This document shows, piece by piece, positions 1 through 64,000 of a stretch of DNA of 64,000 bases. The translations under genes were made by a program, and so were the position numbers. A model generated the notes under the pieces. The model did no database searches and was not told where the DNA came from. It saw only the letters and a program-made list of their open reading frames with translations. The stretch covers positions 1-64,000 of the forward strand of contig JADHNZ010000011.1 of NCBI GenBank assembly GCA_016779225.1, in the 5' to 3' direction. The stretch is from Planctomycetota bacterium. Its GTDB lineage: Bacteria > Planctomycetota > UBA1135 > GCA-002686595. How positions within the stretch are numbered: the stretch's first letter is position 1; each line of letters opens with the position of its first letter.

Positions 1-13
1 TGTCCCGCGTGAG

Positions 14-619
14 TCAGCCGCCCTTGCGGCGGATCAGATAGAGCGGATGGGCCGCGTCGGCCATCTGGTGACCCGTCATCGAGCACCAGGCCGGCAGGTC
101 CACCGGTGCCCCCGGATCGGTCGCGCGCAGGCGCAGCAGGCCGCCGGGATCCAACGCGCCGAGCCGCGTCCGCAGCTCGAGCACGAGGTCCCCGCAGCCC
201 ATGCCGCCGGCGTCCCACTCTGCGTCCCAAGCTTGCCCCCTCGCGCCCTCCGGCTCGATCCGTGCCTCGGGAGCCGCGACACCTGCACCGGCATCGCGCC
301 ACAGGCAGGGGGGACGCGCAAGGGCGCCCATCCCCTCGAGCTCACCGGCGTGGTGCCACGCTGCGAGGAAGCAGGCGTGGTGCTCCACATAGGCGAGAGC
401 GCGCTCCTGGAGCGGGCTCACCTCCTCCTCCATGTGTACCGCAATGCAGCCCAGGCACCGCGGCGAGCCCTTGAAGCCCAGGACGAGGCACAGGACAGCC
501 TCGTGCCCGCAGAGAGTCTGGCCGCACGCGGTACAGCGCGCGCCCGTCATGGCCGCGGCGTCCGCGAGGGCCCGGATGGTCTTCGGGTCGGTCTCCTCGT
601 GGAGCGGGTCGTCGCTCAT
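14..619 (-). CDS. TusA-family sulfurtransferase with N-terminal zinc ribbon
   Basis: The protein is about 201 aa. Residues about 25-65 hold a cysteine-rich ribbon (CTACGQTLCG, then CLGC). The last 70 residues are a TusA/SirA-like domain: the short motif GMGCG carries the expected sulfur-carrying cysteine, and the tail PAWCSMTGH...YLIRRK follows. TusA proteins relay persulfide sulfur between cysteine desulfurases, DsrE-type proteins and acceptors; this one should be cytosolic. The start was placed at ATG 619 because it overlaps the stop of the MetE-like gene as ATGA, a coupling that is also seen at several other junctions in the window; a GTG lies one codon upstream. It is the last gene of a four-gene minus-strand operon whose other members are DsrE, TusA-OsmC and MetE-like. 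The family call is firm; the sulfur acceptor is not known. Confidence 0.8.
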   Translation of the reverse strand: MSDDPLHEETDPKTIRALADAAAMTGARCTACGQTLCGHEAVLCLVLGFKGSPRCLGCIAVHMEEEVSPLQERALAYVEHHACFLAAWHHAGELEGMGALARPPCLWRDAGAGVAAPEARIEPEGARGQAWDAEWDAGGMGCGDLVLELRTRLGALDPGGLLRLRATDPGAPVDLPAWCSMTGHQMADAAHPLYLIRRKGG

Positions 620-1770
620 CACCCGAAGCGCTCCCGCAGCACGCGCGCCGCCTGGACCATGGAGTGCAGCTTCGCCACCGCCGGAGCCTCTTCATTCACG
701 CACCGGTTGGCGAAGCACCCGAACCCGCAGTCGGGGTTCAGGAACACCTGCTCCGGACGGTAGTAGCGCAGCGCCTCCTCGGCCCGCGCGACGATCGCGG
801 CAGGATCCTCCGCCTCGTCGGTGCGGGGGTTGATGCAGCCGAGCCCCAGCTCGCGATGACCGAGCGCCTCCCCGACCACGGCGAGCTCTCCCGCCCGCGG
901 CGTCGCGTACTCCAGAACGAACTGGTCGATCTCCATTGCCCTGAAGGCCGGAAGGAGCCGCTCGTAGTCGCCGGTCAGCAGGACCTCCTCCTGGCGACTC
1001 CAGTTGCCGCGGCACACGTGCAAGCCCGTGCGCACGCCCTCGACCCCGGCCACGACCCGGTTGAGCAGCTCTGCGGCGTACTCGAGCTCGGAACCCGCAT
1101 CACGGCGGGTTGCGAGGGTCGCTCACATGAAGGTTCGACGGTCATGCTCGTCCCCCATCACGATCTCGGTGAGAACCGGCTCGTCGAACTGCACGAACGA
1201 GGCCCCCGCGTCGCGCAGCTCGATCAGCTCCTCGCGCAGGATGCGGACGACATCGTCCCCCATCTCCGTCTTGTCGTCATACCCGGCGCGCGAGAACGCC
1301 CCGACCCACATGGAGCGTGTCAGCAGGTACGGACCTGGCAGGGAGACCTTGACCGGCAGGTCGGTCAGCTCCCGTACGAAGCGCAGCTCGTCCACGGCGA
1401 GGGGCTCCCTGCGGGCAAGCCGACCCGTACAGGTGGGGTTACGGATGGAGGATGCCGGCACATCCAGCGTGGTCAGCATCTCCTCGAAGGCCGCCTTGTC
1501 CGGCACCGTATCCAGCATCTCCGCCAGCGACATCAGCCGCGTGCCGTCGAGCTTGTCAGTCACGAACGAGTAGAAGTTGTCGCGGCGCTGCTCGCCATCC
1601 ACGACCACATCCACGCCAGCCTCGACCTGGTGGGACACGCAGCGGCGCACCTCCTCGTCGGCCACGGCCTCGAACTCGGCCCGCGTCATGCGGCCCTGCT
1701 GCTTGTCGCGGAGTGCGCGAAGGAGGTCCCTCGAGCGCGGCCAGCTGCCAACCTGGGTGACGGTGAACAT
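619..1770 (-). CDS. MetE-like cobalamin-independent methionine synthase with in-frame TGA (candidate selenoprotein)
   Basis: One reading frame of 384 codons is interrupted only by TGA at 1123-1125 (codon 216). Both sides are the same family. The N-terminal half has VGSWPRS and FDEPVLTE. The C-terminal half has the zinc-ligand motifs HVCRGN and NPDCGFGC and ends with a normal TGA. Read through, the protein is about 383 aa, the usual length for short 'core' MetE/COG0620 enzymes that transfer a methyl group to a thiol. The codon before TGA is ATG, and the sequence context (RTFM-X-A) is where I expect a cysteine in relatives. This is from memory and was not aligned. A hairpin fitting the bacterial SECIS rules begins 6 nt after the TGA. 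The gene lies 3 nt after the TusA-OsmC stop and overlaps tusA. Alternatives are a nonsense mutation (pseudogene) or two separate polypeptides; the lack of any indel and the preserved zinc ligands argue against decay. Confidence 0.75.
1087..1116 (-). promoter_or_regulatory. Candidate bacterial SECIS element
   Basis: On the coding (minus) strand, 6 nt after the in-frame TGA, CTCG pairs with CGAG. After a single C/C mismatch, AACCCGC pairs perfectly with GCGGGTT around the six-base loop CGTGAT. That gives 11 base pairs in total, with an apical loop beginning 18 nt after the UGA and a G at loop position 2. Bacterial SECIS elements are known to sit immediately 3' of the UGA, with the apical loop roughly 16-37 nt away and a G among the first two loop bases, so the geometry fits. 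GC-rich coding DNA forms chance hairpins, so this is supporting evidence and not proof. Confidence 0.5.
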
Positions 1771-1773
1771 GGG

Positions 1774-2529
1774 TCAGACGATGGCGAGCTTCGTGGTGAG
1801 CTCGGTGGCCTTGGCAAGGGTTGCGGCCAGGGGCGAGCGCCGCACGGTCTCTTCCCAGAGGGCTCGCACCTGATCCTCGGGGTCGAAGGTGGACGCGAAG
1901 AGCTTCAGCTCGATGGCGGCGAAGGACGGATCTCCGCCCTGCTCAAGGCCCAGGTGGGTCATCACATCGTGCAGGCGCCCCTTGGCCGTCGCCTCCAGGT
2001 CATCAACCTGGAGGCCTGCGCGCGAGCAGGCGAGCGAGAAGCCGGTCACGAGATCCGCCGCGAGCGCACCCAGAGCCGCCTCGACGGCGGAGGGGTGCGC
2101 ATCCTGCTCCTCGAAGCTCGCGGGCTGGCCGAGGGTCCACCTGAAGTTGCGGCAGTAGACCGTGGTCTCCAGCGCGTCCGAGGACCGGGCACGCAGGCGC
2201 CACTCATAGGCGCGCGCCCGCGTCTTGTCCTCTTCGAGCGCGGCGGCCTCCGTGCGTGCCTCCTCCCCCGCCCCGCGGCGGACGAAGAAGCGCGCCTGGC
2301 CAGGCATGGACCCCCCGAGCTCGCCGAGGAACGCGTGGCCCACCATCCGGCACCACGGCGGCAAGTCATCGCGCACCGTGGCCTCGAGGCTCCGCAGCTC
2401 GAGGACGCCGCCCTCGGGGACCTGCTGCATGTTCTGGCGGATGAGCAGGATGAGGCCCGAGCCGCAGTCCAGCGCTCCGCCGTCGAACACATGGTCCGCG
2501 ATCAGGCCCTCGAGGTCCTCACGGGTCAT
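1774..2529 (-). CDS. TusA-OsmC fusion protein
   Basis: This is a protein of about 251 aa starting at the ATG of MTREDLEGL; an upstream in-frame extension to 2652 overlaps the dsrE-like gene and looks non-native. Residues about 10-90 are a TusA-like domain with the key motif LDCGSG and a PPWCRMVGHAF stretch. Residues about 110-250 resemble OsmC/Ohr: a central helix around ALGALAADLV and the late motif RRSPLAATL. In OsmC peroxidases both of these places normally carry the reactive cysteines; here they are Asp and Ser/Pro, so peroxidase activity is doubtful. A sulfur-relay or scaffold role is more likely given the TusA half and the DsrE neighbour. It lies 22 nt after dsrE and 3 nt before the MetE-like gene, clearly the same transcript. 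Confidence 0.72.
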   Translation of the reverse strand: MTREDLEGLIADHVFDGGALDCGSGLILLIRQNMQQVPEGGVLELRSLEATVRDDLPPWCRMVGHAFLGELGGSMPGQARFFVRRGAGEEARTEAAALEEDKTRARAYEWRLRARSSDALETTVYCRNFRWTLGQPASFEEQDAHPSAVEAALGALAADLVTGFSLACSRAGLQVDDLEATAKGRLHDVMTHLGLEQGGDPSFAAIELKLFASTFDPEDQVRALWEETVRRSPLAATLAKATELTTKLAIV

Positions 2530-2551
2530 GACGCTGCTGTGATCCGTCGAA

Positions 2552-2917
2552 TCAGTAGCCGACGCTCGGCGAGCCGTTGGAGAGCCACTCGACCAGAGCC
2601 GCGCCGCCTGCGGGGGTGGCACCGGGAACCAGCATGTCCTCGGTGATCCCACGCTTCTTCATGCAGGGCGAGCACACGAGGATCTTGCCCCCGTTCGCCG
2701 TGAACTTCTCGACCAGCTCACGCAGAGGCGCGAAGGGCTCGCCAGCCTCAATGCGGTCGACCTCGGACTTCACCGCGGCCCAGACGCCGTCGACACTCAG
2801 GAACACCATCGTGTCCTTCTCGCTGCCCAGGGCGGCGTTGGCCACGACGAAGCCGACGGTGGCCTTATCCTCGTTGGTCTTGCACTCGGTGATGGTGACG
2901 CAGAAGGTGTTGCTCAT
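2552..2917 (-). CDS. DsrE-family sulfur-relay protein
   Basis: The 121-aa protein has the DsrE/F fold signature: an N-terminal beta strand after MSNTF, the NAALGSEKDTMVFLSVDGV segment, and a C-terminal CSPCMKKRGI loop. Its cysteines are at the place where DsrE-type proteins carry persulfide. It is first in the operon with TusA-OsmC, the MetE-like gene and TusA. DsrE and TusA proteins are known partners in cytoplasmic sulfur transfer, so the gene order itself supports a relay. No TANNNT box sits directly before the start; the nearest candidate is TAGCAT on the minus strand at 3053-3058, which would leave a leader of about 135 nt. Confidence 0.8.
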   Translation of the reverse strand: MSNTFCVTITECKTNEDKATVGFVVANAALGSEKDTMVFLSVDGVWAAVKSEVDRIEAGEPFAPLRELVEKFTANGGKILVCSPCMKKRGITEDMLVPGATPAGGAALVEWLSNGSPSVGY

Positions 2918-3142
2918 GGCAGCTGGAGGTTTGGCTGGCAGGGATGCGGCGAGACGCGGGGTTGGCCCTCAGGACGAAGTGGCCGAGCCGAACGACGGCT
3001 GAGAAACCGATTCTTGGGACGCCCGGTACGCCCGGAGTCATTGCGGGCCGGAATGCTAGCAGGCATCGAGCCGGCTCGGGTGCTCAGGCGCCTTGATTCG
3101 GCGCGCCTCGAGGCCTCCGTTCGAGCTGCCCGGCGGTCCGGG

Positions 3143-4573
3143 TCAGCGCGCGCTGGTCGGGATCCGGCGGTCGGCGTTGAGGACCTGTCCGTCAACGCCC
3201 CGGTGGCGGAAGGCCAGCCTGGGCTCGTCGCCGTCGTACTCCAGGGCCACCTCGAGGAACCCACCGCAGACCTTGAGGTAGCGGTGCGCCTCGGAGCGAT
3301 TGCTCTCGCTGAACCCACCCGCGTGGGCGTCCGTCGTGGGACCGCAGGAGAACTCCCACAGGCCAGTCGTGGGATCACAGCTCGAGTACTGCCAGTGCCG
3401 GTCCCCGCAGACCACGAAGGCGTCCTTGTGGCCCGCAAGGAAGGCCCGCAGCTCATCGCCCTCGGTCTGGAACCCCTTGTTGGCGTGGTTGTCGTTCTTG
3501 TTGCCGCGGTCGGGCCCCACGATCGGGGTGGACGAGACCAGCACGCGGAAGGTCGCGTCCGAGGCAGCGAAGGTCCGCTTGAGCCAGGCCTTCTGCTCGG
3601 CGCTCCAGATCGACTTCTCGGGGCCGTCAGGGAGGCGGTTCGGGCTCCTGAACTCCCGGCCCTCCACGAACCACACCTCCAGGTCCCTCCCCCAGCGCAC
3701 GCTGCGGTAGGGCCGCTCGCCGGTAGGCGTCTGCTCGCGGTAGATCGCGAGCCCCTCGTCCCACGAGAGCGCGCCGTAGCTCTGGCCTGGCCAGCAGTCG
3801 TTCTTGAGGACATCGTGATCGTCCGTCATGAACCACGACGGGACCTGCTCGTGGAAGCTGCGCTGGAACTCGAGCCCATAGACCCGGTTCCACTTGTGAC
3901 GGGCGAGCTCGACCGACTTCGCGAAGGGCGCGGGCTTGTCGTGATAGACGACATCCCCGGTGTGCACGAAGAAGTCCGGGTCGAGGGCCGCCATCTGCGG
4001 ATAGATCCGGTGGCCCCGCTCGGCATCGTCGCGGCGCAGCCAGGACTGCCCCGTCACCACGGTGAAGCGGGCCGGCGCCGGCACCGTCGCTGCGGGGGCA
4101 GTCCGAAACGACCCCGGCGTCGAGCAGTCGACCTGCGTCGCCCCCTTGCGCCGCCCCTCGACCAGCAGCCGGTAGCGCCCTCCCGGGCGCAGCCCCTCCG
4201 TCAGCAGGAACTGCACGGTGCAGTCGCGCGCCTCGTCCACGGAGGTCCAGGCGGTGGAGCGCCTCGCCTCAGGCTGACTCTCCTCCCACCACGAGACGCG
4301 GACCTCTCCGGGCCTCGCACTCACGGCCGCCTCCATCTCGCCAAGGGTGAGCCCCTCGGGAACCGCCTCAGCCTCGTCGGCCCAGGCCGCGCCCTCCGTC
4401 ACGCGCTCCCCGGTCAGGCGTGCCCACACCACGGCCTGGGTGCCCGTCACCTCACCAATCTTGATCCCGGTCGCCATGTGGACCACCTCCGCGGCAGTGC
4501 GCAGAGCCGTGACCGAGTCCGCAGGCGGACCCTGGAAGAGCAGAAGGGCGAGGAGCGAGGAGACGGCAGGCAT
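3143..4573 (-). CDS. PhoD-like metallophosphatase (alkaline phosphatase D family)
   Basis: About 476 aa from the ATG of MPAVSSLLALLL, a short hydrophobic leader that suggests export. An N-terminal beta-sandwich region (around GEVTGTQAVVWARL) precedes a metallophosphatase core with the metal-site motifs HTGDVVYHD, TDDHDV and CGDRHWQ in the expected order. The family hydrolyses phosphate mono- and diesters with metal cofactors; the physiological substrate cannot be told from sequence. A long upstream in-frame extension reaching 5086 overlaps the cryptochrome gene and is rejected. The neighbours on the same strand are the sulfur operon downstream and the cryptochrome upstream, both with gaps of more than 170 nt, so it is probably monocistronic. 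Confidence 0.85.
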   Translation of the reverse strand: MPAVSSLLALLLFQGPPADSVTALRTAAEVVHMATGIKIGEVTGTQAVVWARLTGERVTEGAAWADEAEAVPEGLTLGEMEAAVSARPGEVRVSWWEESQPEARRSTAWTSVDEARDCTVQFLLTEGLRPGGRYRLLVEGRRKGATQVDCSTPGSFRTAPAATVPAPARFTVVTGQSWLRRDDAERGHRIYPQMAALDPDFFVHTGDVVYHDKPAPFAKSVELARHKWNRVYGLEFQRSFHEQVPSWFMTDDHDVLKNDCWPGQSYGALSWDEGLAIYREQTPTGERPYRSVRWGRDLEVWFVEGREFRSPNRLPDGPEKSIWSAEQKAWLKRTFAASDATFRVLVSSTPIVGPDRGNKNDNHANKGFQTEGDELRAFLAGHKDAFVVCGDRHWQYSSCDPTTGLWEFSCGPTTDAHAGGFSESNRSEAHRYLKVCGGFLEVALEYDGDEPRLAFRHRGVDGQVLNADRRIPTSAR

Positions 4574-4749
4574 GATCACGAGGAAGGAAGGCGCCCGCTG
4601 ATTCTGCCGAACGCCCTCGCGCGTTCCAGGCCAGGCCTCTCGGAGTCCTCGCCCCCCCTCAGCGACGGTCAGCGAGCGTCTTGCGTCCGGAGAGCACGAA
4701 GGCCTGGATGCTGCGCAGGGCCAGAGGCGCGCGGTCGACCACCGCGAAT

Positions 4750-6228
4750 TCAGCGCCGCTCCGACTCTTCCCAGCGCCGCCGGTTCGCGGCCACGCTGGC
4801 GTCGAGGTCGACGAGGGGGCGGGGGTAGTCCCGGCCGAGGCGGCAGCTGGCGGCTTCTTGCTGGCTGGGCGTGAGCTGCCAGGGGGCGTGGATGAGGCGC
4901 TCGGGGACGCGGTCCAGTTCGGGGCACCAGAGGCGCGCGTGGCGGCCGCGGCGGTCGTACTTGGAAGCCTGTGTGGCGATGTCGAAGTAGCGGAAGCCGC
5001 GGGCGTCGTTTCCCACTCCGGCCGCGTAGTTCCAGTTGCCCCAGTTGGAGGCGACATCGAAGTCGAGCAGCTGGCTCTCGAACCACTCCGCCCCCCAGCG
5101 CCAGTCGATGCCCAGGTTCTTGGTGAGGAAGCTCGCCACGATCTGGCGCCCGCGGTTGGACATGAAGCCCGAGGGCGCCAGCTCGCGCATGTTGGCGTCC
5201 ACCAGGGGCACCCCCGTCCTGCCCTCACACCAGGCGTCGAAGCCCTGCTCATCGTGCTGCCAGGGACGCTCGATCCCCTGCAGTCCAGAGGCACGAAACA
5301 GCGCAGCCCCGTGCTTCGCAGCGATGAGCTGAAAGTAGTCCCTCCACAGCAGCTCGAAGGTCAGCCAGTAGGTCGAATCGTTGCGGACCCGCTCCCGTTC
5401 GTAGCGCTCGACCTCGGCCTGGACCTGCCGCGCGGAGATGCAGCCGAGGGCGAGCCAGGGTGAGAGCTTGGACGAGTAGTCCGCCCCGATCAGGCCGTTG
5501 CGGGTCTGCTTGTAGCCCTTGAGCCGATCCTCCTCCCAGACATAGGCCTGCACACGCTCGGCGGCCGCTCGACTGCCCCCGTGGAACCTCAGGACCGCTC
5601 GCGGGTCATCCTCGAGCGCTCCGCAGCCCAGCTCCCCCGCAGACGGCAGGTCGCCGGACTCCGCTGGAGTCGCTGGCCTGCGGAGGGGTGACCGCGGGGC
5701 GGGCAGCGGCTCCGGGAAGCCGTCCCCGCGCTCCACCAGCTTGCGGAAGCGCGTGAACAGCTCAGGGGTCTGATCCACGGCAAAGGGCAGCTCGCTGGGA
5801 TCGACAAGGGTCCGGTCCCACCAGGTGCGGACGGCACAGTCATCGGGGAGCGCGAGCCGAACGGCAGCCTCGACAGACGCCTCCTCGGTGCCGACTCCCT
5901 CGTGGAAGTGGAGAGCCGTCCATCCCTCCTCTCGGGCAAGCGAAGGCAACACCTCCTCCGGTCGTCCTCGCCGCACGAGCAGCTCGCCGCCGAGGCTTCG
6001 CAGCGCCTCGCGCAGATCGACGAGGGCCTCGCCCAAGAACCGGGCCCGGAAGGGCCCACGGCGAGGCAGGCCGCGCAGGCGCGAGGGCTCCTCGTCCCGC
6101 GGATCCAGACAGACCACGCAGCTCACCGCCCCGGCGCGGGCGGCCTCGAGCAGCGGTCCGTGGTCGCCGACGCGGAGGTCACTGCGGAACCAGACCCCGG
6201 TCGTGGCGGACTTCTGTCCCGGGTTCAT
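4750..6228 (-). CDS. DASH-family cryptochrome/photolyase
   Basis: About 492 aa starting at MNPGQKSATTGVWFRSDLR. The N-terminal alpha/beta photolyase domain is followed by the FAD domain with the family-typical stretches KLSPWLALGCIS, FELLWRDYF, FMSNRGRQ and NWNYAAGVGNDARGF, then RYFDI and a YDRRGRHARLW segment characteristic of the DASH branch. DASH proteins bind FAD and a folate antenna and repair cyclobutane dimers in single-stranded or looped DNA. The frame stays open far upstream (to 7947), but that extension lies antisense to the permease gene and is low-complexity, so the ATG at 6228 is taken. It is divergent from the permease gene. Confidence 0.92.
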   Translation of the reverse strand: MNPGQKSATTGVWFRSDLRVGDHGPLLEAARAGAVSCVVCLDPRDEEPSRLRGLPRRGPFRARFLGEALVDLREALRSLGGELLVRRGRPEEVLPSLAREEGWTALHFHEGVGTEEASVEAAVRLALPDDCAVRTWWDRTLVDPSELPFAVDQTPELFTRFRKLVERGDGFPEPLPAPRSPLRRPATPAESGDLPSAGELGCGALEDDPRAVLRFHGGSRAAAERVQAYVWEEDRLKGYKQTRNGLIGADYSSKLSPWLALGCISARQVQAEVERYERERVRNDSTYWLTFELLWRDYFQLIAAKHGAALFRASGLQGIERPWQHDEQGFDAWCEGRTGVPLVDANMRELAPSGFMSNRGRQIVASFLTKNLGIDWRWGAEWFESQLLDFDVASNWGNWNYAAGVGNDARGFRYFDIATQASKYDRRGRHARLWCPELDRVPERLIHAPWQLTPSQQEAASCRLGRDYPRPLVDLDASVAANRRRWEESERR

Positions 6229-6349
6229 GGCGTATCCCCCGCGGGCTTTGCGTTCCGAAGCGGCGCCGGAAGGGGGCGCGCCTGGCTCTCGGCGGCCCAG
6301 CGCCCCAACCGGAACTCGCTCCCCGTCCCCCGCACGCGGACCGCTCCCC

Positions 6350-6385
6350 GCGCACCCCGCGCACCCCGCGCACCCCGCGCACCCC
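6350..6385. repeat. Four tandem copies of GCGCACCCC
   Basis: Four exact head-to-tail copies of the 9-mer GCGCACCCC sit in the 330-bp space between the divergent cryptochrome and permease genes. Translated in the plus frames they give HPAHPAHPA-like peptides that are not part of a credible gene. The rest of 6229-6558 holds no recognisable gene; a TAGATT hexamer lies 9 nt before the permease ATG. Confidence 0.85.
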
Positions 6386-6558
6386 GCCTCGCCATCCCCG
6401 CCAGCCGCATGAGCCCGGATTCGCAGCCAGGCCGCACTCGGATTCGCGCCTGACGGAAGGGTCCGCGCGCCCCGACCGCTCAGGTCCGCGCACCGCACCC
6501 CCCGAGCGGCCACCCACAGGTTCCGGGGTCGCCCATGAGACCGTAGATTCTGAGCCCC

Positions 6559-8046
6559 ATGTCCCTGGCCATCCTCGTCCTCGCCCTGTTCCTCCTGGGC
6601 GCAGCCGCGATGATCTCGCGCGTCCTCCCCGCGCTGATCGCCCTGCCTCTGATGGGCGTGGGCATCGCGGGCGGGGCCGTGGTGCTGACCGGCGAGATCG
6701 GCTGGCACGAGGTCCTCGACGGGGTGGTGTCCGGCGGCGCGATCATGCTGCACAAGGCCATGATCGTGACCTTCTTCGGCGGCGCGCTCTCCTTCGTGAT
6801 GCAGCGCTCCGGCGTCGCCGAGAGCCTCGTCAAGCAGGGCGCCGAGCTCGTTGGCGCGGACCCCCTCGCGGTCGGGATCTTCTCCCTGCTGCTGGTGGCC
6901 CTCCTCTTCTCGAGCCTCACCGGGCTCGGCGCGGTGATCATGGTCTCCATGATCGTGCTGCCCATGCTGGCCACGGTCGGGCTCTCCCCCGCGGCCGGAG
7001 CAGGCATCGTGCTCTTCGGCATGAGCCTGGGCGGCGTCCTCAACCCCGCCAACTGGGTGCTCTATGTGGACACCCTCGGCGTCCCCACCGAAGAGGTGAA
7101 GCGCTTCGCCCTGGTGCTCTTCGTGGTCGTCACGCTCGCGGGCGCGACCATGATCATGGTCGAGCTCCTGGTGGGCCGCCTCGTCCGGCTCGAGCGGCGG
7201 ACGGTGGGCACGCTGGTCCTGTTCCTCAGCGCGGTCGCGGGGATCGGGGCGCTCCTGATGGGGTCCGGCGACGCCAGCGCCGGAGCCGAGCCCGGCCCGC
7301 TCCTCGTCTGGACGCGCAGGATCGTCCTCGCTGGGTTTGCAGCCCTCGTGCTCTCCCAGGTGATCGGCGTCCTGCGCCGTGCGAGCCGCTGGCGCCACCA
7401 GGAGCCGGTCATTCGCTCGGGGGCCTACCTGATCCCCCTCGTTCCCCTCGTTGCGATCCTGCTGTTCGACGCGCCGATCCTGGCCGCGTTCGTGATCGGC
7501 TTCGCCTACGCCATCCTGGCGACGGCGCGTCCAGGCTCCATGGCGCTGACCGTCCAGAGCCTCATCGAGGGCGGAGCCAGCGTGATGCCCGCGATCGTGC
7601 TCATGTTCGGGATCGGCATCCTCATCGCCGCGGTCAAGGGCCCCGCCGGCTGGGAGGCAGCCCACCCAGGAGCCACCTGGCCGGTCCTCGCAGCCATCGA
7701 ACCCGTGCTCGCCCGCCTCGTGCCGGCGTCGCCCTGGACCTTCGTCCTGGGCTTCGGAATCGCAGCTCCGCTCGCCCTCTACCGCGGCCCGCTCAATGTC
7801 TGGGGCCTGGGCTTTGGGGTCGCGACGATCCTGATGACCAGCGGCAACCTCCCCGCCGCGGCGGTCATGGCCATGCTCCTCTCCGTGGGCCAGGTGCAGG
7901 GCATCTGTGATCCCACGAACACCGCCAATGTCTGGATCGCGAACCACCAGGGAGTCGGCGTCAACGCAATCCTGTTCCGCACGCTGCCCTTCGTGTGGGG
8001 CGCCGTAGTCCTCGGCCTCGCCGCAGCGGCCGTCTTCTACCTATGA
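6559..8046 (+). CDS. Polytopic membrane transporter (ion-transporter/permease superfamily)
   Basis: About 495 aa, almost entirely hydrophobic, with roughly 12 predicted membrane spans. Two related halves each have a Gly/Asn-rich re-entrant-type stretch (GMSLGGVLNPANWVLY and ICDPTNTANVW), as in carboxylate and TRAP-large-subunit-like permeases. Closely resembling names would be C4-dicarboxylate or citrate transporter-like, but the substrate is not assignable. It overlaps the following HyuA-type gene by ATGA (8043-8046), so the two are translationally coupled; uptake of the amide or acid that the enzyme acts on is a reasonable inference. A TAGATT box 9 nt before the ATG is a weak promoter candidate. 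Confidence 0.75.
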   Translation: MSLAILVLALFLLGAAAMISRVLPALIALPLMGVGIAGGAVVLTGEIGWHEVLDGVVSGGAIMLHKAMIVTFFGGALSFVMQRSGVAESLVKQGAELVGADPLAVGIFSLLLVALLFSSLTGLGAVIMVSMIVLPMLATVGLSPAAGAGIVLFGMSLGGVLNPANWVLYVDTLGVPTEEVKRFALVLFVVVTLAGATMIMVELLVGRLVRLERRTVGTLVLFLSAVAGIGALLMGSGDASAGAEPGPLLVWTRRIVLAGFAALVLSQVIGVLRRASRWRHQEPVIRSGAYLIPLVPLVAILLFDAPILAAFVIGFAYAILATARPGSMALTVQSLIEGGASVMPAIVLMFGIGILIAAVKGPAGWEAAHPGATWPVLAAIEPVLARLVPASPWTFVLGFGIAAPLALYRGPLNVWGLGFGVATILMTSGNLPAAAVMAMLLSVGQVQGICDPTNTANVWIANHQGVGVNAILFRTLPFVWGAVVLGLAAAAVFYL

Positions 8047-10235
8047 GCAGCGCGCAACCAGACGGTCCGCAGGCTGGACCGGGCGCGCCGGCGCCGCGCC
8101 GCCTGAAGATCGGCATCGATGTGGGAGGCACCTTCACCCACGCGGTGGCGGTCGATGTCGCTCGGGTGGAGCTCGTGGGCAAGGCGGTGGTCCCCACGAC
8201 CCACGGCCATGAGGATGGCGTGGCCGCGGGAGTCGTGCAGTCCATGCACGCCCTGCTGGAGGAGGCCACGATTGCGCCGGAGGAGGTCGTCCTGATCGCC
8301 CACTCCACGACGCAGGCCACCAACGCCCTGCTGGAGGGCGATGTGGCCAAGGTGGGCATCCTCGCGCTGGGCTCGGGGCCACAGGGCCTCCGCGCGCGTC
8401 GCGAGGCGCGCCTGGGCCAGGTCCCCCTTGGACCCGGAGCGACCCTCGAGACCGCCTTCCGCTTCCTGGATGTCTCCGGAGGTCTCGACGAGGCGCGCGT
8501 CCGCGCGCTCCTGCAGGAGCTCGTGGCCGAGGGAGCACGCGCCCTCGTTGCTGCCGAGCCCTTCAGCGTCGATCGGCCCGAGAACGAGGAGGCCGTGGTT
8601 CGCATCGCGACCGAGCTCGGGATCCCCGCCACGGCGACCTCGGGCCTGACCCAGCTGTACGGCCTGCGCATGCGCACGCTGACCGCGGCCATCAACGCGA
8701 GCATGCTGCCGATCATGATCGAGACCGCCGACCGCACGGCGCGAGCGGTTGCGGAGAGCGGCATCCAGGCGCCCCTGATGGTCATGCGCTCGGACGGCGG
8801 GATCATGGACATCGAGGCCATGCGCAAGCGGCCCGTGCTCACCATGCTCTCAGGTCCCGCGGCCGGAGTCGCGGCCGCGCTGATGTACGAGCGCATCGCC
8901 AACGGGGTCTTCGTCGAGGTCGGCGGCACCTCGAGCGACATCTGCCTCATCCGGAACGGACGCCCCGAGATCCGCGCCGCCGAGGTGGGCGGGCGCCGCC
9001 TGTTCGTGCGGACCCTGGATGTCCGCACCGTGGGCGTGGCCGGCGGCTCCGTGCCGCGAGCGCGGCGCGGCAAGCTCATGGATGTGGGCCCGCGCAGCGC
9101 GCACATCGCGGGCCTTGAGTACGAGGCCTTCACCCCCGAGCTGGGCGAGGTCGAGGTCGCCACCTTCCGTCCCCGCGCGAGCGACCCCGAGGACTACCTC
9201 GCCCTGCGCCGCGGCGGGGCGATCTCGCACGCCATCACCCCGACCGGAGCCTCGAACCTCCTCGAGCTGTCTGAGGGCTATGGCAAGGGTGACGCCGGCT
9301 CGGTGCGCACGGCCTTCGAGGCCCTGGGCCGCTTCCTGGGCACGAGCGCCGAGGCCGCGGCGACGCGCCTGCTCGAGCTGGGCGCCGCGCGCGTGGCTCC
9401 TGTCGTCAAGCGCCTGCTCAGCGAGCACAAGGTGGCCGCCGACGAGGTCGTGATGGTCGGCGGCGGCGGTGGGGCCGAGGCCGTCGTCCCGTTCACAGCC
9501 AAGACGCTCGGCATGGAGCACCGCATCGCGCGCCACGCCGAGGTGATCTCGGCCATCGGCGTGGCGCTCGGCATCCTGCAGGACTCGGTGGAGCGCACCC
9601 TCCTGAACCCCAGCGAGTCGGAGCTGCTGGCGATTCGCCGCGAGGCCTTCGACCGCGTCCGCAGCATGGGCGCGGACCCGGAGACGATCGAGGTGCATGT
9701 GGAGATCGACCGCCGCGAGCGCCGCGTGCGGGCGACCGCGAGCGGCTCGCCCCAGCTGCGCGCGCGGGACCTCGCCGGCCCAAGGCCCGGGCTCGACGAG
9801 CTGCGGCAGGCCGCCGCCCACGCCATGAAGGTTGCTCCCGACCAGGTCGAGGTCCACGGCTCCGAGGACTCCTGGCTGCGCACCTTCACCGCCGAGCACC
9901 GCGTTCCAGTCCTGCTGGGCCTGTTCAAGGTCTGGCGGATGCCCGCCGCCGTCGTCGACGCGGAGGGCGTGGTGCGCTACCGGACCCGTGATGCGTTCTG
10001 CGTCACCGCTTCCGCGTCCGAGGCCGAGGGACGACTGTCGGAGCTCGTTGCGCGCTACACCTCCTGGGGTGACGGTGGCCTCGTGATCCCCGAGGTGCAG
10101 CTCGTGAAGCCCCACCAGCTCGTGGACCTCGCAGGCCTGGTCGAGGCGCCCCAGCTGCTGGCCCTGGCCAGCGCCGAGCTGGCTCCCCTCGCACCCGAGG
10201 ACCCCGTGACCCTGATCGTCGTCCCCCGCAGCTGA
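8043..10235 (+). CDS. Hydantoinase/oxoprolinase A-type protein (HyuA family)
   Basis: About 730 aa starting at MSSAQPDGPQ. It opens with the ASKHA-type nucleotide-binding signature IGIDVGGTFTHAVAVD, followed by HSTTQATNALLEGD, the second phosphate motif EVGGTSSDICLI and VMVGGGGGAEAV. These are typical of hydantoinase/oxoprolinase and acetone-carboxylase beta subunits, ATP-dependent enzymes that open cyclic amides or activate small ketones. The usual HyuB partner is not found next to it, and the region after about residue 550 is not one I recognise. It is coupled to the upstream permease by ATGA and is followed 15 nt later by a glycosyl hydrolase. Confidence 0.82.
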   Translation: MSSAQPDGPQAGPGAPAPRRLKIGIDVGGTFTHAVAVDVARVELVGKAVVPTTHGHEDGVAAGVVQSMHALLEEATIAPEEVVLIAHSTTQATNALLEGDVAKVGILALGSGPQGLRARREARLGQVPLGPGATLETAFRFLDVSGGLDEARVRALLQELVAEGARALVAAEPFSVDRPENEEAVVRIATELGIPATATSGLTQLYGLRMRTLTAAINASMLPIMIETADRTARAVAESGIQAPLMVMRSDGGIMDIEAMRKRPVLTMLSGPAAGVAAALMYERIANGVFVEVGGTSSDICLIRNGRPEIRAAEVGGRRLFVRTLDVRTVGVAGGSVPRARRGKLMDVGPRSAHIAGLEYEAFTPELGEVEVATFRPRASDPEDYLALRRGGAISHAITPTGASNLLELSEGYGKGDAGSVRTAFEALGRFLGTSAEAAATRLLELGAARVAPVVKRLLSEHKVAADEVVMVGGGGGAEAVVPFTAKTLGMEHRIARHAEVISAIGVALGILQDSVERTLLNPSESELLAIRREAFDRVRSMGADPETIEVHVEIDRRERRVRATASGSPQLRARDLAGPRPGLDELRQAAAHAMKVAPDQVEVHGSEDSWLRTFTAEHRVPVLLGLFKVWRMPAAVVDAEGVVRYRTRDAFCVTASASEAEGRLSELVARYTSWGDGGLVIPEVQLVKPHQLVDLAGLVEAPQLLALASAELAPLAPEDPVTLIVVPRS

Positions 10236-10249
10236 CCGCCACCAAGCCC

Positions 10250-11644
10250 ATGCTGACCGCCCTCGCCGCCTGCACCGCGCTCACCCTCCAGGGAGCCTCC
10301 TCCGAGACCCCCGTCGAGGTGCGCGGCGTGTGGATCCCGAACAGCCACTCCACCTTCTTCGACTCGCGCGAGACCGTCCGGGACCAGACGGCCCTCCTGG
10401 CCGAGGCGGGCATCAATGTGATCTTCCCCGTCGTGTGGAGCAAAGGGCACACCCTGTTCGACAGCGCCGTCGCCGAGCGCGTCGTCGGCAGCCGCACCGA
10501 CCCCCGCTACGGCGAGCGCGACCCCCTCGCCGAGGTCCTGCACGAGGCGCACCGGCACGGCATCGAGGTCGTCCCGTGGTTCGAGTACGGCTTTGCCGAC
10601 GGGCATGTCACCTTCCCCGGCCGGGCGATCGAGCGGCATCCCGAGTGGGCGGCGATCGGCCGCGACGGCAAGACCGTGGTCAAGAACGGCTTCCCCTGGC
10701 TGAACTCCCTGGCGCCCGGTCCCCAGCAGTTCCTCACCGACCTCGTGGTCGAGTGCGCCACGCGCTACGACGTGGACGGCGTCCAGGGCGACGACCGCCT
10801 GCCGGCGCTCCCCGCCGAGGCGGGCTACGACGCCACCACCGCTGCGCTGTACCGCGAGGCGACAGGCAGCGCGCCGCCCGAGGACATCCACGACGCGGCC
10901 TGGACCCAGTGGCGGGCCGACCGCCTCACGGACTACCTGGCCGTCCTGCGGTCAGCCGTGAAGGCCGTCAGCCCTGACCTCGTCTTCTCGATGGCGCCCG
11001 GCGCGCCGAGCTGGGCCCTGCGCGACTACCTGCAGGACCAGCGCACCTGGGTCGAGCGCGGCCTCGTGGACGCGCTGCACCCCCAGCTCTACACGCGCGA
11101 CCTCGACGGCTACCACCGCATGGCGGCCGAGACCCTCGCCATCGAGTGGCTGGCGCGGCGTCGCGACCTGGTCTCCCCCGGAGTCCTCTCGAGCTTCCGC
11201 GACTACTTCATCTCCAGGGACCTGGCCTACGGCTCGGTCGCAACCAACCGCGAGCGAGGCTTCGCGGGCGAGGTCTGGTTCTACGAGAAGGGGCTCGTCC
11301 GCGAGGATGGCGCACGCGGGCGGGACCTGCGCGCCGGCCCCTACGCCGCGGAGGCGCGCCTCCCCTGGCGCTCCTCGACCACCTGGCGGCCGCGCGCCGT
11401 GGTGGCGGTCCCCCACGAGGAGGACGGCCAGGTGACCTGGTCGGCCACGGCCGAGGTCGATGGCACCTACGCCCTCTGGGCCCAGGAGCAGGAGGGCGGC
11501 CCGTGGCGCGCCCTCGACCGGCAGCGCCTCGTCGCGGGGCAGACCACCACCCTGCTTCGCGGCCCGTCCGGCAGCCTGGTCGCGGTCGAGGCCCTCATCG
11601 ATCGCCGCGCCGAGCGCGCCCCCGCAGAGGCCACGGAGCGCTAG
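10250..11644 (+). CDS. Family 10-like glycosyl hydrolase (GHL10/DUF187 type), secreted
   Basis: About 464 aa with a short hydrophobic N-terminus. The body shows the GHL10 pattern: VRGVWIPN near the start, then INVIFPVVWSKGHTLF, VPWFEYGF, the conserved WLNSLAPG, GVQGDDRL and VDALHPQLYTRD, consistent with a TIM barrel that cleaves glycosidic bonds. The last 100 residues look like a small beta domain. It begins 15 nt after the HyuA-type gene and could be cotranscribed, although a functional link is not evident. It converges on the AGE epimerase gene with a 33-nt gap. Confidence 0.82.
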   Translation: MLTALAACTALTLQGASSETPVEVRGVWIPNSHSTFFDSRETVRDQTALLAEAGINVIFPVVWSKGHTLFDSAVAERVVGSRTDPRYGERDPLAEVLHEAHRHGIEVVPWFEYGFADGHVTFPGRAIERHPEWAAIGRDGKTVVKNGFPWLNSLAPGPQQFLTDLVVECATRYDVDGVQGDDRLPALPAEAGYDATTAALYREATGSAPPEDIHDAAWTQWRADRLTDYLAVLRSAVKAVSPDLVFSMAPGAPSWALRDYLQDQRTWVERGLVDALHPQLYTRDLDGYHRMAAETLAIEWLARRRDLVSPGVLSSFRDYFISRDLAYGSVATNRERGFAGEVWFYEKGLVREDGARGRDLRAGPYAAEARLPWRSSTTWRPRAVVAVPHEEDGQVTWSATAEVDGTYALWAQEQEGGPWRALDRQRLVAGQTTTLLRGPSGSLVAVEALIDRRAERAPAEATER

Positions 11645-11677
11645 CGACCGCGCAGGGCCTCCCCTCTGCGCCGGGCC

Positions 11678-12859
11678 TCACTCGGCCAGCAGCCGCTCGC
11701 ACATCCACAGGGCTCGCGGCACATGGAAGCACCCCTTGTAGGGGCCGGCCTTGAAGCGCTGGGAGACCTCACCCTCGCGGCTGAGGTACCCGAACCACTC
11801 GCCGTGCTCCGGATCGGGGAAGCGGTCCAGGGCCCACTCCGCGACCTGCTCGAAGCGCTGCCACCAGCGCGCCTCGCCGGTCCGCCTCCACGCGATCAGC
11901 GTCCCGATCATGGCCTCGCAGTGCGGCCACCACAGCTTGAGAGACCACTCCAGCTGCGTCGGACTGAACCCCTCCGCGTCGAGGAAGTAGAAGAGCCCGC
12001 CGTGTTGGGCATCCCAACCGGCGTCGAGGGCTCCCTCCATCATCGCGAACGCGTCGGCCTCGAGCTGCGCATCCCCCACGCGGGCCGCGTGCTCCGCCAT
12101 GAACCAGCCGGCCTCGATGACATGGCCAGGATTCAAGAGGCGCCCCTCGGGGCAATCCAGCGGAGTCCCGTCCAGGCCCACCTGCTCACGCACCAGGCCG
12201 CGCCCGCGGTCGTAGTGCAAGAGGACCTCGGCCACGCACCTCCGCTCGATGGCGTCATAGTCGTCACGGTCGTCGAAGGTCGCCGTCCCCGGCTCCCCGC
12301 GCAGCTCCGCCACGAGGTTCAGCAGGATCATCGGTACGGCCAGATCGCGCGCAGGGCGCTGCCCCGCCAAGACCGGCCTCCCCAGGGGCGAGGGGTCGTC
12401 CACCAGGGACAGCACGCGATCGAACAGCTCGAGCGCACGCGTCCGGAAGGCCCCGTCGCCGCTGGCGCGGGCATACTCCGCGTAGGCCATGACGAGGAAG
12501 CACTCGGAGAAGATCTTGCGCTGCAGCTTCACCGGGGACCCGTCGCGCCGCAGCTGGAAGTAGGCCCGCCCGTCGGGGCCCACGGCGTGGCGCGCAAGGA
12601 ACTCGGCGCCCAGGCGCGCGGCGTCCAGGTGACGCTCGTCACCGCGGTCCAGGAACAGCTTTGAGAGCATCCAGACCTCGCGCCCCTGCAGCCAGACATG
12701 CTTGTCGTCCCCGAACACGGAGCCGTCACGGTCGAGCTGGTTGAAGTAGCCGCCGTGCTCCCGATCGAGGGAGTGCTCCATCCAGAAGGGGATGACGCTT
12801 CCCCACAGATCGTCAGTGATCCGGCTGCGCCAGCGCTCGCGGTTGGGAGGGTTCTCCAT
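11678..12859 (-). CDS. N-acylglucosamine 2-epimerase (AGE) family epimerase
   Basis: About 393 aa with the (alpha/alpha)6-barrel signature of AGE and cellobiose 2-epimerases. The expected catalytic histidines are visible in NPGHVIEAGWF, LWWPHCEAM and KGCFHVPRALWMCERLL, and an early KHVWLQGREVWM segment matches the family. These enzymes interconvert glucose/mannose-configured sugars, often at the reducing end of oligosaccharides. ATG 12859 is preferred; a GTG lies one codon upstream. It lies 46 nt downstream of the DUF4434 gene on the same strand, suggesting a small sugar-processing operon. Confidence 0.9.
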   Translation of the reverse strand: MENPPNRERWRSRITDDLWGSVIPFWMEHSLDREHGGYFNQLDRDGSVFGDDKHVWLQGREVWMLSKLFLDRGDERHLDAARLGAEFLARHAVGPDGRAYFQLRRDGSPVKLQRKIFSECFLVMAYAEYARASGDGAFRTRALELFDRVLSLVDDPSPLGRPVLAGQRPARDLAVPMILLNLVAELRGEPGTATFDDRDDYDAIERRCVAEVLLHYDRGRGLVREQVGLDGTPLDCPEGRLLNPGHVIEAGWFMAEHAARVGDAQLEADAFAMMEGALDAGWDAQHGGLFYFLDAEGFSPTQLEWSLKLWWPHCEAMIGTLIAWRRTGEARWWQRFEQVAEWALDRFPDPEHGEWFGYLSREGEVSQRFKAGPYKGCFHVPRALWMCERLLAE

Positions 12860-12905
12860 CACGACATTCTCCGTGGAGGGGCCAGCCGTCAGCGCGGCCG
12901 GCAGT

Positions 12906-13814
12906 TCAGGCCTGGTCGAGTCCGCGCTGCCACGCGGTGTAGAGGCGATGCAGCCCGTGCGCGGACGAGAACATCGAGTTGGGGCTCATGAAGTGGCTGT
13001 ACTCGAAGGTGATCAGCTTGTCGACGCCCGCCTCGCGCGCGGCCTCGATCTTGTAGCGCAGCTTGGGCCAGGCGATGGGCGGGAACTTGATGTGCACATC
13101 GCGGTCAAAGCTCTCCACATTCGACCAGCAGGTGATCCCCCGCTCGCGGGCGAGACGCGCATTGGTGGCCAGGTACGCGGGCAGCTCCGAGAACTCCACC
13201 TGGCCGTCCTGGAAGGCCACGACATCGACCAGGCCCTGGATCCGGTCAAAGATGCGACCCCAGTGCTGCTCGTGCTCCTGAAGGGTGAAGGGGCGGTCGA
13301 ACTGCTTGGCACCGCGCGGGTACGGCGAGATCAGGATGGGCAGCTCTCGCAGGCTCTTCAGATGCGCCGCCAGGTCCTCGTACACGCGCATGACCGACTC
13401 GTCGAAGGCGTCGATCTCGTGGCTGATGTACCAGCCGCCGAAGGCCTCGTGGGCCCCATAGCGCTCGACGAACTCCTCGGTGAAGGCGCGGTTGACCTCG
13501 ACCTCCGCGGCGTGCTCGCCCTTCATCCAGTGGTCGCCGGAGTCGTAGGTCCCGAACCAGAACTGCATCCCGTTCTCGGCCGCCAGGTCCAGGAACCACT
13601 GCACGAGGTCGTCCTGGACGATCAGGTAGCCGTGCCGCTGCTGCAGCACCTTTGACGGGAAGGCGCAGCGGTCCCGATACCCCGCCCGGATCAGGATCAC
13701 CGTGTCGATCCCCGACTCCCGCATGGACCGAAAGTCGCGGGCCCAGGCCTCGCGGTCCCAGTTGGCCGAGGGGATGTCGTGGCTGATCTCGTCGAGGAAG
13801 GTGCCGGTGATCAT
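12906..13814 (-). CDS. DUF4434-type protein (glycosidase-like TIM barrel)
   Basis: About 302 aa beginning MITGTFLDEISHDIPSANW. The opening GTFLDEI, the SGIDTVILIRAGYR strand, GWYISHEIDAF, LPILISPYP and VVAFQDGQVEF follow the DUF4434 pattern, a TIM-barrel family considered to be glycoside-hydrolase-like. No signal peptide is seen, so it may be cytoplasmic and act on sugars also handled by the AGE epimerase encoded just downstream. Substrate and catalytic residues are not assigned; the acidic residues in HEIDAF are candidates. Confidence 0.8.
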   Translation of the reverse strand: MITGTFLDEISHDIPSANWDREAWARDFRSMRESGIDTVILIRAGYRDRCAFPSKVLQQRHGYLIVQDDLVQWFLDLAAENGMQFWFGTYDSGDHWMKGEHAAEVEVNRAFTEEFVERYGAHEAFGGWYISHEIDAFDESVMRVYEDLAAHLKSLRELPILISPYPRGAKQFDRPFTLQEHEQHWGRIFDRIQGLVDVVAFQDGQVEFSELPAYLATNARLARERGITCWSNVESFDRDVHIKFPPIAWPKLRYKIEAAREAGVDKLITFEYSHFMSPNSMFSSAHGLHRLYTAWQRGLDQA

Positions 13815-13914
13815 GGCCCGGGGATGATCCCCGCCCGGCGCGCGCCACGCAACGGCCGAGCCGCGGCTGCGCCCCTCTGCCGGCGACGGCTGAGCCCGGC
13901 GAGCCCGGGCGTTC

Positions 13915-13920
13915 TATGAT
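13915..13920 (+). promoter_or_regulatory. -10 box TATGAT, leaderless spacing
   Basis: TATGAT ends 6 nt before the ATG of the NAGPA-like gene at 13927. It is the closest match to the consensus -10 in the window. At that spacing the transcript would start at or within a base or two of the start codon. Confidence 0.6.
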
Positions 13921-13926
13921 GCGCGG

Positions 13927-14925
13927 ATGGCCCTCCGCCTCCTCCCCTGGCTCGCCGCCGCCTGGCTGGCCTGTCCCTGGACCGCGACCGGTGACGCCTC
14001 CTCCGCAGGAGGCCCCCGGCCGGCCCATGGCCCCGTCCAGGACCCCCACCAGCGCCCGAGCATCACCGACCCCGCGCGGTGGGTCGTGCGCGAGGACCTC
14101 CAAGCCAAGCTCCCCAAGGCGATCACGGTACGCGAGCTCCGCGACGACGCGCTCCCCCTGCACGGCTGGCTGGTGACCGCGCGCCCCGACGACAGCTGGC
14201 GCCCCGAGGCCAGCCAGCCAGAGACGGGCCTGCGCACGACCTCCGCCCAGGCCGCCGCCCTCGGAGCGATCGTGGCGATCAACGCGGGCTTCTTCGCCCC
14301 CTCAGGCTCGGTCAGCACCGTCGTCGACGAGGGCGAGGTGGCCTGCTGTGGACCCTCTTCCGTGAGCCGCGAGGGCAGCCCCTACCCGGTGACCCGCGCG
14401 GCCATCGGCTTCGACCGCGAGGGGCGGGCGGACTGCGCCTGGACCTGGTGCTTCGACCGGGTCGTCTACGCCCTCGAGGCCCCCGTGGCGAACGCCCCCG
14501 GCAAGCCTGCCAAGGCTCCCACCCGCGACCAGGGCCGGCCCTGGGAGGGCGTCGAGGAGCTCCTCGGTGCAGGCCCGATGCTGGTCGCGCACGGCGCCCT
14601 CCACAACACCGAGGTCGCCGAGTGCTTCCAGTCCCTGGGCGGCACCTCCCGTCACCCGCGCACCGCCGCGGGCTGGGCCGAGGACGGCACCCTCCTCCTG
14701 CTCGTCCTGGACGGCCGCAGCAAGACCAGCCGCGGGGCGACCCTCGACGAGACGGCCGCCATCCTGCTGGCCCACGGCGCCCACGAGGCCCTCAACCTCG
14801 ACGGCGGCGGCTCGACCACCCTGTGGGTCGCGGGTCAGGTCCTGAATCAGCCCAGCGACAAGGCCGGCGAGCGCCCGGTCGCGTCGATCCTGGCCCTCGT
14901 CCCGGAGCCGGAACCCAGGGACTAG
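13927..14925 (+). CDS. Phosphodiester glycosidase family protein (NAGPA-like), exported
   Basis: About 332 aa. [18 protein letters not shown] is a plausible signal peptide. The C-terminal half carries the NAGPA/DUF2233 motifs: [26 protein letters not shown] and the strongly conserved [13 protein letters not shown]. The family uncaps GlcNAc-1-phosphodiesters or cleaves related glycosidic phosphodiesters, probably in the periplasm here. It is separated by 49 nt from a DUF2200 gene with no functional tie. Confidence 0.87.
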
Positions 14926-14974
14926 CCCCACGCCTCGACCCCCTCGGCCTCACCCAGCCACGAAGAGTGCCCCC

Positions 14975-15337
14975 ATGCCCCCCCGCCTCACCCAGGACGA
15001 GCGCATTGCGCAGATGACCTTCGCCTCCGTGTACCCCCACTACCTCGCCAAGGTGGAGAAGAAGGGTCGCACCGAGGAGGAGCTCTTGAAGGTCATCCGC
15101 TGGCTGACGGGCTTCACCAAGGCCCAGGTCACCAAGCACATCGCCAAGAAGTCGACCTTCGAGGAGTTCTTCGCCGCGGCCAAGCTCCATCCCAACGCCG
15201 CCCTCATCAAGGGCGTCATCTGCGGCTACCGCGTCGAGGAGATCGAGAACCCCCTCACCCAGCAGGTGCGCTACCTCGACAAGCTCATCGACGAACTCGC
15301 CCGCGGGAAGAAGATGGAGAGCATCCTGCGCAGCTGA
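14975..15337 (+). CDS. DUF2200 domain-containing protein
   Basis: The 120-aa, soluble, Lys-rich protein matches the DUF2200 pattern along its whole length: [23 protein letters not shown] near the N-terminus, VIRWLTGF, and [13 protein letters not shown] with a basic helical end. The family is small and of unknown function. It is preceded by the NAGPA-like gene on the same strand. The 265 nt after it (15338-15602) contain no recognisable gene. Confidence 0.85.
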
Positions 15338-15602
15338 TCCGCCGCGCCGCTGGCAGCCAAGCCAAGGGCCGCCCAGCGCACCTCCCCAAGCGCGGGTGTA
15401 TCAGCCCGCCAGCCGAACCCAGCGCCGGCCACGGGCTGACCTGCTCAGCCCAAGCGCCCAGGACCGTCCTCGCACCGATGGGCTCCGGCCCCTCGTCCGG
15501 CCGCCCTCCGAACGACAGGGTCATGGGGGCTTGCCGGAGGCCCCCCAAGAGGCGGACCCAGGCCACCGCATCCCGGCCCCTGCGGCGGGCGAACGCCTCC
15601 CT

Positions 15603-17204
15603 GTGACCGCCGCCCTGCTCCTGTTGCTCCACCTCGGTCCCGCCGCGGCTGGTCCTGATGACGCGCCCCTGCCCGCGGGCCTGCGGATCCTCTACGAGCA
15701 GCCCATGCAGTCCTTCTCGCTCGAGCGCGAGCTGTTCGAGGACCTGTGGCGGCAGTGGCCCGCCGAGCAGCGCGCGCGGGCCGAGGCGGCCGACGCCGCG
15801 ACGCGCTACCGCATGCTGCTCGACCACTACGGGCTGCACCTCGACCCTCGCCGGGGGAACGACATCCCGGCCGCGTTCAGCGGGGTGCCCGGCTCCCCCT
15901 GGACCCTGAACTGCCTCGCCTGCCACGGCGGCTCGGTGGAGGGCACCTTCGTGCCGGGCCTCCCGAACAACACGCTCATGCTCGAGGACCTGGTGACGGA
16001 TGTCGCGAGGGCCAAGGGCAAGGAGCGCACCCTGCTCGAGGACGGGATGCTGCTGGCGAACATGGGGCACACCATCGGGGTCACCGAGGCGACGCTCTTC
16101 GGCGAGCTGCTCCTCGGTCTGCGTCAGCCCAACCTCGACCTCAAGAGCGTGGCCGGCGTCACCGCCGCGGGCGTCGCCAACGCGGCGCGCATGGCGGCCC
16201 ATCCCGACGGGCTCCTGCCCCTCGACGCACCCGCCTGGTGGCAGCTGCGCGACAAGACGCACATGTACCTCGACGGCTCGGTGCAACGGAACCACCGCAC
16301 GGTCATGCAGTTCGCGCTCGGCATCAACGACCTCGTCTTCGAGGACGGCGTGCGCGAGACCCTGCTCGAAGGCGACCCGGCGAAGCTGAGGGAGCTCTTC
16401 GGCGAAGCGCGCGCCGCGCGCATCCTAGCCCTCCGCGAGGCAGCCCCGAGCAACGAGTCCTTCGAGCGCGATGTCATCCGCGACTTCCGCGACGCAGGCC
16501 TGCTCGAGAGAGCGAGCCTCCTGCGCCGGGTCCGCACCAACGGCATCACCGGCGAGGAGGTGCGCAGCTGGGACGACGAGTTCGAGGCCATCTATGACTT
16601 CATCCTCGACCTCGCCCCGCCCCCCTACCCCCGCCCCATCGACCGCGACCTCGCCGAGACTGGCCGCGGGCTCTTCAACCAAACCTGCGCCGAGTGCCAC
16701 GGCCGCGACACCGGCTCCGGTCCTCGATACCGCCCGAAGCGCGTCGCCCTGGACCGCGTGGTGACCGACCCGCTTTACCCCACTGCGCTGGACCAGGGCT
16801 TCCGCGACCGCCTCGAGGGCTTCCTCACCTTCGACGGCGCGATCGAGGTCGTCCCCGACGCCGAGGCCGACCGAGGCTATGTCGCCCCGCCCCTCCGCGG
16901 CATCTGGGCCACGGCGCCCTACCTCCACAACGGCTCGGTCCCCACCCTCGAGGACCTGCTCGACTACGACACCCGCACCGCCCGCATCGAGGCCGGCGCC
17001 CACCTCTGGACCTTCGAGCCCGGGGCCCACGACCACGAGCGCCTAGGCCTCCAAGCCACCTACCTCACGCCCGCCGACCGCACCGCCGACCCCCGCCTCC
17101 ACGACTCCGAGCGCCGGGGGATGAGCGCCCAAGGCCACGACTTCGCCCGCGACCTCGACGCCAAAGAGCGCCGCGCCCTGCTGGAGTACCTCAAGACCCT
17201 CTGA
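15603..17204 (+). CDS. Secreted di-haem c-type cytochrome
   Basis: About 533 aa from a GTG start chosen because the hydrophobic leader VTAALLLLLHLGPAAAG begins there; upstream in-frame sequence is low-complexity. Two haem-binding motifs are present: CLACHGG at about residue 105 and CAECHGRD near residue 363, the latter followed by a cytochrome-c-like domain ending YLHNGSVPTLEDLLD. This last motif is typical of cytochrome c peroxidase/MauG-like and related planctomycete proteins. The role is presumably periplasmic electron transfer or redox catalysis; the substrate is unknown. Confidence 0.8.
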   Translation: MTAALLLLLHLGPAAAGPDDAPLPAGLRILYEQPMQSFSLERELFEDLWRQWPAEQRARAEAADAATRYRMLLDHYGLHLDPRRGNDIPAAFSGVPGSPWTLNCLACHGGSVEGTFVPGLPNNTLMLEDLVTDVARAKGKERTLLEDGMLLANMGHTIGVTEATLFGELLLGLRQPNLDLKSVAGVTAAGVANAARMAAHPDGLLPLDAPAWWQLRDKTHMYLDGSVQRNHRTVMQFALGINDLVFEDGVRETLLEGDPAKLRELFGEARAARILALREAAPSNESFERDVIRDFRDAGLLERASLLRRVRTNGITGEEVRSWDDEFEAIYDFILDLAPPPYPRPIDRDLAETGRGLFNQTCAECHGRDTGSGPRYRPKRVALDRVVTDPLYPTALDQGFRDRLEGFLTFDGAIEVVPDAEADRGYVAPPLRGIWATAPYLHNGSVPTLEDLLDYDTRTARIEAGAHLWTFEPGAHDHERLGLQATYLTPADRTADPRLHDSERRGMSAQGHDFARDLDAKERRALLEYLKTL

Positions 17205-17253
17205 GCCCGTCAGCTGCGAACCACACCGCGCGAGCCGCAGGCCCAGCGAGCGC

Positions 17254-17463
17254 TCAACGGTCCTTGCGGACCCACACCGTCGGCAGGGTGTGACTGCGGT
17301 CTTGGCTGGCACCGATCTCGGCTCCGGCGCGGACCGCCACCACTCCTCCCATGACGGGGGTGGCCACGACCAGGGCGGGCTCGCCGTCCACCTGGATGCT
17401 GCAGGCATCGGTCCCGAACTGCCACGCCAGGAACTCGAGGCCGACCCCTTGGTAACGCCACAT
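17254..17463 (-). CDS. Hypothetical protein fragment
   Basis: A frame of about 69 aa (MWRYQG... to TVWVRKDR) has protein-like composition, including CSIQVDGEPALVVATP, unlike the arginine- and proline-rich shadows around it. I do not recognise it. It may be the 3' end of a gene whose upstream part was lost: the open frame closes at a stop at 17521-17523, and immediately next to it the truncated drmC frame begins on the opposite strand at 17503, which would fit a deletion junction near 17500. Nothing else is seen between the cytochrome gene and drmC. Confidence 0.3.
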   Translation of the reverse strand: MWRYQGVGLEFLAWQFGTDACSIQVDGEPALVVATPVMGGVVAVRAGAEIGASQDRSHTLPTVWVRKDR

Positions 17464-17502
17464 CGAGCCCGACCAGGAAAGACTTTCCGACCGGCCCCGT
17501 GA

Positions 17503-18105
17503 CAACTTGTCGCGACGGGGTCAGGGAGACCGCTGCTCCAGGCCATCCTCGCGCGCTTCACGAAGAGCAGAAGCGTACGACCAACTGGGCCGGAGGTCAG
17601 CGGACTTCACGCCCGGGATACGCGCAGGGTCTTCGACGAGTTGATCGGTCGAGCTGAGTCGTCACTCTGGATCAGCACCTACGCCTTCTTCGATGGGAAG
17701 AAGGCGTTCGAGCGCCTTGCCAGCAGGATGGACGCTGTCCCCGAGCTCGAGGTCACGCTACTGCTCAATGTGGACCGCAAGAGCCACCACGGGAGTGCCG
17801 AGGAAGCCATCTACAAGGCTGGATTGAGCCTCTGGAAGTACGGCTGGCCCGGCGAGCGTCGGCCGCGCGTGTACTACTTCCCCGAAGCCCTCGAGGAAGA
17901 CCGGTCGGCCAGGGCCGTGCTCCACGCCAAGGCCATCGCGCGTGATGCCAGCGAGGTCCTGGTGACCTCTGCCAACTTCACGGAAGCAGCGCTCGACCGA
18001 AACATTGAGCTTGGCGTGCTCCTGCACGACGCGCCCCTCGCACAGCACGTGGTAAGGCACTACCAGCGACTCACCGAAGAGGGGCGGCTCGCCCTGCTCC
18101 CTTAG
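17503..18105 (+). pseudogene. drmC: 5'-truncated drmC (phospholipase D-like, DISARM-type)
   Basis: The frame opens after a TGA at 17500-17502 and reads without ATG into a recognisable DrmC body: PTGPEVSGLHARDTRRVF, STYAFFDGKKAFE, then the PLD motif HAKAIARD and SANFTEAALDRNIELGVLL. About 200 codons remain; full DrmC proteins are somewhat longer, and the missing part is the N-terminus. A TTG at 17641 could initiate only a shorter fragment. DrmC is a nuclease-like component of DISARM and related anti-phage islands; no drmA, drmB or methylase remains here. A short inverted repeat without a T-tract follows at 18140-18156. The lack of partners and of a start codon argues for a remnant. Confidence 0.7.
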
Positions 18106-18282
18106 CCGGCCGCCCTGCAAGCGATAGTCGGATTCGGGTCCAACCCGGTAGGTTGGGTTGACCTGACCGGAATCGCTCGCACGCTTGGCAGGGTCGCAGA
18201 GGCAATCCTTGGCAACCTGACCCTGTTCTCTCGCCGGTGCGAGCGGACGCAAGACACCATCGCCTCAAGCTACTCCCTCCGC

Positions 18283-19242
18283 ATGCAGCCCTTCATCGCC
18301 AACACGGACTGGAACTAGTTCGACTTCTTCTCCGAGAAGGTCCGTGCGGGCCTGGCCATCGACGAGGCCAACTTCTGGCAGCCGAAGGCCCGCAGGCCGA
18401 TGGCTAACCTGCCGCCGGGTACGCCGGTCTTCTTCCGCCTGAAGAGTCCGCGCAACGCCATCGCCGGCTACGGCTTCTATTCGCACTTTATCCTGCTCGG
18501 GCTTCATCAGGCGTGGAACCTGTTCGGATCCGGCAACGGGGATCCCGACCTCGCCTCGTTCCTCACGCGGATCGGCGGCTACCGGAGGCTCGACCTCCTC
18601 GGCGATGCGGACGCGCCCCGGGATCCACTGGGGTGCACGATCCTCAGGGACTGTGTCTTCTGGCCCGAGGACCGCTGGCTCCCCTGGGGCCAGGACCAGG
18701 GCTGGGCGCCCAACATCGTCCAGGGCAAGGCGGAGCGGGACGAGATCCGTGCCTCACGCCTCTTGGCCGAGATCCAGTACGACACGATGGATGTGCCTGG
18801 AGACCTCGGTGCCGGGACCTTCGTCCCGCTGGAGGTGGACTCGCGCGAGCTCGTGCTGGCCAGTCAGGTCCAACGCGTTGGCCAGGGCGCCTTCCGGTCG
18901 AGGCTCCTCGGCACCTACGAGCGCCGCTGCGCGATCACCGGCGAGCACACCGAGGTCGTCCTCGACGCAGCCCACATCCAGCCCTACCTCGGCCCCTCCT
19001 CGAACCACGTCCAGAACGGGATGCTCCTCACCAAGGAGTTCCACGCGCTCTTCGACTCTGGTTACGTGACCGTCACGCCCGACTACGAGGTCAGGGTCAG
19101 CCACCAGCTACGCGAGAAGTGGGAGAACGGCCACCGGTACTACCCCTTCGATGGCAAGAAGCTCCTCGTTCTGCCGGAGGAGGGCTCTCGCCCCTCTCCG
19201 GAGGCGCTGGAATGGCACGGCGAGCGGGTGTTCTTGGGGTGA
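18283..19242 (+). pseudogene. HNH restriction endonuclease-like gene with amber codon
   Basis: Starting at ATG 18283, the frame reads MQPFIANTDWN, then TAG at 18316-18318, then FDFFSEKVRAGLAIDEANFW and on without further stops to 19242. The N-terminal pattern (F.ANTD.DWF.F, then EANFWQP, then a K.PRNAIAGYGFY stretch) is that of putative HNH restriction endonucleases, where the interrupted codon is expected to be Trp; TGG to TAG is a single change. The HNH core is intact (RRCAITG, DAAHIQPY, GMLLTKEFHALFDSG). An internal start at 18400 would give 280 aa lacking the first 39 residues. Together with drmC this is a decayed defence island. Confidence 0.72.
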
Positions 19243-19354
19243 GGCTCGCGAGGCCCTTGGGCGCGTGCGCAGGCCATAAGCAGGGTCGTACCGTGGCTCT
19301 CGTCGGCTGAACTCGAGGTGCAGCCCAGATTGACACCCGGTCAATCGCCGTAGC

Positions 19355-19711
19355 TCAGTCGGCCGCTTCCAACGCCTTGAGGATGGCCTCTCGGGTCGTG
19401 ACCTCCTCTTCCTCGAGGGGCCAAGCCGGGCGGCTGCGGCCTCTGGTGAGCAATGGCGAGGGTCGGTGGTTCGCCAGGTCCAGCGGAGCCGAATGGCGGG
19501 TCTGTAGCCTGAAGGCCTTGCTCGCCTGGAAGCGTGGAGCGCAGGTGCGGCAGGAGGCGTAGTACCTGGCCGAGAAGACGCCGAACCCAGGCAGCCGGAC
19601 CGTACGTCCCAGGCTGACCTCGTTGGCCAGCTCGTGCAGGAAGTGCTCGTGGGCCAGCTCCTCCAGTAAGTGGTTGAGCAGGATCGTGACGCTGAAGGGA
19701 CTCAGGCCCAC
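19355..19711 (-). CDS. HU/IHF-like DNA-binding protein (atypical)
   Basis: The frame contains LLEELAHEHFLHELANEVSLGRTVRLPGFGVFSARYY, whose GRTVRLPGFGVF core is the beta-arm region of HU-family proteins. The tail after residue 85 is a weakly acidic extension ending LEAAD. No ATG is near: GTG 19711 is the annotated start, but a helix-like stretch (CRRIRSTAAS) is encoded in frame just upstream, and an ATG-initiated sequence MSVTRIPFAS lies in another frame. Either the true start is unclear or a small indel separates the two. It is probably nucleoid-associated or a domesticated phage-type HU. Confidence 0.5.
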   Translation of the reverse strand: MGLSPFSVTILLNHLLEELAHEHFLHELANEVSLGRTVRLPGFGVFSARYYASCRTCAPRFQASKAFRLQTRHSAPLDLANHRPSPLLTRGRSRPAWPLEEEEVTTREAILKALEAAD

Positions 19712-19899
19712 GCTCGCGGCCGTGGAGCGAATGCGGCGACACAGGGGCGGCCGAAGAGGGCGCCGTGGACGCGAACGGGATGCGAGTGACGCTCATGGCT
19801 TCCTCATGCTCGCTCGCCACTCGGCAGAGGAGAGCCCAGAGGCCAACTCCAGGAGGTCGCCGAGCGCGCTCGGGCGCTGCTGGACGAGCGCGCGAGCGA

Positions 19900-22800
19900 T
19901 TAGTCGTCCTGTTTCGGGAGCGTGACCAGAACGCGTTCCCCAGGCTCGACCTGGAACTCGATCCTTTCGCGTCCGAAGTCGAACAGCGATTCGGGACTCG
20001 ACAGCGGCTCCGGAGGTCCACTGCGCACGACGTAGTCTCCGGCGGGAACCGATTCGAGCGTGTGGGTCGCGGAGACACCGGGCGGGATCGGAGCCAGGAC
20101 CATCAAGTCGTCGACGCGTGCGAGCGCGAACATCATCTCGGGGATCGCGCCGGCTCCGCCGGACCCATCGACCACCGGGACGCCCGAGAGCTCGAACGCA
20201 CCCGCGGGCAGGTCGCGCGCCCAGTCGACCCTCGACCCGTGGAGATCGATCGCGGTCGTCAGCACGCACTCCTCGCTGTCCGCGCCGATCATCAGTCGGT
20301 ATCGACCTTCGGACGGCACCTCGATCGTGAACGAGCCGTCGGCAGCGACGCGCACCTTGTGGTCACGCACGATCGGGTCGGCGTCGTCCATCAACTGGGC
20401 CGACCAGGCCCCCGGTCCGCGCCCATCGAAGGTCAGACGGCCCACGAGCGTCGGTCTTGGACCTGTCAGGAGGTCGAAGTTCGTGACCTGACCTTCGGTG
20501 ACCGTGCAGTTCCAGGGCAGGTCGGCTTCGGTGATGGGATCGCCCCACATGCTCATCGTGGAGTTGCCGGGCACCAGATCCTCCTCTGCCCGCTGGACCT
20601 GCCAGCGGCCCGGCATGAGGTGCTCGAAGCGGTAGATCCCGTCGGCGTCGGAACGCGTAGAGGTCGGATGGCCGTCCCCTCGTGAGGCCGCGACGATTCG
20701 ACCGGCGGCGGGGCGGCCGTTCTCCATCACGCGCCCTTCGATCGATCCTCCGGAAGTCAGTGACAGCTCGATCCCCTCAATGCCCACAGCGGGGTCGAAG
20801 TCCAGCGGAGCGGTCTCCGAAGGTGCCTGCCCCGCGATCTCAGCGCGAACGACCCAGGTACGCGCTTCGCGAATCGTCAGCGAGAAGTTCCCGGCGTCGT
20901 CGGTCGTCTCGTCCAACCGACTGAACGGATCGACGAGGCAGCGGAAGCCGTCCGCCTCGACGGACTGGCGCGCGATCGGGCTCGCGCTCACTCGTGCACC
21001 TGCCACGGGCTGGCCATCGATCAGGACGCGACCTCGCAATCCGGCGATCGCGGTCAGCTCCGCGGTCACCTGACTCGGGACCGAGTCCTCGTCGAACGGG
21101 CCGACTTCCAGCATCGCGAAGCCCTCGGCCCTCGCACTCACGACGAAATCGCCTTCGGGGATCGCGATCCGGTAGTGGTCGTCGACGACCTCGATCGCGG
21201 ACGGGGCGACGACATACGCATTCGATCGAGGGTCAGCGGCCCAGACCTCTGCCTGGGTGAAGGGGCTGCCGTCGTGGGTCAGGAAGAACTCGAAGAAGCG
21301 CCCGGCTTCGAGCTGAAGGACAACGTGGTCGCCGGCCCTCAGCCCGCTAGCCTCGGCCGAGCCATGGGCCGCCTCGGAATCGAACCCAGCGACGCGGTAC
21401 ACGGCACCGGGTCGTGCGGCGATGCGGAAGCGCCCTTCGGCGTCTGCATTGAACTGACTCATGCCGCTGCCGCGCAGGAACCGGGAGTGGTGCGCGCGGA
21501 TCGCGGCCCCCGCAGCCGGCGAACCGTCGGGGAGCCGGACCTCGCCCGTGATGAAGTCCTCGGCATCGAGCGCTCCGAGGCGAATCTCCACCCCCGAGCT
21601 CAATGTCCCTTGCCGCACCTCCACGGGCGCCGACAGGGTCGCGAGGTGCCCGTCGAGGCCGGCCCAGAGGCGGATGACCCCGGCCGGCACCTGGTCGAGA
21701 CGGAAGTGCCCGAGCTCGTCGGCATGGGGCTGCGAGGATCTCTCGGACTTCACTCGGCGTTCCATCCCGTAGGCGCTGTCTTCGGCGTCACCCTCGAAGG
21801 CACTCAATGCGGCCTCGACCCACGCACCGGATGCGGGGCGTCCGTCGGCGAGGAACACCCAGCCTTCGACCGAGCCTGCGGGCTGGAGGATGACTTCGCC
21901 GAACTCGGTGACGCGCCCGGGCTCGACGACATTGTTGAGCGTGAGCTTCGCGAAGTGCGGATGGTCGATACGGATGTAGACGCTCTCGCGTTGCTCGAGC
22001 TTCGGGAGCGGGATCGACACGGTTCCATCGGCGTCGCTGGTCACGCCGGTCTCGGCGCTCGAGAGTTCGGGCAACCACGCCGTCGCTCCCCTGACCGGCA
22101 GGCCGTCGGGATCCACCAGGCGCATCGACGCGAAGGTCGTGGTTCTTGCGGCCTCGAGGAGTTCATCCGTCGCGGTCCCGGTCGGAGCGGCCTCGACGGC
22201 TTCGCGGGACACGTCCATCGAGTTGCCTTCCACGACTCGTGGCGCCGACTCCTCCAGGGGCGAGAACGTCAAGGGAGCGGGAGTGTCGTCGGGGGACTCC
22301 CCCTCGCCGGCGAGGGGATCGACGACCAGGGCGACTCCGGTGATCCCGAGCAGAGCGACGGCGGCGATGGCGGCGGTCTTGGTGGTGAGCTTCAATGCAA
22401 TGAGTCCTTGAAGGGTCGTCGTGGCGACGGCCGCGGTCGAGGCGGGGGCGAGTCGTGGGCGGGCGAGCGGGAGGACGAGGGCGACCCATGCGGCGCGGTC
22501 GCCGTCGAAGTCGCGGTCGAGCTGCTCACGCAAGGTGTCCAGCCCGACCTTGATCCGCCAACGCGCCGTGCTGGGAGCGACCCCGAGTCGATTCGCGATC
22601 TGCGTGGCGTCGAGCCCCTCGTAGAAGCGCAGGATCACGGTCGAGCGGTAGGGCTCGTCGAGCTCCAGGACGGCGGAGGCGAGGCTGCGCTGGGTGTCGA
22701 TCCGGGACGCCAGGGCTTCGCTGGAAGGCGCTTCCTGGTGATCCTCGAGAGCGACCTGGGCCTCGCGTGCCGCGCGCCGGCCGTGGCTGCGGCCGCGAGA

Positions 22801-23007
22801 CCGCGCGAGGTTGCGGATCACCGTTCCGAGCCAGCCACGGAGGTTCTCCGCGTGCCTCGGAGGGCTCTCCAGAGCAGCGACCCAGGCCTCCTGGACGAGG
22901 TCGTCGGCAGCCGCGGCATCCGCCACCAGCCCCCGTGCGAGGTCGCGTGCCCAGGAGGCGTGGACGAGCAGGGCGTCCAGGTCGGGATGTCGCGGTGAGG
23001 GGGTCAT
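19900..23007 (-). CDS. ECF sigma factor fused to membrane-anchored carboxypeptidase-regulatory-like ectodomain
   Basis: About 1035 aa. Residues 1-185 are an ECF sigma-70 factor: region 2 (AAADDLVQEAWVAAL) and region 4 (LDATQIANRLGVAPSTARWRIKVGLDTL). A single hydrophobic span (TAAIAAVALLGITGVALVV, about residues 215-235) follows. The remaining 800 residues are repeated beta-sandwich segments of the CarboxypepD_reg type: GSVEGWVFLADGRPASGAWV, GEVRLPDGSPAAGAAI, GRVLIDGQPVAGARV, EGRVMENGRPAAGRIV. So the DNA-binding part is cytoplasmic and the large C-terminus should be extracytoplasmic, a sensor tethered directly to its sigma factor. Planctomycetes are known for ECF groups with such C-terminal extensions. 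No separate anti-sigma gene lies nearby. Confidence 0.88.
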   Translation of the reverse strand: MTPSPRHPDLDALLVHASWARDLARGLVADAAAADDLVQEAWVAALESPPRHAENLRGWLGTVIRNLARSRGRSHGRRAAREAQVALEDHQEAPSSEALASRIDTQRSLASAVLELDEPYRSTVILRFYEGLDATQIANRLGVAPSTARWRIKVGLDTLREQLDRDFDGDRAAWVALVLPLARPRLAPASTAAVATTTLQGLIALKLTTKTAAIAAVALLGITGVALVVDPLAGEGESPDDTPAPLTFSPLEESAPRVVEGNSMDVSREAVEAAPTGTATDELLEAARTTTFASMRLVDPDGLPVRGATAWLPELSSAETGVTSDADGTVSIPLPKLEQRESVYIRIDHPHFAKLTLNNVVEPGRVTEFGEVILQPAGSVEGWVFLADGRPASGAWVEAALSAFEGDAEDSAYGMERRVKSERSSQPHADELGHFRLDQVPAGVIRLWAGLDGHLATLSAPVEVRQGTLSSGVEIRLGALDAEDFITGEVRLPDGSPAAGAAIRAHHSRFLRGSGMSQFNADAEGRFRIAARPGAVYRVAGFDSEAAHGSAEASGLRAGDHVVLQLEAGRFFEFFLTHDGSPFTQAEVWAADPRSNAYVVAPSAIEVVDDHYRIAIPEGDFVVSARAEGFAMLEVGPFDEDSVPSQVTAELTAIAGLRGRVLIDGQPVAGARVSASPIARQSVEADGFRCLVDPFSRLDETTDDAGNFSLTIREARTWVVRAEIAGQAPSETAPLDFDPAVGIEGIELSLTSGGSIEGRVMENGRPAAGRIVAASRGDGHPTSTRSDADGIYRFEHLMPGRWQVQRAEEDLVPGNSTMSMWGDPITEADLPWNCTVTEGQVTNFDLLTGPRPTLVGRLTFDGRGPGAWSAQLMDDADPIVRDHKVRVAADGSFTIEVPSEGRYRLMIGADSEECVLTTAIDLHGSRVDWARDLPAGAFELSGVPVVDGSGGAGAIPEMMFALARVDDLMVLAPIPPGVSATHTLESVPAGDYVVRSGPPEPLSSPESLFDFGRERIEFQVEPGERVLVTLPKQDD

Positions 23008-23483
23008 GTCAGTGGTTCAGTGCCGCCGACCGTCCAGGCGTTGGGCACTTTCACTCGAAAAATCAGGGGCCCTTGTCGCTGGGGGCCGGTCGAGGCCCCC
23101 GAGCCTGTCGCTCACGCCCGTTCAGCAGCCACCCGGTCGGCGCGGGGCGGACCAGCTGGAGGGTAGCTGCCGAACAGGATCGCGAAGGTGGTCACGCAGA
23201 TCAGGCCCTGCTCGACCACCGCTGCCTGCTCGCTCATCGACAGCACGACCGCAACAGGAGCGCTGACACGCAGGCGCCCCCCCCGCGAGGCCCGGCAGAA
23301 GGCGATGCAGGGGAGCTCGAAGCGGACCTTCCGAGATCCGCAAGGACCGTCACCGGCTGCCGCCAGGCATCTCTGCGCTGCCTGCAACGAGACTCCCGAC
23401 CCTTCCGGACGCAGCGCGCGACACGGACTGCGGTGTCGCGACAAGCTCACATGGAGGGAGTGCGCACTCGGCGAGAGTGTCAT
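23008..23483. other. Gene-free interval of about 475 bp
   Basis: Between the ECF fusion gene and tRNA-Arg. Short open frames exist on both strands, but none has a recognisable domain, a convincing start or protein-like composition. Nothing else is seen. Confidence 0.5.
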
Positions 23484-23560
23484 TGGCGCGCCCGGCGGGA
23501 TTCGAACCCACGACCCCCGGTTTAGGAAACCGGTGCTCTATCCTGCTGAGCTACGGGCGC
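23484..23560 (-). tRNA. tRNA-Arg (anticodon CCT), CCA encoded
   Basis: Read on the minus strand from 23560: acceptor GCGCCCG pairs with CGGGCGC, the D-arm is GCTC...GAGC, the anticodon stem CCGGT/ACCGG encloses loop TTCCTAA with anticodon CCT (reads AGG), and the T-arm GTGGGTTCGAATCCCGC is canonical. The discriminator is G, and the genomic sequence continues with CCA (23484-23486). A full cloverleaf with no mismatch in the stems. Confidence 0.97.
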
Positions 23561-23817
23561 TTGGGGGGGCAGGCTAGCGGAGGTGCGGGTCGATCGTCCA
23601 GCGGTGGGGAGGCCTTGCGGGGGCCGTGGTTGGGATCCGGGGCCGGGGCTTGGATGAAGCTGCTCTGGAGGGGAGTCTTGGGGCGGACAGAGGGGCGCTT
23701 GGCTCGTGTTTGCGCTGTGAGCGTGTGAGGCGCGCTGTGGGCTCGGCTGCCAACGGCGGGGGTGCCGCTTGCGACGGGAGGCGGGCATTCTCGTGCGCGA
23801 TCGGATCAGATGAGGTC

Positions 23818-25197
23818 GTGACGGAGGCTGGGCTAGGAGTGCGGGGGATCCCGCGGGTGGCGATCGTTGGGGGTGGTCCAGGGGGACTCTTCACGGCGTA
23901 TCGCCTGCAGTGCTGGAGTGAGCGGCCGCTGGAGATCTTGGTGCTGGAGGCCAGCGAGCGCCTGGGCGGGAAGGTGCGGACGGGTCGGTTCGAGGCGGTT
24001 CCCGTCCGGTACGAGATCGGGGCGGCGGAGCTCTATGACGTCTCCCCGGTGGACGAGGATCCGCTGAAGGACCTGGTGCGGGAGCTTGGGCTGCCGGTGA
24101 CGGGGATGGCTGGGCAGGCCGTGGAGCTGGGCGGCCGCATCCTCGCCAACCTGGATGATCTCGAGGGGGCGCTGGGTGGCGAGGCTCGGCGGGAGGTGCT
24201 GCGGTTCGACAGGCGGGCGCGGGGGCGGATGTCGCCGCGGCAGTTCTATGACGCGGACCTCGCGGAGAGCTTCAGGGATGAGCAAGGCGCCCAGGGCTTC
24301 ATGGAGCTCATGGAGAGCGTCGAGCCTCGGGTCCTGGGAGCGCGGCGCTATCTCGACACGCTCCTGCACAGCGACCTGGCCACCGAGGCCGGCGCCACGA
24401 ACCTGCGCTATGGCCTGCAGAACTACCTCATGAACGACGCCGACTACATGCTGCTTTACAGCGTGGAGGGCGGGAACGAGCGCATCATCGAGGAGCTGGT
24501 GCGGCGCACGCGTATGGAGGTGCGCCTTGCCACGCGGGTGGAGCGCGTGCGCGGCCTGGCGGGCGGTGGGGTCGAGCTTGGCGTGGCGGGCGGCGAGGAG
24601 CTTCGGTGCGACCACGCGGTGCTGGCGCTTCCTCAGCCGCAGCTGGCCGCGCTGGCGTTCGAGGGCGAGGCGCTTGGCGAGGACATGCGCGAGCACCTGG
24701 CACACCACGATCACCCCGCCCACTACCTGCGGGTCTCGATCCTGTTCGAGCGGCCCTTCTGGCGCGGCGTCCTGAACGAGTCGTTCCTGATGCTGGAGGC
24801 CTTTGGGGGGTGCTGCCTCTACGACGAGTCGTCGCGCACGGCGGACGCGCGGCATGGGGTGCTGGGCTGGCTGATGGGCGGGCAGGCGGCGGTGGAGCTG
24901 GACCGCCTCTCCGACGAGGAGCTCGTTGCGGCGGCGCTGGACTCCCTGCCCTCGGCACTGGCCGGCGGGCGGGAGCTCGTGATGGAGGCCAAGGTGCACC
25001 GCTGGATCGGGTCCGTCAGCGCCCTCCCAGGCGGCCGCCAGCCGCGGCCGATCACCCTGCGCCACACGCCCTCGCCCGCGGGCGCGCCGGACCTGCATCT
25101 GGTGGGCGACTACCTCTACGACTCGACCCTGAACGGCGTGCTCGAGGCGGCGGGGACCGTCGCGCACGAGCTCGCTGCGCGGGTGGCCACCCGCTGA
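23818..25197 (+). CDS. FAD-dependent amine oxidase-like flavoprotein
   Basis: About 459 aa from GTG 23818; another GTG at 23839 is also possible. An N-terminal dinucleotide-binding motif (VAIVGGGPGGLFTAYRL) is followed by the acidic end of beta2 and the LEASERLGGKVRTG segment of the monoamine-oxidase/NAD(P)-binding Rossmann class. The C-terminal FAD motif is LHLVGDYLYDSTLNGVLEAAGTVAHEL. The protein therefore binds FAD and probably oxidises an amine or related hydrophobic substrate. Substrate residues are not evident. The 60-nt gap to the Rmd1-like gene suggests a three-gene transcript with it and the acyltransferase. Confidence 0.82.
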   Translation: MTEAGLGVRGIPRVAIVGGGPGGLFTAYRLQCWSERPLEILVLEASERLGGKVRTGRFEAVPVRYEIGAAELYDVSPVDEDPLKDLVRELGLPVTGMAGQAVELGGRILANLDDLEGALGGEARREVLRFDRRARGRMSPRQFYDADLAESFRDEQGAQGFMELMESVEPRVLGARRYLDTLLHSDLATEAGATNLRYGLQNYLMNDADYMLLYSVEGGNERIIEELVRRTRMEVRLATRVERVRGLAGGGVELGVAGGEELRCDHAVLALPQPQLAALAFEGEALGEDMREHLAHHDHPAHYLRVSILFERPFWRGVLNESFLMLEAFGGCCLYDESSRTADARHGVLGWLMGGQAAVELDRLSDEELVAAALDSLPSALAGGRELVMEAKVHRWIGSVSALPGGRQPRPITLRHTPSPAGAPDLHLVGDYLYDSTLNGVLEAAGTVAHELAARVATR

Positions 25198-25257
25198 TGA
25201 CTCTCCGCGCCTGCAGCGTTCAAGGCCCTCGCATGGCGCCTGACTTCTCCCCACTCC

Positions 25258-26073
25258 ATGACCTCTGATCCGATTCCGGAGCCCGCGGAGGGCTCCACCT
25301 GCCTGACCGTGTCGTGGGACGCGCAGGACGCCCTGCGCTCCGCCGCTGGCCCGGAGGGCGCACGCTCTGCCCTGGCCTCCTGGAGCGCTGTGGAGGACCT
25401 GCCCTGCGCGCCCTCCAGCCTGCAGCTGCTCTCGATCCCGTCGGCCGCGAAGGAGCAGCCGCTCCTCGCAGAGGCGGCGCGGTCGGCGCTAGCGGGACGG
25501 GAGGACCTGGCCGAGACCCAGGTCACGCTGCTCGGGCTGCAGGGTGCGCACCTGGTGGTGGCCCCAGGATTCCTGGTCGTGCTCGCGGAGCCGGAGCGGC
25601 TCGCGATCGCGGAGCGGGCCGCGGTGGAGGCGTGCATCACGGAGGCCGAGCTGCGGCGCGTGGAGGCGGGGATCGCGAGCGCCTGGGCGCCGCTGCGGAC
25701 CGCCGCGCCGGCGGCCTTCGAGGTGACGCCGGAGACCCTGGCCCAGCGCGAGGAGCTGAAGGAGCGCTATGGCGAGCTGCTGGACCTGCGGCGGACCTGG
25801 TCGGAGCTGGGTCCTCGCGTCATGGTCCCCCATGTGTATCCGCCGACCCTCGCGAGCCAGGTGGGCGAGCGGCTGCGGGAGAGGCTGCGACTGCACGAGC
25901 GCTTTGAGCTGCTGGATCCGGCGCTGGTCGCCCAGGAGCAGGTCCATGGGCTGGTGGCCGAGCGCATCGGCGAGTCCCTCAACGCGCGCAAGGGGCATGC
26001 CCTCGAGTGGGCGATCATCCTGCTGCTGGCGGCGGAGGTGCTGCTGCTCCTCGCGGAGGCGCTGATCGGCTGA
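25258..26073 (+). CDS. Rmd1/YagE family protein (DUF155)
   Basis: The 271-aa protein is mostly alpha-helical, with a C-terminal membrane anchor. The second half matches the DUF155 pattern, with HERFELLDPAL, RIGESLNARKGHALEWAIILLL and a final hydrophobic helix. Family members are membrane-associated and of poorly defined function (sporulation- and mitochondria-linked in yeast). The stop overlaps the next ATG (ATGA at 26071-26075), so translation of the acyltransferase is coupled. Confidence 0.78.
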   Translation: MTSDPIPEPAEGSTCLTVSWDAQDALRSAAGPEGARSALASWSAVEDLPCAPSSLQLLSIPSAAKEQPLLAEAARSALAGREDLAETQVTLLGLQGAHLVVAPGFLVVLAEPERLAIAERAAVEACITEAELRRVEAGIASAWAPLRTAAPAAFEVTPETLAQREELKERYGELLDLRRTWSELGPRVMVPHVYPPTLASQVGERLRERLRLHERFELLDPALVAQEQVHGLVAERIGESLNARKGHALEWAIILLLAAEVLLLLAEALIG

Positions 26074-27149
26074 TGCGTCACGCCTCCATCGACGCCGTGC
26101 GGGCCCTCGCCATCGTGCTGATGGTGCTGGTGCACTTCACCGAGAACCTCGCGGGGTGGGTGATTCCGTTTGCGGGATCGGGTGCGCCGATGTTCGTGGT
26201 GCTGTCGGGGGTGAGCTTTGCGCTGTGGGTCGAGAGCCAGCAGCGGCGCGGGATCACCGCAGAGGAGATCACGCGCCGCGGTGTGCGGCGCGGCGTGTTC
26301 CTGTTCCTGGTGGGACTCCTCTTCAATGTCGCCGTTTGGATGCCGGAGGATGTGTTCAACTGGGATGTGCTCACCCTGATCGGGACGGGCCTGGTCGTGC
26401 TGACCCTGGCGCGCAACGCGCCTTCGCCGCTGCTCCTGGGCGCCGCGGTCCTGGCCCTTGTGGTGACGCCGCCGCTGCAGCGCACGGTGGGCGCCTGGGA
26501 GTTCTGGCAGCAGCCCTGGTACGACTACGACTGGACCCTGCGCGATGTCGGCGCGGGGTTCCTGGCGGCGGGGTACTTCCCGGTCTTCCCGTGGATCGCG
26601 CTGCCTCTGATTGGAGTGGTCGTCGGACGGTGGGTGTTTCTTGGCGGTGAGCGGTTCCGTGTGCGCGCGGTGCGGCTTGCGCAGGTGGGAGCCCTCTTGA
26701 TCGTGGGGTCGTTCCTCTTGCGGTGGGGCGCCACTCGCGTCCTACGCGAGGACGCGGTGGCGCTGCTGACGGGGTGGCGCATGTTCCCGCCCACGATGCA
26801 GTACACGCTGCAGACCCTGGGGCAGGTGCTGCTGCTGCTAGGCCTCTTGGCTCGCTATGCCGATCGCGAAGGAGTGGGGGACGGCGGGTGGCGCGGGCTG
26901 GTGGGTCTGTTCAGCCGCAGCTCGTTCACTCTCTATGTCGCGCACCACCTGGTCCATGTGTGGCCCCTGTGGATCGCGGCAGAGGTGCAGGGACTGGAGA
27001 CGACGCACTTCTGGCGCGGGGCCATGGGTCGCGAGGCGTCCGTGGGGCTGGCCCTCGCGTTCCTCATCGCGTGCGTCCCTCTCCTGCGCTGGCGGGAGCG
27101 GAGGAGGGTGCCGAGCCTCGAGCAGCTGATGCGCTGGTTCGCGGACTGA
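26073..27149 (+). CDS. Heparan-alpha-glucosaminide N-acetyltransferase-like membrane protein (DUF1624/acyltransferase type)
   Basis: About 358 aa, roughly 9-10 membrane spans. It begins MRHASIDAVRALAIVLMVLVHF, with the conserved early R and the H of VHFTEN typical of the HGSNAT/YeiB acyltransferase superfamily, followed by GAPMFVVLSGVSF and, late, SSFTLYVAHHLVH. These proteins transfer acyl groups across the membrane onto sugars. It is coupled to the Rmd1-like gene; the acceptor is unknown. A perfect 14-bp palindrome follows 20 nt after the stop. Confidence 0.8.
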   Translation: MRHASIDAVRALAIVLMVLVHFTENLAGWVIPFAGSGAPMFVVLSGVSFALWVESQQRRGITAEEITRRGVRRGVFLFLVGLLFNVAVWMPEDVFNWDVLTLIGTGLVVLTLARNAPSPLLLGAAVLALVVTPPLQRTVGAWEFWQQPWYDYDWTLRDVGAGFLAAGYFPVFPWIALPLIGVVVGRWVFLGGERFRVRAVRLAQVGALLIVGSFLLRWGATRVLREDAVALLTGWRMFPPTMQYTLQTLGQVLLLLGLLARYADREGVGDGGWRGLVGLFSRSSFTLYVAHHLVHVWPLWIAAEVQGLETTHFWRGAMGREASVGLALAFLIACVPLLRWRERRRVPSLEQLMRWFAD

Positions 27150-27448
27150 GGCGGGGGGATTGGTTCAGGGGTTCATGAACCCTCCGACCGTGAGAGTCCC
27201 GTCGCTATGACACGATCAGGGCTTCCCGAAGTGGGCGGAGCAGCCGATACTGGGGGCACAACATCGGGAACGGTTCGCCTCTTGCGGACCTGCCAACCTG
27301 GCGCGGAGAGCCAAGGTGGCTGACCCCTCGAGGGTCGATGTGCACGGGCTGCCCCGTGAATGAAGTCTCCGGCGCGAGCCGTCCGCACCCCGCGGGCGGG
27401 ACGCGCGTCCCGATGCGCCTCGGGGGACCTCCATCCAAGGAGCGCATC
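27150..27448. other. Intergenic region with two perfect palindromes
   Basis: About 300 bp without a convincing gene. It contains GGGTTCATGAACCC at 27169-27182, close enough to the upstream stop to act as a terminator stem, and GGGACGCGCGTCCC at 27398-27411, 37 nt before the next GTG. Neither has a T-tract. The second could be an operator or chance in GC-rich DNA. Confidence 0.45.
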
Positions 27449-27703
27449 GTGAGTTCGAACCTCTCCATTCGCATCGACGCGGCCAATCCGAACCACCACC
27501 TGTGGAACAACCACGGGACCTGGTGGGTGCACTACACGGTTCATCCGACACCGCACACCAAGCGGCGCGTGAGGATGTCGCTGCGGACGCGGGATCTGCG
27601 GCGGGCGCGGAAGCGGCGGGATGTGCTGCTGCGCAGGTGTGGGGCGGCGGAGGAGGAGGCTTCGGCTTCGAAGCCGCCAGGAGGGGTTTCGCCCGCGGAG
27701 TGA
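27449..27703 (+). CDS. Small basic protein resembling the arm-binding domain of tyrosine recombinases
   Basis: 84 aa from GTG 27449, chosen because AAGGAG (27438-27443) gives a proper Shine-Dalgarno at 5 nt, one of the few in the window. The core NHHLWNNHGTWWVHYTVH...TKRRVRMSLRTRDLRRARKRRDVLL looks like the N-terminal SAM-like or arm DNA-binding segment of integrases (WWVHYT, then RRSLRTRD), but there is no catalytic domain after it. Similar stand-alone short proteins occur in Planctomycetes, as I recall. It may bind DNA; it is not an active recombinase. Confidence 0.6.
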   Translation: MSSNLSIRIDAANPNHHLWNNHGTWWVHYTVHPTPHTKRRVRMSLRTRDLRRARKRRDVLLRRCGAAEEEASASKPPGGVSPAE

Positions 27704-27719
27704 CACCGGGGGAGAGGTG

Positions 27720-27752
27720 GGGCGTCCCTCTTGGGTGGGCGGGGGAGGTGGT
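27720..27752 (-). repeat. Diverged copy of a convergent-intergenic repeat
   Basis: On the minus strand this reads like the 33-mer found at 34316 and 37694: the same C-rich run, CCCACCC and a GGGACG end, but with several differences. Like them it lies between two convergent genes (27703 and 27849). It is weaker than the other pair. Confidence 0.35.
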
Positions 27753-27848
27753 GGATCTAGAGGGGTGGGCGCGTCGGCGCGATTCGGCCGCTCCCCGCGC
27801 CCTCGAGAAATCTCGGGCCTCCCCCGCAACCGCGGCCCTCCCCGCGCG

Positions 27849-28232
27849 TCACTCCCCCGGATGCTCCATCAGAAACCCCATCGCATGCACCAGCGCCTGG
27901 TCCCGCGTCACGCCCTCAGCGAGGCGCGGAGCCAGGTCCTCCGCCGTTGCTGCGAACACGCGAAACGCAAGGCGTGTCCACTCCTCGCCCCGGGCAGCAA
28001 GCTCGCGGTGGACGACCTCCATGCCAGCCCCGGCGTCCGGCAGTGCCTCCAGCTGATCCCGCCGCGCAAGCAGCAGGACCTGCGTCAGCTGCTCTCCCAT
28101 CCACTCACGGTCCTTGACGCGCTCCGGCGACTGGATCATCACGGCGACCAGCCCCCCCACGACCTTGCGCCCGTCCTCATCGAGCTGTGCGAGGTCGGCG
28201 CGGAGGATCGAGCGGTCGGAATCGGACGGCAT
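27849..28232 (-). CDS. Hypothetical acidic alpha-helical protein
   Basis: About 127 aa from MPSDSDRSILRADL, all helical in character (KVVGGLVAVMIQSPERVKDREW, MEVVHRELAARGEEWTRLAFRVF) and ending LMEHPGE. I do not recognise it. A longer frame to 28328 would overlap the start of the divergent sulfotransferase gene, and its extra residues look non-native, so the later ATG is preferred. Confidence 0.5.
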   Translation of the reverse strand: MPSDSDRSILRADLAQLDEDGRKVVGGLVAVMIQSPERVKDREWMGEQLTQVLLLARRDQLEALPDAGAGMEVVHRELAARGEEWTRLAFRVFAATAEDLAPRLAEGVTRDQALVHAMGFLMEHPGE

Positions 28233-28315
28233 GGAAGGGAGGTGGTCGGGGTCTGCCTGGCGCCGGGACGACTGAACTTGATCGGTCCGCAGAGCGAGAG
28301 GGGGACTTACGCTCG

Positions 28316-28321
28316 TAGGGT
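28316..28321 (+). promoter_or_regulatory. -10 box TAGGGT, leaderless spacing
   Basis: TAGGGT ends 5 nt before the ATG of the first sulfotransferase (28327); the spacing suits a leaderless transcript. Confidence 0.4.
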
Positions 28322-28326
28322 CAGCC

Positions 28327-29211
28327 ATGCAGACGCCGGACAGTCCCTCGACCGCAGGGCCCATCGTAGTCGGTGGGCTCGGGGGCAGCGCGACCCGGGT
28401 GTTTGGGCGGCTACTTCAGCTGTCTGGCCACTCCATTGGTGGCGACCTCAATCGGTCGCTGGATCACCTTGGGTTCACGCTGCTCCTCAAGGGACGAGGA
28501 GAGGTCGAGTCCCAGCTCGAGTGGGGACCGGCCGCGCTGCGGCTGCTCGAGCGCAGTGCGTGGACGGGGGGCGTGCCCTCGCCCGCGGAGCGGGCGGCGC
28601 TGGGGGCAGCCCTGCGGAGAGTGCTCGTGCATGGTCACGATCACGAGGGCAATGGCCGGGGTGCCTGGGCCCTGAGGCGAGCGTGGCACCTGCTGCGCGC
28701 GAAGCCTCCTTCCGGCGCGAAGGCCAGCCGGTGGGGCCTGAAGGAGCCCAACGCACACCTCTACTTGCCCGCCCTGGCGGCCCACTTCCCGCGCATGCGC
28801 TTTGTGTTCGTGCTCCGGCACGGGCTCGACATGGCGCTCAGCCGCAACCTCTATCAGTTGCACCGCTTCGGACCCGCGCTGGGTGTCGTCCCTCCGACCG
28901 ATGGAGGGGACCCCGCGGAGGCGCAGCTGAGGTTCTGGGTGGCAGCCGCCGAGCGCGCGCAGCGCCTGGGCGGGGAGCTCCTGGGAGAGCGCTTCCTCTG
29001 CTTGCGGTACGACGACCTGACCGCGGGGCCGGCCGAGGTGCTCGAGGGGCTCGCGGACTTCCTGGGCCTCCCGGCGAGCTGCTTCGAGGGTCCCGAGCGA
29101 GGCGCCCTCACGGCGCCGAGCCCGAGCAGCGGACGCTGGCGAACACGCGGGCGCGCGGCGTTCCCGGCCGAGCTGGTCGAGGCTGTCGCCAGCTGGGGGT
29201 TCGAGGTGTGA
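28327..29211 (+). CDS. Sulfotransferase family protein (degenerate PAPS loop)
   Basis: About 294 aa. The N-terminal segment VVGGLGGSATRVFGRLLQLSGH occupies the place of the 5'-phosphosulfate-binding loop but lacks the usual GxxxSGTT lysine/threonine pattern. The second motif region is clear (RFVFVLRHGLDMALSRN), as is a late YDDLTAGPAEVLEGLADFLGL. The fold call is therefore good while catalytic competence is uncertain. Its stop overlaps the GTG of a second sulfotransferase (GTGA), so the two are translated together and may modify the same glycan or act as a pair. Confidence 0.75.
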   Translation: MQTPDSPSTAGPIVVGGLGGSATRVFGRLLQLSGHSIGGDLNRSLDHLGFTLLLKGRGEVESQLEWGPAALRLLERSAWTGGVPSPAERAALGAALRRVLVHGHDHEGNGRGAWALRRAWHLLRAKPPSGAKASRWGLKEPNAHLYLPALAAHFPRMRFVFVLRHGLDMALSRNLYQLHRFGPALGVVPPTDGGDPAEAQLRFWVAAAERAQRLGGELLGERFLCLRYDDLTAGPAEVLEGLADFLGLPASCFEGPERGALTAPSPSSGRWRTRGRAAFPAELVEAVASWGFEV

Positions 29212-30137
29212 GAGCGACTCCGCGCGGACTCAGCGGCCCCCCGCTCATTGTGCTCGGCGCACACCGCTCGGGCACGAGCCTCGTCACACGGGCGCTCCAG
29301 GCCATGGGCGCGTTCATGGGCCGAGGACTCGAGCAGAATGCAGAGCCGCTCTTCTTCGTGCGCCGCAATGAGTGGCTGCTGCGGAGATCTGGCGGCTCGT
29401 GGGATCGGCCGTGGGATGCGGTGGCTGCGCTGGGTGAGGGGCAGCAGCGCGGAGAGCTGCTGCGCGTGCTGCGCGAGGAGATCGCGGGGAGGGGCTTTGC
29501 TGCGTACCAAGGACGGCTGGCATGGGCTGCCTCGAGGCTCGGGGCACGCAGCAGCAAGCCCTGGGGATGGAAGGACCCCCGCAATGCGTGGACGGCGGCG
29601 CTGTGGTCCGAGGTCTTTCCCGGGGCGCGGCTCTTGTGCGTCGAGCGCAACGGCATCGATGCCTCCCAGAGCCTGATCCAGCGGGAGGCACGGTCGACTG
29701 CGGCCTGGGGCGCAGCAGCCTCCGGGACAGACGCCCATCCGGATCTGCTCCTCCGCAGCCCCAGGGGCAACCTGCCCTTCTTGATCTCGGGCCGCAGCTG
29801 GTCCTTCGAGGAGGCCTTCGCCCTGTGGGAGGCCTCGGTCGAGGCGGGGAGGCGAGCCGCCGAGGCGCACCTAGGGCCCTCGCTCTTCATCCGCTTCGAG
29901 GACCTGATGGCCACGCCGGCCAAGGTCCTGACCTCGATCGCGGGATTCGCAGGCCTGGACCCCGCACCGTCCGTGCTGGACGCAATCGCCCGGGACCTCT
30001 CGACCGACCGTGCCCATGCGTTCCTGGAAGACCCAGGCCTGCGTGAGCGCTACCGCACGCTGGCCGGCAGCCCCTGGATGAGGGCCCTGGGCTATGGGGC
30101 GCTGGATCACCCGGGCCTTCGGGAGACCCCCGGATAG
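29208..30137 (+). CDS. Sulfotransferase family protein
   Basis: About 309 aa from GTG 29208, overlapping the upstream sulfotransferase stop. It has a canonical PAPS loop, VLGAHRSGTSLVTRALQ, and the 3'-phosphate region LLCVERNGIDASQSLIQRE. These enzymes transfer sulfate from PAPS to sugars or other acceptors. A region rich in SFEEAFALWEASV helices and RFEDLMATPAKVL (the second family motif block) follows. Sulfated polysaccharides are common substrates in Planctomycetes, but the acceptor here is not known. Confidence 0.85.
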   Translation: MRATPRGLSGPPLIVLGAHRSGTSLVTRALQAMGAFMGRGLEQNAEPLFFVRRNEWLLRRSGGSWDRPWDAVAALGEGQQRGELLRVLREEIAGRGFAAYQGRLAWAASRLGARSSKPWGWKDPRNAWTAALWSEVFPGARLLCVERNGIDASQSLIQREARSTAAWGAAASGTDAHPDLLLRSPRGNLPFLISGRSWSFEEAFALWEASVEAGRRAAEAHLGPSLFIRFEDLMATPAKVLTSIAGFAGLDPAPSVLDAIARDLSTDRAHAFLEDPGLRERYRTLAGSPWMRALGYGALDHPGLRETPG

Positions 30138-30152
30138 ACGAATCTTTTCGTA
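30137..30152 (+). promoter_or_regulatory. BlaI-type operator, distal copy
   Basis: GACGAA TCTT TTCGTA: the half-sites GACGAA and TTCGTA face each other across 4 bp. The same half-sites and spacer length recur at 30178. Centre-to-centre distance is 41 bp, about four helical turns, so two dimers could sit on one face of the DNA. The first site begins on the last base of the upstream sulfotransferase stop codon. Confidence 0.65.
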
Positions 30153-30177
30153 TTTTCGCAGGCCGCCCCCCACAAAA

Positions 30178-30193
30178 GACGAAACCCTTCGTA
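30178..30193 (+). promoter_or_regulatory. BlaI-type operator overlapping -10 box
   Basis: GACGAA ACCC TTCGTA: same half-sites as the site at 30137. Its last two bases are the TA of the TAAGGT -10 box at 30192-30197, so a bound repressor would block the promoter of the blaI-like gene directly. Autoregulation follows from this layout. Confidence 0.65.
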
Positions 30194-30197
30194 AGGT
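30192..30197 (+). promoter_or_regulatory. -10 box TAAGGT, leaderless spacing
   Basis: TAAGGT ends 7 nt before the ATG of the blaI-like gene (30205) and overlaps the proximal operator. Confidence 0.5.
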
Positions 30198-30204
30198 TGT
30201 TCCC

Positions 30205-30600
30205 ATGAGCCCCCGCTCCGACCGTCTCCCCCGCCCCACCGAGGCCGAGCTCGCCATCCTCACCGTGCTCTGGAGGCTGGGCCGGGCCACCGTGCGCGAG
30301 GTCCACGAGGACCTGGCCGGGGACAGCAAGGTCGGGCTGACCACGGTCCTGAAGCTGATGCAGATCATGGTCGACAAGGGCCTGATCGCGCGCGACACCA
30401 GCGTGCGCCCCCAGGTCTTCTGGGCGTCCCAGCGCCAGCAGCAGACGCAGAAGCGCATGGTGCGGGACCTCTTGGACCGCGCCTTCCAGGGCTCGCCCGG
30501 TGAGCTCGTGCTTCAGGCCCTCTCCCTGCGCCGCTCAAGCCCCGAGGAGCTGGCGCGTATCAAGGCTCTGCTGCGCGAGCTGGAGGGGAGCGACTCATGA
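30205..30600 (+). CDS. BlaI/MecI/CopY-family transcriptional repressor
   Basis: 131 aa from MSPRSDRLPRPTEAEL. The winged-helix domain (TEAELAILTVLWRLGRATVREVHEDL, GLTTVLKLMQIMVDKGLI, then RDTSVRPQVFWAS) is typical, followed by a C-terminal dimerisation region. Upstream are two matching palindromic sites, the second on the -10 box, so it is probably autorepressed. Its stop overlaps the ATG of the M56 peptidase (ATGA at 30597-30600), the normal blaI-blaR1-type pairing in which the peptidase senses a signal and inactivates the repressor. Confidence 0.93.
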   Translation: MSPRSDRLPRPTEAELAILTVLWRLGRATVREVHEDLAGDSKVGLTTVLKLMQIMVDKGLIARDTSVRPQVFWASQRQQQTQKRMVRDLLDRAFQGSPGELVLQALSLRRSSPEELARIKALLRELEGSDS

Positions 30601-32690
30601 GCGTCCTCTTGCAGGCCCTGGGCTCGGCCGTGACGCACTTCCTGTGGCAGGGGGCAGTGCTGGGTCTAGTGGTGGTGGGTGCCCAGCACCTCTGGGCGCG
30701 CGGTGCCGCCCGCGCGAGGCACGACCTGGCCCTGGCAGGCCTCCTGGCGAGCTGGGTGACCTTCCTAGCCACCCTTCGCATGGAGCTCCAGAGCGCTCGC
30801 GCGGCGGTGGAGCTCGAGGGCCTGCAGGCACAGCTGGGAGCGCTGCTCCTCGGCGAGGTCGTGGACCTGCCCGTGCCCCCCGCGACGCCGGAACCTCTCG
30901 GCCCGTGGATTGGCGCGTCATGGTGCCTGGGCATGGCCTTCATGGCCCTGCGGGTCCTGCGCGGGATGCGCGGCGCGCGCGCCCTGCGGGTGCAGGCCGC
31001 CCTGCCTTCCGACGGTCGGCTCCAGGCCACGGTCGACGAACTCCGCGGCCTCCTCACCCTCCGCCGCCCGGTGCGCGTGCTGGAGCATCCGGGCCTCGCC
31101 AGCCCCGCCGTGGTCGGCTGGTGGGAGCCTGTGATCCTGGTCCCACTTGCCCTGGGCGCCCGGCTCTCCCCTGCCCAGGTGCGTGCCGTCCTGGCCCACG
31201 AGCTGGCCCACATTCGCCGCTCCGACCACCTCGTGAACGCACTGCTGACCGCCAGCGAGGTCGTCCTTTTCTTCCATCCGCTGACCTGGTGGCTGCTGCG
31301 GACGCTGCGCACCGAGCGCGAGCACTGCTGCGACGACCTCGCCGCCGCCGCCACCCAAGAACCCCGCCTCCTTGCCGAGGCGCTCACCCAGCTCGAGGAC
31401 CTGCGCCTCGCCACTCAGGCCGCCTTGGCCGCACGCCCGAAGGAGGGCAACCTCATGATCCGCATCCGACGCCTGCTCGAGACCCGCTCCCGCGCCCCGC
31501 GCCGCGCCCTTGGCCCGGTGGCCCTTGCGGCCCTTGCCCTCTCCACGGGGATGGCAGGTGCCTACGCCAAGGGAGGCCTCGAGGCCTCTCCGACCATGAC
31601 GCTGGCCGAGGTCGGCGAGGCGCAGGATGGCGACCTGGCCAGCATCGAGCGCCGGCTGCGCGCCGCGGTCGAGGCGGGCCTGCTGACCGAGGCCGAGGCC
31701 GAGCGGACCCTGGGAGCTCTGCGGCGGCTTGCCCGCCGTGAGGGAGCACCGGACAAGGCACCCCCTAGCGAGGATGTCCGGCGGGCAGCCGAGCGGATCG
31801 AGGCCGGCATCAAGGCAGGCAAGCTGACGGAGGAAGAGGGGCGCGAGCGCCTGCGACAGATGCGCGCCAAGCTGGAGGGCGACCGCAGTCCGGCGCTCGA
31901 CCCCGAGCAACAGCGCGCGATGCGCGAGCGCTACGCCGCAGCAGAGGCACGGGTGAAGGCTGGCATTGAGGCCGGCAAGATCACCGAGGCTGAGGGCAAG
32001 CAGCGGCTCGAGGCGGTACGCCGCGAGCTCTTCGGTGGCGGAGAGGTCCGCGGTGCCCAGCGTCCGCAGTCCGACTCGCCGCGGGCGATGTCCCAGGGCA
32101 GTACCGCCCAGCGTGAGCGGCGCATGCGCTTCGCCAAGGTCGAGGCCGAGATCAAGGAGGCCGTCGAGGCCGGCAAGCTCTCCCGCGAGGAGGCCAGTGC
32201 GAAGCTGAAACAGCTCCGTGCAGAGATGGCGACCGAGGCCGCCAAGGAGCGCGACGCTCAAGGAGCACCCCCTGAGCTCCAGCGCGAACAGCTTCAGCGC
32301 TACGCCGAGGCCAAGGCCCGCCTCGAAGCGGGGGTCAAGGCCGGCAAGCTCACCGAGGCGCAGGCGAAGCTGCGCCTGCAGGAGCTGCGGCGTGAGATGG
32401 CCGGACAGGGGGCTGCGGCAGAGGCCTCACCCCAACGCATGAAGGACCTCGAGCTGCGAGAGCGCTCCGCCGCAGTCAGGCAAAAGCTGCAGAAGGCCGT
32501 GGAGGCCGGGAAGCTCTCCCCCGACGAGGCCAAGGCGAAGCTGCTCCAGATGCGCAAGGAGATGCTCGAGGGTAAAGCACCAGCGGCCAAGAAGGACCCG
32601 GCTCCCGCGTCCAAGAGCAAGGCCAAGAAGGCCCCGAAGAAGGACGCCAAGGCGCCAAGCGGCCGCGGTGAGCCTGGCAAGGACGCCTGA
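30597..32690 (+). CDS. M56 (BlaR1-type) membrane metallopeptidase with six-repeat C-terminus
   Basis: About 697 aa. The first 310 residues are an M56 peptidase: several membrane spans, the zinc motif HELAH at residues 201-205 within VLAHELAHIRRSDH, and a downstream EREHCCDD that fits the third ligand. A span at about 300-320 (LGPVALAALALSTG) leads to a C-terminal region (31641-32570) of six copies of a 30-residue helical repeat: VEAGLLTEAEAE, IKAGKLTEEEGRERL, IEAGKITEAEGK, VEAGKLSREEASAKL, VKAGKLTEAQAKLRL, VEAGKLSPDEAKAKL. The end is Lys/Ala/Pro-rich. No penicillin-binding domain is present, so the stimulus is probably not a beta-lactam. Co-translated with the BlaI-like repressor. Confidence 0.9.
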   Translation: MSVLLQALGSAVTHFLWQGAVLGLVVVGAQHLWARGAARARHDLALAGLLASWVTFLATLRMELQSARAAVELEGLQAQLGALLLGEVVDLPVPPATPEPLGPWIGASWCLGMAFMALRVLRGMRGARALRVQAALPSDGRLQATVDELRGLLTLRRPVRVLEHPGLASPAVVGWWEPVILVPLALGARLSPAQVRAVLAHELAHIRRSDHLVNALLTASEVVLFFHPLTWWLLRTLRTEREHCCDDLAAAATQEPRLLAEALTQLEDLRLATQAALAARPKEGNLMIRIRRLLETRSRAPRRALGPVALAALALSTGMAGAYAKGGLEASPTMTLAEVGEAQDGDLASIERRLRAAVEAGLLTEAEAERTLGALRRLARREGAPDKAPPSEDVRRAAERIEAGIKAGKLTEEEGRERLRQMRAKLEGDRSPALDPEQQRAMRERYAAAEARVKAGIEAGKITEAEGKQRLEAVRRELFGGGEVRGAQRPQSDSPRAMSQGSTAQRERRMRFAKVEAEIKEAVEAGKLSREEASAKLKQLRAEMATEAAKERDAQGAPPELQREQLQRYAEAKARLEAGVKAGKLTEAQAKLRLQELRREMAGQGAAAEASPQRMKDLELRERSAAVRQKLQKAVEAGKLSPDEAKAKLLQMRKEMLEGKAPAAKKDPAPASKSKAKKAPKKDAKAPSGRGEPGKDA
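31641..32570 (+). repeat. Six diverged copies of a 30-aa helical repeat in the M56 peptidase
   Basis: The six units share AGKLTxEEAxxRLxxLRxE-type sequence in register and each ends in a short Arg/Met-rich helix; linker lengths vary from about 12 to 45 residues. DNA-level identity is low, so this is an old protein-level amplification, not a recent tandem repeat. Confidence 0.8.
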
Positions 32691-32792
32691 TCCGAACCTC
32701 CCCCCTGGCGCACGTGCCTCGCCCCTCCTCGCCGGAGCGGTGGGCAGAGCACAGCGGCCTCGCGCGATGCACCTCGCGCGGGGCCGCGCGCG

Positions 32793-33239
32793 TCAGGCCC
32801 CGAACTGGCGCAGGTGGTGGTCCAGGTGCTTGGCCATCAGGACCCCCCACTCGTCGGGAGTGAGAGGTCCGAAGAAGGCGTGAGGGTGATCGGAGATGCC
32901 GCCGGGCTGAGCGAAGGCCTCGATCCTCTGCAGCAGCTCGGTGCGGGCGGCCTCGTGGCTGCCCCCCTGCCGGAGAAGCCCCGGGTCCGTGGGTGAGTTG
33001 CGGGTGAAGTCCCGTCCGCCGGCCAGGAAGACGCGCTTGGCCACGCCGCCAAACAGGCGTCCGATCAGCGCGCGCTTGAGGCGCAGCTCCCCGCTGGCGG
33101 CCTGGAAGGAGAGGTTCAGGTGGTTAAGCATCGCCACCAGGTCCATGCGGCCCCAGAGAGGCTGCGCCTCGGACTCGAGGGCCCGGACGCGCTCGGTCAG
33201 CTGGGCGCGGGTGGAGGGGTCGAGGAGGGTGGCGCTCAT
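32793..33239 (-). CDS. DUF1569 domain-containing protein (DinB-like)
   Basis: The 148-aa protein is a predicted four-helix bundle. The pattern QPLWGRMDLVAMLNHLNLSF with a metal-type histidine, then the late HPHAFFGPLTPDEWGVLMAKHLDHHLRQFG, matches DUF1569, a relative of the DinB/YfiT superfamily with three histidines in roughly the metal positions. The function is unknown. A TACCTT box lies 6 nt before the ATG. Confidence 0.82.
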   Translation of the reverse strand: MSATLLDPSTRAQLTERVRALESEAQPLWGRMDLVAMLNHLNLSFQAASGELRLKRALIGRLFGGVAKRVFLAGGRDFTRNSPTDPGLLRQGGSHEAARTELLQRIEAFAQPGGISDHPHAFFGPLTPDEWGVLMAKHLDHHLRQFGA

Positions 33240-33245
33240 GGGACC

Positions 33246-33251
33246 AAGGTA
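33246..33251 (-). promoter_or_regulatory. -10 box TACCTT, leaderless spacing
   Basis: On the minus strand TACCTT ends 6 nt before ATG 33239 of the DUF1569 gene. Confidence 0.4.
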
Positions 33252-33313
33252 AGGCCTTTGCGGGCCTCTTGGCGGAGCGGTGAAGGGTCCATGCGACCTG
33301 CCCGGTCCGGAGC

Positions 33314-33319
33314 TAGGCT
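33314..33319 (+). promoter_or_regulatory. -10 box TAGGCT, leaderless spacing
   Basis: TAGGCT followed by CGCGCC and ATG 33326. The same 15 bases (TAGGCTCGCGCCATG) also start the PQQ-like gene at 53972 on the other strand. Confidence 0.55.
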
Positions 33320-33325
33320 CGCGCC

Positions 33326-34204
33326 ATGCCGACCAAGCCCACCACCGTCGAGGCGTACCTCGCCAGCCTCCCCGAAGACCGCCGCGAGGCCATCGAGGCC
33401 ATCCGCGAGGTCATCAACGCGAACATTGCGCCGGAGTTCGAGGAGGGCATCCAGTACGGGATGGTCGGGTGGTACCTGCCCCACGAGCGCTACCCCCTGG
33501 GCTACCACTGCGACCCCAAGCAGCCCCTACCCTTCGTCTCGGTCGCGTCGCAGAAGGGTCACATTGGGATCTACCTCTTCTGCGTCTACCTCGACGCCGC
33601 TGAGAAGGAGCGCTTCATCGAGGAGTGGAAGGCCGCGGGCAAGAAGCTCGACATGGGCGCGAGCTGCGTGCGCGTGAAGGACCTAGAGGGCGTGGCGCTC
33701 AAGGCCGTGGGACGCGTGGTGAAGCGCATCAAGCCCAAGGCCTTCATCCAGGCCTACGAGTCCTGCCTGACGCCCAATCACCGCAAGCAGCGGATCAAGC
33801 AGGCCACCAAGCTTGGGGTGGCCATCGACGAGAACGGCTGCACGGTCGCCCCGAAGGACGCTGGCGGGAGCAAGCCTGCGACGAGGAAGGCCTCAAAGGC
33901 CAAGTCCAAGGCTGCCCCCAAGAAGGCTGCGTCCAAGAAGGCCGCCACTCGAGAGGCCGCCACCCGAAAGACCGCCACCCGAAAGACCGCCACCCGAAAG
34001 ACCGCCACGCGAAAGACCGCCACGCGAAAGACCGCCACGCGAAAGACCGCCACGCGAAAGACCACCGCCAAGAAGGCCGCATCCAAGGGCTCCGCAACGG
34101 CCAAGGCCACTGCGAAGAAGGCCGTCTCGAAGAAGGCGTCAACGCGTAAGGCCTCGCCTCGCAAGGCCGTGGCCAAGAAGGCCGCATCGCGCAAGAAGGG
34201 CTGA
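33326..34204 (+). CDS. DUF1801 protein with histone H1-like Lys/Ala/Thr-rich tail
   Basis: 292 aa. Residues 1-150 are a YdhG/DUF1801 domain (YLASLPEDRREAIEAIREVI, FEEGIQYGMVGWYLPH, and the SVASQKGHIGIYLFCVY strand). From residue about 185 on it is a basic low-complexity tail built of KTATR, KAAS and KKAA units, much like bacterial histone H1/Hc1-like proteins, which bind DNA non-specifically. The tail includes seven exact-register copies of a 15-bp unit. The combination suggests a DNA-associated member of a family with unknown core function; copy number of the unit could vary by slippage. Confidence 0.85.
   Translation: MPTKPTTVEAYLASLPEDRREAIEAIREVINANIAPEFEEGIQYGMVGWYLPHERYPLGYHCDPKQPLPFVSVASQKGHIGIYLFCVYLDAAEKERFIEEWKAAGKKLDMGASCVRVKDLEGVALKAVGRVVKRIKPKAFIQAYESCLTPNHRKQRIKQATKLGVAIDENGCTVAPKDAGGSKPATRKASKAKSKAAPKKAASKKAATREAATRKTATRKTATRKTATRKTATRKTATRKTATRKTTAKKAASKGSATAKATAKKAVSKKASTRKASPRKAVAKKAASRKKG
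33956..34060 (+). repeat. Seven tandem 15-bp units encoding (K/A)TATR
   Basis: Units of the form ACCGCCACSCGAAAG (S is C or G) run head to tail and in frame. The first unit begins with G instead of A, and the last four share a C-to-G change, so the array expanded in two steps. Confidence 0.9.
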
Positions 34205-34315
34205 GCGCCTCCGGGGGCAGTCCTCAACGGCGGGCGAATGGTCCGCCGGCGTGGTCCAGCGCGGAGTGAGGCTCCCTCGAGCCCGCGGCTGCAACGGCGC
34301 GGTGGGTCTAGGCCA

Positions 34316-34348
34316 CCGCCTCCCCCACCCACCCGGGAAGACGAACGG
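34316..34348. repeat. 33-bp intergenic repeat, copy 1
   Basis: Identical over 33 bases to 37694-37726 (begins CCGCCTCCCCCACCC, ends AAGACGAACGG). It lies in the 268-bp gap between the convergent DUF1801 and DUF1080 genes; no gene is seen in that gap. Confidence 0.9.
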
Positions 34349-34472
34349 GCGGCCGTTGGGTTTCGGGGGCAGCTGGGTTTCGTGAGGGACCTGTCCGCGA
34401 GGGACCAGGGCTCGTGGCCTGGAGGCCTCAGGACCACGCGCCCGCCGGCTTGCCACGCTGGCGAGGCCTAGG

Positions 34473-35231
34473 TCAGGGCAGGCGGCGGATCCGCAGGTTG
34501 CGGAACTCCACCTTGGCGCCCTCGGCCTCGAGGGCCAGGTAGCCCTTGGCTGGCTTGCAGTCGCGGCCTCCGTTCACCTCCACTCCGTTGACCCACAGGC
34601 GGGCCTCGCCGTTGATGGCCCGTACGTAATAGTGGTTCCACTCGCCGTGCGGTTGCACCCGGCGCTGGTCGGGGAAGCTCCGGCTGCTGCCCGGGTTGCC
34701 CACGCGATAGGTGCTGTCCCCGCGCGGGTAGTCGATCTGCGGCGTGAAGGCCGACATCGAGGAGCCTCCGACCGGGAAGACATCTCCGTGGCTCGTGAAC
34801 CAGTTGGAGGGGGCCCCTCCGTGGGAGCTCTCCCAGTTCTCCTCGTAGCCAAGATCGAGGATCTGCACCTCGATCCCGCTGCGCGGGAGCGTGCCCGCGG
34901 GCAGGTCGGTGAAGGCGGACTCGGGGCACCACACGAAGAGCCCCGAGTTGCCCGCGTGCGTGTGGTGCTTCCACTCCATCACGAGCTCGAAGTTCTCGTA
35001 CTCGTCCTGGGTCCTCGCGCCCCCCAGGGGCTTGCCCGTGCAGACGATGGACTCCCCATCCTGAGCCCAGGTGGTCTCGTCTCCGTTGACATTGACGAAG
35101 TCCTCGAGGGTCAGCTCCTGCCAGCCCGCGCCGTTGATGATGGCGTGGGGCAAGTCGGCCTCGGGACGAGAGGCGAGGAGGGCCAGGAGGGACGCAGCGA
35201 AGCCCAGGAGGGTCGAGGTGGAGGTGCGCAT
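34473..35231 (-). CDS. DUF1080 (3-keto-disaccharide hydrolase) secreted protein
   Basis: About 252 aa from MRTSTSTLLGFAASLLALLA, a signal peptide; the in-frame extension to 35456 is basic and unstructured and is rejected. The jelly-roll carries the DUF1080 motifs: FELVMEWKHHTHAGNSGLFVW, SGIEVQILD, GEWNHYYVRAINGEARLWVNGVEV and a final VEFRNLRIRRL. The family acts on polysaccharides or 3-keto-disaccharides in the periplasm and is greatly expanded in Planctomycetes. The interval 35232-35488 before the CHRD gene holds no clear gene. Confidence 0.9.
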   Translation of the reverse strand: MRTSTSTLLGFAASLLALLASRPEADLPHAIINGAGWQELTLEDFVNVNGDETTWAQDGESIVCTGKPLGGARTQDEYENFELVMEWKHHTHAGNSGLFVWCPESAFTDLPAGTLPRSGIEVQILDLGYEENWESSHGGAPSNWFTSHGDVFPVGGSSMSAFTPQIDYPRGDSTYRVGNPGSSRSFPDQRRVQPHGEWNHYYVRAINGEARLWVNGVEVNGGRDCKPAKGYLALEAEGAKVEFRNLRIRRLP

Positions 35232-35488
35232 CCCCCGGAAGTACCCGAGGCTGAGCCGCCGCGCAACCGGCGGCGGCGATTGCCCGCAGCGCCTGCGTGG
35301 CTCGCGTCGCGAGAGAGGCTCAGGGCCAAGTGGATGCCGCGGCGTGGGCAGACAGCATGAGGCGAACGGACCTCGCGGCGAGGGCCGGCTGCTCGCGAGA
35401 GAGGACCTCGTGAGGCAAGCGGGTCCGCTGTGCTGCGGCCGGGCCATCGCCCCCACAGCGTCAGCCCCTCATCTAGAGAGAGCGCGCG

Positions 35489-36655
35489 TCAGCGGAAGGT
35501 GACGGTGATAGCGTTGGTGAAGTTCGAGGTGGCCGGCGTGTCGCGGAACCAAGCCTGGAAGTTCCAGGTGTCTCCGGGCTGTACGGCGACCTGCGGGCTG
35601 AAGGGAAGACTGGTGAGGTCCAGCACCAGGTCGAGGCGCCCGAAGGGACCCGTGTTCATGACCGGCGGAGCGAAGCGGGCCAGGGGCGCGCCCGAGAGGC
35701 AGAGGCGGCCTGAGCTGCCCGTGAGGGGGAACACCTGGCCCGAGCCTCCGCCCACGAGGAAGAAGCCGAACTGGTTCGTGGGCAGATCGAAGGCCTGCAG
35801 GGTGGCGTCGTTGCGCGAGGCCACTGCGTCGCCCACGCCGATGAGGAAGCCGCCGAAACCCAGCGAGGTCGGGGCGGCCTCGCAGTAGCGTCGGCCGAGG
35901 AAGGCCGTGCGCACCTGGCCGCGTACCTCGCCAAGCGGGTAGCCGCTGGTGAGAATCTGCACATAGGAGAAGCCGTCGGCCACATCGCGAGCCTCGTCGG
36001 GCGTGAGCTGCCCCGTCCCTGTCAGCACGCCGGCCTGGGCGCCGGTCCAGCTGAGCTGCAACAGGGTCGGACCGTTGGAGCCTCGGTCGCCGCGACCGAG
36101 GAGCGCCCCGGTCACGGGGAAGGTGAGGTTGCCGTAGGGCACCTGCACGCTGACCTGGCCAGTGGTCCGGTCGATCAGCACGCCGCCGCTGACATAGCCC
36201 CCGCTCGCCGTGGCTGGAACATTCTGGGTGCCGTTGCCGAAGCAGGGGATGGTCTCGCGCGGATAGAGCACATCGCCGCGGATCTCCCCGATGGGGTTGG
36301 CGGTCGTGTGCACATTGATCCAAGTGCCACCCGCGAGGATGGTGGCCAGGTCGGCCGGGCCTAGGACCTGCTCCCCAAAGAGCTCGCCGGCCGTGCCGCC
36401 CCCGTGCTGCAGGGGGATGAGGATCGCGGGGTCGTGCAGGTGGGCCCCCACCACATCGCCCGTGAGGCTCCCGTAGTGCCCGTGCAGGGTCACCTGACCG
36501 GTCTGGTCGTTCACAGTGACCTCGACCTCGCCAAGACCCGCGCTCACGCCCGCGGGGTCGTTGAGGGTCGCACGCAGGACATGGACCTCGGCCAGGGCAG
36601 CCGGGCACAGGAGGGCGAGGAGGGCCAAGGGGCCAGCGAACGAGGGCGCACGCAT
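35489..36655 (-). CDS. Secreted protein with two CHRD domains
   Basis: About 388 aa from MRAPSFAGPLALLALLCPAALA (signal peptide), preceded by GGAGG. Two chordin-type (CHRD) domains are visible: one with VTLHGHYGSLTGDVVGAHLHDP and NPIGEIRGDVLYP, the second with VQVPYGNLTFPVTGALL and GYPLGEVRGQVRTA. A C-terminal segment, SGAPLARF then FQAWFRDTPATSNFTNAITVTF, looks like the surface-protein C-domain found in some planctomycete secreted proteins. The role is unknown, presumably on the cell surface. Confidence 0.85.
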   Translation of the reverse strand: MRAPSFAGPLALLALLCPAALAEVHVLRATLNDPAGVSAGLGEVEVTVNDQTGQVTLHGHYGSLTGDVVGAHLHDPAILIPLQHGGGTAGELFGEQVLGPADLATILAGGTWINVHTTANPIGEIRGDVLYPRETIPCFGNGTQNVPATASGGYVSGGVLIDRTTGQVSVQVPYGNLTFPVTGALLGRGDRGSNGPTLLQLSWTGAQAGVLTGTGQLTPDEARDVADGFSYVQILTSGYPLGEVRGQVRTAFLGRRYCEAAPTSLGFGGFLIGVGDAVASRNDATLQAFDLPTNQFGFFLVGGGSGQVFPLTGSSGRLCLSGAPLARFAPPVMNTGPFGRLDLVLDLTSLPFSPQVAVQPGDTWNFQAWFRDTPATSNFTNAITVTFR

Positions 36656-36749
36656 TGCCTCCCTTGTACCCGAGGGAGCGCCGCCCTGCTCGCCCTCGGC
36701 CGCCCCCCAAGGCATCCGTGCACCGGAGTGGAGCGAATGCCCCGGTGCC

Positions 36750-37583
36750 ATGCCCGAGGGACCCGAGATCCGCCGCGTCGCCGACCGCCTGGCCGAGGTC
36801 CTGGTAGATCGCACGGTGGAGCGGGTGCGCTTCGGTCTGCCCCGCCTCAAGCCTGAGGAAGCCCTTCTGAGCGGCCAGCGGGTGCTGGAGGTGGAGCCGC
36901 GCGGCAAGGCCCTGCTCACCCACTTCGAGAACGGGCTGTCGCTGTACTCCCACAACCAGCTCTATGGCGTCTGGCGCATCTGCCCTGCGGGTCGCCCCCC
37001 GAACCTCACGCGGAGCCTGCGCGTCGCGCTCGAGACCCGCGACCGGTGGGCGCTTCTCTACAGCGCCTCCGACATCGAGGTGCTCGAGGAGCACGAGCTC
37101 GACCAGCACCCCTTCCTGGCCCGCATCGGCCCGGATGTGCTGGCAGCGGACACCACCCCCGCCCGCATCCGGCGCCGCCTGCGAGACAGCCGCTTCGCGG
37201 GCCGCAGCCTGGGCGCCCTGCTCCTGGACCAGACCTTCGTGGCCGGCCTGGGCAACTACCTGCGCAGCGAGATCCTGTTCTTCTCGGGGCTGCGGCCCGA
37301 GCAGCGGCCGAGAGACCTCGACGAGGACGAGGTCGCCCTCCTCGCGCGCCAGATCCGCGAGGTGACGCGCCGCTCGTACCGCACGGGTGGGCTCACCGAG
37401 CTGCCCGAAGAGGTGCGCGAGGCCAAGCGGCTGGGAGAGCCGCGGCGCAGCCACCGGCACGCGGTGTTCGGACGCTCGGGCAAGCCCTGCCGCCGGTGCG
37501 GGGCACGCATCCGCCGGAGCGAGGTGGGGACCCGCCGGCTGTACCTGTGTCCCCTGTGCCAGCCCCTGCGCCGGCCGAGCTGA
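36750..37583 (+). CDS. nei: Fpg/Nei family DNA glycosylase (endonuclease VIII type)
   Basis: 277 aa. The N-terminal catalytic PEGPEIRR (Pro1/Glu2 after Met removal) is present, as is Lys in a GKALLTHF segment. The helix-two-turn-helix region (FVAGLGNYLRSEILF) and the C-terminal zinc finger (CRRCGARI...LYLCPLCQ) are complete. The enzyme should excise oxidised bases and nick at abasic sites in the cytosol. It starts 94 nt from the divergent CHRD gene, and no -10 of the leaderless type is seen. Confidence 0.92.
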   Translation: MPEGPEIRRVADRLAEVLVDRTVERVRFGLPRLKPEEALLSGQRVLEVEPRGKALLTHFENGLSLYSHNQLYGVWRICPAGRPPNLTRSLRVALETRDRWALLYSASDIEVLEEHELDQHPFLARIGPDVLAADTTPARIRRRLRDSRFAGRSLGALLLDQTFVAGLGNYLRSEILFFSGLRPEQRPRDLDEDEVALLARQIREVTRRSYRTGGLTELPEEVREAKRLGEPRRSHRHAVFGRSGKPCRRCGARIRRSEVGTRRLYLCPLCQPLRRPS

Positions 37584-37693
37584 CCGCGGAGAGATGCGGG
37601 CGCGGGCGGTGGGGATGACCGCAAGCGGGGGGTGATCCCAAGCGCGGCCGGCGCTCAATCGCATGCGCCGCCGGCGCTCAGGGCTCGGAGCCC

Positions 37694-37726
37694 CCGCCTC
37701 CCCCACCCACCCGGGAAGACGAACGG
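37694..37726. repeat. 33-bp intergenic repeat, copy 2
   Basis: Exact copy of 34316-34348, again between convergent genes (nei, ending 37583, and the DUF1552 gene, ending at 37911). The rest of the 327-bp gap holds no recognisable gene; flanks differ from copy 1. Confidence 0.9.
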
Positions 37727-37910
37727 CGGGCCCGCGGGTTGCGGGCTCCGGACTGAACGCTGCGGCTCTTGGGCTGGAGGCCGGAGACCTTCGGACTGGA
37801 AGGCTCGGGTGCCGGGCTGTGGGTGCAGAGTCTTGGACGAACAGGGAAGCCTCGGGCGGCAGCCGCTCGCAGCCCTGACGAAGCGGAGGCGGTAGGCCTC
37901 CGCGCCTCCC

Positions 37911-39266
37911 TCAGAGGGTGTCCAGGGTGCCGGTCGCGTCGGCGAAGCTGCCCACCGGCAGGCCAACCCCGTGCAGCAGCGACAGGTGCAGGTTGGCCAG
38001 GGGCGTCTCGGGTGCGAACTCCAGCGTGCGGCCCGGGTGCAGGACTCCGCCTAGGCGTCCCGCGAGCAGCAGCGGGAGGTCATCGTGGTCGTGCCGGTTT
38101 CCGTCCGCGATCCCGGACCCATACAGAGCCGCGCAGTGATCCAGCAGGGCGCCCTCGCCCTCCTCGATGCCTCGCAGCCCCTCGAGCAGGTGCACGAACA
38201 CCCCAAGGTAAGCCCGGTCGATGCGCGCGATCTGATCGAGCTTGGCGGGGTCCTCGCCGTGGTGGGAGAGGGTGTGGTGGCCCTCGCGCACCTCCAGCTC
38301 GGGGAAGGAGCGATTAGAGCCCTCGTTCGCGAGCTGAAAGGTCACGACGCGCGTCCTGTCCGTGGCAAGGGCGAGCACCACCAGGTCCGCGAGCAGCCGC
38401 AGGTGCTGGAAGTGATCGCCTGGCACGCCCTCCGGGCGGGCGCTGTCAGGGACGCTGTCCACGCGCTCCTGCTGCACGAGCGCGACGCGGCGCTCGAGCT
38501 CGCGGACGCTGTCGAGGTAGCGGTCGAGGCTCGACCGATCCTCGCTTCCCAGGGTGCGGCGCAGGTCTGCGGCGTCCGCCCGCACCAGGTCCAGCACGCT
38601 GCGGCGCTTGCGCGCGCGCGCGCTGCGGTCGGCGGCCGTAGCCGCGTCCGCTCCACCGCGAAAGAGGCGGTCGAACAGGCGCACGGGGTCGGTGTCCTTC
38701 GCAAGCGGGCGCTGCTCATCCACCCACGAGAGGTGGCTCGAGTACGCGCAGGAGTAGCCCGAGTCGCACTCCCCCGAGGTGCGCGGAGCCTCTCCCCCGA
38801 CGGCCAGTCCGCGGAAGGGCGTCGCTCCGGAGAGGTGCTGGGCCGCCACCTGGTCCACCGAGATGCCCGCGCGCACGGCGCCCTCGGCCTTGAGGGGCTG
38901 GGCGCAGGTGAGCCAGGCGCCGGACGCGCGCGCGTGGTCGCCCGCGCCATCGCCGTTGGAGCGCGCCTTGTCGCAGGTCAGCTCGCGCAGGAGGGTGACC
39001 TCGCTGGCCACCGAGCCCAGCCCGTCGAGGGTGCGAGGCACGGGCGCGAGGCCCTCGGCCGGCGCGGGTGCCTCAGCCCCAGCCAGGCGCCGCCAGGCCT
39101 CCACATGCACGCCGTTGGGGACATAGGCGAACAGCAGCCGGCGCGGTGCCTCGAGGCCGCCGGCTCGGCCCATGGCCGAGAGAAGCGGGAGCCCCATTGT
39201 CACCCCCGCGCCGCGGAGGACGGCGCGCCTCGAGAGCGGCGTGGTGCGACGGAGAGAGGCGGTCAT
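37911..39266 (-). CDS. DUF1552 protein (Tat-exported)
   Basis: About 451 aa starting at MTASLRRTTPLSRRAVLRG, whose RR followed by LRGAGVTMGLPLLSAMG is a Tat-type signal. The body matches DUF1552: PNGVHVEAWRR, the HARASGAWLTCAQP region, DSGYSCAYSSHLSW, and late HHTLSHHGEDPAKLDQIARID with GSGIADGNRHDHDDLP. It is a planctomycete and myxobacterial periplasmic family usually found beside a DUF1587/1592-type cytochrome, exactly as here; the two genes overlap by ATGA (39263-39266). Function unknown, perhaps an oxidative or hydrolytic step with the cytochrome. Confidence 0.9.
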   Translation of the reverse strand: MTASLRRTTPLSRRAVLRGAGVTMGLPLLSAMGRAGGLEAPRRLLFAYVPNGVHVEAWRRLAGAEAPAPAEGLAPVPRTLDGLGSVASEVTLLRELTCDKARSNGDGAGDHARASGAWLTCAQPLKAEGAVRAGISVDQVAAQHLSGATPFRGLAVGGEAPRTSGECDSGYSCAYSSHLSWVDEQRPLAKDTDPVRLFDRLFRGGADAATAADRSARARKRRSVLDLVRADAADLRRTLGSEDRSSLDRYLDSVRELERRVALVQQERVDSVPDSARPEGVPGDHFQHLRLLADLVVLALATDRTRVVTFQLANEGSNRSFPELEVREGHHTLSHHGEDPAKLDQIARIDRAYLGVFVHLLEGLRGIEEGEGALLDHCAALYGSGIADGNRHDHDDLPLLLAGRLGGVLHPGRTLEFAPETPLANLHLSLLHGVGLPVGSFADATGTLDTL

Positions 39267-41476
39267 GAGGCGCGCGGCAGCAGGGCCTGCACAAGGATGG
39301 ACTCGAGCAGCGCCCGTAGGGAGGGGTCCGGCCCGAGATCTTGGACCAGGACCTCGAGGTCCTCGCGCGCGGACGCATCCAAGACCGCGCTCCGACACCA
39401 GGTCGCGAGGGTGCGCGCGAGGTGATGGACGAAGCGCGGATCCCCCGCAAGCGCCTCACTCAGCCCAAGGGGACCGTCGAGCACGACCCCGCCTGGGAGC
39501 TCTCCGCGGTCATCCACCTCACCCTCTCGCGCACGACCTATGGCGTCGAAGCGCTCAAGGGCGAAGCCGAGGGGGTCCAGGCTTGCGTGACAGGAGGCGC
39601 ATCCGGGCGTGGTGCGGTGGACCTCGAGTCGTTCCCGAATGGTCAGGCTCGGGTCATGGGGAGCCGTCTCGTCGAGGGTCGCTACGCCGGGAGGGGGGGG
39701 CGGGGGCGGCGCGCCGAGGAGCGCCTCCAGCACCCACTTGCCACGCAGCACGGGGGAGGTGCGCGCAGGGTCGCTGGCTGCGGTCAGGGGCGCGGCCATC
39801 CCGAGCAGCCCGCGCCGCGGCGTGGCCGTCATGTCCACGCTCGCGGCGGCGCCACCACCCAGCCCATAGTGCTGGGCCAGGCGTGCGCCTACCCGGGTGT
39901 GGGTCGCGGTCAGCAGCTCGCGCACGGAGAGCCCCTCGACGAGCACCCGAGCGAAGAGGTCCACCGGCTCGCGCAGCATCTCGCTGCGCAGGTCGGCGTC
40001 GAACTCGGGGAACAGCGCGGGATCGGGAGCGTGCGACGCCAGCCGGCGCAGCTGCAGCCACTGCGGAACGAACCCCTCGGAGAGCCGCTCGGCGCGCGGG
40101 TCCGCCAGCATGCGCCGCACCTCGCGCAGGAGCCCGTCACGGTCTCGCAGGCGCCCGCGCTCCTCTGCCTCGAGCAGGGCCTCGTCGGGGAGGCTGGACC
40201 AGAGGGCGAGGGCGAGGCGCTCGGCCGGACGCGGGGCCGCGGGCTGGAGCGGTGTAACGAGGAGGAAGTGCGGCGAGGCGAGCACGGCGGCAAGCACGAC
40301 GCGCAGCCGCGCCTCGAGGCTCGTCTCACTGCGCGTCGCCTCCTCCAGCCGGTCGAGCTCGGCCCGGGTCGGCCAGCGCCGCCAGGCGCGCCGGATGAGG
40401 AGCGTGGCGAGGTCGGGGAGTGCGTCGTCGCCGCGACGCGGCACATCCGCCCGCGCGAACAGCTCGCGCTGGAAGGCCGTCTCGGGACGCGGGTCGAGGG
40501 GTCCCTCGAAGCGCACCTCCATCACCGTGAGGTTGCGGTCGCGCTCGCCGGGGTCCTCGGCCTCGGGGGCGTAGTAGTCGTTCAGGAAGGCGAGGCCCAC
40601 GCGGTGGGGACCGGCCCCGAGCTCCACCTCGACTGTGACCCAGGCCGCGGCTCCGGAGCCCTCTCCGGTCAGCTCGACCTCGTCGAGCACCCGCTCGTCG
40701 GCCACCGGGCCGACCCTCGCAAGCTCTTCGCCGGCCTGGTCCGCAAACGCACGCGCAGAGATGCGATAGCGCCCGGCGCGAGGGGCCAGCACCGAGGCCA
40801 CGGCCGCGCCGTTCGTCGCGAGCCGCCCGCCGCTGCCGCGAGGCCCCTCGAGGTCCTCGTCGAGGAAGCGCTGGGTGGGCGCGCGCTCGGGCTCGGGCAG
40901 GGCGATGGCCTCGTCCGCCACGGCCAGGACGCACTCCACCCATGCCTCCAGCCAGGCATCGCCGGAGAGGGCTCCGGAGGCCACGACATCGAGCGCGTGC
41001 AGGTCCGCCTCCAGGGGCAGGTCGGCCTCCCCCAGCAGCACGCCCGTCAGGTCCTCCACGGCGTAGGCCAGCTCACGCCGAGTGAGGCGTCGCGGACCGC
41101 TGGGCAAGACGACCTCCTGCTGCTCGAGCGCGAACGGTGCCAGCGTGGCGATGGCCGCCGTCAGAGCGACCGGATCCGGACGCGGCTCCTCGAGGGGCGG
41201 CATGGTCCCGTCGACCAGGCGCTCGTGGACCCAGGACCAGATCTCGGCGCCCGAGCCTTCGAGGTCCACGGGCAGGGCGCGCGCGCTCGCCCCCGCGAGG
41301 TCGAGACCCGCATCCGGACGCTCCCCGGAGTGGCAGCGCAGGCAGTGCTGCTCGAGGAAGGGGCGCAGCGGGTTCGGGGAGGGCTCGGGGACCGGCTCCT
41401 GGCCGGCACGCGCCGGCCCTCCAACGGCTGCGGCTGCGAGGGCGAGCAGCAGGAAGGCGGTGGAGCGGAGCGCCAT
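39263..41476 (-). CDS. Planctomycete cytochrome (DUF1587/DUF1592/DUF1588/DUF1585)
   Basis: 737 aa with a signal peptide (FLLLALAAAAVGGPARAG). The haem motif CLRCH follows at about residue 46, then the stacked domains: DUF1587 (LTRRELAYAVEDLTGV), DUF1592 (LIRRAWRRWPTRAELD), DUF1588 (RRGLLGMAAPLTAAS, GKWVLEALLG and a poly-Pro stretch PPPPPPP) and the C-terminal DUF1585 (CASCHASLDPLGFALERFD), a second CxxCH. This is the usual partner of DUF1552. A TAGAGT box lies 6 nt before its ATG. Confidence 0.92.
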   Translation of the reverse strand: MALRSTAFLLLALAAAAVGGPARAGQEPVPEPSPNPLRPFLEQHCLRCHSGERPDAGLDLAGASARALPVDLEGSGAEIWSWVHERLVDGTMPPLEEPRPDPVALTAAIATLAPFALEQQEVVLPSGPRRLTRRELAYAVEDLTGVLLGEADLPLEADLHALDVVASGALSGDAWLEAWVECVLAVADEAIALPEPERAPTQRFLDEDLEGPRGSGGRLATNGAAVASVLAPRAGRYRISARAFADQAGEELARVGPVADERVLDEVELTGEGSGAAAWVTVEVELGAGPHRVGLAFLNDYYAPEAEDPGERDRNLTVMEVRFEGPLDPRPETAFQRELFARADVPRRGDDALPDLATLLIRRAWRRWPTRAELDRLEEATRSETSLEARLRVVLAAVLASPHFLLVTPLQPAAPRPAERLALALWSSLPDEALLEAEERGRLRDRDGLLREVRRMLADPRAERLSEGFVPQWLQLRRLASHAPDPALFPEFDADLRSEMLREPVDLFARVLVEGLSVRELLTATHTRVGARLAQHYGLGGGAAASVDMTATPRRGLLGMAAPLTAASDPARTSPVLRGKWVLEALLGAPPPPPPPGVATLDETAPHDPSLTIRERLEVHRTTPGCASCHASLDPLGFALERFDAIGRAREGEVDDRGELPGGVVLDGPLGLSEALAGDPRFVHHLARTLATWCRSAVLDASAREDLEVLVQDLGPDPSLRALLESILVQALLPRAS

Positions 41477-41482
41477 GCCTCC

Positions 41483-41488
41483 ACTCTA
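41483..41488 (-). promoter_or_regulatory. -10 box TAGAGT, leaderless spacing
   Basis: On the minus strand TAGAGT ends 6 nt before ATG 41476 of the DUF1587-type cytochrome. The spacer GGAGGC is also a possible Shine-Dalgarno. Confidence 0.45.
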
Positions 41489-41526
41489 GATCGTGCGAGG
41501 CAGGAGCTGGGGCGTGCCCGGGCCGC

Positions 41527-41853
41527 TTACAAGGTGATGACCTTGGCGGCCTTGCCCATGGCCGCGACGATGTCGTCCATGGAGCCCACGCGCCCGGCGG
41601 CGGGCTCGACTCCGTAGTGCTGCAGGCAGGTGCCGCAGGGGACGAGCTCGACGCCGCGCTCCTCCAGCATGGCGAGCTCCTGGAGCACGGGGGAGTCCGC
41701 GGCCGTGAGCTTGACGCCGGCGTTGAACATCAGCACCGCCTCGAGGTCCTGAAGGGCGACGGCCTTCTGCAGGAAGGTCTTCAGGATGCGGGCGCCGAGG
41801 TCGGGGTCGCCGCTGCCCATCTGGTCGCTGTCGAGCACGAGGACGGTCTGCAT
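41527..41853 (-). CDS. DsrE-like protein related to the C-terminal domain of YedF
   Basis: The 108-aa protein reads like the DsrE half of YedF: GARILKTFLQKAVALQDLEAVLMFNAGVKLT, SPVLQELAMLEERGVELVPCGTCLQHYG, and GSMDDIV. YedF proteins (TusA plus DsrE) are repeatedly associated with selenium metabolism, and the CGTCL motif is characteristic. Here the TusA half is absent; separate TusA proteins are encoded in the operon at 14-2917. It lies 51 nt downstream of a formate-dehydrogenase-like gene on the same strand, a natural place for a selenium-linked protein. The biochemical role is still inferred. Confidence 0.75.
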   Translation of the reverse strand: MQTVLVLDSDQMGSGDPDLGARILKTFLQKAVALQDLEAVLMFNAGVKLTAADSPVLQELAMLEERGVELVPCGTCLQHYGVEPAAGRVGSMDDIVAAMGKAAKVITL

Positions 41854-41904
41854 GGCGCCATCCTGGGACTCCGCCGTGCAGGATCCAACCTCGCGCCCAC
41901 TCCG

Positions 41905-44124
41905 TCAGCGGCGGGCGACGCGCACGCGGGCGTTGTAGTCGGGCACGCCACCCTCGGCGTCGATGCGGTTGGCCGCGAGGAGGGAGTTGGTCTCGGGCCA
42001 GTGCCCTTGGATGGTGCCGGGGGTCACCTCGGCGAGGAACACGCGCCCGTCGAAGGCACCGTGATCGCTGGAGACGCGGATCGGGTCGTCCGCACGCAGC
42101 CCCAGGCGCTCCGCGTCGCTCGCCGCCATGAACAGATGGTCGCGGGCGGCGCCCGTGAGGTGGTCGACCTCGGCCTGGATCATCGAGTTGAACTGCTTGC
42201 CGCGGCGCGTGGCGAGGGTGAACACCTCGGGATCGAGCTCCGCGGCCGGGGGCGTGACGCAGGCAAAGTGGGCCTTGCCGTCAGCAGTCGGGAAGCTGCG
42301 GTCGGCGCAGAGGTGCGGCCCGCCCCACTGGAACTGGTCGCCCTGGCGCCGCAGCCCGGCGATCCCGGCGTAGGCGGGCACGCTGCGCTCGATGTCCGCG
42401 CGGATGGCCTCGGCGTCGTCGAGGTGCAGCTGGTCGAAGGAGTCCGGCCGCACCGCGCGGGCGAGGTCGAGGAGCATGCGCCACTCGGAGCGGGCCTCCC
42501 CGACCTGGTGCCCGGGGATGTGGGGATTGAAGACCACGCGACGCTCGGTCGTGGTCTCGGTGCCGCCGCCCTCCTGCTCGTAGCGGGTGCGCGCAGGCAG
42601 CAGGTACACGGTGTCGGCCGGGTCGACGAGCATCTGGCTCGTGACCACGATGTCCGAATGGATGCGCAGCGGGATGCGTGCGAGGCCCTCCTCCACGCGC
42701 GCGGGGTCGGGCATGGTCTCGAGGAAGTTGCCGCCGATGCAGTAGAACGCGTCGAGCTCACCGTCCCGAGCGCGCTCGAGCGTGTCGACCGTGGTCAGGC
42801 CGCGCCCGCTGGGGACCCGGAAGCCCCACAGACCGGAGAAGTGCGCGGCGCTCTCCTGCGTGATGGGGACGCCCCCGGGGAACGCGGTGGAGTACGCGCC
42901 CATCTCGGCGCCCCCCTGGACCCCGGAGTGCCCCCGGATCGGCATGAGGCCGCAGCCCTTGCGGCCCACGAACTCCTTGAGCAGCGCGAGGTTCACGATG
43001 GAGCGCACCCCGTCGCTGCCGTGGGTGTGCTGGGTGATCCCCATGGACCAGACGAACACTCCGGTGGAGGCCTCAGCCACCTCGCGGGCGAAGGCCTCGA
43101 CCTGCTCGACCGTGGTCCCCGCGGCGGTCACCAGGTCGTCCATGGAGAGGGACTCCAGGTGCTCGCGGTAGGCCTCGAAGCCCACGGTGGCGGCCTCGAT
43201 GAAGGCGGTGTCCTGCCAGCCGTTCTCGAGGATCACCTTCTGCACGGCGCTCAGGAAGGCCAGGTCGCCGCCGACCTTCACCAGGTAGACCCCGTCGTTC
43301 AGCTTGGAGCCGAACACCGCGGAGGACGGCGTGGAGGGGATCCAGTAGCGGTCCATCCCCGGCTCGCGATAGGCGTTGACCATCAGCACGCGCGCCCCGC
43401 GCCGGCGGGCCTGCTCGAGGTACTTGGTGGCCACCGGCTGGTCGTTGGCCGGGTTGGAGCCGAAGAAGACGATCAGGTCGGCGTCGTACCAGTCCTTGTA
43501 GGAGCAGGTCGTCGCGGCCACGCCAACGGTGCTCTTGAGGCCCGCCGTGCTCGGCGAGTGGCAGAGCCGCGCCGAGTTGTCGACATTGTTGGTCCCCAGG
43601 AAGCGCATCACCTTCTGGGCCGTGTAATAGACCTCGTTGGTGACGCCGCGGCTGGTGACGAACATGGAGGTGCGGTCCGGCTCGAGCGCGCGCCAGCGTG
43701 CTCCCACATCCGCGTAGAGCTCGTCCCAGGAGACGCGCGTGAAGCCCGGCTCGCCGCGCCGCCGACGCATGGGGTAGGCAAGGCGCCCAAGGTCTCGCAG
43801 CTCGCGCGAGCTGCGCCTGCGCAGGGCGGCCGCATCCCCGAGCAGGTCATGGTCGAGGGCTCCCATGGTGTTGAGGCGCAGGAGGTTCAGGCGCACGAGG
43901 CACAGGTGCGTGCCGTCGAGGGTCCAGTCCTTGAGGCCGGTCGTCCCCAGGGCGCACCCGTCGCAGACGCCCTTCGTCAGCACCTTCCACGCATAGCCGA
44001 GGTTGTCGCGGTTGCGCCAGACGATCTTCAGCATCTCGCGGAAGTGCTGGGGCTTGGTGTGACCGAGCCCGAAGGGCGAGGGGCTGTAGGCCAGGTCCAG
44101 GCTCGAACGCGTGCGCTTGGGCAT
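41905..44124 (-). CDS. FdhF/YdeP-family molybdopterin oxidoreductase
   Basis: 739 aa from MPKRTRSSLDL; the in-frame extension to 44226 is discarded. It is a full bis-MGD oxidoreductase: the N-terminal CDGCALG region, the body with KVMRFLGTNNVDNSARLCHSPSTAGL, GANPAN-type GSNPANDQP, GFVGRKGCGLMPIRGHSGVQGG, and a C-terminal dinucleotide-binding domain starting FTLATRRGKQFNSM. The Mo-ligand position (ARLCHSP, equivalent to the Sec of FdhH) is Cys. Without all [4Fe-4S] ligands and partner subunits the substrate is unsure; YdeP-like enzymes are poorly defined. A TATCCT box lies 7 nt before the ATG. Confidence 0.87.
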   Translation of the reverse strand: MPKRTRSSLDLAYSPSPFGLGHTKPQHFREMLKIVWRNRDNLGYAWKVLTKGVCDGCALGTTGLKDWTLDGTHLCLVRLNLLRLNTMGALDHDLLGDAAALRRRSSRELRDLGRLAYPMRRRRGEPGFTRVSWDELYADVGARWRALEPDRTSMFVTSRGVTNEVYYTAQKVMRFLGTNNVDNSARLCHSPSTAGLKSTVGVAATTCSYKDWYDADLIVFFGSNPANDQPVATKYLEQARRRGARVLMVNAYREPGMDRYWIPSTPSSAVFGSKLNDGVYLVKVGGDLAFLSAVQKVILENGWQDTAFIEAATVGFEAYREHLESLSMDDLVTAAGTTVEQVEAFAREVAEASTGVFVWSMGITQHTHGSDGVRSIVNLALLKEFVGRKGCGLMPIRGHSGVQGGAEMGAYSTAFPGGVPITQESAAHFSGLWGFRVPSGRGLTTVDTLERARDGELDAFYCIGGNFLETMPDPARVEEGLARIPLRIHSDIVVTSQMLVDPADTVYLLPARTRYEQEGGGTETTTERRVVFNPHIPGHQVGEARSEWRMLLDLARAVRPDSFDQLHLDDAEAIRADIERSVPAYAGIAGLRRQGDQFQWGGPHLCADRSFPTADGKAHFACVTPPAAELDPEVFTLATRRGKQFNSMIQAEVDHLTGAARDHLFMAASDAERLGLRADDPIRVSSDHGAFDGRVFLAEVTPGTIQGHWPETNSLLAANRIDAEGGVPDYNARVRVARR

Positions 44125-44131
44125 GGGGCCG

Positions 44132-44137
44132 AGGATA
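44132..44137 (-). promoter_or_regulatory. -10 box TATCCT, leaderless spacing
   Basis: On the minus strand TATCCT ends 7 nt before ATG 44124 of the FdhF-like gene. Confidence 0.4.
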
Positions 44138-44170
44138 GGGTCTCGTGGCTGCGGCAGGACGGCCGGTTCC

Positions 44171-45142
44171 TCACACGACGCCGGCCAGTCCTGCGAGGGG
44201 GCCAGCACCGAGACCCGCATCCTCAACGCACTGCTGCAGGAAGGCCTGGAGCGTCCTCCGTCCCGGGCGGGTCCAGGGCAGCGGGTGCTGGCCCACAGGA
44301 CGCCGATCGAACCACATGCCGCCGCGGGCGAGGGCCTGCTCGCCGAGGGCCGCGGTGCTCAGCCAGAGGGCGCCATCTGCCCCCTGCTCCGGCGTCCGCA
44401 GGTGCGGCCCCATACGGCGGTGGAAGCCCGGGAGGGACTCGCGCACCGCGCGCGTGTCCACCCACCCAGGGTGCACGCTGAACGCGCTCACCCCCGGCGC
44501 CAGCAGGCGGTGTAGGGCGTCAGCCACCACGATCTGGCCGCGCTTGGTCTGGGCATAGGAGCGCACGCCGTCGTAGCGATCCCGGGTCTCGACGCCGTCG
44601 CGCAGCACGCCGGGATGCAGGCGCTGGGTGTAGGCCCCTCCGGAGGTCATCCACACGACGCGGGCGGCGCGCGCCCGCAGGCGTGGGAGCAGCGCCTCGG
44701 TGAGGACCAGCGGTCCGAGGAGGTGCACGCCGTAGGTGACCTCGAAGCCCTGGGGCGTTCGCGCGCGCTCGAGGGGGAGCAGGCCCGCGTTGTGGAGGAC
44801 AGCGTCCAGGGGCGCATCCCCGGTCCGGCTGGCCTCACGGCGCACGGCGTCCAGGTCGCCGAGGTCTGCAATGCAGAGGCCCACCGCCGCTGCGCCCGCG
44901 GCCAGCAGCTCGTCGCGCAGGCGCTCTGCGCGGGCGGGGTCACGGCACCACAGCTCGAGGTCGGCCCCGCGCCTGGCGAGGCCCTGGGCCAGGGCGTGCC
45001 CGATCCCCTGGGTCGCCCCCGTGACGAGCACCCTGCGGCCCGCGAGGCTCACGGGGACATCAGCTCCCGTCGCGCGCCGCGCGTGACGCTCGTAGCCGCG
45101 GCGGTCGAACGAGCGCCAGACGAGGAGATCCTCGAGGTCCAT
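44171..45142 (-). CDS. Short-chain dehydrogenase/reductase
   Basis: About 323 aa from MDLEDLLVWRSFDRRGYERH, which gives a short N-terminal extension before the Rossmann fold. The SDR motifs are all present: TGATQGIG (cofactor loop), HNAGLL, the catalytic Ser in WMTSGGAYT and YAQTKRG (Tyr-x-x-x-Lys), with the C-terminal SVHPGWVDT. It resembles the eukaryotic DHRS12/retinol dehydrogenase-like branch. Substrate unknown. It is divergent from the penicillin acylase-like gene with 142 nt between; nothing is seen in that gap. Confidence 0.88.
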   Translation of the reverse strand: MDLEDLLVWRSFDRRGYERHARRATGADVPVSLAGRRVLVTGATQGIGHALAQGLARRGADLELWCRDPARAERLRDELLAAGAAAVGLCIADLGDLDAVRREASRTGDAPLDAVLHNAGLLPLERARTPQGFEVTYGVHLLGPLVLTEALLPRLRARAARVVWMTSGGAYTQRLHPGVLRDGVETRDRYDGVRSYAQTKRGQIVVADALHRLLAPGVSAFSVHPGWVDTRAVRESLPGFHRRMGPHLRTPEQGADGALWLSTAALGEQALARGGMWFDRRPVGQHPLPWTRPGRRTLQAFLQQCVEDAGLGAGPLAGLAGVV

Positions 45143-45284
45143 GGGGAGCAGCTGTGTCGGGACGCCGTCCGGGTGCGGAGGAGCGTGCCCCGTTGTGAGA
45201 GAGAAGACGACTCGCGGGGGGTTGTCGGCGTGTGCCGTGTCCAGATGATGGGATCCCAAGGCGGACATCCCCACCGCCCTTCCC

Positions 45285-47824
45285 ATGATCCCCACCGCAC
45301 CCAGAGGCCGGAGGCTGCGCACCCTGTCCGCGAGCCTCCTCGCGCTGCTCGCCGCCTGTTCAGGGGGTGGCGACGCCGCGGGCGGAGGCGCCATGACGGG
45401 GGACGGGACGAGTGGGGACGACTCGTCCGGCAGCGAGGTCGCTCCCGGGGCGATCCAGCCCGGACTCGCGCTGGTGAACTCAGGGCCCTCGCCGGACGGC
45501 AGCGCCTCCGACAGCACGCTGACCACGATCCGGATCGCGCGGGACGACCACGGCGTGGCGATGGTGAGCGCACCCAGCGACGCGGGCGCGCTCTATGGCC
45601 TCGGCTGGGCCCACGCCCGCGACCGCCTCGCGCAGATGACCTGGGGCGCGCTCGCGGTCCAGGGCCGGCTGGCGGAGTTCCTGGGCGACACGGACCTCCT
45701 CGGTCCGGACAAGCTGGACGACCGCTACGAGAACACCGTCGCCCACGACCTGAGCCTGCGGCGCCGGGGGCTCTGGCGACTGGCGCAGCGCGTTGCGAGC
45801 ACCATGGACGCGGAGACGGTCGAGCTGCTGGAGGCCTACTGCGCGGGCGTCCAGGCGCGCGTGGCCAGCATGGCGACCCTTTTCCGCGCGCGCTGACGGA
45901 CTTCGGCGTCCTGCCCCAGGCCTGGACCCCGACCCACTGCGTCGCGGTGTGGCTCCAGGCCACGGAGCTCTACGCCGGGGACGGGCTGAACAAGGCCAAG
46001 ATCTTCAACCAGATCGCGCAGGGGACCTTCGACCTCACGCCCATGCCCGATGACCCGGAGGCCGGGGTGGTGCAGGAGGACGATGTCGCGGGGGACTGGA
46101 TCGACGCGGTGCGCGCCTTCGCGAGCAGCGTCGGACTGGATCCGAACGCGGGCTTCGTGGGCTCCGGCACGGATGATCCTGCCTTCAGCCACGCCTGGGC
46201 GGTGAGGCGCTCCGGAGGAGCGCTCCTCGTGGGCGAGCCGCGAATCCCGGTGATGCTGCCCTCCCTCCTCCACGAGTGGGCCCTCCACGGCGACACCCTG
46301 CACGCCCGCGGCTGGGGCTTCGTGGGCGCGCCGGTTCTTCTGGCGGGCTTCAGCGCCGACACCGCCTGGAGCGTGACCAGCGCCGGCCTGCACCAGATCG
46401 ACATCTTCATCCTCGATCGCGTGGGGCTGGATCGCATCCGGATCGACGGTGAGGTGGTGCCGATCGAGGCGCATGTGGAGACCCTGGCCGTCGCCGGCGG
46501 ACCGAGTCGAACGGTCCTGTACGAGGAGACCGCCTTCGGGCCTCTCATCGACGACCTGCTCCCGGGCACCGGCCCGCAGTGGCGCTACGCATGGCTCCAT
46601 CCGGCCTTCCACGATCCGACCCAGGACCCCCTGACCGCCGGCTTTGCGGCCATGCGCGCCGCGACGGTGGACCAGCAGCGCCTCGCGGGGCACCTCCTCC
46701 CCTGGCCCTCCCTGAACCGCGTGTTCGCGGACCGCCACGGCGAGATCGGCTATGGCCTGACGGGGGCGGTCCCGGTGCGCTCGGCAGCCAACGCCACGGC
46801 CCTGGAGACGGCGGGGATCGCAGCTCAGTACGGAAGCCCCCCCGGCCGCGGCTGGCAGGGGCTCGTCCCGCCCCACCTCCTGCCCCAGACCACGAGCCCC
46901 GCCGCCCCGATCGTCTTCTCGGCGAACCACCGCACGGCCGGGTCGTTCTATCCGCTGCCGCTGGGAGGGCGCGCCCTCGCGGCCGGCGACTCGGCCCGCT
47001 CGCGCAGGATCCGCGAGCTGGCCGCCCAGCTGACGCCCGGAGGACCCGCCGATGAGTGGTGGGAGCTCCTGGCGCGCGACCCCGTGGACCCGAACCTGCG
47101 CGACCTGGTCGGCATGGCGCTCCTCGCCCAGTCCCAGGGCTGGAGCTTCTCCACGCGCGCAGAGGAGGCGCTGCCCTTCCTGCAGGCGTGGCTGCTCGCC
47201 GGGGCATCCCTGCGCCTCGATGAGCCGATGATCGGCCTGGCGGGCGCGATCGACCGGGGATTCCGGGACCCCGACCTGTCGGAGGTCCACGGCGAGGGGG
47301 AGAACGGCTTCTGTCGCCTGGCGCGGCGCGTCGAGGTCTGGCGCAGCCAGGGCCTCGCCTTTGCCGACTGGCCCCAGGCAGAGCTCATCGCCGTCTGGCT
47401 GGACGGCGTGCTGTCCGAGGCCGCGGACCTCGTGGCAGGCGGCGCTGGGATGCCCCTGACGGCGGCAGCGGTGCAGGCTGCGTCGCAGGCCTATCGCGCA
47501 GCGCACGAGACTCTGACCCTGCCCGCCTTTGCCGGGGCGGAGGGCCTCGAGGGTCTTGCTCCTTGGGCCGACGCCAGCGTCGGGCCGCTGGTCTGCCCGG
47601 ATAAGCAGACCCTGTGGAGCCAGCACCTCGACTCGGTGTCGTTCTTCGTGGACCTGAGGACGCCGGACGAGGCGCGAGCCACCGTCGCTCCCGGCTCCCA
47701 GGAGCCTGGCCGCGCGCACGCCCAGTCCGGGGTCGCCGACTGGCTCCAGGGGGCGACCCGGCCGATCCCCCTCTCGGAGGCGGCGTTCCCCGCCGTGACC
47801 GAGGTCGTGCTCACCCTGCCCTGA
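45285..47824 (+). pseudogene. Penicillin acylase-family lipoprotein, frameshifted
   Basis: The N-terminal frame starts at ATG 45285 and encodes a lipoprotein signal (LLALLAACSGG), then DDHGVAMVSAPSDAGALYGLGWAHARDRL and EAYCAGVQARV, reaching a stop at 45894-45896. The rest of the family continues in another frame: ALTDFGVLPQAWTPTHCVAVWLQATEL, the nucleophile-type FSHAWAV, GFSADTAWSVTSAG and on to 47824. The break lies in GACCCTTTTCCG near 45880; one base missing there would rejoin the halves with the family sequence in place. Total about 846 codons, normal for the family (N-terminal nucleophile amidases acting on acylated amines or lactones). It may be a real mutation or a sequencing error at the homopolymer. 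Confidence 0.8.
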
Positions 47825-47849
47825 GGGCGCAGGCTCCAGGGCAGAATGA

Positions 47850-47886
47850 GAGCGGGGGCAGCCACCTTCGATGGCTGCCCCCGCTC
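47850..47886. terminator. Strong bidirectional hairpin
   Basis: A perfect 15-bp stem, GAGCGGGGGCAGCCA against TGGCTGCCCCCGCTC, closes a seven-base loop. It lies exactly between the convergent penicillin acylase and aldolase genes, so it can terminate both. No T-tract follows on either side, as is usual in GC-rich bacteria. Confidence 0.85.
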
Positions 47887-47906
47887 CGTGCGTCTCGCGA
47901 CCTCGA

Positions 47907-48797
47907 TCAGGTGCGCGAGGCCTCGAAGATGCTCTGGATGGAGCCGTCGAGGGTGGCGGAGAACTCGTCCTCGCTCTGCTTCGCCGAGAGGCCCTCGGAG
48001 AGGGCGCGGCTGAAGCTGGCGATCATGCCGGGGTTCTTGGCGAGCTTGGCGTTCGCGTCGTCACGGCTGTAGCCGCCCGACAGGGCGACGACCTTGAGGA
48101 CCTTGGGATGGGCGATGACCTCGGAGTAGAAGCCGTCCTCGCTGGGCAGGGTCAGCTTGAGCATGACCTGCTGGCCGTCGGGCACCGCGTCGAGGAGCTC
48201 GAGCATGCACGCCTTGAGCATCGCCTCGGCCTCGGCCTTGGTCGGGCTGTTGATGTCGACCTCGGGCTCGATGATCGGGACCAGGCCAGCGGCGAGCACG
48301 CGGTGGCCGAGCTCGAACTGCTGGTCGGCAATGGCCTTCACGCCCTCGGCGTTGGCGTGCTTGATGACCGAGCGCTCCTTGGTGCCGAAGACGCCGAGGC
48401 CCTTGGCGCGGGCGAGCAGGTCCTCAAGGCCGGGGATGTCCTTCATGAGCTGGACGCCGTTCGCCTCGTCCTCGAGGCCCTTGTCGATCTTGAGGAAGGG
48501 AACGACATTCTTCTCCTCCCAGAGGTAGGCCGCGGAGCCCTTGCCCTCGATCTGGCGGTCCATCGTCATCTCGAAGAGGATGGCGCCCAGGATCCGATCA
48601 CCGCCGAACTTGGCGTTGGTGACGATGCGCGAGCGCATCGCGTGGATCTGGTCGAACATCTCCTCCTCGCCGGAGTACTCGGACTCCTCGACGCCGTAGA
48701 GGCGCAGGGCCTTCGGAGTGCTGCCGCCGCTCTGGTCGAGGGCCGCGATGAACCCGTCCTGGGTCTGGATCTTCTGCAGTTGCTGGTCGAAGCTCAT
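47907..48797 (-). CDS. fda: Class I fructose-bisphosphate aldolase
   Basis: 296 aa, about the normal length of this bacterial class I aldolase group. It starts at MSFDQQLQKIQTQDGFIAALDQSGGSTPKAL, an unmistakable aldolase start. Schiff-base and phosphate-binding regions are recognisable: VPFLKIDKGLEDE, GLVPIIEPEVDI, KLTLPSEDGFYSEVIAHPKVLKVVALSGGYSRDDA. Glycolysis/gluconeogenesis: cleavage of fructose 1,6-bisphosphate. TATTCT lies about 38 nt before the ATG, which suggests a conventional leader. Confidence 0.95.
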   Translation of the reverse strand: MSFDQQLQKIQTQDGFIAALDQSGGSTPKALRLYGVEESEYSGEEEMFDQIHAMRSRIVTNAKFGGDRILGAILFEMTMDRQIEGKGSAAYLWEEKNVVPFLKIDKGLEDEANGVQLMKDIPGLEDLLARAKGLGVFGTKERSVIKHANAEGVKAIADQQFELGHRVLAAGLVPIIEPEVDINSPTKAEAEAMLKACMLELLDAVPDGQQVMLKLTLPSEDGFYSEVIAHPKVLKVVALSGGYSRDDANAKLAKNPGMIASFSRALSEGLSAKQSEDEFSATLDGSIQSIFEASRT

Positions 48798-48967
48798 GGC
48801 TAGGGGGCGCCCGGTGCGGGCGCGGGGGCGAGAGAATAGCGGCGGAAGAGGCTGGTTCGGGCCGCCTGTGGGTGCATTCGGCAAGATTCGCTCAGGCCTA
48901 AACCGACCGGTCGCGGGGCGTCCGCCCTCCCCCATCCCCGGGTGCCTCGCCTAGGCTCACGCCCGCC

Positions 48968-49798
48968 ATGGTCCCCTCCCCGCTCGAGACCCCGCTCCTT
49001 CCCCCCGAGGGAACGGTGGAACGCGCGTGCTGGGACCTGATCGCCGCCACCTCGTGGGAGGGCAAGCGCGCCCCGCGGGGAGCGAGCTGGTGGAAGGACA
49101 CCGTGGCCCTGCGACCGAGCGGTCCGGGGAGACCCGCGCAGCTGGAGGCCCTCGGAAGGGCGCCGCGGACGCCGCGCCCCGGAGCCCTGCGGCGCCCCGA
49201 GGCCCGAGGGGCCCTGTTCGTGCGCTTCCTCCACCACGAGCTGCAGGCGGCCGAGCTCTTCGCCTGGGGCGTGCTCGCGTTCCCGGAGACCCCGCGGGCC
49301 TTTCGCGAGGGGCTTGTGCGCCTGGCCCAGGAGGAGCTCGGGCACCTCGCCCTGTACCGGGATCACGCTGAGCGCCTCGGGGTGGACACGGGCTCGATGC
49401 CAATCCGCGACTGGTTCTGGACGCGCGTCCACGGATGCGAGCGGCCTGAGCAATTCGTCGCGTTCCTAGGCCTGGGACTCGAGGGTGCGAACCTCGACCA
49501 CAGCGCGCGCTTCGCGGCGGCGTTCCGCGCGGCGGGTGATGCGGAGGGCGCAGCCATCCTCGAGCGCGTGGGGCGAGACGAGGTGCGCCATGTGGCCTTC
49601 TCGCGAACCTGGTTCGAGCGCTTCACCGGCACACCGCTCTCGTTCGAGGACTGGCAGGCAGCCCTTCCGGCGCCCCTCTCCGCGGGGCTCTTCCGCGGGG
49701 AGCCCGTGCAGCTCGAGGCGCGCGCGGAGGCTGGGCTGGACGCGGCGTTCCTCGACTCCCTAGTGCACGCGCCTCGCGCCACGGAGGCCCGCGAGTGA
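48968..49798 (+). CDS. DUF455 family ferritin-like protein
   Basis: About 276 aa with a ferritin-like four-helix pattern carrying metal-type residues: FLHHELQAAELFAWGVLAF, VRLAQEELGHLALYRDHAERLG, LEGANLDHSARFAAAF and VGRDEVRHVAFSRTWFERF. Each helix supplies the Glu/His pairs expected of a di-iron site, so an oxygenase or oxidase role is likely. A TAGGCT box is 10 nt before the ATG. The stop overlaps the GTG of the next gene (GTGA), so it is coupled to an ATP-grasp-like protein, probably in one pathway. Confidence 0.87.
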   Translation: MVPSPLETPLLPPEGTVERACWDLIAATSWEGKRAPRGASWWKDTVALRPSGPGRPAQLEALGRAPRTPRPGALRRPEARGALFVRFLHHELQAAELFAWGVLAFPETPRAFREGLVRLAQEELGHLALYRDHAERLGVDTGSMPIRDWFWTRVHGCERPEQFVAFLGLGLEGANLDHSARFAAAFRAAGDAEGAAILERVGRDEVRHVAFSRTWFERFTGTPLSFEDWQAALPAPLSAGLFRGEPVQLEARAEAGLDAAFLDSLVHAPRATEARE

Positions 49799-50712
49799 GC
49801 GCGTCGGAACGGCGCGTGTGGGTCCTGAACCTGGACGCCGAGACCGAGCTCGCCACCCGCGGTCCCTACACGCGCTCCAACCACCTCACGCGGATCCTGC
49901 GCGCGCAGGAGCAACAGCTCGCCGCGACCCTGGTACCCGCCGGCGACCTCGTGCTGTCCCCAGAGGGCCTCGAGGAGCTGCGCCGCTCGGGCGAGGCGCG
50001 CGGCCTGCAGGGCGTCGCGTGGTCGCCCACCCCCTCGGCCCTTGCAGCCCTCGAGACGGTCGGCGCTCTCACCCCCGCGGGGACGCCGGGCCTGACTCGA
50101 CTGGCTGAGGTCAATCGACGCCCCTTCGCAACGCGCGTGCGCGGGGGCCTTGGAGAGCTGGCGCTCTCCAAGGTGACAGCGCACAGCCTCGACGAGGTCC
50201 TCGAAAGCCTGGCGCGCCCCGCTGAGCTGGGGTGGCTCGTGCGCCGGACCTTCGGAGCCGCGGGGCGCGGGCGACGGCGCATCGCGGCCGGGCGACCCAG
50301 CGCCCTGGAGCAGGCGTGGCTCGAGGCGTCGCTGCGGGAGGGGCCGCTGACCCTCGAGCCGTGGGTCGAGGTCGTCACGGAGTTCACACGCTCGGGGTTC
50401 GTCCATGCGAGCGGCCGGGTCCAGCTGGCCGCCCCCACCGTGCAGCGGACCACCCGCGAGGGGGCATGGCTCGCATCCGAGCTGGCCTCCGCCGACAGCC
50501 TCCGGCAGGAGCACGATGACGCGCTGCAGAGCGCCCTCGAGGCGGCTGGTCAGGCCCTCTCCGCGGCGGGCTACAGCGGCGCGTTCGGGATCGACGCCTT
50601 CCTCCACCGCTGGAGGGGGGCCCTCGAGCTGAACCCCATGAGCGAGATCAACGCCCGCTACACCATGGACTGGGCGCTGGGGTTCGCGGACCGAAGGCCT
50701 GACCTGGGTTGA
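49795..50712 (+). CDS. ATP-grasp-fold protein of unknown function
   Basis: About 305 aa from GTG 49795. The N-terminal part reads VWVLNLDAETELATRGPYTRSNHLTRIL; the C-terminal part has the ATP-grasp pattern LGWLVRRTFGAAGRGRRRI, LTLEPWVEVVTEF, then GYSGAFGIDAFLHRW and the metal-binding ELNPMSEINARYTM. Such enzymes form amide or ester bonds through an acyl phosphate. The tight coupling to the di-iron DUF455 gene suggests a small-molecule modification pathway. No substrate can be named. Confidence 0.75.
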   Translation: MSASERRVWVLNLDAETELATRGPYTRSNHLTRILRAQEQQLAATLVPAGDLVLSPEGLEELRRSGEARGLQGVAWSPTPSALAALETVGALTPAGTPGLTRLAEVNRRPFATRVRGGLGELALSKVTAHSLDEVLESLARPAELGWLVRRTFGAAGRGRRRIAAGRPSALEQAWLEASLREGPLTLEPWVEVVTEFTRSGFVHASGRVQLAAPTVQRTTREGAWLASELASADSLRQEHDDALQSALEAAGQALSAAGYSGAFGIDAFLHRWRGALELNPMSEINARYTMDWALGFADRRPDLG

Positions 50713-50811
50713 CGCGTCCCTCCCGAGCCCCACTCAGGGCTCCCCTCCGGAACCGAGCTCCCTCTCTGAGACGCCGGGAGAGGAGGCCTGCTCATGGCTG
50801 GCCTCCCTGCC

Positions 50812-50817
50812 TAGACT
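50812..50817 (+). promoter_or_regulatory. -10 box TAGACT, leaderless spacing
   Basis: TAGACT ends 7 nt before ATG 50825 of the small lipoprotein gene. Confidence 0.55.
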
Positions 50818-50824
50818 CGTGCGC

Positions 50825-51145
50825 ATGAAGGCACTCCTCTCCTCCTTCCTGCTCCTGCCCCTCCTGTCCTGCTCGAACGACGCACCCGCGCCGTCCGAAC
50901 AGCCCGCCCAGGGCGCGGTCGAGACCGTGGTGATGACGGCCCAGTGCGGCTGCACGCTGGACTCCGTTGGCCACTGCGGCAACTACATCGAGGTCGACGG
51001 CGCCTTCGTGGAGATCGCGAACTGGAAGGAGCTGGGCCTTGGGAACATGGAGTGGTGCGCGGTGAAGGGCCCGGTCGCGGTGATGGCCGCGGGGGAGCTC
51101 CAGGACGGCAAGTTCGTCGCCTCCGCGATCAACAGCGGAAAGTAA
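50825..51145 (+). CDS. Small cysteine-rich lipoprotein (DUF6370-like)
   Basis: 106 aa from MKALLSSFLLLPLLSCSN, a lipoprotein signal with Cys as the lipidated residue. The mature part has four cysteines in pairs (AQCGCTLDSVGHCGNY, and later MEWCAVKG) and a beta-rich repeat ending ELQDGKFVASAINSGK. Resemblance to DUF6370-type secreted proteins is moderate. Probably anchored in a membrane and binding a metal or stabilised by disulfides; function unknown. A hairpin terminator follows at 51187-51209. Confidence 0.7.
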   Translation: MKALLSSFLLLPLLSCSNDAPAPSEQPAQGAVETVVMTAQCGCTLDSVGHCGNYIEVDGAFVEIANWKELGLGNMEWCAVKGPVAVMAAGELQDGKFVASAINSGK

Positions 51146-51186
51146 CGGCGGCGTGACGCCGGACTGTCCCCGGGCGCTGGCCTGGA

Positions 51187-51209
51187 GAGAGGCGGGATCA
51201 CCGCCTCTC
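51187..51209 (+). terminator. Hairpin terminator
   Basis: GAGAGGCGG and CCGCCTCTC form a perfect 9-bp stem around GATCA, 41 nt after the lipoprotein stop. No T-tract. Confidence 0.7.
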
Positions 51210-51367
51210 AGAAGACGGGGACTGTTTCCAGGTGGGGTCGGATCCAGCTCGTAGGGGCCTCAAGTGCGCCTCACTGCGACGCGGCCCTTCGTGGAAGTCC
51301 CAGGCAGGTGCGCGCCTGGGGAGCCCTTAGCTATAAGGAAGGCCCCGCCTCGCAGGCGGTGCTCGTC

Positions 51368-51634
51368 ATGCTCGACTCCGACTTCAGCTCGTTCGTCACG
51401 GTCCGATTCGTAGGGCTGCTGTATCTGCTCGGTCTACTCGCATTGGTGGTTGGAGCCATCCCCACCTTCATGGGTGCCAATGGACTCCTCGAACAAGTCG
51501 GAGTGATCGCAGCAGTGCCCGTTGCAGGCCTGATCTGGCGGATGGCTCTGGAGGGGGTCGTGGTGGTGTTCCGCATCGCCGAGAACACCAGCGAGCTGGT
51601 CGAGCTGCGCAAGCGCCGCGTCCAGCATCGCTGA
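51368..51634 (+). CDS. DUF4282 membrane protein
   Basis: About 88 aa with two membrane spans. The sequence LDSDFSSFVTVRFVGLLYLLGLLALVVG, then PVAGLIWRMALEGVVVVFRIAENTSELVELR, matches DUF4282 closely. The frame is open to 51308, but there is no leaderless box or Shine-Dalgarno for that start; ATG 51368 lies just before the conserved domain. The function is unknown. Confidence 0.78.
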   Translation: MLDSDFSSFVTVRFVGLLYLLGLLALVVGAIPTFMGANGLLEQVGVIAAVPVAGLIWRMALEGVVVVFRIAENTSELVELRKRRVQHR

Positions 51635-51742
51635 TGCCTCGCGGGGCTGGGCCCGTGTAGGGCTGGGTCCTGCGCGCGTGAGGCTGGGCCCTGCACGCGC
51701 GGGACCCGGCACGATTCCGCCGCGCCCCGCGCTGCTACGGCC

Positions 51743-51748
51743 TAGACT
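51743..51748 (+). promoter_or_regulatory. -10 box TAGACT, leaderless spacing
   Basis: TAGACT followed by CCCGAG and GTG 51755. The same hexamer precedes the lipoprotein gene at 50825. Confidence 0.55.
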
Positions 51749-51754
51749 CCCGAG

Positions 51755-52273
51755 GTGGAACCCCGTGCCCGCCTCGTTCGCTCCCTCCTGCGGCTGATCC
51801 TGGCTGCGGCCCTGCTGTCCGCGCCGGTGTTCCTGGTGGCGGAGGAGTTCGGGGGGGAGGCCGTCCTGCGCGTGCTGCTCTCGAACGGGGTGTGCGCGGT
51901 GGGCTGCTGGCTGCTCCTCCGGGCCCTCGCTGCGGGCCGCGTGGAGCTGGCCGCCCGCACCCTGGTGTGGGGTCTCCTCCTGCTGGTCGCGGGCCTCGCC
52001 TCCTCCAACGGCGAGCCGGTCCATGTGAATGTGATCAACTTCATGCTGGTGACGCTCCTGGCCGCCGTGGCCCTGGGCCCGCGTGCCCTCGTCGTCGCGG
52101 GCAGCCTCAGCGCGGTCGTGATGCTGGGGATCGCCTGGGCACAGGCCGTGCCACGGCCTGGGGAGGACCTGCTGGAGGCGCGCCTCGAGGCCATCGCGCA
52201 GTTCCTGCCCACCTGGTGCGTGGTGGTCATGGTGCTGTGGCATCACCTGCGCAGCGCCCAGCGCACGGCCTGA
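51755..52273 (+). CDS. Hypothetical four-to-five-span membrane protein
   Basis: 172 aa from GTG 51755. Predicted spans include LILAAALLSAPVFLVAEEF, LLSNGVCAVGCWLLLRAL, LVWGLLLLVAGLA, VNVINFMLVTLLAAVALGP and AVVMLGIAWAQ. It resembles the membrane half of some sensor proteins, but there is no signalling domain after it. Function unknown. It converges on the PQQ-like gene; the gap holds the 42-bp repeats. Confidence 0.65.
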   Translation: MEPRARLVRSLLRLILAAALLSAPVFLVAEEFGGEAVLRVLLSNGVCAVGCWLLLRALAAGRVELAARTLVWGLLLLVAGLASSNGEPVHVNVINFMLVTLLAAVALGPRALVVAGSLSAVVMLGIAWAQAVPRPGEDLLEARLEAIAQFLPTWCVVVMVLWHHLRSAQRTA

Positions 52274-52286
52274 GGGGCGAGTCCTG

Positions 52287-52403
52287 TCAGCGCCCCAGGC
52301 GGAGCAGCTCCGCCCCGGTCCTGTGTTATCAGCGCCCCAGGCGGAGCAGCTCCGCCCCGGTCCTGTGTTATCAGCGCCCCAGGCGGAGCAGCTCCGCCCC
52401 GGT
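52287..52403 (-). repeat. 42-bp tandem triplication of a gene 3' end
   Basis: Three head-to-tail copies (52287, 52329, 52371), the first two identical over 42 bases and the third identical for its first 33. Read on the minus strand each carries the codons for GAELLRLGR and a TGA, so the true 3' end of the PQQ-like gene (52371 copy) has been copied twice downstream of its stop. Each unit also holds GCGGAGC-A-GCTCCGC, a hairpin that could now act as a triple terminator between convergent genes. Confidence 0.93.
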
Positions 52404-53972
52404 GCGGTGCCACCCCGTGTCTCCCGTGATCGAGAGGGAGTTGGCGGTCCAGAGCTGGTCCATGGGGCCCAGGTCGTTGAGGGCCACCAAGGCCGAGCCA
52501 TTCCAGGCGGCGGCGCCTGCATCGAGGACATAGACGAGGCCCGTGGAGAGGGTCCAGTAGACGAGATCGCCGGCAGCAGTCGGCGATCCGTTGAAGACCC
52601 AGTCCCAGCCGTCCCAGCGGCAGCGATCGTCCCCGGTGAGCTCGAGGCCCCTGCTGTTCAGGGGGCGTGCCGCCCCGCGCGTCCTCCACTGCAGCTCCCC
52701 GCCTGCGGCGCGGTCGGTGGGCACCTCCAGGTACTCGACGGTGCCCTGCTCCGGGTCGACGCGGGCGAAGGACCAGGGCGGCCCGATGCTGTCCTTACCC
52801 CAGGCAAAGGCGTAGCACTGGAAGAGGACGCGGCCGCCCGCGGCGCTGAGGCTGTAGCGCGCGGGGAAGACGCCCTTCTGGAGGTCGACCCCGTCCTGCG
52901 TGATCAGCTGGCCCTGGTCCGGGCTCCAGGCGGTCACGCGCACGCCCTGGGTGAGGCTGATCTCGCGCACCTCCTCGCCGCTCTCGAGGTCCAGGACAAC
53001 CAGCGCACTGCGCGGCTCCTTCAGGATCCAGTAGGCGAAGCGCTCGTCATGGGCCATGGTCTGGAGCGACGCCTCGTGGTTCCCGCGCGGATCCTCATAG
53101 CGCCACACCACCCGTCCGGCGTCGGGGCCCGTGACGCGCGTGAGGCTCACCCCCACCGGGCGCTCGGGGACGGCGTGCGGGCCCCCGCGCGCGTGGAGCA
53201 CGCACGCGCCCTCCTCGCGCTGCACCAGCGTCGGCGCGTTGTACTGGGTCAGGCCGTCGGCGCTCGTCCACAGCTCCTCGCCCGTGTCTGCGTCGAGGCC
53301 CACTAGGTGGTTCCAGCGTCCGTGCAGGTCGGCGGGGTCCTCAGCCCCGGGAGCGGGGCGCGGCTCCATCGTGATCAGCACGCGGCGGTCGCCGTCCTGG
53401 ACGAGGAAGGGCTCGAACTGCTTGTTGAAGGGACCGTCGAAGGTCGGCGTCCAGGTGCGCTCCCACACGAGATCGCCGTCATGGGTGAAGCACGCCAAGC
53501 GGCCGCAGCCATTGGTGAACCACACGCGGTCAGCGGCGGCGATCGGCGAGGCGCTGGTCGCGTCGGAGAAGGGATAGGTGTAGATGGCGGGCACCTCGCC
53601 CTTCAGCGGGCGGGACCACAGGAGGACGCCCGTCTCGGCATCGAGGCAGTGGGCGAGGATCTCCTTGCCGACGACCTCGCGCCCCTCGGTGGCATGGCGG
53701 TAGAGCTGGGCCTCCTCCTCCGAGAGGGCGCGCCCCTCGTGCCAGGGGGCCATGGTGGCCACGAACACGCGTCGGCCGTGCACGGCGATCCCTCCCTGGC
53801 CGGTCTCGGAGAGCGGCGTCCGCCAGCGCACTCCCTCGCCCGTCCGCACGCTGAACTCGAGCGGCCCCGAGGGGCTGGCGGGGACGGTCCAGTCCCCGCG
53901 CGGGCCGGGGCCCTGGCTCCAGTCCTGGGGCTGGAGGGCAAGGGGCAGCAGGAGGAGGGGCAGGACGCTCAT
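52371..53972 (-). CDS. Secreted PQQ-like beta-propeller protein
   Basis: 533 aa with a short signal sequence (SVLPLLLLPLALQP). The beta-propeller of the PQQ/BamB type is evident from repeated blade endings: GDLVWERTW, LDADTGEELWTS, LVVLDLESGEEVREI and YWTLSTGLVYVLDA. Tryptophans close the blades (ETGVLLWSRP). No PQQ-binding residues are certain, so it may be structural. TAGGCT lies 6 nt before the ATG with the same 15-base start context as the DUF1801 gene. Confidence 0.85.
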   Translation of the reverse strand: MSVLPLLLLPLALQPQDWSQGPGPRGDWTVPASPSGPLEFSVRTGEGVRWRTPLSETGQGGIAVHGRRVFVATMAPWHEGRALSEEEAQLYRHATEGREVVGKEILAHCLDAETGVLLWSRPLKGEVPAIYTYPFSDATSASPIAAADRVWFTNGCGRLACFTHDGDLVWERTWTPTFDGPFNKQFEPFLVQDGDRRVLITMEPRPAPGAEDPADLHGRWNHLVGLDADTGEELWTSADGLTQYNAPTLVQREEGACVLHARGGPHAVPERPVGVSLTRVTGPDAGRVVWRYEDPRGNHEASLQTMAHDERFAYWILKEPRSALVVLDLESGEEVREISLTQGVRVTAWSPDQGQLITQDGVDLQKGVFPARYSLSAAGGRVLFQCYAFAWGKDSIGPPWSFARVDPEQGTVEYLEVPTDRAAGGELQWRTRGAARPLNSRGLELTGDDRCRWDGWDWVFNGSPTAAGDLVYWTLSTGLVYVLDAGAAAWNGSALVALNDLGPMDQLWTANSLSITGDTGWHRTGAELLRLGR

Positions 53973-53978
53973 GGCGCG

Positions 53979-53984
53979 AGCCTA
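53979..53984 (-). promoter_or_regulatory. -10 box TAGGCT, leaderless spacing
   Basis: On the minus strand TAGGCT, CGCGCC, ATG 53972; identical to the start context at 33314-33328. Confidence 0.55.
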
Positions 53985-54046
53985 GCGCTCAGACCACGAC
54001 AAGGAGAGGGCTTGGAGAGGCCTGCCCCCGGGTCCAAGCTGCCGCC

Positions 54047-54226
54047 ATGGATCAGGAGGGCGGCTACATCTGCGCGGCGTGCGGCGAGGAGATCATCGTG
54101 CCCGTGGACCCCAGCCAGGGAACCCACCAGCAGTATGTGGAGGACTGCCCCGTGTGCTGCCACCCGAACCTGCTGACGGTGGAGTCCGACAGCCAGGGCG
54201 CCTGGATCCGCGCCGAGGCCGAGTAG
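54047..54226 (+). CDS. CPXCG-motif cysteine-rich protein
   Basis: 59 aa: an N-terminal ICAACGEEI and a second ECCPxC-like knuckle (EDCPVCCHPN) form a likely zinc ribbon, and the end TVESDSQGAWIRAEAE is acidic. This matches the short CPXCG cysteine-rich family (PF14255-type) of unknown function. The gene lies between the PQQ-like gene and the sulfatase and ends 10 nt before the latter's stop. It is too short for typical ORF cut-offs. Confidence 0.85.
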   Translation: MDQEGGYICAACGEEIIVPVDPSQGTHQQYVEDCPVCCHPNLLTVESDSQGAWIRAEAE

Positions 54227-54235
54227 GCGCCCGGC

Positions 54236-55630
54236 TCAGTCCTCGCCGCCGCCGCCGTAGCCGAGGGCCTGCATGTTGGCCGCGTGGTCGGCGCTGAGGT
54301 CCTGAACCGCCTGGGTCCCAGGCGTGAACCAGGTGGTGCGCTCCTCATCCGCCCACTCGAGGATGCGCCGGGCAAGGTCGGTGCGCTGGCGCTTCTGCTT
54401 AGCGGTCAGTCCCCGGCGCAGCTCGCCCGGGTCCTCGTCGAGGTTGTAGATGCTGGGCCGACCCTTCTGGAGCTCCATCACCTTCCAGGGCAGGCGATAG
54501 ACCACGCGCCGGTCCTCGTGCTGCGCGAAGAAGGCGCGGTCGGTGGGCAGCTCACCCAGGAGGGAGGAGCCCTGGAGCCGGTCATCCGCTGCGATCCCGC
54601 AGAGCTCCAGGACAGTGGGCGCGATGTCCGTGTGGGACACCGGCTGGGCCACGCGGCCGCTGCGCCGCACCGCTTTGGGCAGCTGAACGATCAGGGGCAC
54701 GCGCATGCCCTCCTCGAAGGCGCCTCCGTGGCCCCCGAACTTCTTCCACCGCTCGGCAAGGCCCTCGCCGTGGTCCGAAGTCACGACCACGAGGGTGTTC
54801 TCCATCAGGCCGCGGCGCTCGAGGCTCGCGAACAGCTCGCGCAGGCGGTCGTCCACATGGGCGATGCAGGCGTCGTAGAGGGCCTCGATCGCGTCCCGCT
54901 GCTCGGCGGAGACCGGCACATCCGCCGACTCCCAGATGCGCTGCTTGGTCTTAGGGCGGTCCAGGTCGTTCTCGGAGGCCTTGTCCCAGGCGCCGAGCAG
55001 GAAGCGGTCGGCGTACTCCCGCGGCGGCATGTAGAGCGGCCCGACATCCGTGAACGGCGCGTTGTGGATGTCGAAGAGGTGCAGGAAGAGAAAGAGCGGG
55101 CGCTCCGCGCTCTTCTCCACCAGGGCCTCCTTCACATGATCCATGGCCTGGCCCACGCTGCGGTGGGGCACATAGCGATCGAAGCCCTGCTCGAAGCCGA
55201 ACGAGGGCTCGAGCCAGGCGGGCGTGTGGTAGAAGCCCCAGGTCTCGTAGCCCTGCTCCGCGAGGCGCGCCGCCAGGGTCCAGGTGCCTTCCGCCAGGCG
55301 CGCGGTGTCGGACCAGACCTGGTGCTGAGCGGGGTAGAGCCCGGTCAGCATCGACATGTGCGCGATGAGCGTCCAGGTCCAGGTCGTGCGCGCCAGATCG
55401 AAGACGAGCGACTCCGCGGCCAGCTCGTCGAGGAACGGCGTCGTGTTGCGCTCGTACCCGTAGACCCCCATGTGATCCGGACGGAGGGTGTCCAGGGAGA
55501 TGAGGATCACATTGGGAGCCTCCTCCAGGGCGGGACTCCTCTGCTCGAGCGGACCCCCAGCCTCACCGGCGCAGCCGCCGAGAAGCAGCAGCGCCAGTGC
55601 CCATCCGGTCCGGAGGGGGGGCCGACCCAT
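54236..55630 (-). CDS. Sulfatase-superfamily lipoprotein without a recognisable CxPxR motif
   Basis: 464 aa. The N-terminal LLLLGGCAGE is a lipobox. The alkaline-phosphatase-fold sulfatase body is clear: NVILISLDTLRPDHMGVYGYERNTTPF, LFLFLHLFDIHNAPF, VVVTSDHGEGLAERWKKFGGHGG, and SHTDIAPTVLELCGI. Where sulfatases carry Cys/Ser-x-Pro-x-Arg, the sequence is TWTLIAHMSMLTGLYP, lacking the maturation Cys, Pro and Arg, so it may be a phosphodiesterase/phosphatase-like member or use Thr/Ser. TAAGGT lies 6 nt before the ATG. Confidence 0.82.
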   Translation of the reverse strand: MGRPPLRTGWALALLLLGGCAGEAGGPLEQRSPALEEAPNVILISLDTLRPDHMGVYGYERNTTPFLDELAAESLVFDLARTTWTWTLIAHMSMLTGLYPAQHQVWSDTARLAEGTWTLAARLAEQGYETWGFYHTPAWLEPSFGFEQGFDRYVPHRSVGQAMDHVKEALVEKSAERPLFLFLHLFDIHNAPFTDVGPLYMPPREYADRFLLGAWDKASENDLDRPKTKQRIWESADVPVSAEQRDAIEALYDACIAHVDDRLRELFASLERRGLMENTLVVVTSDHGEGLAERWKKFGGHGGAFEEGMRVPLIVQLPKAVRRSGRVAQPVSHTDIAPTVLELCGIAADDRLQGSSLLGELPTDRAFFAQHEDRRVVYRLPWKVMELQKGRPSIYNLDEDPGELRRGLTAKQKRQRTDLARRILEWADEERTTWFTPGTQAVQDLSADHAANMQALGYGGGGED

Positions 55631-55636
55631 GGCGGA

Positions 55637-55642
55637 ACCTTA
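55637..55642 (-). promoter_or_regulatory. -10 box TAAGGT, leaderless spacing
   Basis: On the minus strand TAAGGT, TCCGCC, ATG 55630. Confidence 0.5.
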
Positions 55643-55710
55643 CCCGCCCGGCAGGCCCGCGGCTGGCGTCCGTCATGGGTCCCGAGGCGAGGACACGAGA
55701 CGGTCCACGC

Positions 55711-57939
55711 TCAAGGGCGCGTGAAGGTGACCGCGGTCCGTCCGCCCGCGGGGACCTCGACCGTGACGCGGACCGCTCCATCCCCTGCGATCTCGAGGGC
55801 CTGCGCATCCCCCCCGTCGCGCGCGGCCATGCAGGACCCTCGCAGGCCCGTATAGGTCAGGTCCACCTCGAGCGTCCTCCGCACCGGCTGCTCCAAGGGG
55901 TTCCAGACGACCAGCATCCCGGGAGTGTCGAGCGTCGGCCCGACATGCAGCATCCAGTCGAGGTCGCGCCCATCGGCCCGCCGGCTGGCGCCGTGATCGA
56001 TGTCGCTCTCCAGGATCGCGCGGTGCTCCTTGAACCAGGCGACCTCGCTGGCGACGAGCGCACGGGTCTGCTCGGTGTCGTACAGGCGCGGGCCGCGGTA
56101 GCAGGCCTGGACGCCGGCGCCCAGGTTGCTCGACAGCATGCGGCCGTAGTGGTCGAGGTGCTCGTGCAGGGGCTCGACCGTCGCCGCCGCTCCCCCGCCG
56201 TGGTACTGGGTCAGCGGCACGAACATCCAGCCCATGGTCGGGGTCTTGGTCCAGGTGCCGTCGAAGATGTTCTGGCGCGTGTGCAGGACCTGATCGGCCC
56301 GAGGCAGGGACCAGTTCACCTCGCGGTAGCCCATGGCCGACTTGGTCGAGCCGTTCAGGTGGTACCAGTCCGGAGTGTTGGTGTAGATGCCCTGCTCACG
56401 ACACCAGCGATAGAAGTCCGCGGCGATCCAGAACTGCACCCACTGGGAGTCCTCGTAGCCCTTCTGCAGGGGCGGGCGTGGGGTGATGTCGAAGTCTCCC
56501 GGGTACGGCCCGTCGTGCTCCAGCAGGGTGAAGCCCGTTGCAGGGAAGAACGCGTGCAGCTTGCGGTAGTACTCCTGGCCCCACGGGCTCGCCAGCGCCG
56601 GACAGGACCCGTGCGCGGGCTGCTGCCCCGGTGGTGACACCACATCGTTGCCGCCGCCGATGCTGCGGGAGGAGAGCAGCGAGTAGCCGCCGATCTCGAC
56701 CCCCTTCGAGCGCGCGTAGTCCGCGTAGCCGCGCATCTTGGCCAGGTGCTCGGGGCTGTCATCCTCCATGTTGAAGCCGCTGCCGAAGGTGAGGATGACC
56801 ATCTCGAAGCCCACCTCGGCGCACTGGTCGATTGCCCGTCGAACGCTCTCCTCATCGGCATAGCGCACATGCATCATCAGCGGGTTCTCGGTGACCCACG
56901 GAGCAAGGGTGCGGTACATGCGGCAGCGAGCCAGGCCGTTGCGGGCGCGATCCTCGCTGTCGTGCACGAGCACGAAGGACCTGAAGCTCTGGAAGGTCTC
57001 ACCGGGCTCAAGGTCCTGGGAGGGCCCCACGCCGGGCCCGCACTCGAGCAGGCAGGGCGTCTGCCGCAGGTAGTTGACCTGGCTCTCGTAGAGCGGGTCG
57101 AGCTTCCAGTGCACGGACCAGCGCTGGCCGTTCTCGTTCGCACCGCCGGTCGCGTAGTCCGTCTCCACCCACAGGTTTGGCGTGCGGAAGTTCACGCCGT
57201 CGCGGGTCTCGACCCGGCTCTCCCCCTCGACGACCGCCAGCACCTCGCTGGTGAAGCGGTCCAGGGTCAGGCTCTGGTCGCTGCCGTTGGTCACCGTCAG
57301 CCACTTCGCGACGCAGGGCAGGCCGTCATAGAGCTCGTGGTGGATGCTGACGCGCACGCGCGCCAGATCGGACGCGGCCTGCTCGAGGCCGGCGCGCTGA
57401 AGCGCCTCTGCATCGAAGGCGAAGTCCAGGCGCAGACCGACCCCCGCCGGAGGCCAAGCCGCGCCGGCGGCGTGGTGCCGGGGCCTGGCCCACCCGAAGG
57501 GCTCAGCCACGGGCACCTGCTCCCACCCCACCAGCTGGAGGGCGCTGGGATCTGGCTCGAGGCTCGCCTGGACCTCGGGGGTGAGGAAGGCGTGGTTGCG
57601 CTGGCCCAGGAGCCCCCCCACCGCGTGCTCGACGCCATCCAGCACGAGCCGCGCCTCGGGACGGACCGAGCGCAGCACGGCCGAGCCCGGACCTCCGCCG
57701 CGAACCAGGGAGTCGAGAGCCACCGTGGCCGCGCCGTCGACCACCCGCACCTCGCGGCGCACCAGGCCGTTGGTCAGGACCACCCCGCGCCCGTCCGGGG
57801 ACGCACACAGGCGCGCCGGCCAGGAGGCCGGGGCCACGAGCCAGTCCTCGGAGGCCGCGGGGCTGGAGGGCTCCGGAGGAAGCAGGACGCTGGGGTCCTG
57901 GGCGAGCGGAAGCAGGAGGAGCAGGAGCGGCGGCACCAT
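55711..57939 (-). CDS. Secreted alpha-galactosidase-like glycoside hydrolase (GH36/27-like)
   Basis: About 742 aa from ATG 57939 (MVPPLLLLLLPLA, a signal peptide); the preceding ATG at 57948 overlaps the TAGGAT box and is less likely. An N-terminal beta-supersandwich is followed by a TIM barrel with YADEESVRRAIDQCAEVGFEMVILTFG, GVEIGGYSLLSSR, TGFTLLEHDGPYPGDFD, and a C-terminal beta domain (GMLVVWNPLEQPV). The Asp residues of LEHDG and of NTPDWYHLNG are good catalytic candidates. Likely acts on plant or algal galactosides outside the cytoplasm. Confidence 0.78.
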   Translation of the reverse strand: MVPPLLLLLLPLAQDPSVLLPPEPSSPAASEDWLVAPASWPARLCASPDGRGVVLTNGLVRREVRVVDGAATVALDSLVRGGGPGSAVLRSVRPEARLVLDGVEHAVGGLLGQRNHAFLTPEVQASLEPDPSALQLVGWEQVPVAEPFGWARPRHHAAGAAWPPAGVGLRLDFAFDAEALQRAGLEQAASDLARVRVSIHHELYDGLPCVAKWLTVTNGSDQSLTLDRFTSEVLAVVEGESRVETRDGVNFRTPNLWVETDYATGGANENGQRWSVHWKLDPLYESQVNYLRQTPCLLECGPGVGPSQDLEPGETFQSFRSFVLVHDSEDRARNGLARCRMYRTLAPWVTENPLMMHVRYADEESVRRAIDQCAEVGFEMVILTFGSGFNMEDDSPEHLAKMRGYADYARSKGVEIGGYSLLSSRSIGGGNDVVSPPGQQPAHGSCPALASPWGQEYYRKLHAFFPATGFTLLEHDGPYPGDFDITPRPPLQKGYEDSQWVQFWIAADFYRWCREQGIYTNTPDWYHLNGSTKSAMGYREVNWSLPRADQVLHTRQNIFDGTWTKTPTMGWMFVPLTQYHGGGAAATVEPLHEHLDHYGRMLSSNLGAGVQACYRGPRLYDTEQTRALVASEVAWFKEHRAILESDIDHGASRRADGRDLDWMLHVGPTLDTPGMLVVWNPLEQPVRRTLEVDLTYTGLRGSCMAARDGGDAQALEIAGDGAVRVTVEVPAGGRTAVTFTRP

Positions 57940-57946
57940 GCCGCCC

Positions 57947-57952
57947 ATCCTA
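57947..57952 (-). promoter_or_regulatory. -10 box TAGGAT, leaderless spacing
   Basis: On the minus strand TAGGAT ends 7 nt before ATG 57939 and overlaps the alternative upstream ATG, which argues for the later start. Confidence 0.5.
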
Positions 57953-57984
57953 GGCAGGGCCGAGCTGCCCGGCCCCTGGCAGCC

Positions 57985-59322
57985 TCAGCGGACGCCGAGG
58001 GCGAGGACCTCGAGGGCGAAGGTGCCCTCCTGCTTGTCCGAGATCAGCAGCCCGAGCTGGCGCACGGCCGCCGCGGTGAGCTCCGGCTGGCCCGGCACGG
58101 TGCGGCCGCGCCAGACCGGGCGGAACTCCGCCAGGGGAAGCTCGAGGTCGAGCACCTCGCCGGCGACCGTGTCAAAGGGGCGCTCGTAGCTCACGCCGTC
58201 GAAGCGGCCGTCGGTGCGGGCGCGCAGCTTGTAGGTCTTGCCGTCCCCGCGCACGCGCAGGACGAAGCGGTCGGCTCCCTCGCGCAGCCCGTCGGGCACG
58301 GGGCGGCGCACAGAGGCGAACCCGCCGTTGTTCTCGAGGGAGAGGTCGCCGGTGAAGAGCAGGCCGGCCTCGACACCGCGAACCTCGCTGGCGGAGCGCC
58401 CGCCCATGACGGTGTCGTTGACCACCTGCCAGGTGCCGGGCTCGTCGGGGCTGGTCGGGTCGAGGATCGCTTCCATGTCCAGGGCGGCCGCTCCGGCGTC
58501 CGAGGTCTCGAGGAGGGTGACGGGGACCTGCACCTCGAAGTACTTGCGGTTCCTGGGCACCATCGGGCTGTTGTAGGCCATGCCACGCATGGGGCCCGAC
58601 ACCTCCAGGTCTCCGCGGAGGGCCAGCCAGGCGAGGAGCTCGTCGTAGGCCGCAGTGACCGCGGCGCGGGTCGCCTCGCCGCGGCAGCCAATGCTGACCA
58701 CCGAGGCCGGCTCGGCCTCCACGACCTCGACCGCTCCGTCCTGGCCCACGGGACCGAGGTCGACATTGCCGTAGAGGAACGCCATGTCCACCTCGCGCAT
58801 GCCGTTCTCGGTGCTGGCCCAGGTCATCTCCACCGGGGCCGTCATGGCGATGTCGTTCTTCTTGATGTGGTTGAACAGCTGCCAGAACGCTCCGCCGGAC
58901 ATGTCCGTGCGGGCCATGCGGTAGACGGGGTACTGCTTGACCTCGATCTCCCCCGCGGGGGTGGGACCCGGGAAGCCGACGGGCAGCTCGGCCTCGATGT
59001 AGGGCTGGAAGCGCAGGTCGGCCTCGACCTGCTGCACGAGGGCTGCAAGCTCCTCCGCCGCGCGCCCCGGGTCGGCCAGGGAGGTCCAGCTCGCGGCCTC
59101 GGCGGCCTCGAGCAGACGGCTCGCGCTTCGGGTCCCCTCGAGCTCGGCCGCGGTGGCGCGGGCGCCGGCGATCAGCGCGGGGAGCCCGGTGGCTCCGGCC
59201 TCGCGGACCTGGTTCGAGCGGCTGCGGGCCTGGGCCAGGGCCTCGGCGGCCTCGGCGCGCAGGGCAGCGGTGGGTTCGGAGCCCAGAACGGGGACGAGGG
59301 CGAGCAGGAGCAGCGGGTTCAT
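57985..59322 (-). CDS. SOUL haem-binding domain fused to a CIA30-like domain
   Basis: 445 aa from MNPLLLLALVPVLG, a signal peptide. Residues about 110-270 are a SOUL/HBP-type domain (IEVKQYPVYRMART, GGAFWQLFNHIKKNDIAMTAPVEM, MRGMAYNSPMVPRNRKYFEVQVPV). After a linker, residues about 300-440 form a CIA30/NDUFAF1-type jelly-roll (WQVVNDTVMGGRSASEVR, LSLENNGGFASVRRPV, FRPVWRGRTVPG). Both halves are known singly; together and exported they suggest a periplasmic haem- or porphyrin-handling protein, an inference only. Confidence 0.85.
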   Translation of the reverse strand: MNPLLLLALVPVLGSEPTAALRAEAAEALAQARSRSNQVREAGATGLPALIAGARATAAELEGTRSASRLLEAAEAASWTSLADPGRAAEELAALVQQVEADLRFQPYIEAELPVGFPGPTPAGEIEVKQYPVYRMARTDMSGGAFWQLFNHIKKNDIAMTAPVEMTWASTENGMREVDMAFLYGNVDLGPVGQDGAVEVVEAEPASVVSIGCRGEATRAAVTAAYDELLAWLALRGDLEVSGPMRGMAYNSPMVPRNRKYFEVQVPVTLLETSDAGAAALDMEAILDPTSPDEPGTWQVVNDTVMGGRSASEVRGVEAGLLFTGDLSLENNGGFASVRRPVPDGLREGADRFVLRVRGDGKTYKLRARTDGRFDGVSYERPFDTVAGEVLDLELPLAEFRPVWRGRTVPGQPELTAAAVRQLGLLISDKQEGTFALEVLALGVR

Positions 59323-59447
59323 GGGCGGGGGTTCGCCGGGGCCCGGACCGGAGATGCGGGGGCCTGCCAGGAGTGGCGTGTCTCGCATCAGGAGCGGACA
59401 AGACCCGCACAACCGTCCGTTCGGGGCTGACCTACCGTCGGGAGTGC

Positions 59448-62400
59448 ATGCATCGCGTTCTCTTGCCCCTCGCCCTGGCCCTGGGCGCCGTCCCGCCCCA
59501 GGAGGCGGCAACGGAGCAAGCCCTCGTCCGCTGGCGCGCCGGGACGACGGGAGCGGAGCGCGCGGCTGCGCTGGAGGTCATGGACGGGGTGGAGGGCCTG
59601 CGCTCCTTCGACCTCGTGCCGGGCCTCCAGGTCGTGCGGCATCCAAGGGGCGGCCTCCAGCGGCTGCGCGCCTCCCTGGGCGAGCGCGCGCTCTATGTGG
59701 AGGCCGACGCGCCAACCGTCCCCGCCCAGGGGACCAGCGACCCCCTCTTCCCAGACCAGCATGGGCTCCACAACACGGGGCAGGTCGTCGAGGCCGTGGC
59801 CGGCCTGCCAGGAGCGGACCTGCGCGCCCTCGAAGCCTGGGCCCGGACGACCGGCAGCGATGCCGTGACGGTGGCGATCGTCGACACGGGCATCGACCTC
59901 ACGCACCCCGACCTCGCCCCGACCTCGCCCCGAACCTGTGGGTGAACGGCGGCGAGCTTGCCGGCAACGGCCTCGACGAGGACGGCAATGGCCTGGCGGA
60001 CGACCTGCACGGGTGGGACTTCTTCGCGAGCGACGCGGACCCCACCGATGAGAGCGGCCATGGCACCCATGTGGCGGGGATCATCGGCGCGCGCGGGAGC
60101 AATGGGCTGGGCATCGCGGGCGTGAGCTGGCGGCCGCGCCTCGTGCCCCTGCGCACCATGGGGCCCAGCGGTGGGAGCCTCTCCCACGCCATCGCGGCCC
60201 TGGACTACTGCGCGACCATGGGGATCCGCCTCTCCAACCACAGCTGGACGACGGCGGCCTTCTCACAGGCCCTGCTGGATGCGTTCGAGGCCCTGACTGC
60301 AGGGGGCCACCTCGCAGTCGTCGCCGCGGGGAACCAGGGTCGTGACCTCGACGCCGAACCCGTCTGGCCGGCAGCGTTCGACCTCCCGGGGCTGCTCACG
60401 GTGGCAGCCACGGACGCGCGCGACGAGCTGGCCAGCTTCAGCAACCACGGACTGGACACCGTCGATCTCGCCGCGCCCGGCGTCGCGATCGTGAGCACCC
60501 TTCCGGGCGGGTATGGCGCCCTGAGCGGCACCTCCATGGCGACCCCCATGGTGACCGGGACCGCCGCGCTCTTGATGGGCTGGGATCCGAGCCTGTCGGC
60601 GGCCGCCGTGGCCGACCAGCTGCTGGCCACGAGCCGACCCGCGCCGGGAGTCCTGGGCCGCACGCGCTCCGGCGGCGTGGCCTGCGCGGGGGCCTGCCTG
60701 CCGGACCTGGGCGGCACGGACCTGACACCACCCGACGCGCCCCTCGGGCTGCGCGCGGAGACCCAAGGAGCCGCCGTGGTGCTGCAGTGGAGCGCCTCCG
60801 CCGCACCCGACCTGAACGGCTACCGCGTCGACCGCTGGGACGGGGCCGCCTTCGCGCCCCTGGCCCTCGGCCTCCACCAGGAGGAGAGCGCGCTCGACCC
60901 CTCGGCACCCTACGGCTCCCTCCAGCGCTATCGCGTGCGGGCCGTGGACTTCAGCGGCAACGCCTCGAACCCCTCCGCGGAGGTCGAGCACCTGGTGGGA
61001 GGCTCTCCAGGCACCCAGGTGCTCGCCTGGGAGGGGTTCGAGGCGCCCGCACTTCCCCCGCACTGGAGCGTGAGCGGCTCCACGCCAGCCGCTCCCCTGC
61101 CGGGCCTCGGCAGCGCGGGCTCCCAGGCGCTGCATCTCGAGCGCGACCAGGGCCTGGCGCTCGGGCTGGACGCGTCGGGCTTCGGTGACCTCGTCCTCGA
61201 GGCGTGGCTGCACACGGACGGGCTGGCCCACGGCGCCCGCGCGCGCCTGGAGATCAGCCCTGACGGCGGCGCGACCTGGAGCGCGTGCTGGGTCAAGGCC
61301 CACCCCGCCCCCGAGCGGGTGGCCCTGCGCCTGCCCGCGGCCCTGACGGACGCTGCCTTCCTGCTGCGGCTCGGCGTCGAGGACGCGGGCCAGGGGACCT
61401 TCGCACGCTTCGACGAGGTGCGCGTGCGCGGCACGGCCCTGGGAGCGGCCGCGCCGGACATGACCGCTCCGCGCCCGCCGACAGGCCTCGCGGCAACGGG
61501 GCACGCGGGCACGGTGAGGCTCGCCTGGGTGCAAGGACCCGAGCTGGACCTCGCCGGGGTGCAGGTGTTCCGCAGGCTGCTCCCGGACGGCGCCCTCGAC
61601 CTGCGCGCCACCCTGAGCGCGGGCGTCCAGCTCTGGACGGACTCCTCGGTCGTGCCGGGCATCGCGCATGAGTACCACCTGCGTGCGTTCGACCTCGGGG
61701 AGAACCTCTCGCCCGCCTCCGCGGTCGCCGTGGCCACGCCCTCGGCGCCTCCCGACACGACGCCGCCGGCCCCTCCGACAGGTCTCAGCGCGGTGGCGGG
61801 CGACGGCGCGGTCACCTTGGACTGGACGCCTGGGACCGAGCCAGACCTCGCCGGGTACCGGATCCTGCGCTCGCCTTCCCAAGGAGCGGGGTACTCCTTC
61901 CTTCCCGGCCTGCACGCTGGGCCGCCGTTCACCGACACCGGTCTCCAGAACGGCGTGCAGGCCTGGTACCGGCTGCTCGCCGAGGACACGAGCGGCAATG
62001 TCTCCGGCTTCAGCGACGAGGTCTCTGCCATCCCGACCGACGGTCTGCCCGAGGTGGTGTTCTTTGAGGGCTTCGAGTCGGGGAGCCTGCACGGGTGGAA
62101 CGCGCTGGACGGGAACGCAGGCGCGGCGGGCGCGGCGGCGCTCGTGGGCGCGTTCGGGGCGAAGCTGCGCAAGGACACCTGGATCCGCCGGGTGGTGAGC
62201 ACCGCAGGATTCCGCGACCTGACCCTCGAGGTCAGCGCGCGCGCCCTGAACATGGGCGCAGGTGAGGAGCTCCGGATCGAGGTGCACGATGGGACCGGGT
62301 GGCTGCTGCTGGCCTCGGTGACGAGCGGCTCATGGGCGCAGCTGGCGTTTCCGCTGGGGCCTGCCGCGGACGACAACCCGGCGCTGCAGGTGCGCCTCGA

Positions 62401-62470
62401 GACCACCGCCGACGCCTCCAACGAGGTCGGCCACGCCGATGAGGTGAGGCTCATCGGGACCCGCCTCTAG
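59448..62470 (+). pseudogene. Subtilase (S8) with FN3 modules, frameshifted by an 11-bp duplication
   Basis: From ATG 59448 (MHRVLLPLALALGAVP, signal peptide) the frame reaches the catalytic Asp motif VAIVDTGIDLTHPDLAP and then breaks. Removing one copy of the 11-mer at 59909-59930 restores one frame of 1004 codons with the Asp, His (GHGTHVAGI) and Ser (LSGTSMATPMVTG) residues of the triad. Behind the protease lie three FN3 domains (DAPLGLRAE, PPTGLAATG, PPTGLSAVAGDGAV) and two jelly-roll segments (VFFEGFESG). Unless the duplication is reversed, only the pro-region and a few protease residues are made. A paralogue follows at 62599. Confidence 0.88.
59909..59930 (+). repeat. Perfect 11-bp tandem duplication
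   Basis: CGACCTCGCCC at 59909-59919 and again at 59920-59930, inside the codons just after the catalytic Asp of the first subtilase. Length 11 gives a frameshift; loss of one copy restores it. Confidence 0.95.
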
Positions 62471-62543
62471 GGCCGTTACCGACCGTTCAGGCCACCACGG
62501 GGGATCGAGGCGCCATTTCTGGGCAGGGTCGGAAGGGGAGAGC

Positions 62544-62549
62544 TAGAGT
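62544..62549 (+). promoter_or_regulatory. Possible -10 box TAGAGT with 49-nt leader
   Basis: TAGAGT lies 49 nt before ATG 62599, so this gene would have a conventional leader, unlike the leaderless group. Weak support. Confidence 0.3.
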
Positions 62550-62598
62550 CGGGGCAGCCCCTCTCGCACGCGAACCATCCGCTCCAACGGATCCTGCC

Positions 62599-64000
62599 AT
62601 GCACAAATCCAACGCCCTGGCGCGCGCGCTTGCGCTCGCCGCCCTGTCTGTTTCCGTCGAGACCGTCGCGGCCCAAGAGGGGCCCGGTGAGCTGAACGCC
62701 CTCGAGGCTCTTCGGGCGAGGAGCGCCCACGAGGCCGCAACGGCCCTGCTCGAGGTTCAGCCCGACCTCGCCTACGACCCTGCGAGCCTGCTGGTCCGCT
62801 GGTGGCCGCGCCAGGACGAGGGTGAGCGCGAGGCTCTCCGTACGGCGGTCGGCCTCGGTCGCCTGCGGGCGATGCCCGGCGTCCCCGACCTGGAGCTGAT
62901 CCACATCCAGGGGAGCGTCGAGGACGCCATCGCCGCGCTGCGCCCGCTGGTGCAGTATGCGGAGCCCAACTGGGTCGTGCGCGCCATCAATACGCCCAAC
63001 GACACCTACTTCGACCTCACCTACGGCCTCCACAACGCGGGGCAGACGATTCAGGGACAGGTGGGCGTCGTGGACGCCGACATCGACGCGACGGAGGCCT
63101 GGGACACCTTCACGGGAGACCCGAACTTCAAGGTGGCCGTGATCGACACCGGCGTGGACTGGGACCACCCCGACCTCGCGGCCAACATCTGGAGCAACAC
63201 TGCCGAGGTCGCCGGCAACGGCCTGGATGACGACGGCAACGGCTATGTCGACGATGTCCGCGGCTGGGACTTCTACGATGTGGACAGCAACCCCGACGAC
63301 AGCGACGGCCACGGCAGCCACTGCGCGGGGACGATCGGAGGAGTAGGCAACAACGGGATCGGCGTCGCGGGCGTGAACTGGCGCTGCAAGATCGTTCCGC
63401 TGCGCTTCCTCGGCCCCCAGGGAGGCTTCACCTCGGACGCCGTGCTGGCCGTGTCCTACTGCACGACCAACGGCATCCGGGTCTCGAACAACAGCTGGGG
63501 CGGAGGGGGCTTCTCCCAGGGGCTGTATGACGCGATCCAGGCCTCACAGGCCATCGGTCATGTGTTCTGCGCCGCGGCGGGCAACGACGGGACCAACAAC
63601 GACAGCCTTGCCCACTACCCCTCCAACTACAACCTGCCCAACATCCTGTCGGTCGCCGCGACCGACAACAGGGACCAGCGTGCGAGCTTCTCCAACTACG
63701 GGGCGAGCTCCGTGGACCTCGGCGCCCCCGGCGTGGACATCGCCTCCACCTACAGCGCGGGCGGCTATGTCTGGCTCAGCGGGACCTCGATGGCCACGCC
63801 CCATGTGAGCGGCGTGGTGACCCTGCTTCTTGGATACGAGCCGAGCCTCACCTGGCAGCAGACCATCGACCGCATCCTCGGAACGACGCGCCCCGTCTCG
63901 TCCCTCGCGGGCCTGTGCACGACTGGGGGCGTCGTCAATGCGGCGGCGGCCCTGGCGGCTGGCGGCGGCGGCGGCGGCGGAGGCGGAGGCGACACGACTC
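62599..64000 (+). CDS. Subtilase (S8), 3' end beyond the window
   Basis: It starts at MHKSNALARALALAALSVSVETVAAQ (signal peptide), then a pro-region (TPNDTYFDLTYGLHNAGQ) and an intact catalytic domain: VAVIDTGVDWDHPDL, DSDGHGSHCAGTIG, NNSWGGGGF with the oxyanion region, and SGTSMATPHVSG. The last residues seen are an Ala/Gly run with ten or more glycines, probably a linker to further modules. No stop is reached by base 64000. It is closely similar to the preceding frameshifted subtilase (YGLHNxGQ, DGNGxxDDxxGWDF), so the two are tandem paralogues, and this one could supply the activity. Confidence 0.92.
   Translation, partial: MHKSNALARALALAALSVSVETVAAQEGPGELNALEALRARSAHEAATALLEVQPDLAYDPASLLVRWWPRQDEGEREALRTAVGLGRLRAMPGVPDLELIHIQGSVEDAIAALRPLVQYAEPNWVVRAINTPNDTYFDLTYGLHNAGQTIQGQVGVVDADIDATEAWDTFTGDPNFKVAVIDTGVDWDHPDLAANIWSNTAEVAGNGLDDDGNGYVDDVRGWDFYDVDSNPDDSDGHGSHCAGTIGGVGNNGIGVAGVNWRCKIVPLRFLGPQGGFTSDAVLAVSYCTTNGIRVSNNSWGGGGFSQGLYDAIQASQAIGHVFCAAAGNDGTNNDSLAHYPSNYNLPNILSVAATDNRDQRASFSNYGASSVDLGAPGVDIASTYSAGGYVWLSGTSMATPHVSGVVTLLLGYEPSLTWQQTIDRILGTTRPVSSLAGLCTTGGVVNAAAALAAGGGGGGGGGGDTT

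Follow-up and report, generated by a model that had tools for sequence, protein, structure and literature searches.

A MetE-like protein with a probable UGA-encoded selenocysteine, accompanied by TusA-, DsrE- and OsmC-like proteins and linked to selenium genes in several bacterial lineages

The window, by which we mean the whole stretch of 64,000 nucleotides analysed here, comes from a Planctomycetota metagenome-assembled genome (MAG) of 3.2 Mb that is 77% complete. At one of its ends lies an operon on the minus strand, in which a gene for a MetE-like protein is flanked by genes for TusA-, DsrE- and OsmC-like proteins. The features of this locus are the following:

14..622, minus strand: protein, Cys-rich in its N-terminal part, with a TusA-like domain at the C-terminus (PF01206, 29.8 bits), overlapping the stop of the MetE-like gene
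619..1770, minus strand: MetE-like (COG0620, Meth_synt_2) gene of a predicted selenoprotein, 383 aa including one Sec, ending in the TGA at 621-619 (PF01717, 108.6 bits)
727..1020, minus strand: zinc-ligand codons H251 (1020-1018), C253 (1014-1012), E287 (912-910) and C348 (729-727), from the alignment to MetE and MesD structures
1087..1116, minus strand: predicted bacterial SECIS element, 11-bp stem with one mismatch and six-base loop CGUGAU, from folding and synonymous constraint
1110-1093, minus strand: conserved core of the SECIS element, ACCCGC-CGUGAU-GCGGGU
1123..1125, minus strand: in-frame UGA, codon 216, very probably read as selenocysteine (motif RTFM-U-ATLATRRDAG), from its recurrence and the Cys in relatives
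1774..2529, minus strand: TusA-like:OsmC-like fusion (PF02566; TusA 20.8 bits and OsmC_like_Se 20.8 bits, both below cut-off)
2552..2917, minus strand: DsrE-family protein with a CxxC motif (CSPC; PF02635, 54.2 bits), a conserved neighbour

The MetE-like reading frame has 384 codons (1770-619), and its translation contains a sole internal stop, the TGA of codon 216 (1125-1123). The original prediction, made from the bare sequence, had described this single interruption of an otherwise continuous frame, the DsrE, TusA-OsmC and TusA proteins of the operon and a YedF-like protein elsewhere in the window, all of which we recovered. The last of these is a small protein resembling the C-terminal, DsrE-like part of YedF (41527-41853, minus strand; 34% identical to the YedF of a Bacteroidota locus, L067), and its ORF closely follows a gene for a molybdopterin oxidoreductase, which has no UGA within its homologous part. 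The MetE-like protein belongs to the Meth_synt_2 domain family by a wide margin, the gathering cut-off of PF01717 being 21 bits.

The composition of the operon is well conserved. The genes for DsrE, TusA:OsmC and the MetE-like protein occur together in most loci, whether the latter has UGA or Cys at codon 216, usually with a further TusA-like gene, and most operons have a counterpart of the protein at 14-622. In a distant clade of Cys forms the TusA domain is even fused directly to the MetE-like domain. These partners and this fusion make the transfer of sulfane sulfur or selenium to or from the enzyme plausible. DsrE-like and OsmC-like proteins are themselves represented among the selenoproteins of the Sargasso Sea, where UGA likewise takes the place of Cys ahead of a bacterial SECIS hairpin (PMC1088965). 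In contrast to that set, selenocysteine is here predicted in the MetE-like enzyme, and a search for UGA in the DsrE and OsmC genes across the loci found none; the TusA-like gene of one locus (L053) has a single stop near its end. Certain loci from Verrucomicrobiota and some Planctomycetes (L087, L089, L068, L072, L073 and L077) also have an acyl-CoA dehydrogenase and a PhnD-type binding protein near the MetE-like gene, and often a further OsmC-like protein.

The UGA of codon 216 is found in many genomes. Among the 101 relatives that we searched, a second genome (G095) encodes a protein 76% identical to that of the window, whose frame is likewise interrupted once, by a TGA at this codon; some 20 homologues at 43-56% identity have Cys at this position. 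With the alignment of these two UGA-containing proteins as query, we scanned 84,980 species genomes and obtained about 40 close relatives, at 59-86% identity, among the matches listed. In at least 37 other contigs the frame is interrupted only once, by a TGA that corresponds to codon 216 and stands within RTFM-U-[AG][TS]LATR; three Verrucomicrobiales among the listed close relatives have Cys instead. By the titles of their records, the UGA carriers belong to Planctomycetota, Verrucomicrobiota, Bacteroidota, Pseudomonadota, Acidobacteriota, Chloroflexota, Armatimonadota and several candidate phyla. They are intermixed in the tree, which suggests horizontal transfer or some misbinning.

A Cys at this site in relatives had been anticipated, and the expectation holds throughout the alignment of 85 sequences: 38 have UGA in column 216, and all of the 47 others have Cys. 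The tree of these sequences requires three changes between Sec and Cys, each forced by strongly supported branches: one at the main clade, to which the window belongs, one back to Cys in the Verrucomicrobiales, and one at a separate small clade. In the latter (L153:5518-6633 and L155:4424-5539) the UGA occupies the same column in a different motif, HTFM-U-GVLAAKASP, and is followed by a different hairpin; a tRNA-Sec is present in one of the two genomes (G189) and was not seen in the other (G314). Two gains of Sec and one loss to Cys are the simplest account of this history. The repeated exchange of Cys for Sec at one column argues that the residue is chemically active.

Six nucleotides past the UGA, the mRNA can form the hairpin CUCG(C)AACCCGC-CGUGAU-GCGGGUU(C)CGAG (1116-1087). 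It has 11 base pairs and one C.C mismatch, a G at the second position of the loop, and a loop that begins 18 nt after the UGA, which is the geometry initially described. A hairpin just 3' of the UGA with a small apical loop containing a G is the mark of bacterial SECIS elements (PMC1088965), and both features are present here. The folding energy of a 42-nt piece is -19.7 kcal/mol (z = -2.95), a stability that none of 200 shuffled sequences equalled. Among 35 UGA-containing genes, the choice of synonymous codons is frozen at codons +5 to +10 (z = 11.1, 13.4, 11.3, 5.8, 14.7 and 11.3), which coincide exactly with the two strands and the loop of the core; elsewhere between codons -30 and +39, z peaks at codon +1 with 4.8. 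Most relatives keep the inner 6 bp and the loop, the outer 5 bp being partly conserved, and the core pairs in 95% of cells, against 30-49% when it is slid. Covariation within the core is weak (37 of 500 shuffles reached the observed value) because the stem hardly varies, and the only compensatory change in it is an A-U pair replacing C-G in L067. The full 11-bp stem performs better. Two Bacteroidota sequences (L066 and L071) fold into a different hairpin.

The host has the means to decode this codon. The original prediction had proposed to look for selA, selB, selD and tRNA-Sec, and the four are present in the same MAG: the tRNA-Sec scores 72.8 bits (ARAGORN: SeC, tca), selA 459 bits, selB 364.6 bits when counted with its in-frame neighbour, and selD 340 bits (G000:C76:4503-5450). 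The selD gene itself has one in-frame TGA with a hairpin after it, and the SelD of this organism is, by this evidence, a UGA-encoded selenoprotein. Among the genomes of the at least 37 other UGA-carrying contigs, 33 of 37 have a tRNA-Sec of at least 52 bits; no clear tRNA-Sec was seen in the remaining four or in G314 of the small second clade, perhaps owing to the incompleteness of these genomes. Within Planctomycetota, tRNA-Sec is present in 48 of the 52 genomes with a MetE-like gene of this family and in 183 of the 340 without it, an association (Fisher p = 1.7e-8) that is uncorrected for relatedness. It is uninformative in the nearest order, since 96 of its 101 genomes have tRNA-Sec. Many genomes that use Sec are devoid of the operon.

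Several other explanations of the in-frame UGA must be weighed against these observations. As the TGA breaks the frame, it could be a real stop in a pseudogene or a split gene whose downstream similarity is decaying, and one relative is in fact frameshifted: the Burkholderiales sequence L093:6001-7157 (RTFM-UGA) has frameshifts before and immediately after the UGA, caused by an assembly error or by decay of the gene, and was omitted from our analysis. Yet the same codon is interrupted in 38 sequences with no other stops, and dN/dS downstream of the UGA is 0.04-0.16, as low as in the upstream part, indicating purifying selection (the downstream values for L153 and L155 are unreliable, due to an unhandled indel). 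The SECIS footprint and four invariant zinc ligands also lie 3' of the UGA, which leaves decay very improbable. That the window comes from one MAG might raise the suspicion of a sequencing or assembly error giving TGA for TGC, TGT or TGG, but this has a negligible probability given that the TGA recurs at one codon in at least 37 other contigs from independent projects. A UGA that is read through could also have been reassigned, or a suppressor tRNA could insert some other residue at it. The MetE-like gene and its operon neighbours all end in TGA, so that UGA is a normal stop here and the code is not reassigned; together with the Sec machinery and the Cys of relatives, this makes such readings hardly credible. 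We rejected pseudogenization, sequencing error and reassignment on the recurrence of the UGA, the SECIS footprint, dN/dS and the TGA stops. In E. coli the insertion of Sec competes with termination, and this competition predicts that some truncated product is made, which leads to the idea of a programmed choice where a 215-aa form is also functional and read-through is set by the supply of selenium. This form would be devoid of H251, C253, E287 and C348 and is unlikely to work as an enzyme, so we give the idea little weight. Our comparisons indicate with high confidence that codon 216 encodes selenocysteine in a genuine selenoprotein. The assignment is near certain, and incorporation itself is what we infer from a wholly computational analysis of carriers that are nearly all MAGs.

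The enzyme has the anatomy of the C-terminal domain of MetE (PF01717/COG0620), with which it shares the fold, the zinc ligands HxC...E...C, and the S/E/D residues that bind homocysteine. The zinc ligands, identified from PMC7857596 and previously noted to be intact, are invariant in the family alignment, as are E60 and D196 among the homocysteine-binding residues, S9 being nearly so. An AlphaFold2 model (pLDDT 90) matches the structures of MetE and MesD, with a Foldseek probability of 1.00 for MetE. Unlike MetE, the protein has no N-terminal folate domain, and it does not qualify as the two-domain enzyme of about 750 aa: it has 383 aa, Meth_synt_1 is below cut-off and TIGR01371 scores 94 against 930 bits. 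It further differs from MetE by an insertion after DEPVLTE that contains Cys/Sec216, by an extra C114, by a CFANRC motif in most members of the Sec clade, and by its partners TusA, DsrE and OsmC. Residue 216 lies in a loop between the DEPVLTE and HVC motifs that is modelled with low confidence (pLDDT 62-67 in the blocks covering 201-220). C114 and the CFANRC motif, which follows PDCGFG, are found in most Sec-clade proteins and are absent from the distant Cys relatives; their cysteines may be resolving cysteines. MesD (PDB 3RPD; PMC7857596) is likewise a stand-alone MetE-like protein with the same functional residues and is the top sequence match among solved structures (171 bits). It has about 19% identity to our protein in the structural alignment, and the aligned structure is devoid of the RTFM-U/C segment. 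No DUF1852/MesX protein was found among the operon proteins, i.e., the neighbouring genes, that were scanned.

The MetE-like gene, in its Sec or Cys form, adjoins selA, selB or selD in four lineages. In the Bacteroidota MAG with L067, a single strand encodes, in this order, selB, a protein of the cysteine desulfurase family, yedF, selD, TusA, DsrE, TusA:OsmC and the UGA form of the MetE-like gene. In Pseudomonadota (L085 and L086) an ArsR:rhodanese regulator is followed by the UGA form and selA, and L086 also has selB and selD. The Cys forms of two Verrucomicrobiales (L089 and L073) are flanked by sel genes, and on plasmids of Paracoccus (L132 and L133) the order is TusA, DsrE, two hypothetical genes, a TusA:MetE-like fusion with Cys, selA and trxB. 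By a rough estimate, a sel gene is found in a random 13-kb stretch with a probability of about 0.01, so that four lineages among some 45 loci are well above chance. Operons for Sec biosynthesis with selA, selB, selD, yedF and cysteine desulfurase are familiar, and in L067, L085 and L086 the MetE-like gene lies within such runs; to our knowledge, no MetE-like methyltransferase has been described as part of a selenium operon. This linkage suggests that the module serves the handling of selenium.

We propose that SelB and tRNA-Sec would decode the UGA of codon 216 on the hairpin directly downstream. The resulting Sec216 would replace an otherwise invariant Cys in a flexible loop after the homocysteine-binding DEP motif, where it would most likely act as a nucleophile or chalcogen carrier beside a zinc-bound thiolate (or selenolate) substrate, and the TusA-, DsrE- and OsmC-like partners, like the fused TusA domain of some relatives, would probably supply the enzyme with a sulfane-sulfur or selenium group or accept one from it. 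The reading that we favour, with nearly even credence, is that of a chalcogen-handling enzyme, with Sec216 as nucleophile near the zinc-bound substrate, that serves selenium metabolism. Its main rival accepts the selenoprotein but takes it for an ordinary folate-independent, Mes-like methionine synthase in a sulfur and methionine operon, in which Sec only betters the chemistry and the linkage to sel genes reflects the need for decoding. This is plausible, if not probable: the protein retains S9, E60, D196 and the zinc ligands, its best solved relatives are MetE and MesD, and DsrE, TusA and OsmC belong to the classical proteins of sulfur relay or thiol chemistry. Yet Cys forms, which have no need to decode Sec, also adjoin sel genes (in Verrucomicrobiales and on the Paracoccus plasmids), and the scores against the NCBIfam methionine synthase models lie far under their cut-offs. 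Moreover, most carriers have a full-length MetH, so that the MetE-like enzyme is probably not simply their methionine synthase, and a role as the sole one is unlikely.

Selenium metabolism might be served in a more specific way, by a dedicated module with a repurposed MetE fold, in which Sec216 or Cys, together with the zinc-bound substrate, would accept selenium or methyl-selenium and reduced selenium would go via TusA and DsrE to SelD, a possibility that we regard as less likely than not. An example would be the demethylation of methylated selenium compounds to yield methionine and selenide. A 2026 review (PMC13188914) states that the proteins which bring selenium to SelD in vivo are unresolved, and such a module, if true, would be one answer to how selenophosphate synthetase gets its selenium. 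Through its linkage to sel genes and yedF, the module offers a defined set of four genes on which this delivery can be tested.

The original prediction knew of no described selenoprotein in the MetE family, and this agrees with the 119 prokaryotic selenoprotein families and subfamilies tabulated in the same review (PMC13188914), which include no MetE-like or COG0620 family, and with NCBIfam 20.0, where no model accepts a MetE-like selenoprotein. Our searches of open papers for selenoproteins among MetE or homocysteine methyltransferases, and for operons of TusA, DsrE, OsmC and methionine synthase, found nothing relevant. The selenoprotein family is new, but both its decoding machinery and its fold are known. 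The original prediction was even too modest, since the family occurs in many phyla and its module is genetically linked to genes of Sec biosynthesis. The family would be a widely distributed addition to the selenoproteins, in a superfamily for which we found none recorded and with a fold other than the thioredoxin-like ones that prevail among those listed. The gene would be annotated as truncated or split in about 40 genomes.

Finally, a different MetE-like gene with an in-frame UGA was found in another genome (G293; L156:5482-6543, minus strand). Here the UGA falls on the zinc-ligand Cys itself (FHL-U-RGN against HVC-RGN) and is followed by the hairpin GGACAGCC-GGU-GGCUGUCC. The gene is part of a selenoneine-type cluster: SenB (371.5 bits) and EgtD (329 bits) flank it, and SenA (484 bits) is found upstream. 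It is the only UGA example that we found of this second type, of which a Cys form, 53% identical, adjoins EgtD in another locus (L167). For a protein of a selenoneine cluster to bind zinc through selenocysteine would be remarkable.
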